Source: a virus | Virus record (IMG/VR): IMGVR_UViG_3300046007_010744 | Span: 1 to 35,906 of that record | Reading direction: 5' to 3' (one strand) | DNA: 35,906 nucleotides | Part shown: positions 1-35,906 of the stretch, piece by piece | How positions within the stretch are numbered: position 1 is the first letter of the stretch | Layout of the letters: the number at the start of each line of letters is the position of its first letter | Translations under genes and position numbers: made by a program | The notes under the pieces: generated by a model | What the model was told of the DNA's origin: nothing | The model's input: the letters and a program-made list of their open reading frames with translations, nothing else | The model's database searches: none

Positions 1-320
1 AGAACCTACTGGAGCTGGATGAAATCCTTGTTGGCGAGGATTGGGTGAATACTGCCAAGAAGGGTCAAACTCCTGTTATGACTCGCGTATGGGGCAAGCA
101 CGCTGCTTTTATTCACCAAGAGCCCGTGGTGTCTACCACCGAAGGTATTGCGACCTTTGGCTATACCGCTGAATATGGCAACCGCCGGACCTACACCACC
201 CAAATGGCGCCTGGTACCCTGGGCGTTGATGGCGGTCAATCGGTTGTTGTAGGCGAAAGCCTCCGCGAAGTTCTGACCGCTCAGGACTGCGGCTTTCTGT
301 TTTCCAACATCATTGCCTAA
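1..320 (+). CDS. Putative major capsid protein, C-terminal part (5' end outside window)
   Basis: The reading frame is open from the first bases (codons from position 3) to the TAA at 318-320, so only the last ~105 residues are present. The segment carries motifs such as WGKHAAF and FGYTAEYGNRRTYTTQ, followed by a short stretch ending in CGFLFSNIIA. This resembles, from memory, the C-terminal part of phage major capsid proteins, in which a tryptophan-containing strand and an aromatic strand precede a short hydrophobic end. Its position directly before a tiny head gene and a head-tail joining candidate fits the usual head-to-tail gene order. The TAA overlaps the next ATG by one base. Because the N-terminal fold region is missing, another virion protein cannot be excluded. 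Confidence 0.6.
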   Translation, partial: NLLELDEILVGEDWVNTAKKGQTPVMTRVWGKHAAFIHQEPVVSTTEGIATFGYTAEYGNRRTYTTQMAPGTLGVDGGQSVVVGESLREVLTAQDCGFLFSNIIA

Positions 321-481
321 TGGAATCCCCCTACAAACTGGCCACCCCCCCCCTCAGCCATGATGGGGTCCTCTATGAAGGCGACGACAAGCTGCCCGCT
401 CTCACCGAAGAGCAGGCAGCCCCACTCCTTGCTATTGGGGTGATCGAGCCCATCAAGAAAACCCTGGCACCCAAGGCCTGA
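320..481 (+). CDS. Small phage head-region protein (53 aa)
   Basis: This 53-residue gene starts at the ATG that shares a base with the capsid stop codon (TAATG) and ends TGA at 479-481. Its pattern, a DG-x-LYEGDD stretch followed by L-x-EEQA-x-LL-x-IGVIEP, is typical of the very short proteins found right after the capsid gene in many siphoviruses. In that pattern a described property (DG..Y..GD) leads into a helix and a gVIE strand. No precise function is known to me. A run of nine C at 345-353 lies inside the coding region and is a likely place for sequencing or replication slippage. Confidence 0.6.
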   Translation: MESPYKLATPPLSHDGVLYEGDDKLPALTEEQAAPLLAIGVIEPIKKTLAPKA

Positions 482-483
482 TC

Positions 484-897
484 GTGCCACTCCTCAGCGC
501 TACCGATCTACAGGGAATGTTTGAGGTGGTTGGTGGCGTCCCCATTGCGGCGGGCGCCATTTTTGGCACGGGGGTCTACAAAAAAAATCACGAAGTAGTT
601 TTTGACGAAAATAGAATCGTTCTTGAGCATTCAGTAAGAACACTTACTGATCAATTTGGACACCTTAATTACAACGACCCTTTGACCGTTTTTGACTCGA
701 ACGGTCTTAATGGTGTTTATTTTAAGGTTGAAAGATTGCCGATTTTGCTAAACGATGGGGAGGTTTGTGTAATCCCGTTAGCCAAGGTTGACGCCCCAGG
801 GCCGCTGTATGTCATCCTCGACGGCGACCCAAGCGGCACGACAAACGATCCCGCCCCCACGGATCCTCCGATCCTGATATTCAACGGTGATCCGTAA
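484..897 (+). CDS. Putative head-tail joining protein with a Pro/Asp-rich C-terminal extension
   Basis: The frame starts at GTG 484, two bases after the preceding stop, and its TAA overlaps the next ATG. The 137-residue product begins with a LSATDLQGMFE-like segment and a short G-V-P-I strand. It then has a beta-rich middle (a T-D-Q-F-G-x-L turn; G-V-Y-F-K-V strand; a D-G-E-V stretch) before V-I-P-L-A-K-V. This order is what I expect from small FII-like head-tail connectors, but similarity is too weak to be certain. The last ~30 residues are rich in Pro, Asp and Gly and look like an added tail. The central part is clearly AT-richer than the flanking genes, which suggests separate acquisition. 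Confidence 0.4.
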   Translation: MPLLSATDLQGMFEVVGGVPIAAGAIFGTGVYKKNHEVVFDENRIVLEHSVRTLTDQFGHLNYNDPLTVFDSNGLNGVYFKVERLPILLNDGEVCVIPLAKVDAPGPLYVILDGDPSGTTNDPAPTDPPILIFNGDP

Positions 898-2642
898 TGC
901 CATATCAAGAGCAAAAAGCGCTATTTCGCCAGAGAACATCAACTTTCGCTCAGGCAACAACCGAGAATCCCGTACTCCTTGAAGGTGAAAAATGGTGGGA
1001 AGTTGACGCGGCAAATCTAACGACCGGGCGCAGCAAGACCGGAAAGGATGGCCGTGTTGTTAACGAAGTGATTGTCGGCACTGCGTTTAACGATCTACCG
1101 TTTGATCCCACCGGCACGGGGGGAGGCGGCCCCGGCGACCCCACTAACCTGTCGGTCATCAACCGCACGGCCGAGGGGCTGACAATTGCCTCCTCGACCG
1201 GGGCCGACGCACCGGTGCCCTTGGCAACCGAAACCCTGGCAGGGCTCCAGGCGCCGAGCAACCGGGCCAAGGCGGAGGGGGCGGTGCAGGATGGTGACGC
1301 ACGGCTAAGCAACGCCCGCGAGTGGAGCGCCGCCACGGTTGACCAGCCCACGGCGGAGGCCGGCAGCAGCACGGCGCGGTTTGCCTACACCCCCCAGCGT
1401 GTGTTCCAGGCCATCGCTGCATGGTGGCTGGCGTCAGCAGCCAAAGCCAAGCTTGACGGGATCGCCAGCGGCGCCACGGCAAATGCCACTAATGAGCAGC
1501 TGCGGGATCGATCCACCCACATAGGGACGCAGCCGGCGTCCACAATCAGCGGCCTAGGCACTGCTTCCACTGCCAATACGGGAGATTTTGCCACCTCTGC
1601 CCAGGGGGCCCTAGCCGCGACGGCGGTGCAGCCTCCAGGGCTGGCCTCAACGCTGGCCGCCTACCTGACCACAGTCAGCGCAGCCAGCAGCTATCAGCCT
1701 CTCTCCACAAACCTGACGGCCCTGGCGGCAAACAACGCGGCCTACTACCTGGCCCGAGGCAACCACAGCGGCACGCAGGCCCTGAGCACCATCAGCGGCC
1801 TGGGAACCGGTATCGCCAATGCCCTGGCAGTGAATGCCGGCGCCGCGGGGGCCCCCGTGCTGTTCGACGGGGCAGGGGGCACTCCCTCCAGCCTGGGCCT
1901 GTTGAACGCCACTGGGCTCCCCCTGGCGACGGGGGTGTCTGGGCTTCTGTCGATCGCCAATGGCGGCACGGGAACGGCCACCCCTGGGCTGGTGGCAGGC
2001 ACACACGTGAGCATTACCGGCACCTGGCCCAACCAAACCATCAGCGTCACGGGCGGCCATGGTGGCGGCGGCAGCGGCGGCACCGTCACTAGTGTTGGGC
2101 TGAGCCTGCCGTCCCAGTTCACAGTTACCGGGTCGCCTGTGACCACGTCGGGCACCCTGACCGCCACGCTGGCGGCCCAGTCTGCAAACCTGGTATGGGC
2201 CGGTCCAACGACCGGTGCACCAGCAGCCCCAGCGTTTCGGTCCCTGGTGGCTGGCGACATTCCGACGATCCCGGCTGGCCAAGTTTCGGGCCTGGCTGCG
2301 GTGGCGACAACTGGGGCCTACGGCGACTTAATCGGGCGGCCCACGCTGGGCACCCTGGCAGCGCAAAACGGCACGTTTAGCGGCACTAGCAGCGGCACCA
2401 ACACGGGCGATCAGGACCTCTCAGGGCTGGTGGCCAGGGCCAACAACCTGAGCGACCTGGCCAACGCAACAACCGCGAGGGCCAACCTGGGCGCGGCTTC
2501 TGCTGAGGCTGCCGTCACCGCTGTCACCCACGGGTCTAACGCCAGCACGGCTCGGCCGTCAGGAGTGACAGCGGTCTACTGGATTGGGACTGTAGAGCCC
2601 GTAAATGCTGTGAACGGCGATCTCTGGATAGGTGGCATCTGA
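897..2642 (+). CDS. Tail fibre protein with Mtd/hyaluronidase-type N-terminal segment
   Basis: 581 residues. The first ~80 residues contain NPVLLEGEKWWEVD, then TGRSKTGKDG and a FNDLPF end. This is the phage tail-fibre N-terminal pattern (NPVL.EGE.w.eTD..k.KiGDG...w..LPy) that attaches fibres to the tail. The middle is a low-complexity Ala/Gly/Thr/Ser rod with heptad-like repeats. From about residue 355 it shows NGGTGT, and near 395 VTSVGLSLPS with a following GSPVTTSGTLT, a motif string common in trimeric phage fibres. The C-terminal ~30 residues (TAVYWIGTVEPVNAVNGDLWIGGI) form a small end domain. It starts inside the stop of the preceding gene and its TGA shares a base with the next ATG, so it is co-translated with the second fibre gene. 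Its unusually early position, before the tail tube genes, is notable. Confidence 0.8.
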   Translation: MPYQEQKALFRQRTSTFAQATTENPVLLEGEKWWEVDAANLTTGRSKTGKDGRVVNEVIVGTAFNDLPFDPTGTGGGGPGDPTNLSVINRTAEGLTIASSTGADAPVPLATETLAGLQAPSNRAKAEGAVQDGDARLSNAREWSAATVDQPTAEAGSSTARFAYTPQRVFQAIAAWWLASAAKAKLDGIASGATANATNEQLRDRSTHIGTQPASTISGLGTASTANTGDFATSAQGALAATAVQPPGLASTLAAYLTTVSAASSYQPLSTNLTALAANNAAYYLARGNHSGTQALSTISGLGTGIANALAVNAGAAGAPVLFDGAGGTPSSLGLLNATGLPLATGVSGLLSIANGGTGTATPGLVAGTHVSITGTWPNQTISVTGGHGGGGSGGTVTSVGLSLPSQFTVTGSPVTTSGTLTATLAAQSANLVWAGPTTGAPAAPAFRSLVAGDIPTIPAGQVSGLAAVATTGAYGDLIGRPTLGTLAAQNGTFSGTSSGTNTGDQDLSGLVARANNLSDLANATTARANLGAASAEAAVTAVTHGSNASTARPSGVTAVYWIGTVEPVNAVNGDLWIGGI

Positions 2643-4030
2643 TGGGGTTAAAGGTAAAGGAAGCCGGCGTTTTCGTTGATGTTGGCGGTGGTGGCACCAC
2701 CACTCAGCTGGTAGATGAATGGATCAGGAACCCTGCATGGCCAGCGATCCCAACAGTTCTGGCCAGCGAGCAGCGGATAGTAGGGCTCTATGCCGTCTGG
2801 CCCGGCGATGGCGTAGGGAATGGCGCTAACTTTTTTGCCTTCAACGGCCAAGGTGCGTACACTATAAACTTTGGCGATGGGACGACAACAAATTTCGCAA
2901 GCAATACCCAAGCAAATTATGAATTTAACTTCAACAATACAGCACTAACCGGCACAAACAAGCCCGTAACTTTCACGGCATCAACCAACACGGTAAATCT
3001 AACGGCCCACGGATTCACCGCTGGCACGGTAGTCCCATTTTTCAACATTGTTACGACAACTGGATTGATTGAAGGCCGTCGCTATTATGTTGTCAATCCT
3101 ACGGCAAATGCGTTCCAGGTTGCCGCCACCCTTGGCGGTGCCCCTGTAACGCTGACCGGCGACGGCAGCGCTACGTTGCTACCCTACAAGGTGGCAATTG
3201 TAACAATTACTCCTCAAGCTGGGCAGAATTTAACTGTCATAAATTTGCAGGCAAAACACAACCAAACAGGGCTGCAAGCTTATACAACCGGATGGCTTGA
3301 TTTAGCCATTTCTGTTCCGAATGTAACCGGTACAGGTTTTACGCTAAGTGGCACCGCTGTTTCGCATCGACTGTTAGAGCGCGTTAACCCAATCGCGTGC
3401 GGCAATCTGACAACTATGGCTAACATGTTCAGGGGGATGCCTTCGCTCCGGGTTCTAACTCGATATCCGTGCCCTATTACTACGGTTACAACCATGGCCA
3501 ATATGCACGACGGCTCTGGGCTGAGAACTTTTCCAGAATATGAAGGCACTGCCGCAGTATTAAATAATACTGCTTTTCAATTTAGCAGTTGTTTTAATGC
3601 CGACAGTTTTCCAAGGCTTCCAGGTCCGGCGCCAAATTTAACAACTATAAATAATATGTATACTTCAACCAATGCGAGGAGAATACCCGAGTTTCCGGGG
3701 TCTGCGGCAACGGTAACAAATATGGCGGCCTTAGTTTTGGCATGTCCAAACTTGCAGGAGCTGCCGCCAATTAACATGGCCGCAGTGACTAGCACTGCAA
3801 ACGGTAATATCACAGGAGGATCAACACCATCTCTTAAGCGACTGCGTATTTCAGGTATGCGGTTTTCGATTACCGTAGCAAATTGTCAACTATCGGCGGC
3901 GGCAACAAATGAAATTTTCGATGGATTACCTACAGTGGCAACCTCCCAAACAATTACCGTTTCTGGCAATCCTAACCAAGGCTTTAATGCTAGCATTGCT
4001 AATGCTAAAAATTGGGTAGTGGCAGCATGA
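2642..4030 (+). CDS. Fibre or receptor-binding protein with BspA-like (DUF285-type) repeats
   Basis: 462 residues, start coupled to the fibre gene by TGATG. Residues ~60-95 carry a NFGDGTTTNFAS segment of the kind that opens PKD-like or surface-protein repeats. Residues ~109-180 form the small phage domain with AHGFTAGTVV and GRRYYVVNPTANAFQVAAT. From ~250 to 440 there are repeats of the form TTMANMF-x-GMPSLRVL, TTMANMHDGSGLRTFPE, TTINNMYTSTNARRIPE and VTNMAALVLACPNLQELP. This N-M-F/Y..-c-.-L--hP signature is that of the BspA-like leucine-rich repeats (DUF285) found on bacterial surface proteins and some phage fibres. It is inferred to be displayed on the tail tip and to bind the host. The gene is visibly AT-richer than its upstream partner. 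Confidence 0.7.
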   Translation: MGLKVKEAGVFVDVGGGGTTTQLVDEWIRNPAWPAIPTVLASEQRIVGLYAVWPGDGVGNGANFFAFNGQGAYTINFGDGTTTNFASNTQANYEFNFNNTALTGTNKPVTFTASTNTVNLTAHGFTAGTVVPFFNIVTTTGLIEGRRYYVVNPTANAFQVAATLGGAPVTLTGDGSATLLPYKVAIVTITPQAGQNLTVINLQAKHNQTGLQAYTTGWLDLAISVPNVTGTGFTLSGTAVSHRLLERVNPIACGNLTTMANMFRGMPSLRVLTRYPCPITTVTTMANMHDGSGLRTFPEYEGTAAVLNNTAFQFSSCFNADSFPRLPGPAPNLTTINNMYTSTNARRIPEFPGSAATVTNMAALVLACPNLQELPPINMAAVTSTANGNITGGSTPSLKRLRISGMRFSITVANCQLSAAATNEIFDGLPTVATSQTITVSGNPNQGFNASIANAKNWVVAA

Positions 4031-4542
4031 TCAACACAGCAGGATTCTACCGGTTCCTGAATGGCGAGCTGCGTTGCGCTCCGACGGCGGTGTACCCGCC
4101 AAACGCAGAACCGTTGCTCGCAGCCGAGAAGGATTCATACGTCTACCCCTATCATGACTGGAGCTGGTTCGACAGCATCACAGCAGCCGAGGCGTATTAC
4201 CAAATCAACGGCGCAACCAATACCGATTGGCCAGGATTCCGGCGCGCAATTCTGAACGAAAACGGGTACGTAGCAGCAATGGCGTTAGCCCTGGATTCTG
4301 AAAATGATTCCGCTCGGCTTGCGGTGGCGTTTTCCCACTCCTGGTTAGATCATTTCCAGGATAAAGGAGATTTTGCCGAATATTTGCAAGGCCTTTTATT
4401 GATTGTTTCGGTACAGCCTGAGCAAAACAAAGCGCCTTTGGTTCAGGAATTTTTAGCCTTGGCTGCGCGGTGCAATTTACCAGAGGCTTTCATAACTGCT
4501 CTCAATCAGGCTACAATCGCCATGACTCCACCCAGCGCCTAA
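4027..4542 (+). CDS. Hypothetical protein after the fibre genes (fibre-associated?)
   Basis: I chose ATG 4027, which overlaps the preceding stop as ATGA, over an upstream TTG at 4012. The 171-residue product is soluble-looking. It has an aromatic N-terminal half (FYRFLNGEL, YVYPYHDWSWFDS) and a helical C-terminal half rich in Leu and Ala. I do not recognise a family. The aromatic YxYPYxDWSWFDS segment and the position right behind two fibre genes would suit a fibre-assembly partner or a small fibre tip protein, but this is inference only. Confidence 0.55.
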   Translation: MINTAGFYRFLNGELRCAPTAVYPPNAEPLLAAEKDSYVYPYHDWSWFDSITAAEAYYQINGATNTDWPGFRRAILNENGYVAAMALALDSENDSARLAVAFSHSWLDHFQDKGDFAEYLQGLLLIVSVQPEQNKAPLVQEFLALAARCNLPEAFITALNQATIAMTPPSA

Positions 4543-4544
4543 CT

Positions 4545-4667
4545 ATGGACTTATGGGATGTTGTCGCCATGACAGCGCTGCACCTGGTCTTGTTTCTGCC
4601 GGCGTGGGGGTTTTTGACTGCAGTTCCATCGGTGAGGAGATGGATGGCCGAGAGGCTGAAACCGTGA
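4545..4667 (+). CDS. Very small membrane protein, holin-like candidate
   Basis: A 40-residue ORF starts at ATG 4545, two bases after the previous stop. It has one hydrophobic stretch (VVAMTALHLVLFLPAWGFLTAV) of about 22 residues followed by a basic amphipathic tail (RRWMAERLKP). Its TGA overlaps the GTG start of the following coiled-coil membrane protein as GTGA. Size, one transmembrane segment, positive C-terminus and pairing with a second membrane protein fit a small holin or holin accessory protein. No sequence family is recognised. Confidence 0.45.
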   Translation: MDLWDVVAMTALHLVLFLPAWGFLTAVPSVRRWMAERLKP

Positions 4668-5158
4668 GCGAAGAACACTCTGGTCCTGACGGGTATATTT
4701 CGGCAAGCGCGATTAGCGGCTTGCTTGATATGCTGAATCGCGCTTGTGGTGAATTTACCCAGGTCAAAGAAGAACTTAAAGGAGTTACGTCTATACAATA
4801 CGATCTTAAAAGCGTGCGAGAAAGCCAAGGGCGCACGGAATCCGCAATATCAGAAATTAAAAAAGAACATGCAGACTCAAGAAAGGAACACGCTGAAGGA
4901 TTAAGGGGGCATGACCTAGAGATTCTTTCGCTTCAGAAAGATGTAGGCGCTTGTCAACAGAGTAACAAGGACTTGTTAACCGCCGTTCAGGGTTTACAGG
5001 ATAACATGAGCGGCATATTTATCAAAATGGCTTTTTGTAGTGGCGGGGCGTTGCTGGCTGGCTGGCTGATAATGCAGGCGATAGCCATTTGGGATAAAAT
5101 GCCTCATCCAAAAACCACCAACCTGCCATCTATGACCACGCCGAGGGAACAGGGATGA
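4664..5158 (+). CDS. Coiled-coil membrane protein, XhlA-like holin candidate
   Basis: Start GTG 4664 overlaps the previous stop (GTGA) and has a GAGAGG-like ribosome site about 8 bases upstream; ATG 4640 in the same frame is the alternative. The ~164-residue product has an acidic start, then a long charged helix (residues ~20-115, with EVKEEL, SEIKKEHADSRKEH and LSLQKDV) predicted to be a coiled coil. One transmembrane helix follows (AFCSGGALLAGWLIMQAIAIW) and then a short tail. This arrangement, coiled coil then C-terminal membrane anchor, is that of XhlA-type haemolysin/holin proteins. The neighbours (40-aa membrane protein before, N-terminally hydrophobic protein after) suggest a lysis group. 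No endolysin is visible next to it, so the role stays tentative. Confidence 0.5.
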   Translation: MSEEHSGPDGYISASAISGLLDMLNRACGEFTQVKEELKGVTSIQYDLKSVRESQGRTESAISEIKKEHADSRKEHAEGLRGHDLEILSLQKDVGACQQSNKDLLTAVQGLQDNMSGIFIKMAFCSGGALLAGWLIMQAIAIWDKMPHPKTTNLPSMTTPREQG

Positions 5159-5379
5159 ACTGGTTTACCGCCCTGCTGATTGTCGGCTACATCGGAGTTT
5201 GTGAGGCCAGGGTGCCGAGCCCATTCCAGGCCTGCGAGAGCCGCTGGAACTGGGCCCTAGGTGTGCTGGTGCCGAGCCCTATCCAAGGCGCCATCCCTGC
5301 AGTTGGCAACCTGCTGCGCGGCCGGCGGCGACACGATGAGCCCACCGAACCACAACAGGACCGCAGCCTCAACCCATGA
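5155..5379 (+). CDS. Small protein with N-terminal hydrophobic segment, possible lysis accessory
   Basis: 74 residues; its ATG overlaps the previous stop (ATGA). The first ~16 residues (MNWFTALLIVGYIGVC) are hydrophobic and end at a Cys, like a signal anchor or lipoprotein signal, although no full lipobox is present. Two related segments follow, RVPSPFQAC and LVPSPIQGA, each coded by a near-repeat of GGTGCCGAGCCC. The C-terminus is basic then acidic and Pro-rich. Position beside two other membrane proteins suggests spanin-like or holin-accessory work, but nothing in the sequence proves it. Confidence 0.45.
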   Translation: MNWFTALLIVGYIGVCEARVPSPFQACESRWNWALGVLVPSPIQGAIPAVGNLLRGRRRHDEPTEPQQDRSLNP

Positions 5380-5855
5380 CCCTCCCCATCGACGCCCAGA
5401 TCATGGATGCCCTGGCCGATCTGCTGCAGGGCGCAGCAGCCACCGAGGACCGGAGCGATATTCCTGGGGTTGGGCTGTTGATGCTTGACCCCAGCCGAGT
5501 AGCGACCGAGAACGATGGCGTGGTGGTTCGACTGGAGCAGGGCGACACAGGTGAAGGTATTGCCAGGGACCAGGTTGCGGATACCTGCCGGGTGCAGACA
5601 ACGCTGCCAATCATGGTCACGATCTACATGCCCAGGAAGCCAGGCGATCCGCCCAACTGGCGGTTGCTAGGCCCGTTCTATGCCGAGGTGCATCGGCGGA
5701 TCATGGCCACCCCTCGCACGCTGGGGGGCCTGTGCCAGGGCATCCAGTCAAGTGGACGGCAGTTTCCGGAGCCTGACTCACAAGCGTGTTGGCTGCGGTT
5801 GCTTTATGCTGTCACTTACAAGACTGCAGATTCTGACGTGACTGTGAACCGATGA
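5376..5855 (+). CDS. Tail terminator / tail completion protein
   Basis: 159 residues, coupled to the previous gene by ATGA. It begins with an amphipathic helix (IDAQIMDALADLLQG) and a P-x-x-x-V-like stretch. A central strand (VQTTLPIMVTIYMPR) follows, then a second helix (YAEVHRRIMATPRTLGGLCQGIQSS) and an end strand LLYAVTYKTADSDVTVN. Helix - strand - helix with tLgGl..gi - Y.v.Y.T..gd is the layout of gpU/HK97-type tail terminator proteins, which cap the tail tube and join it to the head. Position just upstream of the major tail protein is the expected one. Confidence 0.7.
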   Translation: MTLPIDAQIMDALADLLQGAAATEDRSDIPGVGLLMLDPSRVATENDGVVVRLEQGDTGEGIARDQVADTCRVQTTLPIMVTIYMPRKPGDPPNWRLLGPFYAEVHRRIMATPRTLGGLCQGIQSSGRQFPEPDSQACWLRLLYAVTYKTADSDVTVNR

Positions 5856-6097
5856 CTGAGCCTGAAGTGCCGCTCCCTGGTGGCCCTGGTGAATTTGTCC
5901 GCGATCCAGGCGAAACCGAATGGCGCCGCGACCCGGCGGCGATCACACGCGACGACCCTAAGGCTGAGCCCGTAGAGCCCCAGGCCGCAGAGCCCGAGGC
6001 CCCTGCTTCAGCTTTGCCCACCACCAACCCCGAGACCGATGGCATTTCGAGATCAGATCTTCACAATCAAGGCCGAAGCAACAAGCGGAACCCTTGA
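5852..6097 (+). CDS. Small Pro/Glu-rich disordered protein between tail terminator and tube genes
   Basis: 81 residues starting in the stop of the tail terminator gene (ATGA) and running 59 bases into the major tail gene. The product is rich in Pro, Glu, Ala and Arg (FVRDPGETEWRRDP, then repeats of PxAEPExPA) and has no predicted fold. Small disordered proteins are often found at this place in siphovirus genomes. The long overlap means that either this ORF really ends inside the tube gene, or it is a coupling leader for it. No function can be named. Confidence 0.5.
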   Translation: MTEPEVPLPGGPGEFVRDPGETEWRRDPAAITRDDPKAEPVEPQAAEPEAPASALPTTNPETDGISRSDLHNQGRSNKRNP

Positions 6098-6995
6098 AAC
6101 CCTTGCCGCTGCGGATGCTATTCGCTGCGGCAAGTTTACGCCCAAGGTTCAAGATTTTACAGCGATTGAGCGGACGCAGTTAGGCGTCAGGCCTGGCACG
6201 CCTCAAGCGTCTCGGATGACCGACAAAAAGACGACCTTCACCGTTCCGTTTGAATGGGCAGGCAGCGGCACCCCAGGCACCCCCAGTGGGATCAACAAGA
6301 TCTGCTTAGCCGCTGGCCTAAATTCTGCGGTGGTGACGAGCACCAGTATCACCCGAGCCCCCGCGTGGCCGTTCCCGTCTACCACCTATTCGGTCGGCAC
6401 TTCTGTTGATGGGGTCAGGTATGCAGGAGCTGGCGCACTGGTTAGCAAGCTGACGGTTGAGTCCAAGGCCAGTCAGCCGCTGATGGGCATGGCAGATTTT
6501 GTGGCCCTCTATCGGACCCCTCTCACGCAAGCAAACCCAGCCGTAACAAGCTGGCCTCCTCAGGTCGATTCGGTGGTGTTTGATTCATCTTCAACAACCC
6601 CTGGATCTTGCACCCTGACCCCTGCGGGCGGTTCCGCTGTAGGGCTGTGCTTTGAAGAATACACTTATACGAAAGAGAATATCTACTCTTTAATTAGCAA
6701 CGCTGGTTGCTTGCCTTATTTTGCCGTTACTGACTACAAAATAAGTGGTACGGCCAAGGTTGCTCGCCCTGCAATTGCGACGCTTGATCTGTTTGGGATT
6801 GCCGAAAGCTCAACCCTGTGCGCAATGGCGCTGCCTATTGGCACCATTGCCGGCAACATCATGACCTTCAATCACCCACGGATTCAGCTCATTTGCGATC
6901 TGGAGGACAACAAGGACCTTCCTTATATCAGCTTTTCCTGGGTGGCCAGGAGCGGCGACAATGCCAACCAAGAACCTTTTATTGTTGAGACTTGA
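6039..6995 (+). CDS. Major tail (tube) protein
   Basis: 318 residues. The N-terminal stretch with AEATSGTLETLAAADAI and then VPFEWAGSGTPGTPSGINKICLAAGL matches the start of large phage tail-tube proteins, in which the protein opens with K.E...G.......a.aI and has a G..G.P....LL.A.G motif. The rest is beta-rich and Ser/Thr-rich, ending in a strand-turn-strand (YISFSWVARSGDNANQEPF). It is followed after 42 bases by the tail chaperone genes and the tape measure gene, the standard order. The product would polymerise around the tape measure protein to form the tail tube. Confidence 0.75.
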   Translation: MAFRDQIFTIKAEATSGTLETLAAADAIRCGKFTPKVQDFTAIERTQLGVRPGTPQASRMTDKKTTFTVPFEWAGSGTPGTPSGINKICLAAGLNSAVVTSTSITRAPAWPFPSTTYSVGTSVDGVRYAGAGALVSKLTVESKASQPLMGMADFVALYRTPLTQANPAVTSWPPQVDSVVFDSSSTTPGSCTLTPAGGSAVGLCFEEYTYTKENIYSLISNAGCLPYFAVTDYKISGTAKVARPAIATLDLFGIAESSTLCAMALPIGTIAGNIMTFNHPRIQLICDLEDNKDLPYISFSWVARSGDNANQEPFIVET

Positions 6996-7037
6996 TCACC
7001 TAAGCTGTCAATCCTAACCTTTTGCAATCATCTTCCC

Positions 7038-7487
7038 ATGGCTTTTGATTTTTACGAAGTAGGCGACATTTTCAAAGCGGAAGTAAAGCATAACGTCACA
7101 CTGGAAGATGGAACGCGACGGGACATAACGTTTACCGCGTTTTTTGAAAGGATGGAGCAGACGGAAATTCAAGAGCTAAACGAAGCAATCAGGCACTATC
7201 GGGCTGTACTCCTGGCAATTGAAGACGGCAGGGAGCCCCCTAGCGCGGCCAAGGGCGTGCAATCAGTTGACTATGTTTATATTGCTAATCGCGTGTTGCA
7301 GGGGTGGGGCGATGACATGCTTTACGACGGGGAGCCGTGGAAGTTTGACGAAGATTCAAAGAGAAAGGTGGTTCAATTCCCAGGGATGGCGCAGGCGATT
7401 GCTGATGCTTGGACAGAATCAACCGCACCTGAAACCGGAAAAAAGCCAACCTCAGGGAGATCGCGGGGGAATGGCATCGTCAAATGA
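7038..7487 (+). CDS. Tail assembly chaperone, upstream (G-like) product
   Basis: 149 residues. It begins MAFDFYEVGDIFKAEV and contains a small beta domain (VTLEDGTRRDITFTAFFERM) with helices after it, as in G-type tail assembly chaperones of siphoviruses. Its position between tube and tape measure genes is diagnostic. Near its end lies A_AAA_AAG at 7439-7445 in the zero frame (codons AAA, AAG), the canonical -1 slippery heptamer. A -1 shift there joins it to the next ORF, giving a ~271-residue G-GT type protein. The non-shifted product continues 13 more codons and stops at 7485-7487. The chaperones are expected to coat the tape measure protein during tail assembly and not be in the virion. 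Confidence 0.75.
   Translation: MAFDFYEVGDIFKAEVKHNVTLEDGTRRDITFTAFFERMEQTEIQELNEAIRHYRAVLLAIEDGREPPSAAKGVQSVDYVYIANRVLQGWGDDMLYDGEPWKFDEDSKRKVVQFPGMAQAIADAWTESTAPETGKKPTSGRSRGNGIVK
7439..7445 (+). promoter_or_regulatory. Probable programmed -1 ribosomal frameshift site (A_AAA_AAG)
   Basis: Six A and a G at 7439-7445 sit exactly in phase: zero-frame codons are AAA (7440) and AAG (7443). The -1 frame is open from 7433 through the end of the downstream chaperone ORF at 7852. After slippage the frame reads A-N-L-R-E-I-A-G-E-W-H-R-Q-M-T-Q and continues into that protein, which looks natural. Tail assembly chaperones of lambda-like and HK97-like phages are well known to use such a shift. No clear downstream stem-loop was identified by eye. 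Confidence 0.75.
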
Positions 7488-7852
7488 CCCAGGCGCCGGC
7501 CAAAACATGGGAGCAGGAAGAGGCTGCACAGCGGCGCTCTGCTGAAGGGCTGGGCATCGTCTACGTGCCCCAGATTCGCAAGGATCGGCCCGAACCGGCT
7601 GAGCCGATTTGCCGGATATGGCCCGAGAACATGGACGCCTTCTTGCTCTGGTGCAAGGTGGCCCCCACTCAATGGCACTGGGCCACGGGCTACACCCCGG
7701 ACGGGCGCCCGCAACTGATGCGGACAGGCCTTGTCCACGAGGCAGCAATGCAGCGAGCCCTTCTGACGTGGTGCCGTCGGCGCGTTGACGCGATCATGGA
7801 TGATCTCGCAGTGATCGAGCACGAGTTTCTACGACTGGAAAGGGGTTTTTGA
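7484..7852 (+). CDS. Tail assembly chaperone, downstream part (DUF1799-like, T domain)
   Basis: Open from ATG 7484 (ATGA with the upstream stop), but probably made mostly as the C-terminal part of the frameshifted chaperone. The segment ICRIWPENMDAFLLWCKVAPTQWHWATGYTP has the vWPEN..a..l+......W....g pattern of DUF1799. The following stretch (GLVHEAAMQRALLTWCRRRVDAIMDDLAVIE) is helical, as in that family. Such proteins act as the T domain of the tail chaperone that contacts the tube protein. The stop overlaps the tape measure ATG. Confidence 0.75.
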   Translation: MTQAPAKTWEQEEAAQRRSAEGLGIVYVPQIRKDRPEPAEPICRIWPENMDAFLLWCKVAPTQWHWATGYTPDGRPQLMRTGLVHEAAMQRALLTWCRRRVDAIMDDLAVIEHEFLRLERGF

Positions 7853-9681
7853 TGGCCGTCAATTTTGCTGCAATCCTCAAGATCGCCGCCCAGGTTGTCG
7901 GCACCGAGCAAGTCGCCAAGCTCGGCTCAACCTTCAAGCAGGTAGAAGGTGCCACGCAGTCGCTCACCAGCAAACTAGGCCCGTTGAGCGGTGCCCTGGG
8001 TGCCCTGGCCCCGATTGCAACGATTGGCGGACTGGGGGCGCTGGTGGGAAGAACGATTGAACTAGGCGACTCGATGAACGACATGAGCCAGCGAACCGGC
8101 GTCAGCGTTGAATCACTGGCCAGGTTTAGGAAGGCGGCGGCGACATCAGGAACTGACATCGATGCGGTCGCCAAATCGCTTGTCAAGCTCAGCAAAGGCC
8201 TTTACGAAACCGCACAAACCGGCAAAGGTCCGGCATCTGAAGCACTGCAGACCTTGGGCATCAGCGCAACAGATGCAGCCGGTAAGCTCAAGACGGCGGA
8301 TCAGGTAACGCTAGAGATAGCAAACAAGTTTAAGACTATGCCAGACGGCATAGAAAAAACAGCTTTAGCAATGCAGTTGTTTGGCAAGTCAGGCGCGGAT
8401 ATGATCCCAATGCTGAACGAAGGCGGCAAAGCTATCGAATCATTAAGCGTAAAGATGACGGCAGCATTCGCCAAAAAGGCGGATGAGTATAACGACAAAC
8501 TAGCTATGCTTGGCGGCAAGGTCGGCGGCCTTGCTGCTGGACTGACCGTGGCCTTGCTGCCTGCGCTGGATGCAACAGCCACAGCGCTGACTGCGGTGAT
8601 TGATGCCTTCACAATGCTGCCAGGCCCGATACAGGCAGCGGTTGGGGGCGTGGCACTGTTGGCCGTGGGCTTTACCCTGCTGGCTCCCATCATCACCAGC
8701 GTGGTAACGGTGCTGGGCGCGTTTGCCGGCCTGGGTATTGGCGCCACTCTGGCGGGCATAGCCGGCGCGATCGTGCCGGTAGCCACCGGCCTGGCTGCCC
8801 TGGTCGCCGGGTTCGTGACCGCCCCCATCCTGATCGGCGCGGCAGTCGTGGCCACGGCGGTGGTGATTTTCAATTTCCGCGACCAGATCGCCGATGCCTT
8901 TCGGGGGCTCTGGGATCTGATCGCCAACCCCACCACCGGGTTCGTCGCAATGATCGGCGGCGGCTGGGATTTGATGATGGACGGCATCAGCAGCTACGCC
9001 AGCAACATCCTCACCAATCTGGGCGAGAACTGGACGGCCTTCATTGACACCATCATCGGCCCAGAGAACGGCCTGATTGCGCGCCTGGGGCAGACCTGGA
9101 ATCTGGCCATGGATGGGATGAGGGGCTATGCCGTGGGCCTGGTGCAGCCCATTACCGATGCCTGGGAATCGATCGTAGGTACGGTGCGGGGGGTGATCAA
9201 TTCGGCGCTGTCGCTGGCAGGGCGGGCGGTTAACAGCTTCATCGAGCAGATCAACCGCCTGATCGCCGCGGCCAATTCGGTGAGCGCCGCTGTGCGGGGC
9301 CCGCAGCTGGGAATGATTCAACCCGTGCAGGTGCCGCAGTTTGCCGTAGGCGGTCGGGTGGATCGGGCAACGCTGATCATGGCCGGCGAGGCGGGCCCCG
9401 AGTACATCGTGCCCCAGAAAAAGGTTCCGCAGTTCATCGCTGCGCAGATGGGCGACCAGGGCCTGGGCATTCGCCAGGGCAGCGCCGCTGGAGGGGGCTC
9501 CAGAGGCGGCAGCTTTACCGCTGAGTTCAAACTCAATCACACCGGCCCTGTCTACCGGCTGCCCAATGGCGCCGACGCCATAACCATGGCCGACGCCGAG
9601 GCGATCACCGCCAGGGCACTGGAGGACTATGAGGCCTACCGGGTGAGCATTGACGGTCGCCGCGCGATAGGGATAGCCTGA
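7852..9681 (+). CDS. Tape measure protein
   Basis: ATG 7852 was chosen over a TTG three bases earlier; a GGAAAGGGG-like site precedes it and the ATG shares a base with the previous stop. About 609 residues. The N-terminal third contains the familiar tape-measure segment with LGDSMNDMSQRTGVSVESL followed by RFRKAAA and the LGKSGADMIPMLNEGG stretch. The middle (about 225-345) is long, hydrophobic and Ala/Gly-rich with several membrane-like helices. Near residue 511 comes MAGEAGPEYIVPQKK, the conserved end motif of tape measures (GE.GPE.ivP). From the usual ~0.15 nm per residue a tail of roughly 90 nm follows (inference). Confidence 0.9.
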   Translation: MAVNFAAILKIAAQVVGTEQVAKLGSTFKQVEGATQSLTSKLGPLSGALGALAPIATIGGLGALVGRTIELGDSMNDMSQRTGVSVESLARFRKAAATSGTDIDAVAKSLVKLSKGLYETAQTGKGPASEALQTLGISATDAAGKLKTADQVTLEIANKFKTMPDGIEKTALAMQLFGKSGADMIPMLNEGGKAIESLSVKMTAAFAKKADEYNDKLAMLGGKVGGLAAGLTVALLPALDATATALTAVIDAFTMLPGPIQAAVGGVALLAVGFTLLAPIITSVVTVLGAFAGLGIGATLAGIAGAIVPVATGLAALVAGFVTAPILIGAAVVATAVVIFNFRDQIADAFRGLWDLIANPTTGFVAMIGGGWDLMMDGISSYASNILTNLGENWTAFIDTIIGPENGLIARLGQTWNLAMDGMRGYAVGLVQPITDAWESIVGTVRGVINSALSLAGRAVNSFIEQINRLIAAANSVSAAVRGPQLGMIQPVQVPQFAVGGRVDRATLIMAGEAGPEYIVPQKKVPQFIAAQMGDQGLGIRQGSAAGGGSRGGSFTAEFKLNHTGPVYRLPNGADAITMADAEAITARALEDYEAYRVSIDGRRAIGIA

Positions 9682-10166
9682 TGCCCGACTACGGCCCCCA
9701 CGTCTACACCCAGACCCTGAAGTGGATGGATAGCAGCGGCAACGCGAAGGCGCGGTGGCACCGGCTCGATGGGATCAACAATCAACCATTCAGTTCCTTT
9801 GACGCTGGCGATGGCGATGGGCTGCAGAGCTGGGAGTTTCAGGAGTTCGCGTGCCCTGGATTCGATTCGGGCCTGACATCGGGATCGGTCGAGATCACCT
9901 GCGCTTACTCCCCTGCTGCCATGGCCCTAACGCTCCGGGCAAACACCAGCCAATGGCTGATTGAGGTGACCCAGTATGAGATCGTGCCCGGCGGCCTGGT
10001 TCGGATTGATTCGGTCCTGGTGGGCAGCATCACCGCCAGCGGCACCCTGACCGGCATCACGATCAACGGCACTATCTCACCGCCTCCGGTTGCGGTGACG
10101 GTCCCGCCAATCGTGCTCACGCAGGAGCTGATAGGCGCGCCCTGCGTGTTGGATTTTTCAACATGA
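9681..10166 (+). CDS. Minor/distal tail protein (DUF1833-like)
   Basis: 161 residues; its ATG shares a base with the tape measure stop. It is beta-rich, with an early YTQTLKWMDSSG strand, then FACPGFDSG and VEITCAYSPAAM, and a repeated G-x-L-x-R-I-D-S-V-L-V-G turn. The arrangement and place (first gene behind the tape measure) fit distal tail or gpL/DUF1833-type proteins that build the tail tip. A more exact name would need profile search. The last codons overlap the next gene by four bases. Confidence 0.55.
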   Translation: MPDYGPHVYTQTLKWMDSSGNAKARWHRLDGINNQPFSSFDAGDGDGLQSWEFQEFACPGFDSGLTSGSVEITCAYSPAAMALTLRANTSQWLIEVTQYEIVPGGLVRIDSVLVGSITASGTLTGITINGTISPPPVAVTVPPIVLTQELIGAPCVLDFST

Positions 10167-12316
10167 TTGGATTCAAATCCAGCAGCCCAGGCAGCAGCAA
10201 ATACGGCAAGACGACAGTTTCGCTGGGCAGGGCCTCCGCAGCACTGGGGGGAGCTGCCCGGCCCACGGCCGTGACTGCTACCGAGGCCCAATCGGACTGG
10301 AACGCCAATCAGCAGGCGATGACGCTGCTGGAGCGGGCGCCCATTGTCTGGTGCCGGCGCATCGGCGACACCTGCGGCAGTCCATCAGATGCAGGCATCG
10401 GCGGGGTGATCGTCAGCCCGAAGGCCAGCGCCTGCCGGTTTGACACTCCGGTGCTGGAGGGCGAGCCCGTGGCCAATGCCGTGGCGGTGAAGTGGCGACT
10501 GGTTGTCAGCCAGGGCCGCCTCGGCGGCATCTCGGTCAACGGTGTCTTTCAAGGCCGCTGCCGGGTCGGGAGCTTTAGCCAGTCCTATGGCCCCAAAACT
10601 GCTGGCACCTGGACCCCTGGCAACTTCCTGGTTGATGTTTATTCAGGGTCGCAGTTAATCGCCAACAAAGTACAGGCACCTACGCAATGCGGCACGGTTG
10701 GCACACATAAAGACCTGACAACTGTATCTTTCAGCGCTGTAAACTTCAACGGCTTTGATAGTGATGGCGTCGGCCTGCCAGACCGTGGCCACTGGAAACG
10801 AAAAATAAATCTATTTATTCGCAATGGAGTCGAATCAATCAGGTTACTGGATAATGTCTACGGCAGCTCTAACAACCTAAGCGAGCTTTATTTATACCTA
10901 CTAAACAATGATGGCCGCACCGCGCCGGTCCGGATTGATCGGGAGTCGCTGACCGCAGCAGCCCGGTTCATGGATGCCAACGGGCTCTACTGGAATGGGG
11001 TGCTATCAGAGCCAACCAGTATCAGCGACTGGATGAGCAGGATAGGCCCTTACTTCATGGTGCGGGAAACCAAGATCGCTGGGCGCTACGGCCTGCGGCC
11101 ACTGCTGCCCGTTACGCCATCTGGCACTATTGACACCGAGCCACTGAAGCCGAAATGGGTGTTTGATGGCGAGGCGGTCGTCACCGGTAGTTACACCTGG
11201 CAGACGGTTAGCGCTGAGGCCAGCCGACCCTATCGGGCTGTAGTGGCCTGGCGCCAGCAGGGCCCTGACGGATTGTCCAGGATGACCCGGACCACAGAGG
11301 TGGCCTATGACGACACCCCAGACACCGCCCCAACAGAGGAGCACGACCTGAGCCAGTTCGCCACAACCGAATTGCACGCAGCCAGGGCGATGCGGTTTGG
11401 CCAGGCAAAGCGGCGGCATGTCACGCACACCGCAGCGGTGGCGATCAAGTCCGGTTATTGGAACTCGACCCTGGGAGAGGGCGGGCTGATCCAACTGCAG
11501 CTGGACCGCGAGGACGTGGACGGGGTGAGCAGCCCCCTGGTCGAGAATTACTGGATTGTCAGCGCCAACACCGGCCGCGACGGCATCCTTACTCTTCAGT
11601 TGGAGCACTGCCCGGTTGATGAGCTAGGGCGCTCCCTGGTGGCCCTGGATGTTGCTGCGGTTCAGGTGGAAGCCGCTTTCCTCCTGACTGGTGACACCGC
11701 CCCCTCCTGCGATGCCGACTCCGGCCGGGCCACTGATTGCTCAATCCCCGCGGCAGATGAGCAGAGCTGGACGCCCGACGAGGTCTGGTTCTACGGCCGT
11801 AACGGCAGGCGGCCAAACAGCGGCGAATATGTGAGCGGTGGATTCCGGTCTGGCGGTGGTGGCGCTGCCGGCGGGCCTGGCGGTGGTGGAGGTGGAAGTG
11901 GAGGTGGTGGAGGTGGCGCTGCTCCCCCTGGCCCCCTGCCCCCTACCGGCCCGGTCGATCCCCCCGGCATTCCGGCATGGCCTGGCACCCCTGATGGGCC
12001 GGCGGATCCACCGCTGCCACCACAACCGCCAACTGACTTTACAAAATACGTGCTGATCTTAAGCTATATAGCGGTTGGCGACTTTGCTAAGCATGGCCCT
12101 AAAGGGTCTGCTTATGGTCAACAGATTGATATAAGTATCACCCCAGGGCAGTCAGCTTATATAGATGGAGATTCAAATGATTACTTTACATACGTTCAAA
12201 TTGTCAATGCAGACGGTACTCTAGGTGCGAAAAATGAGTATCAGCACTTGGTAGATGGCAGCTTTGTAGATACGTGGCAATACAAATGGGTAGGACGAGA
12301 TCTAGGAGGCGTCTAA
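10163..12316 (+). CDS. Tail hub / tip attachment protein (J-like), with Gly/Pro linker and C-terminal domain
   Basis: 717 residues, coupled to the previous gene by ATGA. The first ~550 residues are beta-rich. They include CRRIGDTCGSP, a G-R-C-R-V-G-S-F-S-Q-S-Y-G-P-K-T segment and NGLYWNGVLSEPTSISDWMSRIGPYFMVRE, in keeping with a baseplate hub/tail-tip protein of the gpJ/tail protein type. Residues ~562-585 are almost pure Gly, ~585-620 Pro-rich, giving a flexible linker. About 95 AT-richer C-terminal codons (TKYVLILSYIAVGDF... onwards) add a small end domain that may reach the cell surface. The Gly/Pro linker and the change in base composition suggest that the end domain was added later. Confidence 0.65.
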   Translation: MIGFKSSSPGSSKYGKTTVSLGRASAALGGAARPTAVTATEAQSDWNANQQAMTLLERAPIVWCRRIGDTCGSPSDAGIGGVIVSPKASACRFDTPVLEGEPVANAVAVKWRLVVSQGRLGGISVNGVFQGRCRVGSFSQSYGPKTAGTWTPGNFLVDVYSGSQLIANKVQAPTQCGTVGTHKDLTTVSFSAVNFNGFDSDGVGLPDRGHWKRKINLFIRNGVESIRLLDNVYGSSNNLSELYLYLLNNDGRTAPVRIDRESLTAAARFMDANGLYWNGVLSEPTSISDWMSRIGPYFMVRETKIAGRYGLRPLLPVTPSGTIDTEPLKPKWVFDGEAVVTGSYTWQTVSAEASRPYRAVVAWRQQGPDGLSRMTRTTEVAYDDTPDTAPTEEHDLSQFATTELHAARAMRFGQAKRRHVTHTAAVAIKSGYWNSTLGEGGLIQLQLDREDVDGVSSPLVENYWIVSANTGRDGILTLQLEHCPVDELGRSLVALDVAAVQVEAAFLLTGDTAPSCDADSGRATDCSIPAADEQSWTPDEVWFYGRNGRRPNSGEYVSGGFRSGGGGAAGGPGGGGGGSGGGGGGAAPPGPLPPTGPVDPPGIPAWPGTPDGPADPPLPPQPPTDFTKYVLILSYIAVGDFAKHGPKGSAYGQQIDISITPGQSAYIDGDSNDYFTYVQIVNADGTLGAKNEYQHLVDGSFVDTWQYKWVGRDLGGV

Positions 12317-12321
12317 CTTAA

Positions 12322-13539
12322 ATGGCCAATTTCCCCGCCCTCCGCCCCTCCACCGTCTCGATCACCCCCGGCGTGGTGCCCGCCACCCTGCAGGTTGGCT
12401 ACGACGGCACCACCAGCACCAGCACCGCCGATCTGGTGGCCAGCGGTGACGCCCTGGTGATGACATTTGAAGGGCTCTCCGAGGCCCAGGCCAAGAGCGT
12501 CATCGACCACCAGAGCGGCCAACGCGGCAAATCGTTTGGGTTCAACTCGGCAACCCTGGCCACGGCCCTGACCCCGGCGGGGTTTCAGTGGACCTATGCG
12601 CGGTCGGTCACCCAGGATGACATTCACGCGGTCGCAGGGTCCGAGTTCTACCGCTTGGTGGTTGAGTTCATCGGCGTCTGGATTCGCCGGGCCTCGACCC
12701 CCAGTGCCACGGCCCGTATCGAGCTGCGGACCACAGCAGCCCGGGCCCTGCCGGCGGGGACTCCCAGCGCCACGGCCTCCCTGCAGCTGACAACCACAGC
12801 AGCAGGGATGGCCACCGGCACGCCGTCCCAATCTGCGGCTTTGATGCTGCGGACCACACCTGCAAACATCAGAATTCCGACCGGTGAGGATTTTTACTGG
12901 GCCGAAACCCTGTTGCTGTGTGGATTTAATGGGGCCAACGGGTCGCAATCATTTGTTGACGAGGGCCCCCTGGGGTTGTCGCTATCGGCGGTGGGCAATG
13001 CAGAAATATCAACCGAGCAATCAGTATTTGGCAACAGTTCACTAAAACTTACCCAGCCGAACTTCGACAGCGCTGCCAGTGCGGTTCAGTTGCCGACAGA
13101 TTCTAGGCTGGTAATACCAGGGGAGTTCACTTTAGATGTTCGCATCAGAATGCGCAGCGCTAAAAATAATGCGATCTTAGGCAAAGGAGGCGGGGCGCAA
13201 GTCGGCATAGATTCAAATGAAAACAATATCTATATGATTTATTTTAACGGTCAAGCCTTCCAGGCACTTTTTCCAGCGATCAATACATGGCTAGCACTGA
13301 GATATACGAGGGCACTTAACGCCGCTGGTACTGGCTGGGTTTACTACTATTTCGTGAACGGTGATTTGGTGATGACCAGGGACTCAGAGATCCTGGGCTC
13401 CTTGGATTTTTCGGGCAGCCAAATTGGGTGGATCGTAAACAAAGGCGCCCATGCTTATTTTGATGAACTGCGGTTGACGGCGGCCTGCCGGGGAACCACG
13501 GCCTACACCGTTGACACCGCCCCATTCCCCCGCACCTAG
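12322..13539 (+). CDS. Tail protein with tail-tip N-domain and LamG/concanavalin-like C-terminal domain
   Basis: 405 residues, five bases after the hub gene. The first ~115 residues (FPALRPSTVSITPG, FEGLSEAQAKSVIDHQSGQ, FQWTYARSVTQDD, YRLVVEFIGVWI) form a beta-rich tail-type domain that also seems to occur in the leftward gene at 13556-13897. A Thr/Ala/Pro repeat region follows (residues ~115-185, S-A-T-A-x-L-x-L-T-T-T units). From ~190 the product has LLCGFNGANGSQSFVDEG, FGNSSLKL, FTLDVRIRM and WLALRYTRALNAAGTGWVYYYFVNGDL, the strand order of LamG/laminin-G lectin-like domains. Binding of surface glycans at the tail tip is inferred. Confidence 0.65.
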   Translation: MANFPALRPSTVSITPGVVPATLQVGYDGTTSTSTADLVASGDALVMTFEGLSEAQAKSVIDHQSGQRGKSFGFNSATLATALTPAGFQWTYARSVTQDDIHAVAGSEFYRLVVEFIGVWIRRASTPSATARIELRTTAARALPAGTPSATASLQLTTTAAGMATGTPSQSAALMLRTTPANIRIPTGEDFYWAETLLLCGFNGANGSQSFVDEGPLGLSLSAVGNAEISTEQSVFGNSSLKLTQPNFDSAASAVQLPTDSRLVIPGEFTLDVRIRMRSAKNNAILGKGGGAQVGIDSNENNIYMIYFNGQAFQALFPAINTWLALRYTRALNAAGTGWVYYYFVNGDLVMTRDSEILGSLDFSGSQIGWIVNKGAHAYFDELRLTAACRGTTAYTVDTAPFPRT

Positions 13540-13555
13540 CAGGGCCTGCCCAGCC

Positions 13556-13897
13556 TTACACCGCTCTCAACTGAACGCCGGTGACTTCCCACAGCCCCCC
13601 AGGCAGGAGGGCCCAGGACGGCGCCGAGGCATACCGCCACCGGATTGGCGCCGGCGGGATGGCACGCCCCACCCAGACCGCCGCGGGCAGCTCCCAAGAT
13701 GACAGCAGCCTCACGGTTCGGAAGTGTTGCTGGAAATCGTCAAACTGCGCAGGGGTGAACACCGGCAAAGGCAAACTCACGGTTTGACCAGACAGGGTAT
13801 CGCTCAGCAAAAACCGCCGGTCGAGTTCGGCAGCGATATTGAAATCCCCTAGCGTGTGTGGCCTCCCGATTGGCAGGCAGGATTCAGGGAAATCCAT
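13556..13897 (-). CDS. Small virion/tail-type protein on the opposite strand
   Basis: 113 residues from ATG 13897 (a TTG one codon upstream is the alternative); the ATG shares a base with the stop of the preceding leftward gene. The end segment (PIRWRYASAPSWALLPGGLWEVTGVQLRAV) and middle (FTPAQFDDFQQHFRTVRLLSSW) resemble the order F..AQ....i....g... - W.Ya - ....Y.l.v..igV seen in the first ~115 residues of the rightward tail protein that starts at 12322. I therefore read it as a related tail-type protein. It lies convergent to the tail block, with only 16 bases between the two ends and no clear terminator. Confidence 0.5.
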   Translation of the reverse strand: MDFPESCLPIGRPHTLGDFNIAAELDRRFLLSDTLSGQTVSLPLPVFTPAQFDDFQQHFRTVRLLSSWELPAAVWVGRAIPPAPIRWRYASAPSWALLPGGLWEVTGVQLRAV

Positions 13898-14751
13898 CAA
13901 ACGTAAACCCCGCCGATCTCAATGTCATTGGCGTTGATTGGATAGGCAGCGCCATTGGCAGGGTAGACTATCCCCCAGTCTACAATCATTAAAACACGGT
14001 CTGCAGTAGCAGCCCCGCCAAGCCTTTGGTAATAGGCTACATATCTAGGCGATGCTGTAACGCCTGTAAGGATGATTTGCTCGGCTCGAATTATGGTTTT
14101 ATTGGCGGCATCGTCTCGCGTGATCGTCAGCGGGGCAGCCACGCCGCCAGCGGTGTAGCCAGTCCCGGTCACCTCTGCGCTCAGATCCGACCGGAACGAA
14201 TGAGCGGCGCTGGGGGTGTAGCCAGTGCCTAGCAGCATGGCGTAGAAGTTGCCAGCACTTGGGTTAAGGGTTTCGTTTATGATTGCATTAATTGTTGCAT
14301 GGGGAATTGTGATATTTGCGCTTCCAGTCTTGGCGGTTTCAATCTTCATTTGCTCGATCCTGAACAGCCCTCCAAAGCTGGCCTGAAGGCTGCCAAGGTC
14401 GTTGTAACCCAGGACGATTTGCTGAGAAGCGGTCGATCCTGTTGGGCGATAGTAGATTAGGATGCCTTGTACGCCTGTGATGGCGGCATCCCAAGAAACC
14501 GGAGCAATCAGTAACGTGTTAACCCCGGTCGTAGTGTTCATTGAGTTGCTGAACATTACCTGTTTGCCGCCTGCGGAATATCCGGTAACAGGGGTGATCT
14601 CGCCGCTGGTTATTGCGGCAATTGTGTCATGCGTATCTCTGTTAAATACAAAACTAGAAGTCATCAACTGACCGTAAAACGTGCCAGTCAGCGGCATGTC
14701 AGCATTCGCCAGGCTGAGCTGTGCCCGGTTGCTGAGGGTGAAAACGGGCAT
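13897..14751 (-). CDS. Virion-associated protein with two repeated domains
   Basis: 284 residues. Two related halves are seen: the first has FYGQLMTSSFVFNRDTHDTIAAI and then EITPVTGYSAGGKQV; the second has FYAMLLGTGYTPSAAHSFRSDL and then EVTGTGYTAGGVAAP. Each half continues into an ...ITG/LTGV...I.YY(R/Q).. strand and a hydrophobic strand before a turn. The unit FY.xLL...Y....HSF.sdl..EvtGtGYTAGG is familiar from phage structural (tail or decoration) proteins of unknown fold. It is coded leftward, facing the tail block, and forms a coupled pair with the 113-residue protein after it. A region of about 160 bases upstream (14752-14910) is free of genes and could hold its promoter. Confidence 0.6.
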   Translation of the reverse strand: MPVFTLSNRAQLSLANADMPLTGTFYGQLMTSSFVFNRDTHDTIAAITSGEITPVTGYSAGGKQVMFSNSMNTTTGVNTLLIAPVSWDAAITGVQGILIYYRPTGSTASQQIVLGYNDLGSLQASFGGLFRIEQMKIETAKTGSANITIPHATINAIINETLNPSAGNFYAMLLGTGYTPSAAHSFRSDLSAEVTGTGYTAGGVAAPLTITRDDAANKTIIRAEQIILTGVTASPRYVAYYQRLGGAATADRVLMIVDWGIVYPANGAAYPINANDIEIGGVYV

Positions 14752-14910
14752 TGGGCGGAGCTAGATTGTTGCCGCTATGCTACCGAGCCCGTGACGGCTG
14801 CAGTTCAGTCGGGAAAGGTTTGGCCGGCGCTGGATGGTTCGCTCAATCGGAAATGGGGCACACCGGTTTGAGCCGGGCCGGGGCTGGGCGATCGTCGCGG
14901 ATCGGGTTCG

Positions 14911-15180
14911 CTAACCCTCTCGCCAGCCCCCCTCGTCCTGCACCATGCCGGCCCACCCGGGCCGGCCCGCGGCGGCGTCCTCGTCCAGCCCCTCGATCGG
15001 TTCCAGCTGGGCCCACCGTGCCAAAGGGTTGTGCGGTTGCTGAGCGCGGCGCTGCTCGATCAGGGCACGCAGGGGGGCTTGAGATCGGTTCTGATGGAGG
15101 ACCTCATCAATGACTACCTCCCAGCAGCCCCCACCTTCTGCGTCTGTTCCTACTCTCAACTGCAGCTCCTGATCCGCCAT
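14911..15180 (-). CDS. Hypothetical small protein (89 aa)
   Basis: Start ATG 15180 (MADQELQLRVGTDAEGG) was chosen because the longer form would run into the rightward gene that begins at 15179. The product is acidic and Gln/Ala-rich with an EVVIDEVLHQNRSQAPLRALIEQRRAQQP helix region. No family is recognised. It is the last gene of the leftward operon, with its ATG and that of a divergent gene sharing a CATG palindrome. Confidence 0.4.
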   Translation of the reverse strand: MADQELQLRVGTDAEGGGCWEVVIDEVLHQNRSQAPLRALIEQRRAQQPHNPLARWAQLEPIEGLDEDAAAGRPGWAGMVQDEGGWREG

Positions 15181-15400
15181 GGCTTCGACCTCAAATAATT
15201 GGATGGTGCCGAACCTCACGCTAGAGGCTGAATCTGACATGGAACGGGGCCGCATGATGCTGCAACAGATGACCCTAGAGCAGGTGTTGGCCCAGGCTCA
15301 CGTGCTGCTCAGGCAGTCGGTAACGAATGGCGTGATCATCCGCCAGGCTGCCCGGCGCATCTGCGAACTGGAGGCCTGTGCTGCGGTTCAAGAGGGGTGA
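15179..15400 (+). CDS. Hypothetical small helical protein, lone rightward gene
   Basis: 73 residues. After a short N-terminus, the helical segment MERGRMMLQQMTLEQVLAQAHVLLRQSV and the stretch RQAARRICELEAC read like a coiled-coil or helical hairpin. Similar short Gln/Leu-rich proteins are common in phages, without known function. It is the only rightward gene between 13556 and 24645 and ends exactly where the leftward wHTH gene ends. Its promoter would have to lie within the divergent gene. Confidence 0.5.
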   Translation: MASTSNNWMVPNLTLEAESDMERGRMMLQQMTLEQVLAQAHVLLRQSVTNGVIIRQAARRICELEACAAVQEG

Positions 15401-15682
15401 TCACGCCACCGGCCCCACGCGATGCACGGTCCAGTAGGCGGCACGACCTCCCTGCGTTGTGGCGCCAATCAGGCCGTGCTTGACGAGTGCTGAAACGCGG
15501 CGGCTAACGGTGGGCTGGCTGCAGTTCCATCGGGCCTGCAGTTCTGCGGTGGTAACCAGTGGGGTCAGTCCTGCGCGGATGCGTGGCCCCAGCCATTCGG
15601 CCAGCTCTAGGCAGTCGAGCAGGGTGTTTGCAGACACCCAGGGGCGGCGGGCCAGGACGGTGCGCACCAGGTCAGGGGTCAT
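15401..15682 (-). CDS. Winged-helix DNA-binding protein
   Basis: 93 residues from ATG 15682, which overlaps the thymidylate kinase stop as ATGA. The stretch VTTAELQARWNCSQPTVSRRVSALVKHGLIGATTQGGRAAYWTV is a clear helix-turn-helix with recognition helix (SQPTVSRRVSALVKHG) and a wing (TTQGGRAAYWTV), as in MarR/IclR-type regulators. The N-terminal ~45 residues are helical. Coupling to thymidylate kinase and dCTP deaminase suggests that it is made with, and may control, the nucleotide genes or the whole leftward operon. Confidence 0.65.
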   Translation of the reverse strand: MTPDLVRTVLARRPWVSANTLLDCLELAEWLGPRIRAGLTPLVTTAELQARWNCSQPTVSRRVSALVKHGLIGATTQGGRAAYWTVHRVGPVA

Positions 15683-16344
15683 ACCCGCCCCCAAAAGTGG
15701 CGGAACATGGCGCGGCAACAGTCCGCCGTCACGGCAGCTACGGGCTGGTCTGCTTCGATCCGGGTCCAGTCCCACCCCCCCGCAGGGCCCTCGAATCCAG
15801 CGACAACCCGGGCCAAAAACGCCACCCCCTCCCCTTCAAGGCGGTCGGCTAATTGGCCACCACGTCGGCGGCAGGACTCGACCAGAGACACATCCAGCCA
15901 GATGGTCAGATCGGCCCGCAGGCCGTTTGTGGCGATGTCTGACAGCTTGTTAATCAGCCCCAGGTCCAAGCCCCTGCCATATCCCTGATAAGCGGCTGTC
16001 GATCCAGTGAAGCGATCGCACAGCACCCAATCCCCCCGCTCCAACGCCGGCCGGAGGACGGTTTCGACATGCTGGGCACGATCGGCGGCATACAGCAGCA
16101 GCTCGGCACGGGGCACGGGAGCAGCTTCGCCAGGAGGGTGCAGCAGCAGCAGCTCCCTCAGGGCCTTGCCCAGGGCGGTGCCCCCAGGCTCTCGGCTCAC
16201 AACCACGCGGGCGCCGGGGGGCAGCAGTCCGCTGGTGGGCAGCCATTGGCGCAAGGCCTCCAGTTGGGTGGTCTTACCGCAGCCGTCGATCCCTTCCAGG
16301 ACGATGAAGCGGCCACGGGTGGGGGTTGGGTTGGGGTCGCTCAT
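15679..16344 (-). CDS. tmk: Thymidylate kinase (dTMP kinase)
   Basis: 221 residues. It makes dTDP from dTMP with ATP. Seen: P-loop GIDGCGKTT (residues ~18-26), REPGGT (51-56) that binds dTMP, the DRFTGSTAAYQG segment (~110-121, DR motif and aromatic residues of the dTMP site), and a LID-like stretch with RRRGGQLADRLEG. Length is close to the usual ~205-215. The start is coupled to the dCTP deaminase gene (ATGA). With dCTP deaminase it would raise dTTP supply during phage replication. No thymidylate synthase gene is in this window. Confidence 0.93.
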   Translation of the reverse strand: MSDPNPTPTRGRFIVLEGIDGCGKTTQLEALRQWLPTSGLLPPGARVVVSREPGGTALGKALRELLLLHPPGEAAPVPRAELLLYAADRAQHVETVLRPALERGDWVLCDRFTGSTAAYQGYGRGLDLGLINKLSDIATNGLRADLTIWLDVSLVESCRRRGGQLADRLEGEGVAFLARVVAGFEGPAGGWDWTRIEADQPVAAVTADCCRAMFRHFWGRV

Positions 16345-16934
16345 ACCCTGGCCCCCACCACCTGCTCAGGCTGGCCCTGGTATTTCCCGGCTCGATCGGC
16401 GTAAGTGGTTTCGCAGGGATCCCCCTCAAAGAAGAGCAGCTGGCAGATGCCCTCCTCCGCGTAGATGCGGCAATCGGCGCCGGAAGAATTGCTGAACTCC
16501 AGGGTAAGGTGCCCCTCCCAGGCGGCCTCTGCTGGTGTGGTGTTGACGATGATTCCCAACCGTGCGTAAGTGCTTTTGCCTAGGCAGATGACGGTGATAT
16601 TGGGCGGCACCTTCAACTTTTCGAGCGCCACCCCCAGTCCGTAGGTGTGGGCCGGCACGATGAAAAATCGGCCGTCTTCATCCTCATGCAGGGTGGCGGG
16701 CTCCAGGTTGTGGGGGTTGGGCCGCTTGGGGTTCATCACCGTGCCCGGCACATGGCGGAAGGTCAGGAACTCGGCGGCGGAGAGACGGATGTCGTAGCCG
16801 TAGCTGCTGCAGCCGTAGCTGAGCACCGGGCCTAGTTGTTGCTTCGGATCGAGATAGCGCACCAGCTTCGCCTGAAAGGGCTCGATCATGCCGGCGGCGG
16901 CTTGGGCTTTGATCCATGTGTCGTTTTTCAGCAT
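16341..16934 (-). CDS. dcd: dCTP deaminase
   Basis: 197 residues, close to the family's ~190. It converts dCTP to dUTP and ammonia, upstream of dTMP synthesis. Seen: the CSSYGYDIRL segment (~42-51), LGKSTYARLGIIVNTTP (~119-134) and the AEAAWEGHLTLEFSN motif with the expected catalytic glutamate near residue 136, then IYAEEGICQLLFFEGD. The start ATG 16934 has 40 bases upstream before the next leftward gene. It is the first of the dcd-tmk-wHTH coupled group. Confidence 0.93.
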   Translation of the reverse strand: MLKNDTWIKAQAAAGMIEPFQAKLVRYLDPKQQLGPVLSYGCSSYGYDIRLSAAEFLTFRHVPGTVMNPKRPNPHNLEPATLHEDEDGRFFIVPAHTYGLGVALEKLKVPPNITVICLGKSTYARLGIIVNTTPAEAAWEGHLTLEFSNSSGADCRIYAEEGICQLLFFEGDPCETTYADRAGKYQGQPEQVVGARV

Positions 16935-16974
16935 TGGGGGTCAGGGGTAAGGGTGAATGGGGCCGGGCCGCGGT

Positions 16975-17373
16975 TCACGGGTCCACCTCCCCAGCCTTTT
17001 GCAGTTGCCGAGCTGCCTTGGCGGCTTTTTGCCGGCGGTCGGCTAAGACCCAGAGGCGTGCCCCTTGCCACCATTGCTGGCGTACTTTGGGGGTCCAGGG
17101 ACCGTTCATATTGCGCAATTCTTCGTAGGCATTCTCAACGAGTTCGTTGTGGCATGGCTGGCAATCAGCTTCAGTGACCCACGCACGCAACTCCAAGCAA
17201 TGGCTGCATGTTCTGAACGATCCGGCGTCGCCGTCCCAAACACCAAAAACGTATTCGTGAGAATCGCCAGGGGCAATCGGTCCACAGCACTCGTAACAGG
17301 TGTGAGCCTTTCTGGCGCGTTGAATCCTTGCCCGGTAAACGGCGGGTTGATCGCAGTCGCAATCGCAGCTCAC
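16975..17373 (-). CDS. Conserved phage-type zinc-binding protein
   Basis: 132 residues starting at GTG 17373, which overlaps the preceding stop as GTGA. It opens with CDCDCDQPAVY and then ARKAHTCYECCGPIAPGDSHEYVFGVWDGDAGSFRTCSHCLELRAW. That is a HtCyeC...I..Gd.yEyv.G.wDG.f..f.tC..C..LR.W zinc-ribbon pattern that I know from many phage hypothetical proteins. The function is not known. The C-terminus is basic and ends with a QKAGEVDP tail similar to the end of the next upstream gene. Confidence 0.65.
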   Translation of the reverse strand: MSCDCDCDQPAVYRARIQRARKAHTCYECCGPIAPGDSHEYVFGVWDGDAGSFRTCSHCLELRAWVTEADCQPCHNELVENAYEELRNMNGPWTPKVRQQWWQGARLWVLADRRQKAAKAARQLQKAGEVDP

Positions 17374-18749
17374 GACTCCACCTCCCCAGCCTGGGGCGCT
17401 TGCACCATCTCGCCTTCATAGCCGCAATATGGGCACTCACTTACCGGCTCCGGCACAGCCACCTCCCCAGCCTGGGCCTCCACCCCAACGCCATACACCG
17501 CCCTGGTCTGCAAATCCCAGGGCCCCACCGCCGCCCTTTTGAGCACGCTCACAACCGTATCGATGGCGCCATGCCAGGCCTTCCCCTCTGCCCCGCTATG
17601 GCCACCTGAGTAATCGTGGCAGCCTTGGGCCAGGTGGATGGCGTCTTGGAATGTGGTGCCAGGCGCAACCCGCAGGGCGGCCAGTTCGGCCTCCTGCTGC
17701 TGGAGCAGGGTGGCGGCGCGAGTGCATTGCTCGGCCCAGTCGTTTCGCCCAAGCACGCGACAGTCCAGGGCGTAAGCGTGTAGCCACTGGGCTACCTCTT
17801 CCACCTCCCTCGGCTCCGGCGCTGGTGATGTGGGTGTGTTTGCCGCCATAAGGTCCATAGCTGTCACGATCCGAGAGCGTTGCCAGACCCGCTGGATGGC
17901 GTCCTCTGTTTGGTCCGCCAGTACATCACGTAAGCCATGGATGGCAGCTTCCCACGTCAAGCCCGATCTCCCAGTCGGTTGGATGGCCTCCCCCGCCTCC
18001 CCCGCTGGCGGGGTGGGCTCGACGCAGGAGCAGGCCCCTGGCGTCGGGCAACCTTGCGGCTCGATCGCTACCGGCCGGCCTGGCGGATTCTCGCGCAACC
18101 ACACAGCAGCTTGATTGGCCAATTGCTGAACCTGGGCGACGGTCTGCTGCCCGATCACATCACCTAGCCGGGCCACGCGTTCCAACAAGGGGCGGGCGGC
18201 AAGGGTTTCGGCGGGTGTCTCCGGCACCGGCGCTGGCGGGGTGGCGGGGCGGGCGGGGCGGGCGGGCAGACCGTAGTTGACCAGCATTGCGGCGGCCCGC
18301 TGCAGAAGATCATGGGTTGATGATGCTGGCGAATGAAGGCCAGACTCCTTGATTAGCAAGGCTCTTAGATTTGCCGCCATCGCCTGATCGGCGGCCAAAT
18401 CCTCCGACACTGGTGGGGTGGCAGGGCGGCCCCAGCGGGCGAGGACTGCCAGCATCAGATCAGCCAGCTCACAGTGGGCCGATTCAAGGCAGCCGCCTTT
18501 CCGCAGCCACGTCGCCCAAGGCTCCCGCCCGAAGGCAAAGCCAATCAGGTTTGTGTGGTCAAGCGTTGGCCCCCCCAGCTCAGCCTTCAGGGCAGCTCGG
18601 GCGCGGGCCATCAGATCCTGTGTTCCATAGACATGAGCCTGAGAAGCTCGCTCAATCCAGTCGAGCAGCTCAGCACACAAGGCGCGGATGTCGGGGGTGG
18701 TCATGGTTCTGGGTTGATGGGTGATTTGGATTCGATCGGGCGCGGTCAT
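17370..18749 (-). CDS. Large hypothetical protein, Ala/Pro/Glu-rich
   Basis: About 459 residues with ATG 18749 overlapping the previous stop (ATGA); ATG 18704 (MTTPDIRALCAELLDWIER) is a strong alternative because that phrase looks like a natural beginning. The sequence has several Ala/Leu helices, a Pro/Ala/Arg repeat region (PARPARPATPPAP) coded by tandem GGCGGGGCGG units near 18232-18268, and repeated AQAGEV segments. Close to the C-terminus is a single CPYCG pair (SECPYCGYEGE), half of a zinc ribbon. No family is recognised. It looks assembled from low-complexity insertions. Confidence 0.55.
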   Translation of the reverse strand: MTAPDRIQITHQPRTMTTPDIRALCAELLDWIERASQAHVYGTQDLMARARAALKAELGGPTLDHTNLIGFAFGREPWATWLRKGGCLESAHCELADLMLAVLARWGRPATPPVSEDLAADQAMAANLRALLIKESGLHSPASSTHDLLQRAAAMLVNYGLPARPARPATPPAPVPETPAETLAARPLLERVARLGDVIGQQTVAQVQQLANQAAVWLRENPPGRPVAIEPQGCPTPGACSCVEPTPPAGEAGEAIQPTGRSGLTWEAAIHGLRDVLADQTEDAIQRVWQRSRIVTAMDLMAANTPTSPAPEPREVEEVAQWLHAYALDCRVLGRNDWAEQCTRAATLLQQQEAELAALRVAPGTTFQDAIHLAQGCHDYSGGHSGAEGKAWHGAIDTVVSVLKRAAVGPWDLQTRAVYGVGVEAQAGEVAVPEPVSECPYCGYEGEMVQAPQAGEVES

Positions 18750-19438
18750 CGGTTGATATGTCTGCGCAGGCAATTGGCGCTGCCATGGTCTCCCTGCGTG
18801 TCGAGCCAGTCGGCCAGCTTGTGAATCGCAAAGCGGGCGCGAGCTTCGTCAACTCTCCCGCCTGGCAGCAACGGGAGTTCATTGCCGACGACCTCCACCA
18901 GCGCAGTAGGCCGGGAAGTTGGGGCGGCTGGTGCTGGCGCCGCAGGCGGGAACTCCGATGTTCGGATCCCGTGCTCCTGCATCACCCGGCGAATGACGGC
19001 GAGGGCCTGGGCGCAACGAGTTTCGGCCCATTCGATTGGTTCGCAGCCTTCGACCGTGACACTATCCGGCATGCCTTCGGCAATATCCGCCAAGGCGCAC
19101 TCGGCTTGGATCAACGCAAAGGCGCACTCGGCTTGGATCAACGCATCGGCAACCGGGCCGTCATTCACTGGAGCAGCTGGTGCTGAAGAAGCAGCCAAAT
19201 CGGACTCTGTGGTCTCGGCATCCTCAACCGGGTGACGCAACCCAGCCACAAGCTCCAGGGCCTCCAGCCGGCGGCAGAGCGCGGCGATGGTTTTGGAGTA
19301 GTGGTCGGTGAACTTTGCAAACCATTGATCCTGGGCATCGGCGCGGGCGATCAGCCGCAGCAGGGCCTTGGCGTCATGCTGGCCGGCGTCGGCAGCATTG
19401 ATGAGCCAGGCCATGGTTGTTCTGGGGATGGTGCTCAT
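18746..19438 (-). CDS. Hypothetical protein with an in-frame 27-bp duplication
   Basis: 230 residues from ATG 19438 (MAWL at 19414 is an alternative). The N-terminal ~85 residues are helical (AALCRRLEALELVAG), the centre carries a direct duplication ALIQAECAF / ALIQAECAL coded by two 27-bp units at 19092-19145. The last ~50 residues (RARFAIHKLADWLDTQGDHGSANCLRRHI) are helical again. No known family. Its end overlaps the next gene start as ATGA. Confidence 0.5.
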   Translation of the reverse strand: MSTIPRTTMAWLINAADAGQHDAKALLRLIARADAQDQWFAKFTDHYSKTIAALCRRLEALELVAGLRHPVEDAETTESDLAASSAPAAPVNDGPVADALIQAECAFALIQAECALADIAEGMPDSVTVEGCEPIEWAETRCAQALAVIRRVMQEHGIRTSEFPPAAPAPAAPTSRPTALVEVVGNELPLLPGGRVDEARARFAIHKLADWLDTQGDHGSANCLRRHINR

Positions 19439-19507
19439 GATTGTCCTCGGTGGTGGTGAATTGGACGCGTTTCGCTATGTGATCGGGCAGGGGTGGCAGG
19501 GGGCCGG

Positions 19508-19774
19508 TCATGGCTGCCGTACCCCATCAACGATGGCCAACGCAGCGCAGACCGCAAACAACGCCACCGATAGGGCCAGGGCTAGCCCAGGGGGGCCACT
19601 TGCCGACGTGATCAACACGGCAGCGACACTGCCTATCAGTCCAGATCGAATCAACGGGCGGTAGCGAGTGCCGGGGGCCATGCGAGCTATCAACTTGGGG
19701 TTGCCGGGGGCAATCCTGATGCGGTAGTCAGGGCCACGCCAGCGACGGGGGCCAGGGAAGATGGGGCCGCTCAT
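19508..19774 (-). CDS. Small two-helix membrane protein
   Basis: 88 residues; starts at ATG 19774, overlapping the ASCH-like gene stop. The first ~42 residues are basic and Pro-rich. Two hydrophobic segments follow (GLIGSVAAVLITSA and GLALALSVALFAVCAALAIV), which are predicted to be inner-membrane helices. Nothing else can be said of function; it may be an accessory membrane protein such as an exclusion or lysis-timing factor. Confidence 0.5.
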   Translation of the reverse strand: MSGPIFPGPRRWRGPDYRIRIAPGNPKLIARMAPGTRYRPLIRSGLIGSVAAVLITSASGPPGLALALSVALFAVCAALAIVDGVRQP

Positions 19775-20151
19775 GGCTTGATCAAAGAAAACAACATTTG
19801 ATACTGTTCAATTGTTTGGCTAGGCTTTACTAATCGGCGAAACCAGTCATCCATTTTTTCTTGGCTGTCAAAGCCCTCGATCACATATAGATCTGTAATG
19901 GGATGACATAAATCGTCGCCTGCCAAATGATAGCCAATTGCGCCTGTTGCATCGTTGGCTATCATTATCCGATTTGCACTGCGAGCAATTACAGCCGGTC
20001 CGTTTACGTGCTTGCTCCGGTATGGTTTATCTTCCCATCGAAACAACTGGATCGGGACACACAATGGCCATGGGTTTGGCCGGATGGTGCTGACCTTGAT
20101 GCCGTCCATCACTTTTTGATGGAACTGCTCAGCTAGGGGGCGTTTGATCAT
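19771..20151 (-). CDS. ASCH-like domain protein
   Basis: 126 residues, coupled at both ends. It opens with FHQKVMDGIKVSTIRPNPWPL and has HVNGPAVIA strands, then YVIEGFDSQEKMDDWFRRL. The pattern F...v.dG.K..TIR..p near the start and EGFdS...m..WF near the end is that of ASCH-type proteins, a small beta-barrel family linked to RNA or modified-nucleoside binding. The gene is clearly AT-richer than its neighbours. The role in the phage is unknown; RNA regulation or removal of modified bases is possible. Confidence 0.55.
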   Translation of the reverse strand: MIKRPLAEQFHQKVMDGIKVSTIRPNPWPLCVPIQLFRWEDKPYRSKHVNGPAVIARSANRIMIANDATGAIGYHLAGDDLCHPITDLYVIEGFDSQEKMDDWFRRLVKPSQTIEQYQMLFSLIKP

Positions 20152-20810
20152 GGCTTCACCCCCAGCGCCCGCAGAATCGCGGTGCGCTCGTCTGCGCGAC
20201 CACGGTCGTAGATGGCGCGGCGTGCATCATCAGCCCACAAAATGCAATCCAAAACCTTCAGCAGATCCCCATCCGTCGCCACCGGCTCGGCGCCAGGCGG
20301 TGGGACCTGGAAAGATTGAGTCTGCTGCTGGCGGGCCCAGGCGGCAACCCGCTGAGCCATGAAGCTACTGGCGGGGATCGCATAGTCACTGTCGGTGCTT
20401 AACTGCCGGCACTCCTCCCGCCATCGGCTCATCAGCTCGTTGCTCGGCATCTCAGCCGGGACTGGGTCGCGGTCGCCATAGATCAGTCGCCCACCAGTGG
20501 GCTGGGGTTTGATCGGCGGTGGCAGGTTAGAGCCACGGCGGCGAGCGATTTCGCGGTCAAGATAGTCGTCAAAATCGCTGGGTGGCGGGTTCGGTGTGCC
20601 CCCGTGGGAGCGGGGCTGGTAGCCGCCATTGCGGCGGGCAGGGCCAGTGGCTATGGCGCGGTCAAGTTGCCGGTTGATTGCTGCTGCAACATCGAGGGGT
20701 GGCTTGGGCGGGAACGACGCGGGGCCGGGCGGGTCGGGTTCAAACGGTACGCGCTTGTTACACGGGGATGGCCCCGTCAGCGAATCCCGCAGCCAGTTAA
20801 AGAGTCCCAT
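20148..20810 (-). CDS. Hypothetical Pro/Arg-rich protein
   Basis: 220 residues; ATG 20810 shares a base with the SSB stop. The first ~125 residues are Pro/Arg/Gly-rich with helix pieces (NRQLDRAIATGPARR, DDYLDREIARRRG), probably disordered. The C-terminal ~90 (ELMSRWREECRQLSTDSDYAIPASSFMAQRVAAWA and DDARRAIYDRGRADERTAILRAL) look folded and helical. No family recognised. Position directly behind SSB may mean a role with replication proteins, but this rests on context only. Confidence 0.45.
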   Translation of the reverse strand: MGLFNWLRDSLTGPSPCNKRVPFEPDPPGPASFPPKPPLDVAAAINRQLDRAIATGPARRNGGYQPRSHGGTPNPPPSDFDDYLDREIARRRGSNLPPPIKPQPTGGRLIYGDRDPVPAEMPSNELMSRWREECRQLSTDSDYAIPASSFMAQRVAAWARQQQTQSFQVPPPGAEPVATDGDLLKVLDCILWADDARRAIYDRGRADERTAILRALGVKP

Positions 20811-21487
20811 CAGAATGGCACCTCCTCTTCCGATTGGCCGCCGTAACCAGGGGCCGAATACCCATCCCCAGCACCACCCTCGGCGTCTCGCCTGCTGCCC
20901 AGCAGCTCCAAACGGTCAACCGTGATCACCGGCTTGCTGCGCTCCTCGCCGGTGCCCTTGTCAATCCAGCGGTCGAGCTTGAATGATCCGGTGATGCCCA
21001 ACAATGAGCCCTTGCGCACGTAGTCGGCTGCGACCTGGGCCTGTCTGCCCCAGATCTCTAGCGGGAACCAGTCGGGTTCATCGTCCCGGCTGCGGCGGTT
21101 TACCGCCAGCGTGAGGTTGGCGACCATGCTGCCTTTCTCGAAGTAGCGGACTTCAGGGTCGCGGCCGGCGCGGCCTACCAGCACCACCCGGTTGGTTCCG
21201 GCTAAGTCCAAGGGGGCAGACACTGCATCAAATTTTTCGACCTGGAACTCCAGGGGCTGGCCTTTTTCAATCCTGAACCGCCCCGACAGGATCCAGTAGC
21301 TGCCGGCTCGGATGTTGGCGGCGGCCCTGGCGGCAGCATCACCCCAGACAGTGGCGGCAATGTCCATTGGGGGATCCTCGTGTTTGTAGGCGGCCACCTG
21401 CGCGGTGAAGGCGGCGGCCTGGGTATCGCCAGACGGGCTGAGCGTGGGCGGGGCCTCGATGTAGGCCAGCAGGGTGATCAATTGCAT
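20810..21487 (-). CDS. ssb: Single-stranded DNA-binding protein with two OB-fold-like halves
   Basis: 225 residues, longer than the usual ~110-180. The second half (from ~95) is a standard SSB: NRVVLVGRAGRDPEVRYFEKGSMVANLTLAVNR, then WFPLEIWGRQAQVAADYVRKGSLLGITGSFKLDRW and KPVITVDRLELLGS. It ends with an acidic tip (EEEVPF) expected to bind replication partners. The first ~85 residues (LITLLAYIEAPPTL...YWILSGRFRIEKG...QVEKFD) repeat the pattern in shorter form. It lies downstream of recT and the exonuclease, and a run of eight C sits directly before its start. Confidence 0.9.
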   Translation of the reverse strand: MQLITLLAYIEAPPTLSPSGDTQAAAFTAQVAAYKHEDPPMDIAATVWGDAAARAAANIRAGSYWILSGRFRIEKGQPLEFQVEKFDAVSAPLDLAGTNRVVLVGRAGRDPEVRYFEKGSMVANLTLAVNRRSRDDEPDWFPLEIWGRQAQVAADYVRKGSLLGITGSFKLDRWIDKGTGEERSKPVITVDRLELLGSRRDAEGGAGDGYSAPGYGGQSEEEVPF

Positions 21488-21521
21488 GGGGGGGGTTCAA
21501 TGGGATGAGATGGGGCAGTGA

Positions 21522-22610
21522 TCAATCCAGGCCAGTGATCGGAGCGTCAGCCGCGGGAGCAGCAGCAGGACCCGACCGGCGAACTGGGGCAGGAGCAGAC
21601 CGGCGGCCAGTTGCAGGGGCTGCAGGTGCGGGCGCGGGTGCTGGCTGGGGGTCGGCGGCCACGGTGGTTCGCCCCACCGGCAGCCGCTCAACCGTGCCAG
21701 GCTCGGTGCACGGGGCGGGCTGTTCCGGGCCGCTGGGGGGCTCCAGGGTCAGGGAGCTGGGCCCTAAATCCGGAGAGCTGGGCGGGGCTTCGGAATTTGG
21801 GGCCTGGGGCTCTGGTTCAGGGGTGGGCTCTGGTTCAGGAGCAGGGGCCTCCTGCGCGGCGGCGATCTGATGGTTGAGATCCTCCACGGTGATAGCCGGC
21901 TGCAAGCTGGGGGGAGTCATCTCCTCAAAGCTCGCAGGGACAACCGTATCAATGGTGTCCCGGTCAGCGCCAAGATCGTTGCTGGTGGGCAACCGCTTGG
22001 AAAGGCGGCGAATTACCGTTTTCTTGGCCATCTCCCCCCAGTTGCTAGCCCAGCACGCTTTGCCAATGCCGGTAGCCTTTGCCCGTATCTTTTCAATTTC
22101 AGCAAGGCTCATCACCTCACGCTGTATATCGCCATCCTTAAACTTTGCAATCGCGTATGCAGCGATCGGGTCGCCTTGCTTGGCTAGTTTTGGCTTATGA
22201 AAAATGCTTTCATCGTCTCCTAGCTGAAAATTAAATTCGTCGCCTTCGTAGACTACGTGAGCCCTGATACTACTGATCTCTCTGCTTTGGCGAATCTTTT
22301 TTAGAATGCCGTTAACCATCGGCATGTATGCAACTGTCTGACAATTACTTGCCCGGTCGTTGTATAGGCTCAACCCAGCCTCCCTGCCGTCAAGGAGCAG
22401 GCCGTCTTGGGCCGCTTTCATACACGCAGCAACCAAGCTGCGGCGATCGGCTGCAAGGAGCTTTGGCTCCATTTGAACAGCGGTGACAATTGTGCGCGCA
22501 AACCGCTCAACTGGAATCTGAGAAGGTAAAGCTGCTTGAAATTCGCCGTGAGACGCTACAAGCGTTTCCCTAAATTTTTGAAGTTGAATCGCTAAGCTTG
22601 ATTCAGTCAT
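21522..22610 (-). CDS. recT: RecT-family single-strand annealing protein
   Basis: 362 residues. The core (1-235) shows the RecT signature: FARTIVTAVQMEPKLL, SLVAACMKAAQDGLLLDGREAGLSLYND, TVAYMPMVNGILKKIRQSREI and IAAYAIAKFKDGDI, ending with WGEMAKKTVIRRLSKRLP. It anneals complementary single strands during phage recombination. The C-terminal ~110 residues are Pro/Ala/Glu-rich and GC-rich, unlike the AT-richer core, and are likely a disordered tail. The gene sits between the RecE-type exonuclease and ssb, making a SynExo-plus-SSB module. Confidence 0.92.
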   Translation of the reverse strand: MTESSLAIQLQKFRETLVASHGEFQAALPSQIPVERFARTIVTAVQMEPKLLAADRRSLVAACMKAAQDGLLLDGREAGLSLYNDRASNCQTVAYMPMVNGILKKIRQSREISSIRAHVVYEGDEFNFQLGDDESIFHKPKLAKQGDPIAAYAIAKFKDGDIQREVMSLAEIEKIRAKATGIGKACWASNWGEMAKKTVIRRLSKRLPTSNDLGADRDTIDTVVPASFEEMTPPSLQPAITVEDLNHQIAAAQEAPAPEPEPTPEPEPQAPNSEAPPSSPDLGPSSLTLEPPSGPEQPAPCTEPGTVERLPVGRTTVAADPQPAPAPAPAAPATGRRSAPAPVRRSGPAAAPAADAPITGLD

Positions 22611-22633
22611 TGTTAAAAAGCAGTGTGAAAGGG

Positions 22634-23536
22634 TTAATCTTTGTTCCAGTGTGGAAGATCAATAGGATCAAGAATCCGATCCCCATAGCCGGGCCATTTG
22701 CCAGAGGCGATGCAGTCAGCCAGGGTTTCCATTGCAGATCGAATCCGGCGGCGACCGGCGTCGATTTGTGCTTCAGATGCTGGACGGACAGCAACAGCGC
22801 AATGATTTGCAGTTGTTGGATTAGCTCTTAAGCTTTCGACGCAAATGTAAAAAAACATTTTGGCGCCTATGGCATCCATGTTCCAAGCTGCTTGGACATG
22901 ATAGTCAAAGCCTGAAATTGTCTTAGAAAATAAATCCTCGCTGGCGTCAGCAGTTTGCTTAATGTCGCATACAAATTTACGGTCTAAAGTGTGAAAGTCA
23001 GGCCGGCTTTTGCACATTAGCCAGAATTCCTGATCGCTCCAGGTGTAGGTAGGCTCGCGAACGCCATCCATTCTCAGGAGATGGCTGGCCGCAGGATGGG
23101 CAAGAATTGCCGCTGCTTGCGCTTTGGCTTTAGCTGCGTCCTTTGCTGACAGCAACAATTTGCCAGCGTTGTTGCTGTCAAATTCCTGCCACCAGTCCCG
23201 ATTGTCGCAGGCTTTCAACCACGCATCGTAGGCTTTTGTGCCCGTTCGCGCTGGTTGGATTAGCTGCTTTTCGGTGGGTCTACTAGGGGCGTCATCTGGC
23301 TTGATAGCTATCGTTTGGTCCCAAAGGTGAGGCTCAAGAGCCTGTGTATGAGTTGCAGTCCCGACCTGCATTGATAGGGTGGGCTCTTGCGATTCCCGAT
23401 CGGGAGCCAAATACTTGTCAAAATAATGGTAAGGGCTTTTGGCCAACACCTTCAATCGACTGGGAGAGATAGCATCGAGGGCGTGATAATCCTCGTTGGT
23501 CATCCCTGGGTGGTGAGTGAGCCTGGGGAGGGTCAT
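22634..23536 (-). CDS. RecE-type exonuclease (PDDEXK, DUF3799-like)
   Basis: 300 residues from ATG 23536, which overlaps the preceding stop (ATGA). It opens with HHPGMTNEDYHALDAISPSRLKVLAKSPYHYF (the s.S.lk.l..sP..y.. signature), then the VGTATHTQALEP motif (G59/H63). The nuclease centre is RPDF (D180) and CDIKQT (D191, K193), followed by the FDYHVQAAWNMDA helix with the expected Y/Q pair. It would resect DNA 5'-3' for RecT. Its stop is 23 bases before the recT start. Confidence 0.88.
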   Translation of the reverse strand: MTLPRLTHHPGMTNEDYHALDAISPSRLKVLAKSPYHYFDKYLAPDRESQEPTLSMQVGTATHTQALEPHLWDQTIAIKPDDAPSRPTEKQLIQPARTGTKAYDAWLKACDNRDWWQEFDSNNAGKLLLSAKDAAKAKAQAAAILAHPAASHLLRMDGVREPTYTWSDQEFWLMCKSRPDFHTLDRKFVCDIKQTADASEDLFSKTISGFDYHVQAAWNMDAIGAKMFFYICVESLRANPTTANHCAVAVRPASEAQIDAGRRRIRSAMETLADCIASGKWPGYGDRILDPIDLPHWNKD

Positions 23537-23880
23537 CGCACCACCGTCGGAGCCACAGCACTTCCCACCGGGCACCGTGCGCGGCCCTGGTCCACTCCAA
23601 CCGCATAGGCCAGGGCGGAGGCAATCAGGGCTAGAACCCCAAGCAGTATCAAATTTTCAAAGCCGTCAAACTGGTGTTGGCGACGGCGCTGGCCAGGGGG
23701 AAGCTGCCGATCAGCAATGTTCCCCAGGCTAAGAGCTGCGACCCGCAGCGCATCAATTCGCTGGGGCCTGGCCATGGCCCCCCAGGATGCACGAAGGCCC
23801 CTTAGGTCATACATCGTTGCGTCAAAGCGCTTGATGTCTAGGAACTCGGCGAGCGAGACACGGTTAGATGGTCGATTCAT
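23533..23880 (-). CDS. Small membrane protein
   Basis: 115 residues from ATG 23880; a longer frame upstream is only open, not coding-like. The N-terminal half is basic and helical (FLDIKRFDATMYDLRGLRASWG). A single hydrophobic helix (ENLILLGVLALIASALAYAVGV) lies in the last third. It is coupled to the exonuclease gene by ATGA. Unknown function. Confidence 0.5.
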   Translation of the reverse strand: MNRPSNRVSLAEFLDIKRFDATMYDLRGLRASWGAMARPQRIDALRVAALSLGNIADRQLPPGQRRRQHQFDGFENLILLGVLALIASALAYAVGVDQGRARCPVGSAVAPTVVR

Positions 23881-24215
23881 GGCGTTGGGTTGGAGAGGAT
23901 GGGATTGAGGCCGGCGCCAAGCCGGATCAGGTGATGCACAGCCCTCGCGTCGCTGGCTCCGCCATTGGCAGCGGCCACGGCCTCCACAGCGGAAACCGAA
24001 TCTTTGAACCCGAGCGACGTGGCGCCCTGAAAAATCAGGGAGCGAAAGGCCGCCGCCTGGGTGCCACTGGTCTGGTCTTGCAGCCGCTTTACCTGTTCGT
24101 ATGCGTCTGCAGGCAGGTAGGCGTCCACAACGACCGGATTGCCAACGCCGTCGTAAATCGCGCCAGTAACCCGCTTGCCGGGGCTGGGGCGGCGCTTTGG
24201 GATCGGCTTGCTCAT
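23877..24215 (-). CDS. Hypothetical protein, possible small DNA-binding protein
   Basis: 112 residues, ATG 24215 overlapping the stop of the tiny gene upstream (ATGA). A basic Pro/Arg start (KPIPKRRPSPGKR) leads to NPVVVDAYLPADAYEQVKRLQDQTSGTQAAAFRSLIFQGATSLG. That strand - helix - turn - helix order (VVDAYLPADAYEQVKRL...AAAFRSLI..G...LG) resembles ribbon-helix-helix proteins, but I am not certain. The tail is Ala-rich. Confidence 0.5.
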   Translation of the reverse strand: MSKPIPKRRPSPGKRVTGAIYDGVGNPVVVDAYLPADAYEQVKRLQDQTSGTQAAAFRSLIFQGATSLGFKDSVSAVEAVAAANGGASDARAVHHLIRLGAGLNPILSNPTP

Positions 24216-24346
24216 GGCTGGCGCTGCTCGAACAACAGAGGCTGAGGCGGCGGCAGCGGGATCTGGGGGGCGCGCAGGGTCGCGCCAATCCAGGCGATGC
24301 AGACTACGCCGACAAAGAGCAATCCCCCGGTGAATGGGAGGGTCAT
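24212..24346 (-). CDS. Tiny membrane protein (44 aa)
   Basis: This ORF starts at ATG 24346 and ends TGA at 24212-24214. Both ends overlap neighbours as ATGA, which is the main support that it is expressed. It has one hydrophobic helix (TGGLLFVGVVCIAWIGATL) and a Pro-rich tail (PQIPLPPPQPLLFEQ). It would sit in the inner membrane; function unknown. Confidence 0.5.
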   Translation of the reverse strand: MTLPFTGGLLFVGVVCIAWIGATLRAPQIPLPPPQPLLFEQRQP

Positions 24347-24645
24347 GGCTGCTTTGGTTGCAGCAAAATTTGCGCATTTGCGCATTGCAAAGCGGCGCTT
24401 TCCGCCTCGGCGTCAAACATAGACCGCAATTTTCTATGCAGCAAATCGTCCGCAACAGACACCAGCTTTTCTAAAACTTTGATGTCTCCCGTTAACTCCA
24501 GCGTCTCAATTCTTTCTGAATAGCTATCAGGCTGGCTTTTCGAGTTCATTCGAGCGTTCAAAGCGGTCTGCAGTTCGTCAGACACTACGGTCTGGGCATC
24601 GATTGCCCGTTGCAACAGCTTGCGGTGCCGGGGGTCAGTGATCAT
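24343..24645 (-). CDS. First gene of the leftward operon, hypothetical helical protein
   Basis: 100 residues from ATG 24645. It starts MITDPRHRKLLQRAIDAQTVV and is helical throughout (SERIETLELTGDIKVLEKLVSVADDLLHRKLRSMFDAEAESAAL). The ATG lies directly beside the control region with 10-bp tandem repeats (24689-24728), so this gene is probably the first to be made. No family recognised. A small regulatory or nuclease-partner protein is possible. Confidence 0.5.
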   Translation of the reverse strand: MITDPRHRKLLQRAIDAQTVVSDELQTALNARMNSKSQPDSYSERIETLELTGDIKVLEKLVSVADDLLHRKLRSMFDAEAESAALQCANAQILLQPKQP

Positions 24646-24688
24646 TGGGATGAGGGAGCGCACGGGTGTGGCGCATCTCCAAAACCTA

Positions 24689-24728
24689 CCACGGTTTGCC
24701 ATGGTTTGCCATGGTTTACCACAAAACA
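24689..24728. repeat. 10-bp tandem repeats, possible operator cluster
   Basis: Four 10-base units in a row: CCACGGTTTG, CCATGGTTTG, CCATGGTTTA and CCACAAAACA, with CCATGG palindromes between them. The 10-bp period places all units on one helix face. They lie between the first leftward gene (start 24645) and the first rightward repeat element (24740), so a repressor or initiator-protein binding site array is the likeliest reading. Confidence 0.6.
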
Positions 24729-24739
24729 ACCCAACCCTA

Positions 24740-24801
24740 TGACAATCTGTAAAGCGTCACACACCTAGGGCGCCATGGCGTTATCTACCGATTACATTAT
24801 G
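24740..24801 (+). promoter_or_regulatory. Two-block repeated element, copy 1
   Basis: Block A begins TGACAATCTG and ends CGTCACA; sixteen unlike bases follow; block B begins GGCGTTATCTACC and ends GATTACATTAT. The block-to-block distance is the same in all three copies (38 bases from TGACA to GCGTTATC) while the middle differs. The following gene starts ~51 bases downstream at 24852. See finding for the possible role as promoter plus operator. Confidence 0.7.
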
Positions 24802-24855
24802 GAGACAAGGGGCAAGCCCCACAACTTCCGGCCACGCTGCCGGCTTCAAAAATGA
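24775..24855 (+). CDS. Possible 26-aa leader ORF across block B
   Basis: ATG 24775 opens a frame through block B (MALSTDYIM, then METRGKPHNF...) that ends TGA at 24853-24855, overlapping the next ATG as ATGA. The same ALSTDYI codons occur in the second copy behind GTG, but in the third copy no start codon precedes them. The conservation is therefore probably of DNA and not of peptide. Confidence 0.2.
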   Translation: MALSTDYIMETRGKPHNFRPRCRLQK

Positions 24856-25166
24856 AAACCGCCACTTCGGTTTTGGCTACTGTTCCCGCTTCCTTCCGCA
24901 ACAAGCGTCAGCAACCTGGCGCTGCTGAACAGCAGCTGCGCAACCTGGAGCAAGCGACATCAGATTTCGACCTGAAACAATTGGCCTATGGGGTGCTGTA
25001 CTCCGATTCCACTGGCCGCATTTCTGGCACCATCTCTATGGCGCTCCGTCGCGCCACTCCATGGAATGCGGCAAAACTAATTGCCGCCATGGCAAACGAT
25101 GGTTTGACATTGGTCTCTGAGGTGCCTTACTGGATGAACGCCAATGCCTTGTCGGTACTGGCTTGA
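24852..25166 (+). CDS. Hypothetical small protein, first rightward accessory gene
   Basis: 104 residues. It has a Lys/Arg/Gln-rich beginning (ATVPASFRNKRQQPGAAEQQLRNLEQ), a middle with YGVLYSDSTGRISGTISMALRRATPWNAAKLIAAMANDGLTLV and an aromatic end (PYWMNANAL). The middle looks like a small folded domain with a strand pair and a helix. No family known to me. It is preceded by repeat element copy 1 and followed by a good terminator, so it is a one-gene unit. Confidence 0.55.
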   Translation: MKTATSVLATVPASFRNKRQQPGAAEQQLRNLEQATSDFDLKQLAYGVLYSDSTGRISGTISMALRRATPWNAAKLIAAMANDGLTLVSEVPYWMNANALSVLA

Positions 25167-25191
25167 TTGGGTTGCCAAGGCCTCTGTTACA

Positions 25192-25213
25192 CCCCCTTCT
25201 TTAAGGGGGTTTC
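25192..25213 (+). terminator. Intrinsic terminator-like hairpin
   Basis: CCCCCTT (25192-25198), CTTT loop, AAGGGGG (25203-25209), then TTTC. The stem has seven perfect pairs and the tail is U-rich though short. It lies 26 bases after the stop of the first rightward gene and just before repeat element copy 2, so it separates the two units. Confidence 0.75.
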
Positions 25214-25233
25214 AATGCTCGCTCACAATTTCG

Positions 25234-25295
25234 TGACAATCTGCGAACCGTCACACCAGTAGTGCCCCGTGGCGTTATCTACCGATTACATTCTG
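25234..25295 (+). promoter_or_regulatory. Two-block repeated element, copy 2
   Basis: Block A (TGACAATCTG...CGTCACA) and block B (GGCGTTATCTACC, then GATTACATT with CTG in place of ATG) in the same spacing as copies 1 and 3. It follows the terminator at 25192 and precedes the ATG at 25338 by about 43 bases, close to the distance in the other copies. Confidence 0.7.
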
Positions 25296-25337
25296 ATCAC
25301 CGGGGCGGAGTTCCCCGGATCCAATCGCTCTCGCAAC

Positions 25338-25511
25338 ATGGACTACGACGACGCACACACGGCCGCCACCAACGCGGCCAGCGAACTTGAAGAACTGCAG
25401 GCCACTGCTTTTTGGTTGGAATTGCCCGGTGACATCCAGGTCGAACTCTGCAAGGCGCACGCCATCTTGCGCACCATGGTCGGGACCATGGAGGCCACCG
25501 GCCTGGCCTGA
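25338..25511 (+). CDS. Hypothetical small acidic protein (57 aa)
   Basis: I prefer ATG 25338 (MDYDDAHTAATNAASELEELQATAFWLELPGD). An in-frame GTG at 25269 would add 23 residues coded by block B, but copies 1 and 3 of the same block clearly lie upstream of their genes. The product is a small helical protein with an acidic first half and a helix (QVELCKAHAILRTMVGTMEATG) at the end. No family recognised. Confidence 0.5.
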   Translation: MDYDDAHTAATNAASELEELQATAFWLELPGDIQVELCKAHAILRTMVGTMEATGLA

Positions 25512-25561
25512 TCGCTCCTTACCATCGCCAGCCGGCTACAGGCGTTAAACCGAGCCGAACC

Positions 25562-25581
25562 GCCCCCAGTGGTCCGGGGGC
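25562..25581 (+). promoter_or_regulatory. Leader hairpin C
   Basis: GCCCCC at 25562 pairs with GGGGGC ending at 25581, followed by AATCAACCA. It lies 32 bases before ATG 25614. Two more hairpins with similar position and following bases lie at 27284 and 27523. Confidence 0.45.
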
Positions 25582-25613
25582 AATCAACCACCTCCGCCAC
25601 CCAGCCGCCAGCA

Positions 25614-25922
25614 ATGACTATCACCGTTAACGGCCAAAAGATGGAACCAATCGAAACCGCTCCAAAAACCGGATGTCCCGTTTGGGCGCAAATTGCCGAT
25701 CTTCCTACCGAAGAAACCATGAATTCAGTCGGTGTCGATCCGACTGAATTCAAAAGAAAAGTCAGGAGAGCTTGGATATACTGGACAGATATTGGACTGC
25801 CAGGGTGCAACCCTGGTGGGCATTGGGTTATTGTTTCGCCTGATTTTAACTGCCATACATACAATTTTTTCATTGATGGGTGGTTCCCGTGGTTCACGCC
25901 CAACCTGCACGGCCCTTCTTGA
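25614..25922 (+). CDS. Hypothetical protein with MxPIETAPK start (phage/prophage type)
   Basis: 102 residues from ATG 25614; ATG 25641 (MEPIETAPKTGCPVW) is an equally good start because M-x-PIETAPK-DG is a very common beginning of short phage proteins. The body has many aromatic residues (RAWIYWTDIGLPGCNPGGHWVIV, YNFFIDGWFPWFTP). Such proteins are usually small beta-sheet proteins of unknown role. The gene is AT-richer than its neighbours. Confidence 0.6.
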   Translation: MTITVNGQKMEPIETAPKTGCPVWAQIADLPTEETMNSVGVDPTEFKRKVRRAWIYWTDIGLPGCNPGGHWVIVSPDFNCHTYNFFIDGWFPWFTPNLHGPS

Positions 25923-25958
25923 TTTCGGCAGCACACCCCATTCACCCCCCCCCATCCG

Positions 25959-26442
25959 ATGACCCCTCAATCTCGAACTCTCCCCCCCCGCCGCAGCCGC
26001 GGCACGCATCGCCTCACTCCTGCTGCAACTCGCAGCCCTGGCCATTGCGATCGGCAGCCAGTGGCTCTGGCGACACCGACGGCAGATCGGCGCGGCGCTG
26101 GTGGCCGCAGCCGCTGCCACCTACTCAGCCTGGGCCTGGGGCCGGCAACAGATCGAGGCCCTGGCCGCTGACTCGGCCCGGCGGCTACCCAGCCAACCAG
26201 TTGCGGCCCTGGCGCCGATCACAGCCGCCCTGGCAGCGGCCTGGGGGCTAGTAGATCGCGCCACCATGACCCAAGCGGACCGGGCGCAATGGGCCCGGCT
26301 GACCCAGCAGCTGAATGCCGAAAGAGCCTGTTACCAGGAGCTGCGCGCGCGCGCCCCTCTCCATCCGACGCATTGCACTCCAGCTGACGTATTGCAATGG
26401 AGAGAATGGGCCCGCCGCCATGGCTGGACGTTGGTCGAGTGA
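25959..26442 (+). CDS. Membrane protein apparently frameshifted at a C8 run
   Basis: ATG 25959 (MTPQSRTLPP) runs in one frame to the C8 tract at 25982-25989; the coding-looking frame after it (from AAAARIASLLLQLAALAIAIG) is offset by +1 and has no ATG/GTG/TTG of its own until GTG 26101. One C fewer would join both halves into a ~160-residue protein. It would have two hydrophobic helices (IASLLLQLAALAIAIGSQWLW and GAALVAAAAATYSAWAWG) and a soluble helical tail (DRAQWARLTQQLNAERACYQEL). A sequencing error, a slippage-controlled gene or a real break are possible. The simple GTG 26101 form would lack most of the first helix. Confidence 0.5.
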
Positions 26443-26711
26443 TGCCTGACCCCAGCCCTATGCCTGACCCCACCGGCGCAATCAGTCGCCCCCGCTATGT
26501 GCTCTGCCCTGGCTGGATCACGTCGAAAAATGACGGAGATCAGCATTATGTCAGTGCAGCAAGGTTGGCTAGCTTGTACGGGGTTAATCTGCGTGATTGT
26601 TTAATTGAACTTCCTAGGAAATCACGCAGGTTTCAAGTTCACGAAAAAATGGTATTTCTAAATCCACGGTTCGATGGCGATTATCGATTACCTCCCCTGC
26701 CCAATGCCTGA
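26442..26711 (+). CDS. Conserved phage-type hypothetical protein
   Basis: Up to 89 residues from ATG 26442 (TGATG with the previous stop); ATG 26460 is an alternative, and both starts read ATGCCTGACCCC. The sequence RYVLCPGWITSKNDGDQHYVSAARLASLYGVNLRDCLIEL and then LNPRFDGDYRLP is a pattern I know from many phage proteins (RYylCPG...Sk.DGd.HyisA..La.LYGv....C......L.PR.DG.Yr.P). Function unknown, apparently compact alpha/beta. Confidence 0.65.
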   Translation: MPDPSPMPDPTGAISRPRYVLCPGWITSKNDGDQHYVSAARLASLYGVNLRDCLIELPRKSRRFQVHEKMVFLNPRFDGDYRLPPLPNA

Positions 26712-26952
26712 CCCCAGCACCTCAGCCCCCACCACCGCAGCCCAACGCCAGCGCCTCTACCGCCAGCGCAAGCGGGGTCAAGCACCAGGCGGCCGGCGGA
26801 TCCCGTGCGAAAGCTGCCCCCGGCGCCACACCGGCAAATATGGCCAGCTCTGCTGGGAGTGTGCCCGCAAAACCCCAGAGGGGCGGGCAACGGTGGCCCG
26901 GTTGGTCTGGGAACATCGCCAGCGGCAGAAGCAGAAAGATGACAATCCGTAA
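26704..26952 (+). CDS. Small zinc-ribbon-like basic protein
   Basis: 82 residues from ATG 26704, overlapping the previous gene by eight bases (ATGCCTGA). The N-terminal half is basic (AAQRQRLYRQRKRGQ), the centre holds C-x2-C ... C-x2-C (CESCPRRHTGKYGQLCWEC), a zinc ribbon, and the end is again basic (EHRQRQKQKDDNP). A nucleic-acid binding role is likely. Its last codons and stop lie inside block A of repeat element copy 3. Confidence 0.55.
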   Translation: MPDPSTSAPTTAAQRQRLYRQRKRGQAPGGRRIPCESCPRRHTGKYGQLCWECARKTPEGRATVARLVWEHRQRQKQKDDNP

Positions 26953-27001
26953 AGCGTCACAGGGTTGTCGTGCTGGGGCGTTATCTACCGATTACATTAT
27001 G
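26940..27001 (+). promoter_or_regulatory. Two-block repeated element, copy 3
   Basis: Block A (TGACAATCCG...CGTCACA) overlaps the end of the zinc-ribbon gene; block B (GGCGTTATCTACC to ATTACATTAT) has the same spacing as in the other copies. The next gene starts at ATG 27047, about 46 bases downstream. In this copy no start codon precedes the ALSTDYI codons. Confidence 0.7.
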
Positions 27002-27046
27002 GGGACAGGCGAGGGGGAACCCGAGCCGCTCACCCAACCTCCAGTC

Positions 27047-27265
27047 ATGACCGCCGCCACCCTTCAGTCCCAGCTCAAAGCCGCCGAAGCCGTCGTCAAC
27101 GCCATTGATTACAGCGCTGACGGCTGGGAGGCGAAGTGGGATCAGGCGATGGCCTCAGTTCGCCAGTTGAGGGAGCAGATCAATCCCGCCAAGCTCGATC
27201 AAGAATTTTTCAGCGTTGATAGCGGCATCCACCGCACCATCCTTCCAAATGGCCGGGTGATCTGA
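27047..27265 (+). CDS. Hypothetical small helical protein
   Basis: 72 residues from ATG 27047; ATG 26999 inside block B is in frame and would add 16 residues. The sequence (ATLQSQLKAAEAVVNAIDYSADGWEAKWDQAMASVRQLREQI) is an amphipathic helix pair, and the end (DSGIHRTILPNGRVI) a strand-turn. No family recognised. It is followed by a 12-C run and leader hairpin A. Confidence 0.5.
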   Translation: MTAATLQSQLKAAEAVVNAIDYSADGWEAKWDQAMASVRQLREQINPAKLDQEFFSVDSGIHRTILPNGRVI

Positions 27266-27283
27266 CCCCCCCCCCCCAAGCCC

Positions 27284-27302
27284 GCCGGGAGCTTATCCCG
27301 GC
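27284..27302 (+). promoter_or_regulatory. Leader hairpin A
   Basis: GCCGGGA - GCTTA - TCCCGGC, a perfect 7-bp stem, followed by AATTCATCCA and by ATG 27331 28 bases later. A C12 run (27266-27277) stands just before. Copy B at 27523 has the same arrangement, so this is a repeated unit. Confidence 0.6.
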
Positions 27303-27330
27303 AATTCATCCATTCTCTCACCAGCCAGTC

Positions 27331-27510
27331 ATGCCTGAAAAACGCTTCTTCCCCATCTCCTGCTGCTCTCTGTGCTGCGGTGAGACGAACTGTCCCGCTA
27401 CCTGCCCCAACCTGCCCGACCTGACCGCCTTCAACGCCTGGAAACGGCGCACTGGGGCAACCCAGCCAGACCCGATCTGGAGCCCCACCTGCTGGCAAGC
27501 AGCTGTTTGA
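27331..27510 (+). CDS. Cys-rich small protein (59 aa)
   Basis: ATG 27331 to TGA 27510. The product has two clustered Cys pairs (SCCSLCCGETNCPATCPN) followed by a Trp-rich part (LTAFNAWKRR...PIWSPTCWQ). It looks like a small metal-binding or disulfide-rich protein. No family recognised. Start and stop are flanked by hairpins A and B. Confidence 0.55.
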   Translation: MPEKRFFPISCCSLCCGETNCPATCPNLPDLTAFNAWKRRTGATQPDPIWSPTCWQAAV

Positions 27511-27522
27511 CCCCCCCAGTCC

Positions 27523-27538
27523 GCCGGGGCTTCCCGGC
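27523..27538 (+). promoter_or_regulatory. Leader hairpin B
   Basis: GCCGGG - GCTT - CCCGGC, a perfect 6-bp stem with a tetraloop, preceded by GACCCCCCC and followed by AACACATCCA; ATG 27570 lies 31 bases later. The preceding GACCCCCC, the stem and the CATCCA end match copy A. Confidence 0.6.
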
Positions 27539-27569
27539 AACACATCCAATCCCGTCGCCTTCCATTCCC

Positions 27570-27767
27570 ATGACATACCGCGTCGAAGTCCACAACGGCC
27601 AAACATGGGCCAATGGCATTCGCATCAACGACAGCCGAGTGCCTGAATTTTGCAGCATGGCCAGGGCAGATCGACTAAGCATCACCGGTGCGCGGCAACT
27701 GCGCGATCAGGCCATCAGGCTTTGCGGGGGGACCCTGCGCGTCAAGAAGGTGCCGGCTGATGCCTGA
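27570..27767 (+). CDS. Hypothetical small protein
   Basis: 65 residues from ATG 27570. TYRVEVHNGQTWANGIRINDSRVPEF is strand-rich and is followed by a helix (MARADRLSITGARQLRDQAIRLCGG) and a last strand (TLRVKKVPADA). No known family. Its stop overlaps the next ATG in the ATGCCTGA junction. Confidence 0.5.
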   Translation: MTYRVEVHNGQTWANGIRINDSRVPEFCSMARADRLSITGARQLRDQAIRLCGGTLRVKKVPADA

Positions 27768-28143
27768 CCCCAACCTGCCGACCCTTGGCGATTACCTCGC
27801 CATGACCCCAGCACCCCGAGCCCCACAGCCGTACCAGGAAAGGTTTTTGGCTGCTCTTCAAGAGGGCAGCAGGCTTGAAACCTGGCAGGAGCGCTGGGAT
27901 AGAGAACGGAATGAATCCTCGGAAAACTTTGCTGCAAGCATTAAACGAATCCAGGAAGCTGCTGACGCACTGGTGGCAGCTTTTGTGCCTATTGGACAGG
28001 CTGCACGTCTCGCACAGGCAGCCATGGCACCATTTGCTCGCCAGATCCTTGAGGTCATTGAAGTAGAGCGAGGCCCCACTATCGGCCGGAAACGCCGAGC
28101 ACGCCGGGCCAGGGGCCGACGCCGACGCCAAGGCAATACCTGA
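27760..28143 (+). CDS. Hypothetical protein with basic tail
   Basis: 127 residues from ATG 27760 (ATGCCTGACCCC junction). It starts PDPNLPTLGDYLAM and has helices (ETWQERWDRERNESSENFAASIKRIQEAADALVAAFVPIGQAARLAQAAM). The last ~25 residues are almost all Arg/Lys (RKRRARRARGRRRRQ), so nucleic-acid binding or a charged tail is likely. No family recognised. Confidence 0.5.
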   Translation: MPDPNLPTLGDYLAMTPAPRAPQPYQERFLAALQEGSRLETWQERWDRERNESSENFAASIKRIQEAADALVAAFVPIGQAARLAQAAMAPFARQILEVIEVERGPTIGRKRRARRARGRRRRQGNT

Positions 28144-28180
28144 CCCCAGCCTGATCACATCGCCCAATTGCATCCAACCC

Positions 28181-28411
28181 ATGCTTGCTACCTGCACACC
28201 CCTACGCGAATGGCGCGTAACAATTTCCGAAACAACTAACGGCAATCCTGTTACGCTTGATTTGGTTACATCAGCAGATCAATCACCTGCTGATGTACTT
28301 GCAAAGTTGGGTCAAATTCTTGGCACGTTTGGCAAAGTCAATCTTGATCAAGAGACCGTGCGCTTCTTTGCCAAGGCGCCGCCTATAGAGCTGTTTTTGC
28401 CAACACTCTGA
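28181..28411 (+). CDS. Hypothetical small protein, last of the rightward accessory block
   Basis: 76 residues from ATG 28181. It begins with strands (REWRVTISETTNGNPVTLDLVTS) and continues with a helix (ADVLAKLGQILGTFG) and strand (ETVRFFAKAPPIELFLPTL). Unknown. Just after the stop comes a terminator (28419-28439). Confidence 0.5.
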   Translation: MLATCTPLREWRVTISETTNGNPVTLDLVTSADQSPADVLAKLGQILGTFGKVNLDQETVRFFAKAPPIELFLPTL

Positions 28412-28418
28412 CCACACC

Positions 28419-28439
28419 GCCCCCATCAAGGGGCTTTTT
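28419..28439 (+). terminator. Intrinsic terminator
   Basis: GCCCC (28419-28423), CATCAA loop, GGGGC (28430-28434), then TTTTT. It ends the rightward accessory block and stands 14 bases before the convergent leftward gene end at 28453. Confidence 0.85.
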
Positions 28440-28452
28440 CATGGCCACCCCT

Positions 28453-28977
28453 TCAGCTCGCCCGCTCCAACCAGTCCTCATCGGGCGGGAACGTCTCATC
28501 AAGCGATGGCCAGGGGCGCGTGAAATACTCCGGCACCGGGGGCCGTGGCCGCGGCGGACAGCTCAGCAATCGCGCCTGCAGCTGAGCCCGCTGCTGAGCT
28601 GTCAGCAGGTGGTGGATCGGATCGAGCACCACGGCATCGGGCCCCGCCAGCCAATCAGGCCACCGGCCGCAGCCGTAGTCCCAACGGGCACCGCCAGGGG
28701 CCAGGGCCACTGCCAGGCGGTGCAGCTCTCCCGATTGCCACCAGAACACAAACCGCCAACCGCCGCCGGCCCATGCCTGTTGCCGGTCGAGGGACTCGTC
28801 AGAGCGAACCGCCCACGCCTCAACGGGCACGGCGCCAGATGCCACGGCGATCAGCGCCCCTGCCACTGCATCCCCGCTGGGTGGTGGTGGGCCCTGCGGG
28901 GTGGTGTCGGGTGGTTCTGGTGTGGCCCTGGGGACAGCGGGCTTGCGAGGGCGGCCGGGGCGTTTCGGGTTAGGCAA
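28453..28977 (-). CDS. Hypothetical Pro/Trp-rich protein
   Basis: About 174 residues. TTG 28977 (LPNPKRPGRPRKPAVP) overlaps the previous stop by a few bases and is preferred; an ATG at 29031 would overlap the previous gene by 62 bases and code an unlikely beginning. The C-terminal half has many Trp residues (FVFWWQSGELHRLAV, ARWDYGCGRWPDWLAG, DEDWLERAS) and short helices. No family recognised. Confidence 0.45.
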   Translation of the reverse strand: MPNPKRPGRPRKPAVPRATPEPPDTTPQGPPPPSGDAVAGALIAVASGAVPVEAWAVRSDESLDRQQAWAGGGWRFVFWWQSGELHRLAVALAPGGARWDYGCGRWPDWLAGPDAVVLDPIHHLLTAQQRAQLQARLLSCPPRPRPPVPEYFTRPWPSLDETFPPDEDWLERAS

Positions 28978-29254
28978 AAGAAAAGTCAGTCCACAGAGCA
29001 ACCGGATCAATACCGCTGCCATCTGGCACATCCTGCGGGCACCACAAGGCGGTGCCTACCGGCAGCCGTCCGTCTAGCTGCTGCCAGCGGCGAACTGACC
29101 ATTGCGTAAAGCCTTCGGCCAGGTAAGGCGGTGAGTTGCCGGGATCGGATTGCATGGCCAACGCCCTGGCCTTGCCCCTGGTTTCCGTAAACACATAGCC
29201 GACGCACCCATCCCCAAGGTGGCGAGCCTGGAAGCAAAGCGCGGGGGTGGTCAT
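28970..29254 (-). CDS. Hypothetical small protein
   Basis: 94 residues, ATG 29254 overlapping the previous stop (ATGA). It begins MTTPALCFQARHLGDGCVGYVF and ends with a Trp-rich part (LWCPQDVP...VALWTDFSFA). Unknown; likely a small beta-sheet protein. Confidence 0.5.
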   Translation of the reverse strand: MTTPALCFQARHLGDGCVGYVFTETRGKARALAMQSDPGNSPPYLAEGFTQWSVRRWQQLDGRLPVGTALWCPQDVPDGSGIDPVALWTDFSFA

Positions 29255-29637
29255 GGTTCAATCCTCAACTCACATTCAAAAGCAACAATCGGCGGCGGCT
29301 CGATCACCCCATCAGCGGGATCCGGCCTAACGCGGCGCAGGCAATCGGCGCAGCCATAGGCCCAGTCAAATTGCCCATCCTCCTGAATGCCGGCACCGGG
29401 GCAGCCGAGCACCTCCCAGCCGTGGGCGCGGACGTGGGCGGGGCGGTATTTGGCCGAGACTAGATGAAAGCGGACCCGACCAGCTTTGCTCATGGCCTCG
29501 ATTCTGGAAAGGATGCGGCGCCATTTACCTCCAGCGGCGGCCACCAGAACGGGGCTTTCTGTTGGATGCCCGTCGCGATCGCGCAGATCGCGCCAGACCA
29601 GCCAGTCCAGCTCATCGTTTGACACGGGATCAGCCAT
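29251..29637 (-). CDS. Hypothetical protein
   Basis: 128 residues from ATG 29637 (MADPVSNDELDWLVWRDLRDRDGHP); a longer frame upstream is not coding-like. It has a helix (KWRRILSRIEAMSKAGRVRFHLVSAKYRPAHVR) and a C-terminal Cys pair (YGCADCLRR) that may bind metal. No family recognised. Confidence 0.5.
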   Translation of the reverse strand: MADPVSNDELDWLVWRDLRDRDGHPTESPVLVAAAGGKWRRILSRIEAMSKAGRVRFHLVSAKYRPAHVRAHGWEVLGCPGAGIQEDGQFDWAYGCADCLRRVRPDPADGVIEPPPIVAFECELRIEP

Positions 29638-29926
29638 TGGGCCTCCGCAACTCCCGACCAACGGCCAGCGCCATCGCCTCCTGATCGGGGCTGAGCACCG
29701 GCTTCTCCGACTGGGACTCTGACTGGTGGCACCCGACCGCGTAGAGGGTGTCTGCGGTGTTGCTGGCGCCGCCGTACCGCTCGCTGAAGTAGTCGGCGAT
29801 TTCGTGGGCGACGGCGGCAGAGTCACGCCGGCAGTCGCGGCAGATCGCAAAACATGAACCGTCGGGGTTGCCGGTGGTGCGACATACCGCCATAGCCAGA
29901 CGGTCCGAGAGGGTGAGGTCAGGCAT
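29630..29926 (-). CDS. Hypothetical protein, Cys-containing helical
   Basis: 98 residues from ATG 29926, sharing a base with the previous stop. The stretch CFAICRDCRRDSAAVAHEIADYFSERYGGASNTADTLYAVGCHQ contains three to four Cys in a row. The end is helical (DQEAMALAVGRELRRP). Unknown. Confidence 0.45.
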   Translation of the reverse strand: MPDLTLSDRLAMAVCRTTGNPDGSCFAICRDCRRDSAAVAHEIADYFSERYGGASNTADTLYAVGCHQSESQSEKPVLSPDQEAMALAVGRELRRPNG

Positions 29927-30135
29927 CACCACGCCTCCCCGGGCGTCGCCGGATGGGGTGAGCACAAATAAGACGAACCCCACCAGCCGAGGGGGTAATA
30001 CCAGGGTGCTCGACCGCCAATCTGCCCCTGGACGATGATCCAACTGCGGTGATCCTGGCGCAGATCGCTGTTCACCCAGCAGAAGCGGCCAATCCTGCCA
30101 CCTGTGGAGTCGATGGTGATGAAAGGATCAACCAT
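29926..30135 (-). CDS. Hypothetical small protein, paralogue of the 30783-31190 product
   Basis: 69 residues. GGRIGRFCWVNSDLR near the N-terminus matches GGQIGRFWWDNSGC in the 135-residue product at 30783-31190. After it come strands and aromatic residues (SWIIVQGQIGGRAPWYYPLGWWGSSYLC). Function unknown. Coupled to the next gene by one base. Confidence 0.5.
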   Translation of the reverse strand: MVDPFITIDSTGGRIGRFCWVNSDLRQDHRSWIIVQGQIGGRAPWYYPLGWWGSSYLCSPHPATPGEAW

Positions 30136-30307
30136 TGACCCCCTCCAGCTCGGTAGCGATGGCTGCCAATTGGCGGCGATCGTGGCTCAGGTGATGGGCA
30201 GCGGCGTAGAGGGCAGCGGCCAATGCCTGGGGCCAGTTGTCTCCACAGCGGTCAAAGGCATTCAGCACCGCCTGCGCGGCGGGGCTTAAGGGTTTGGGGG
30301 TGCTCAT
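30128..30307 (-). CDS. Small helical protein (59 aa)
   Basis: ATG 30307 to TGA 30128-30130. The sequence STPKPLSPAAQAVLNAFDRC and then WPQALAAALYAAAHHLSHDRRQLAAIATEL is typical of short phage/cyanobacterial proteins with the KPLSPAAQAVL.A... pattern. It forms two helices. It overlaps its neighbours by a few bases. Function unknown. Confidence 0.6.
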   Translation of the reverse strand: MSTPKPLSPAAQAVLNAFDRCGDNWPQALAAALYAAAHHLSHDRRQLAAIATELEGVNG

Positions 30308-30660
30308 CGCTCACCCTCCCAGCCCCCAGCAAGCAACACGGCAGCGCGGATCACCCGAACGGCCAGGTCGCGTGTTTTGGGGCATTCATTGGCCATGGCA
30401 GATGCCAGCAAATACTTCCCGTCTTCCTCTAGCTGAACCGCTAGCGATTGCGCATCAAGGCTTTCCATGGGAATGGAAGCCGCTGAAGCCGCTTGATTCA
30501 TGACGATCTTTGGGGCCAGCGCCTGGCGGGCCTGGTGGATGGCCTGATACCAGGCGCTGGTCCACTGCGGATCGGTCCCAATCTCAAACCCCGTTGGCGC
30601 CTGTTCGTCCAGTTCAATCAACCGGGACAGGGCCTCGCGAGCGGAGGGGGTGTCACTCAT
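30304..30660 (-). CDS. Hypothetical protein, helical
   Basis: 118 residues from ATG 30660 (MSDTPSAREALSRLIELDEQAPTGFEIG). An upstream in-frame ATG at 30783 (MAANNDDWDLP) shares a base with the previous stop and would add 41 residues coded by short repeated GTGGGGT units; I judge this N-terminal part less likely. The body has QWTSAWYQAIHQARQALAP and LLASAMANECPKTRDLAVRVIRAAVLLAGG helices. Unknown. Confidence 0.5.
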   Translation of the reverse strand: MSDTPSAREALSRLIELDEQAPTGFEIGTDPQWTSAWYQAIHQARQALAPKIVMNQAASAASIPMESLDAQSLAVQLEEDGKYLLASAMANECPKTRDLAVRVIRAAVLLAGGWEGER

Positions 30661-30782
30661 AGGACCTCGTTGGGTGATGGAATCGGCGCCACCGGGGCGG
30701 CAGCAGCGGGGTAAAGTGGGGTGCAGTGGGGTGTAGCAGGTTGACCGTTTGGGAAGGTCCCAATCATCGTTGTTGGCGGCCA

Positions 30783-31190
30783 TTACCCAACCTCCCGGTC
30801 CACCAGCTCAACAGCTTGGTGCAGCAACCTAACCTCCACATCCTTGGCCCATCGCCACGGATTCTGGCCGGCCTCTACGCCAGCGTTAAACGTGTCGCAC
30901 AGCATTGAATACATATCAATTCTGTCTATAATGTTTAGATCTAAATCGAGTTTGCGAACTTCAATCTGGCGATCAAACCACAGCTCAAAAGCTGTGAAGT
31001 CCCGGAAATGGTCGTCTACTGCATCACCTGGGCCCCATGGGCAGACCGGCCATGCTGCAGTTACATCAGGCCAGGATTCACGCCAGCCACAACGGCCAGG
31101 GCGGAAACTGGGAAAGTACCGCGAACCACAGCCGCTGTTGTCCCACCAGAATCGACCGATCTGGCCGCCGTAGCAATTGATTTCGATCAT
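30783..31190 (-). CDS. Hypothetical protein, paralogue of the 29926-30135 product
   Basis: 135 residues; starts at ATG 31190, overlapping the previous stop (ATGA). Its first ~15 residues (INCYGGQIGRFWWDNSGC) share GG(R/Q)IGRF(C/W)W(V/D)NS with the 69-residue protein downstream. The rest has an acidic helical end (LDLNIIDRIDMYSMLCDTFNAGVEAGQNPWRWAKDVEVRLLHQAVELV). Unknown function. Confidence 0.5.
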   Translation of the reverse strand: MIEINCYGGQIGRFWWDNSGCGSRYFPSFRPGRCGWRESWPDVTAAWPVCPWGPGDAVDDHFRDFTAFELWFDRQIEVRKLDLDLNIIDRIDMYSMLCDTFNAGVEAGQNPWRWAKDVEVRLLHQAVELVDREVG

Positions 31191-31477
31191 GGCATCCCCC
31201 GGCGAACCGCCACGCCATCAGAGATCGGCACGGGGTTGGCCCGCATCCACTCCTCAGCGTTCTGGGCAATCTCACTGCCTGGCAGCGGGCGCCACAGTGA
31301 GGGATTCCATCCTGTTCGGGCCGACCAGCGACCGTGCCGCACTTTGACACTGCCGTCGCGGGTCAGGGCTGCCTTGATGTTCCAGGTGCCAACCCCTGCG
31401 GTGGCTGTCAAGCTGAGTTTCCAGATAAGGCCGTCATCAAAAGTGACTTTTTGGTTTTCGCAGATAATGCGGGTCAT
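31187..31477 (-). CDS. Hypothetical small protein
   Basis: 96 residues from ATG 31477. It is strand-rich (TRIICENQKVTFDDGLIWKLSLTATAGVGTWNIKAALTRDGSVKVRHGRW) and ends with a helix (IAQNAEEWMRANPVPIS). Unknown; coupled to both neighbours by ATGA overlaps. Confidence 0.5.
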   Translation of the reverse strand: MTRIICENQKVTFDDGLIWKLSLTATAGVGTWNIKAALTRDGSVKVRHGRWSARTGWNPSLWRPLPGSEIAQNAEEWMRANPVPISDGVAVRRGMP

Positions 31478-31761
31478 CTAACAGATGCCTCCATGTTTAA
31501 CTTTGAATAGTCATACAATCCAACCCTTTCGGCAATTCTCATCATTTGATGGGACTGCTCTCGTTTTTCGTTGTAAATCAAAGCGCCGGCACAATGTTGG
31601 CTTTCTTTTGTTGCTTGGAATTCACTATCTTTGAGCTTTGCCGTTTTGTGGCAAGGAAATGCACCGCTGGCAAATTCTGCCAAGCGTTCATCTGTGTATG
31701 CGTGCTCAGTGCCAGTCAGAAACGGGCAGTCTGGGCAGGGAGTGGTTTTGGCGTAGTTCAT
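31474..31761 (-). CDS. DUF6283-like Cys/His protein
   Basis: 95 residues from ATG 31761 (two codons inside a longer frame that begins at TTG 31767). CPDCPFLTGTEHAYTDERLAEFASGAFPCHKTAKL and then QHCAGALIYNEK give the order C-P-x-C-P-F ... FPCHKT ... CAG, the signature of DUF6283, a small family with conserved Cys/His residues (probably metal-binding) and no known function. It is the second gene of this leftward block. Confidence 0.65.
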   Translation of the reverse strand: MNYAKTTPCPDCPFLTGTEHAYTDERLAEFASGAFPCHKTAKLKDSEFQATKESQHCAGALIYNEKREQSHQMMRIAERVGLYDYSKLNMEASVR

Positions 31762-31792
31762 CAGCAAATTGTGTAAAGAAAAAGTCGGGGAC

Positions 31793-31945
31793 TTACAGGT
31801 CAGCGCTTGTTACCGCCCACCTCCAGTGCGGCTGGCACCAGCGGTAAACCTCGATGGGTCCCGTATCAGGCGAGAGGCCGTATTTGGCGCTACCACCAGG
31901 GCCGGGCAGTAGACGGCATCGCCAGGGAGCGCTTAGCCGGGCCAT
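31793..31945 (-). CDS. Very small hypothetical protein
   Basis: 50 residues from ATG 31945 (MARLSAPWRCRLLPGPGGSAKYGLSPDTGPIEVYRWCQPHWRW). Reading-frame composition and the Trp/Arg-rich part look coding-like, but no similar protein is known to me. It would be the first gene of the leftward block; the next gene starts 31 bases downstream. The stretch 31946-32123 upstream holds the divergent control region. Confidence 0.4.
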   Translation of the reverse strand: MARLSAPWRCRLLPGPGGSAKYGLSPDTGPIEVYRWCQPHWRWAVTSADL

Positions 31946-32123
31946 GAACTGCCCGCATGCCCCGTATCCGAACAAGCCCCAGGCGGGGCATAAGGGTTAG
32001 AGCATGGTGGGTGCCTCAGAGTTGGTTACTGGCTGCCACGTGCGTGGTGCGGCGGCCATGGGTGGACCATAGCATAGGGTGAACCTCTCCGGCTACACTG
32101 GCTGAGATTCCTTGCCCCTAGCG

Positions 32124-32303
32124 ATGTCGTCGAAACGAAACCCGATCTCAATTCGGCCCACTGAGCAGCAGATGCTCTGGCTTCGGTCTGAAGCCGACAG
32201 TAGGGGCCTTGCGCTCAACGCCTTGGTGATCATGGCGATCGAGCGAGCCATGCGGACAGCCACGGCGCGGAAAAACGCCAAGGCGAGGCGTGAGGCCGAA
32301 TGA
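32124..32303 (+). CDS. Ribbon-helix-helix-like small DNA-binding protein
   Basis: 59 residues from ATG 32124 (an upstream in-frame TTG is unlikely). NPISIRPTEQQMLWLRSEADSRGLALNALVIMAIERAMRTA has the strand - helix - turn - helix layout of Arc/CopG-type repressors (ISIRPTEQQ.. strand; EADSRGLALNALVIMAIERAM helices), followed by a basic tail (ARKNAKARREAE). It may control its own operon and the divergent small-gene block. It is coupled to the primase-helicase gene by ATGA. Confidence 0.6.
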   Translation: MSSKRNPISIRPTEQQMLWLRSEADSRGLALNALVIMAIERAMRTATARKNAKARREAE

Positions 32304-34450
32304 GCGAGAAACAAAAATTGATCCCTAGCGGGAGGCGGAACCCCTGCCCTGTTTGCGGCCGAACAAAGGATTCGGACTGCCGAATTTCGTCCGACGGCCT
32401 TGAGGTGATCTGCCATCACCCGAAGAATTTGCGAACCGGCGAGGTGATCACCGGGGCTGATGATCAGGCGTGGGCGTTCACGGCGAACACCAAAGACAGC
32501 AGGGCGGGCCATTTCACCCTCGACAAACCACGCGACGGGGCCCAGCGCCTTCCCCGGCGATCGATTCAGCAGCGGCCAGCCGAGCCGGCGCGGACACAGC
32601 CGGCGCCATTGCCTGACCGGCCGCCGGTGCTGGCCAGGATGGCCCCTAGGGAGCCTGCTGGCAGCCCATACCGCTATGGGCCCACCCAGTTGGTTAAACG
32701 GGTGGCGCTTCCTGACGGTGAAAAGGTTTTCTACGGGTTTCACCTGCTGGATGACAAATGGGAAAGTGGGCCCGGTCCTGACCCTTGGCCCGTTTTCAAC
32801 CTGGCCGACACGATCGGCGCCGATGGCTGGATCCTCGAAGCCGAGGGCGAAAAATGCGCAGAGATCGGCGCCGCCGGAGGGGTGGTCAGCATCAGCCAGC
32901 CGGGCCATTGCCACATGATCGAACAGATCGTGCCCCGCTACCAGGCCCTGCGGGATGCGGGGTGCCCAGGACTTATCTACCTCCAAGACCATGACGGCCC
33001 CGACCGGCCGGTGCACCAGCAGGAGGGGCGACGGCGCGCCGAAAACGCGTCCGAGGCTGCGGCCCAGGCAGGCCTACCCATGCTGGTGATCCCGGCCATC
33101 GACCTATGGCCTTCGATTCCAGACGGTGGATCCATTGACGACGCCCCGTGCGAACCTGGCAGCGCGATCCTCGACATCGTCGAGGCTGCCACCCAGGCCT
33201 ACTGGACTCTGGTTGAGGTTCAGCAACAGCAGGACCAGCCAGGACCCCAACGATCAGAGCTTCCACGCGACCAGCAGATTCAATTCCTGCTGGACAGCCT
33301 CCTCGACCTGAAACTTGAGGCGGCTGACCAATGGGCCCAAGAGCAGGCGATCAGGGCCGAGCTATTCGCCCTGGGCGTCAGGGGTGATGCAATTGACGAT
33401 CGAATGATGGTGGCTTTAGCAGGACGATGGGGCCTCCCCCTGCAGCAGGGCCACAACGGACAACGGCGAGGGCGATCGATCACTGATCCTCTCGACTCAC
33501 CTGCCGAGGATTTACTGCCTGGGTTTTTGCTCTGGCGCCGGGATCATGTTTTGTTCGGAGCAGGTGGCGCTGGCAAAACGATGGCCGCAGCCGCAATGGC
33601 TGCAGCCGTGATCAAGGGGGAGGCGTTTCTAGATCAAATGATTCCGGTTGATCCTCTTCGCCGCGGCAAGGTCCTCTGGATCGGCACCGACGCCGGCGAG
33701 GGGGCCAGGGCCATGGTTCTCGAATACCTCGAAGACTTGGGCGTTGCTGATGATCCCGAGATCATCGAAAAGTTATCGATCTGGGCCGCCGAGGCTGGCG
33801 ATCACATGCCGCCATGGTGCTGCTCGCCCCGCGGCTTGCTGGAGCTGCGCGACGAACTCGCGCTTGGTGGTTACAGCCTGGTGATCATCGACAGCCTGAA
33901 AGCGGTTTTGGAATTGGCCGGGATCAATTTTGGAATCGGTCCCGTTGGCACTTTGATGAGGTTCATGCAGGCCCTAGTAGGCCGGCATTGCTCCCTCGTA
34001 TGGCTCCATCACCCTGCAGGCGGCAAAAGCTCTGGCAAGGGGGTCCAGGCCGCCGCAGGCTCCCAGAACATCAACCAGATCCCCAGCGGTGTTCACCAGA
34101 TCACCCGGCACACTGGCGAACGGGGCACCTGCAACGAGTGGTCGGTTTTGAAGCTTCGCGGCAGCCAGTCCCGCGATTTCAAGTACCGCCTTGGGCCCGA
34201 GGGGTTTGAGGTGAGCGACGGAGAGATCACCGGGAACGCTCGCTGCGCCCTCCTGGATCGCCTGGAGCTTCGTGAGGGGAGTGGTAGGCCCACCGATACC
34301 CGGATGTTGCTAGATGACCTCCAAGGGGTCTCTGAGGCGACGGTGCGCAACAACCTGACGTGGCTGCGAAAGCAAGGCCTGATCAAAAAAGCGGGGAAGG
34401 CTTGGAAGTTGACAACCGCCGGCCGCAATGCCCCTCGATATGCGTTGTAA
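32300..34450 (+). CDS. Primase-helicase (zinc finger, TOPRIM-like, RepA/AAA ATPase)
   Basis: 716 residues. The N-terminus has a zinc finger (C16-x2-C19, C27, C38/H39). Near residues 176-185 comes WILEAEGEKCAEIGA, a TOPRIM glutamate strand, and at ~230 LQDHDGPDRP with the DxD pair. Residues 420-427 are the P-loop GAGGAGKT, and LVIIDSL (D531) is Walker B, followed by VWLHHPAGG (sensor). The last ~60 residues (RMLLDDLQGVSEATVRNNLTWLRKQGLIKKAG) form a winged helix. This is the primase plus DnaB/RepA-like helicase fusion used by phages to start replication. The repeat cluster that follows may be its target. Confidence 0.9.
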   Translation: MSEKQKLIPSGRRNPCPVCGRTKDSDCRISSDGLEVICHHPKNLRTGEVITGADDQAWAFTANTKDSRAGHFTLDKPRDGAQRLPRRSIQQRPAEPARTQPAPLPDRPPVLARMAPREPAGSPYRYGPTQLVKRVALPDGEKVFYGFHLLDDKWESGPGPDPWPVFNLADTIGADGWILEAEGEKCAEIGAAGGVVSISQPGHCHMIEQIVPRYQALRDAGCPGLIYLQDHDGPDRPVHQQEGRRRAENASEAAAQAGLPMLVIPAIDLWPSIPDGGSIDDAPCEPGSAILDIVEAATQAYWTLVEVQQQQDQPGPQRSELPRDQQIQFLLDSLLDLKLEAADQWAQEQAIRAELFALGVRGDAIDDRMMVALAGRWGLPLQQGHNGQRRGRSITDPLDSPAEDLLPGFLLWRRDHVLFGAGGAGKTMAAAAMAAAVIKGEAFLDQMIPVDPLRRGKVLWIGTDAGEGARAMVLEYLEDLGVADDPEIIEKLSIWAAEAGDHMPPWCCSPRGLLELRDELALGGYSLVIIDSLKAVLELAGINFGIGPVGTLMRFMQALVGRHCSLVWLHHPAGGKSSGKGVQAAAGSQNINQIPSGVHQITRHTGERGTCNEWSVLKLRGSQSRDFKYRLGPEGFEVSDGEITGNARCALLDRLELREGSGRPTDTRMLLDDLQGVSEATVRNNLTWLRKQGLIKKAGKAWKLTTAGRNAPRYAL

Positions 34451-34514
34451 GGATTCTGTAATGAACCAAATCTCTACCTCTTACCTCCCCCCCCCATACT
34501 GTTTTTTCTTTTTA

Positions 34515-34680
34515 GAGGGATTTCGGGAAAAATTTTGTGAGATCGTTTGCAGTGGAAGAGATCTGAGGTTTGCCAAATCGGGAATTTCGCGGGAATTTTG
34601 CGGGAATTTCTCAAGGGGCAGGATTTCGGAAAATCCTGTTCCCAAAAGAAATTCCCGCGAAATTCCCGACGTTTTGAAAC
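34515..34680. repeat. Iteron-like cluster with a long inverted repeat, candidate replication origin
   Basis: Three CGGGAATTT units 11 bases apart start at 34579, 34590 and 34601; two reverse-complement units lie at 34649-34668. CGGGAATTTCGCGGGAATTT at 34579-34598 is perfectly inverted at 34649-34668. Between them lies an 8-bp hairpin with a CGGA loop (CAGGATTT, 34619-34638). Further related bases (GGGATTTCGGGAAAAATTTT) lie at 34517-34536. The cluster starts 65 bases after the primase-helicase gene. An origin or an operator is likely; the region has no other convincing gene. Confidence 0.55.
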
Positions 34681-34823
34681 TCTAAACCATTGCTATGACT
34701 GCGATTTGCCGGATTTTATCCCGATCCCTGTGTTTTTTATTGGGGGGGGGGGGGCATTGCAGACCATCTAGTCGCCAAACGCGAAAACTCACAACTGCCA
34801 AAACCACCACGCAGCCACAAGCC

Positions 34824-35459
34824 ATGACCCAGCCAGCACCCAAACGTGAGTGGAGGCGATGGACGCCGGAAGAACTCGAACTTCTGGCGGACCTTGCCGG
34901 TGAGATCCCGTGGCACATGGTTGTTGAGCAGTTCAACCAATCCCAGCCCCCTCGAACTCCCAAGGCCCTGAGCCGGCAAGCAGAGGCCATGGGTCTGTCA
35001 ATCAAGCCTCAAGGGGAATTTATTACAACATCTGCCATTACAGTTCTTACGGGATATAACAATAAAAAAATACTTAACTGGATTCTGTCAGGAAAGTTAA
35101 AAGCAGTTTATCGCTATAAGTCAAAAAATAATCATTGGTGTATATCTCGCAAAGAGTTGAGGGCATTTGCTAAAAAACATCCCAAGCAGTTTGGCGGTAT
35201 TGGTTATTCAGAGCTTACTCAGCTATTTGACTCGGAAATACACGCTTCCAAGATTGTAGCCATGAATCTGCCGCGATTGAAGCATACTGTTGAGGTCGAG
35301 TGTATTGAAACAGGCCAACGCTATAAATCAATAAAAGAGGCATCTGTTGCTGCATACGTTAGTAAGTCCGGTATTTCTGCATCAATTGCTAAAGGTTGGG
35401 CAGCCAATGGTTTGCACTACCGGCGCGTGGTAGAACCGGCAAGGCAGGATTTGAAGTAG
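34824..35459 (+). CDS. DNA-binding protein with SANT/HTH and NUMOD-like segments
   Basis: 211 residues from ATG 34824 (MTQPAPKREWRRWTPEELELLADLAGEIPWHMVVEQF). A longer frame from 34695 would cross a G13 run and code an odd start. The first ~55 residues resemble small SANT/Myb-like HTH domains (RWTPEELELLADLAG...A..R.A.AMGLS). A middle HTH-like stretch follows (TTSAITVLTGYNNKKILNWILSGKL). The end (YKSIKEASVAAYVSKSGISASIAKGWAANGLHYRRV) looks like a NUMOD1 DNA-binding module usually found with homing nucleases; no nuclease part is seen. A transcription regulator of the late block is likely. The region 35020-35400 is AT-richer. Confidence 0.6.
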   Translation: MTQPAPKREWRRWTPEELELLADLAGEIPWHMVVEQFNQSQPPRTPKALSRQAEAMGLSIKPQGEFITTSAITVLTGYNNKKILNWILSGKLKAVYRYKSKNNHWCISRKELRAFAKKHPKQFGGIGYSELTQLFDSEIHASKIVAMNLPRLKHTVEVECIETGQRYKSIKEASVAAYVSKSGISASIAKGWAANGLHYRRVVEPARQDLK

Positions 35460-35468
35460 GGTTGGGAA

Positions 35469-35813
35469 ATGGCAAACCCTATCAAAAAAAAAGGCGACAG
35501 AGGGGAGCTGGAAGCCGCGGCTCTGCTCACCGAAGCCCTAGGGCTTCCTGTTCGCCGCAAGTTGGGGGCAGGCAGAGCAGACGACACCGGCGACCTTGAC
35601 GGCGTCCCAGGCCATGTTGTTCAAATCGCCAACTGGGCCGACACCGCAGCCGCTGCCAGGGTCAAGCCCACAGCAGCAGAGCAGCAACGCATTAACGCTC
35701 AGGTAGACCACGCCGCTAGCCTGATTCGATTCAAGGGCGGCAAATGGCGCGTGGTGCTCACCCTGGAGCAGTGGGCGCGCTATCTCCAGGCCATGGGGTT
35801 GACGGGGGGATAG
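35469..35813 (+). CDS. PDDEXK-like resolvase family protein
   Basis: 114 residues. GDRGELEAAALLTEALGLPVRRKLGAGRADDTGDLDGVPGHVVQIANWADTAAAARVKP has the order E14 ... R-K-L-G-A-G ... D-x-x-G-D-L-D ... V-Q-I, which corresponds to the Hjc-type PDDEXK phage family (G..fE, G..D, ExK). The end (IRFKGGKWRVVLTLEQWARYLQAM) is the C-terminal strand-helix. The usual ExK/QxK lysine is replaced (VQIANW), so nuclease activity is uncertain. It starts nine bases after the regulator gene. Confidence 0.6.
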   Translation: MANPIKKKGDRGELEAAALLTEALGLPVRRKLGAGRADDTGDLDGVPGHVVQIANWADTAAAARVKPTAAEQQRINAQVDHAASLIRFKGGKWRVVLTLEQWARYLQAMGLTGG

Positions 35814-35906
35814 ATGCCGAATATCAATATCAGCATCGACACTTCAGACCTGCGCAAAGCCGACGCATGGCTTGCAACAATCACAGGCCAGATGCCGTTT
35901 GTTGCC
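35814..35906 (+). CDS. Start of a putative tail/virion protein (cut by window end)
   Basis: ATG 35814 follows the TAG of the resolvase-like gene directly; 31 codons are present (MPNINISIDTSDLRK...GQMPFVA) and the frame stays open at the window end. The D(T)SDL+K....L..i..Q(M/V)PF(V/A)A pattern resembles the beginning of HK97-gp10/minor-tail-Z-like proteins of siphoviruses. Only a partial view is possible, so the assignment is weak. Confidence 0.4.
   Translation, partial: MPNINISIDTSDLRKADAWLATITGQMPFVA

Follow-up and report, generated by a model that had tools for sequence, protein, structure and literature searches.

The window, which is the whole stretch of DNA analysed (a 35.9-kb virus record of 35,906 nt, IMGVR_UViG_3300046007_010744), contains three copies of a two-block element that are predicted to be rightward-facing phage promoter/operator cassettes, where block B may be a promoter core controlled by a zinc-finger protein of the phage itself and block A may be a second operator. 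This reading is given a probability of about 60%, with activation by the zinc-finger protein likelier than repression. It draws on the conservation of the element among related phages and on the covariation between the centre of block B and one residue of the zinc-finger protein (gene at 26704–26952).

Phage genome and related records

The genes of the window include those for a tape measure protein, RecT (21522–22610), SSB, thymidylate kinase, a dCTP-deaminase-like protein and an AAA ATPase. The nearest named phages, by a tail protein, are the Synechococcus siphoviruses S-LBS1, S-CBS1 and S-CBS3 (32–37% identity), and the hosts of the window phage are probably freshwater picocyanobacteria. 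No close relative at the DNA level is present in the named phage collection. Viral contigs in IMG/VR containing exact block A or block B gave 14 related records (G001–G014), making 15 with the window, and near-identical phages are counted once in the tests (G005, G009, G012 and G014 as one; G010 and G013 as one). Searches independent of the element, using the class I gene, the zinc-finger gene and the leftward neighbour gene, lead to the same phage group, with the exception of one 2-kb fragment. G015 and G016 contain B-like matches without block A, which look accidental.

Architecture of the element

The three copies of block A (TGACAATCYGYRAASCGTCACA) and block B (GGCGTTATCTACCGATTACATT) reported in the initial annotation are real, with block A starting at 24740, 25234 and 26940 and block B, which has the same letters in all three copies, at 24777, 25271 and 26977. 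A chance origin is excluded, as the next-best matches within the window carry 8 mismatches to block B and 5 to block A. The distance from the start of block A to GCGTTATC is exactly 38 bases in all three copies, the motif TGAC-N12-GTCA lies inside block A, and GTCACA and TTATCT are 19 bases apart, all as described in that annotation. The middle is indeed variable between copies, but it is 15 bases long rather than about 16, and each copy is followed by an ATG, at 53, 45 and 48 nt from the end of block B instead of the 43–51 first given.

The three copies are direct repeats facing right; their parts, the genes behind them and the terminator-like site given below lie on the plus strand. Copy 1 comprises block A (24740–24761; TGAC-N12-GTCA plus CA), block B (24777–24798; covarying centre CCGA at 24788–24791), a putative -10 (TACATT, 24793–24798) with a putative +1 A (24805), both assigned by position only, and a 5' leader hairpin (GGGGCAAGCCCC, 24809–24820; z -1.2, not significant), upstream of a small gene of 104 aa without family (24852–25166). 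Copy 2, of class I, comprises block A (25234–25255), block B (25271–25292; centre CCGA at 25282–25285), a putative -10 (25287–25292) and +1 A (25299), and a leader hairpin (CCGGGGCGGAGTTCCCCGG, 25300–25318; z -0.3, not significant), followed by the class I small gene of 57 aa (25338–25511), whose 12 IMG/VR relatives are all in element-carrying records. Copy 3, of class II, has its block A (26940–26961) overlapping the 3' end of the zinc-finger gene, followed by block B (26977–26998; centre CCGA at 26988–26991), a putative -10 (26993–26998) and +1 A (27005), a leader hairpin (GGCGAGGGGGAACCCGAGCC, 27008–27027; z -3.1) and the class II small gene of 72 aa (27047–27265), at whose position other phages carry unrelated genes. 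The rightward small-gene cluster ends at a terminator-like stem plus T run (28419–28434); terminator-like sites number 8, against 4.9 expected. C-rich runs (25942–25950, 25981–25988 and 27265–27274) occur near or just past the stop codons of small genes as a recurrent intergenic pattern, and some are followed by GC hairpins ahead of the next start, e.g., near 27523.

Conservation of the element in related phages

A search of related phages for both blocks at fixed spacing, as suggested in the initial annotation, reveals 29 copies in the 15 records, all with the spacing of 38, each sitting 42–59 nt ahead of a small gene. In the alignment of these copies, 16 of the 22 positions of block B are invariant, with columns 38–46 (GCGTTATCT) and 52–58 (TTACATT) unchanged in 29/29, while the first base of block B and the A at column 47 are nearly invariant and the 15-nt middle is variable. 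As to whether block B is kept as a peptide or as DNA, a question raised earlier for related phages, it is the DNA that is kept, since block B is invariant at every codon position outside its centre and the downstream genes and frames vary; a coding explanation is ruled out by the shifting frames and differing genes. A function of the element at the DNA level is strongly supported by this comparison of sequences.

The class I copies are followed by the 57-aa gene, the product of which begins with MDY or MDF in nearly all cases. The class II copies are followed by small genes starting MT that come from different families, one of which is common to four phages, and the remaining ones share no mutual similarity at E 0.01. 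Class II-type copies front nine unrelated small-gene families at near-constant distance, and one more family lies behind copy 1 of the window. As the A/B elements stay constant before unrelated gene families, the cassette is fixed while the gene behind it is exchanged. The window and G004 possess an extra element-plus-gene unit upstream of class I, and the first element copy of G004 fronts a 135-aa protein with CXXC pairs, which is weakly like Anti-TRAP (E 0.003, below cut-off).

Covariation of the block B centre with a zinc-finger residue

The window and four relatives have CCGA at the centre of block B, three phages have CGGA, and all others have GGCG; minor deviations are GCCGA and GGTCG, each seen once. 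The centre is identical or nearly so among the copies of one phage and differs between phages: for columns 47–51, the identity between class I and class II copies is 0.93 within a phage vs 0.53 across phages (permutation p 0.0007). In a residue-level scan of 56 ORF families common to the three groups (15,980 aligned columns), a single locus separates all three types, namely the residue after Cys3 encoded by the zinc-finger gene, the second listed family being its antisense frame. This residue is Trp with CCGA, Arg with CGGA and Ser with GGCG in the window and all 12 relatives carrying the gene. Whole-protein identity was rejected as a covariation signal, as it is too noisy, so that the residue-level scan was needed.

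A distance of 0.7–2.5 kb separates the class I copy from the zinc-finger motif downstream of it. Where the surroundings of this copy are aligned (481 columns, 373 variable), the type is tracked by the four bases of the B centre and a single stray column, and by no other position. Around class II, the consistent differences between CCGA and CGGA phages are confined to the L-C-W vs I-C-R codons and block B. GGCG phages have in common a stretch of diverged sequence that runs from the middle of the zinc-finger gene to block B; linkage is thus possible there, and in these phages the class I copy alone is not closely linked to the gene. G007 carries different centres in its class I (GGTCG) and class II (AGGCG) copies. 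Of the 1260 ways to arrange the labels over nine dereplicated phages, 2 are consistent; the count takes the phages to be exchangeable, a condition that mosaic genomes satisfy only roughly. With three main B types and about nine independent phages, the covariation rests on few changes. Arginine favours guanine, and the Trp-to-Arg replacement accompanying a C-to-G change in block B fits this preference, which is only suggestive.

The covariation makes the zinc-finger protein a well-supported candidate for the phage-encoded reader of the B centre. Its gene (W51 codon at 26854–26856) sits between the class I and class II copies, just before class II, and encodes 82 aa with the motif CX2CX11CX2C. 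The protein shares weak similarity, below cut-offs, with double zinc-ribbon and treble-clef profiles, and its model contains short strands and helices at low confidence (pLDDT 63–65). No solved structure matches it, and no Ogr/Delta is among the Pfam families listed for it. The G004 version does not have the basic stretch ahead of the first cysteine.

The readers proposed in the initial annotation (32124, 15401 and 34824) thus give way to the zinc-finger protein, while its suggestion of either an unusual promoter read by a phage factor or an operator plus promoter holds as far as a phage-encoded reader is indicated, promoter activity being a prediction. Two small proteins conserved in the group, encoded at 23877–24212 (minus strand) and 32124–32303 (plus strand), are ribbon-helix-helix-like by inspection (Pfam RHH_5, E 0.16 for the former and none for the latter). 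They were rejected as readers of the B centre, as their strand residues fail to track the B type, and are candidate readers of block A or of tandem 10-bp repeats (GRTYTGCCRY; 24690–24722). The latter, present in about 2–5 copies with the number varying between phages, sit in the divergent intergenic region upstream of copy 1 and are possibly a separate operator array. A run of about 12 G (34743–34754) lies inside the ORF listed at 34695–35459; it may reflect a true start downstream (ATG near 34824), a variable tract or an assembly error.

Predicted promoter features and mode of control

No sigma-70-like promoter (-35 and -10 hexamers 16–18 nt apart) is found in 24300–28600, where 1.5 are expected by chance, and no -35 hexamer is conserved, as alignment columns 30–35 are not -35-like. 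The right end of block B, TACATT, matches TATAAT at 4/6 positions, and an A at column 65, at the usual distance after it, is kept in 25/29 copies and taken as +1. With TACATT as the -10 and this A as +1, block B would be a core at -28 to -7, and its centre, at -17 to -14, would be read by the four-cysteine zinc-finger protein. Block A would be an imperfect dyad (TGAC-N12-GTCA) centred near -55, acting as an additional site that is bound by the zinc-finger protein too or by another factor. From these features we infer promoter function, the start site, activation, direct protein–DNA contact and the role of block A.

No sigma-factor gene is found in G000–G014, records that may be incomplete, and one is detected in S-LBS1, S-CBS1 and S-CBS3 (L164–L166), which served as positive controls and contain no A/B element, as if one control system had been swapped for the other between phage groups. 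A phage sigma factor was accordingly rejected as the reader, and the idea that the 284-aa protein at 13897–14751 is a diverged sigma factor found no support. The records contain no match to single-subunit RNA polymerase (PF00940), for which the control set gave no match either.

The zinc-finger protein would most likely activate transcription, an activator being expected because no -35 is conserved, no sigma-70-like pair lies in 24300–28600 and no sigma factor is found in these records. As its gene is in the unit that class I would drive and just before class II, the product would raise its own unit and the next one. More specifically, and tentatively, the protein may contact -17 to -14 between the invariant halves of block B and so replace the -35 contact of host RNA polymerase, with the residue at the start of the recognition helix (Trp/Arg/Ser) setting the four bases accepted, which would give private promoter codes before exchangeable genes.

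A repressing role is unlikely, though it ranks ahead of the other alternatives. Host RNA polymerase, assisted by a host or phage activator bound at block A, would here express the genes early, and the zinc-finger protein would then bind block B as an operator over the -10 and shut off its own and the next unit. Block B does overlap the putative -10, and the position of the gene after class I and before class II, in the unit that class I would drive, is a layout usual for autoregulation. However, there is no conserved -35 for the basal activity, for which an activator at block A could substitute.

It is improbable that the B centre is the same within a phage because its copies undergo gene conversion, or because a recombinase needs matching crossover regions, with no cognate reader. 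Recombination sites likewise match within a phage and vary between phages, and the window phage encodes RecT. Against this, copies within a phage agree little or not at all in block A, the middle and the leader, as would not be expected had they been homogenised, and the arms of block B are not inverted repeats. Conversion would also leave unexplained that the centre is tracked by a single amino-acid position in a single protein. An integron-like or Xer-like site was dropped on inspection only, as block B is without inverted arms.

Small zinc-finger proteins can bind RNA, and GC hairpins lie 3' of block B, so that the zinc-finger protein might bind the leader RNA of block B and control translation or termination. 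This is very improbable: no sigma-70-like promoter lies upstream of block B, and class I leader hairpins are not stabler than shuffles. The hairpins, which are without a T run, are notable (against mononucleotide shuffles) only for some class II leaders and were rejected as a common RNA signal for this reason.

Reading by a host system alone (RpaB at an HLR1-like site with TTACATT as half-site, or a host sigma factor), with the covariation due to chance or common descent, is highly unlikely. TTACATT fits the half-site of HLR1, an element located in core promoters of cyanobacterial high-light genes (PMC6331805), but the two TTACAWW-like repeats 10 bp apart are not found, as there is one perfect half-site and the other repeat, TTATCTA, is imperfect and at 11 rather than 10, and the covariation is left unexplained. 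The 41 matches to the pattern of block B in the genome collection are scattered over taxa that include no named cyanobacterium, and they look like chance, for which reason the idea of a host copy was rejected.

Comparison with known systems

The phage-promoter reading has its closest parallels in three systems. The P2/186 late promoters controlled by Ogr/Delta are alike in having a small phage-encoded four-cysteine zinc-finger protein and several promoters per phage. The P2 dyad lies near -55, the position that the dyad of block A would occupy in the predicted register. Both dyads have 12 central bases, but the one in P2 is TGT-N12-ACA (PMC3931495), which TGAC-N12-GTCA does not match. The cysteines are also spaced differently (CX2CX22CX4C in Ogr/Delta vs CX2CX11CX2C), the covarying bases are in block B (-17 to -14) and not in the dyad, unlike in the P2 system, and the genes served are small ORFans instead of late structural genes. 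The element is therefore not filed under P2 late control, as neither the Ogr cysteine pattern nor its site is found.

PeSLs are described, in work cited in PMC4503421, as mediating gene shuffling among T4-like phages. They resemble the present element in that a conserved regulatory cassette stands ahead of unrelated, exchangeable small genes, an arrangement also found here. They differ in combining a host-type early promoter with a terminator stem-loop, whereas the present cassette has neither a recognisable host-type promoter nor a T run after its leader hairpins; a dedicated phage reader is indicated here, and T4-type phages are a different group.

The SAS/ESAS of cluster K mycobacteriophages are likewise two-part conserved elements shortly before several small genes of different families, where the ESAS, made of two imperfect 17-bp inverted repeats separated by a spacer of varying length (mostly 4–13 bp), stands beside the 13-bp SAS, itself adjacent to the start codon (PMC3203893). 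In the present element, however, blocks A and B are dissimilar, the spacing is fixed and the leader contains no SAS sequence.

Implications

The zinc-finger protein and the B centre constitute a protein–DNA recognition pair predicted from sequence alone in uncultured phages, and the pairs Trp-CCGA, Arg-CGGA and Ser-GGCG offer a natural specificity series that is directly testable. On this reading, a phage could swap one tiny accessory gene for another without altering the control cassette in front of it, which would remain matched to the regulator of that phage. Such elements may also be a source of compact regulator-dependent promoters for cyanobacteria.
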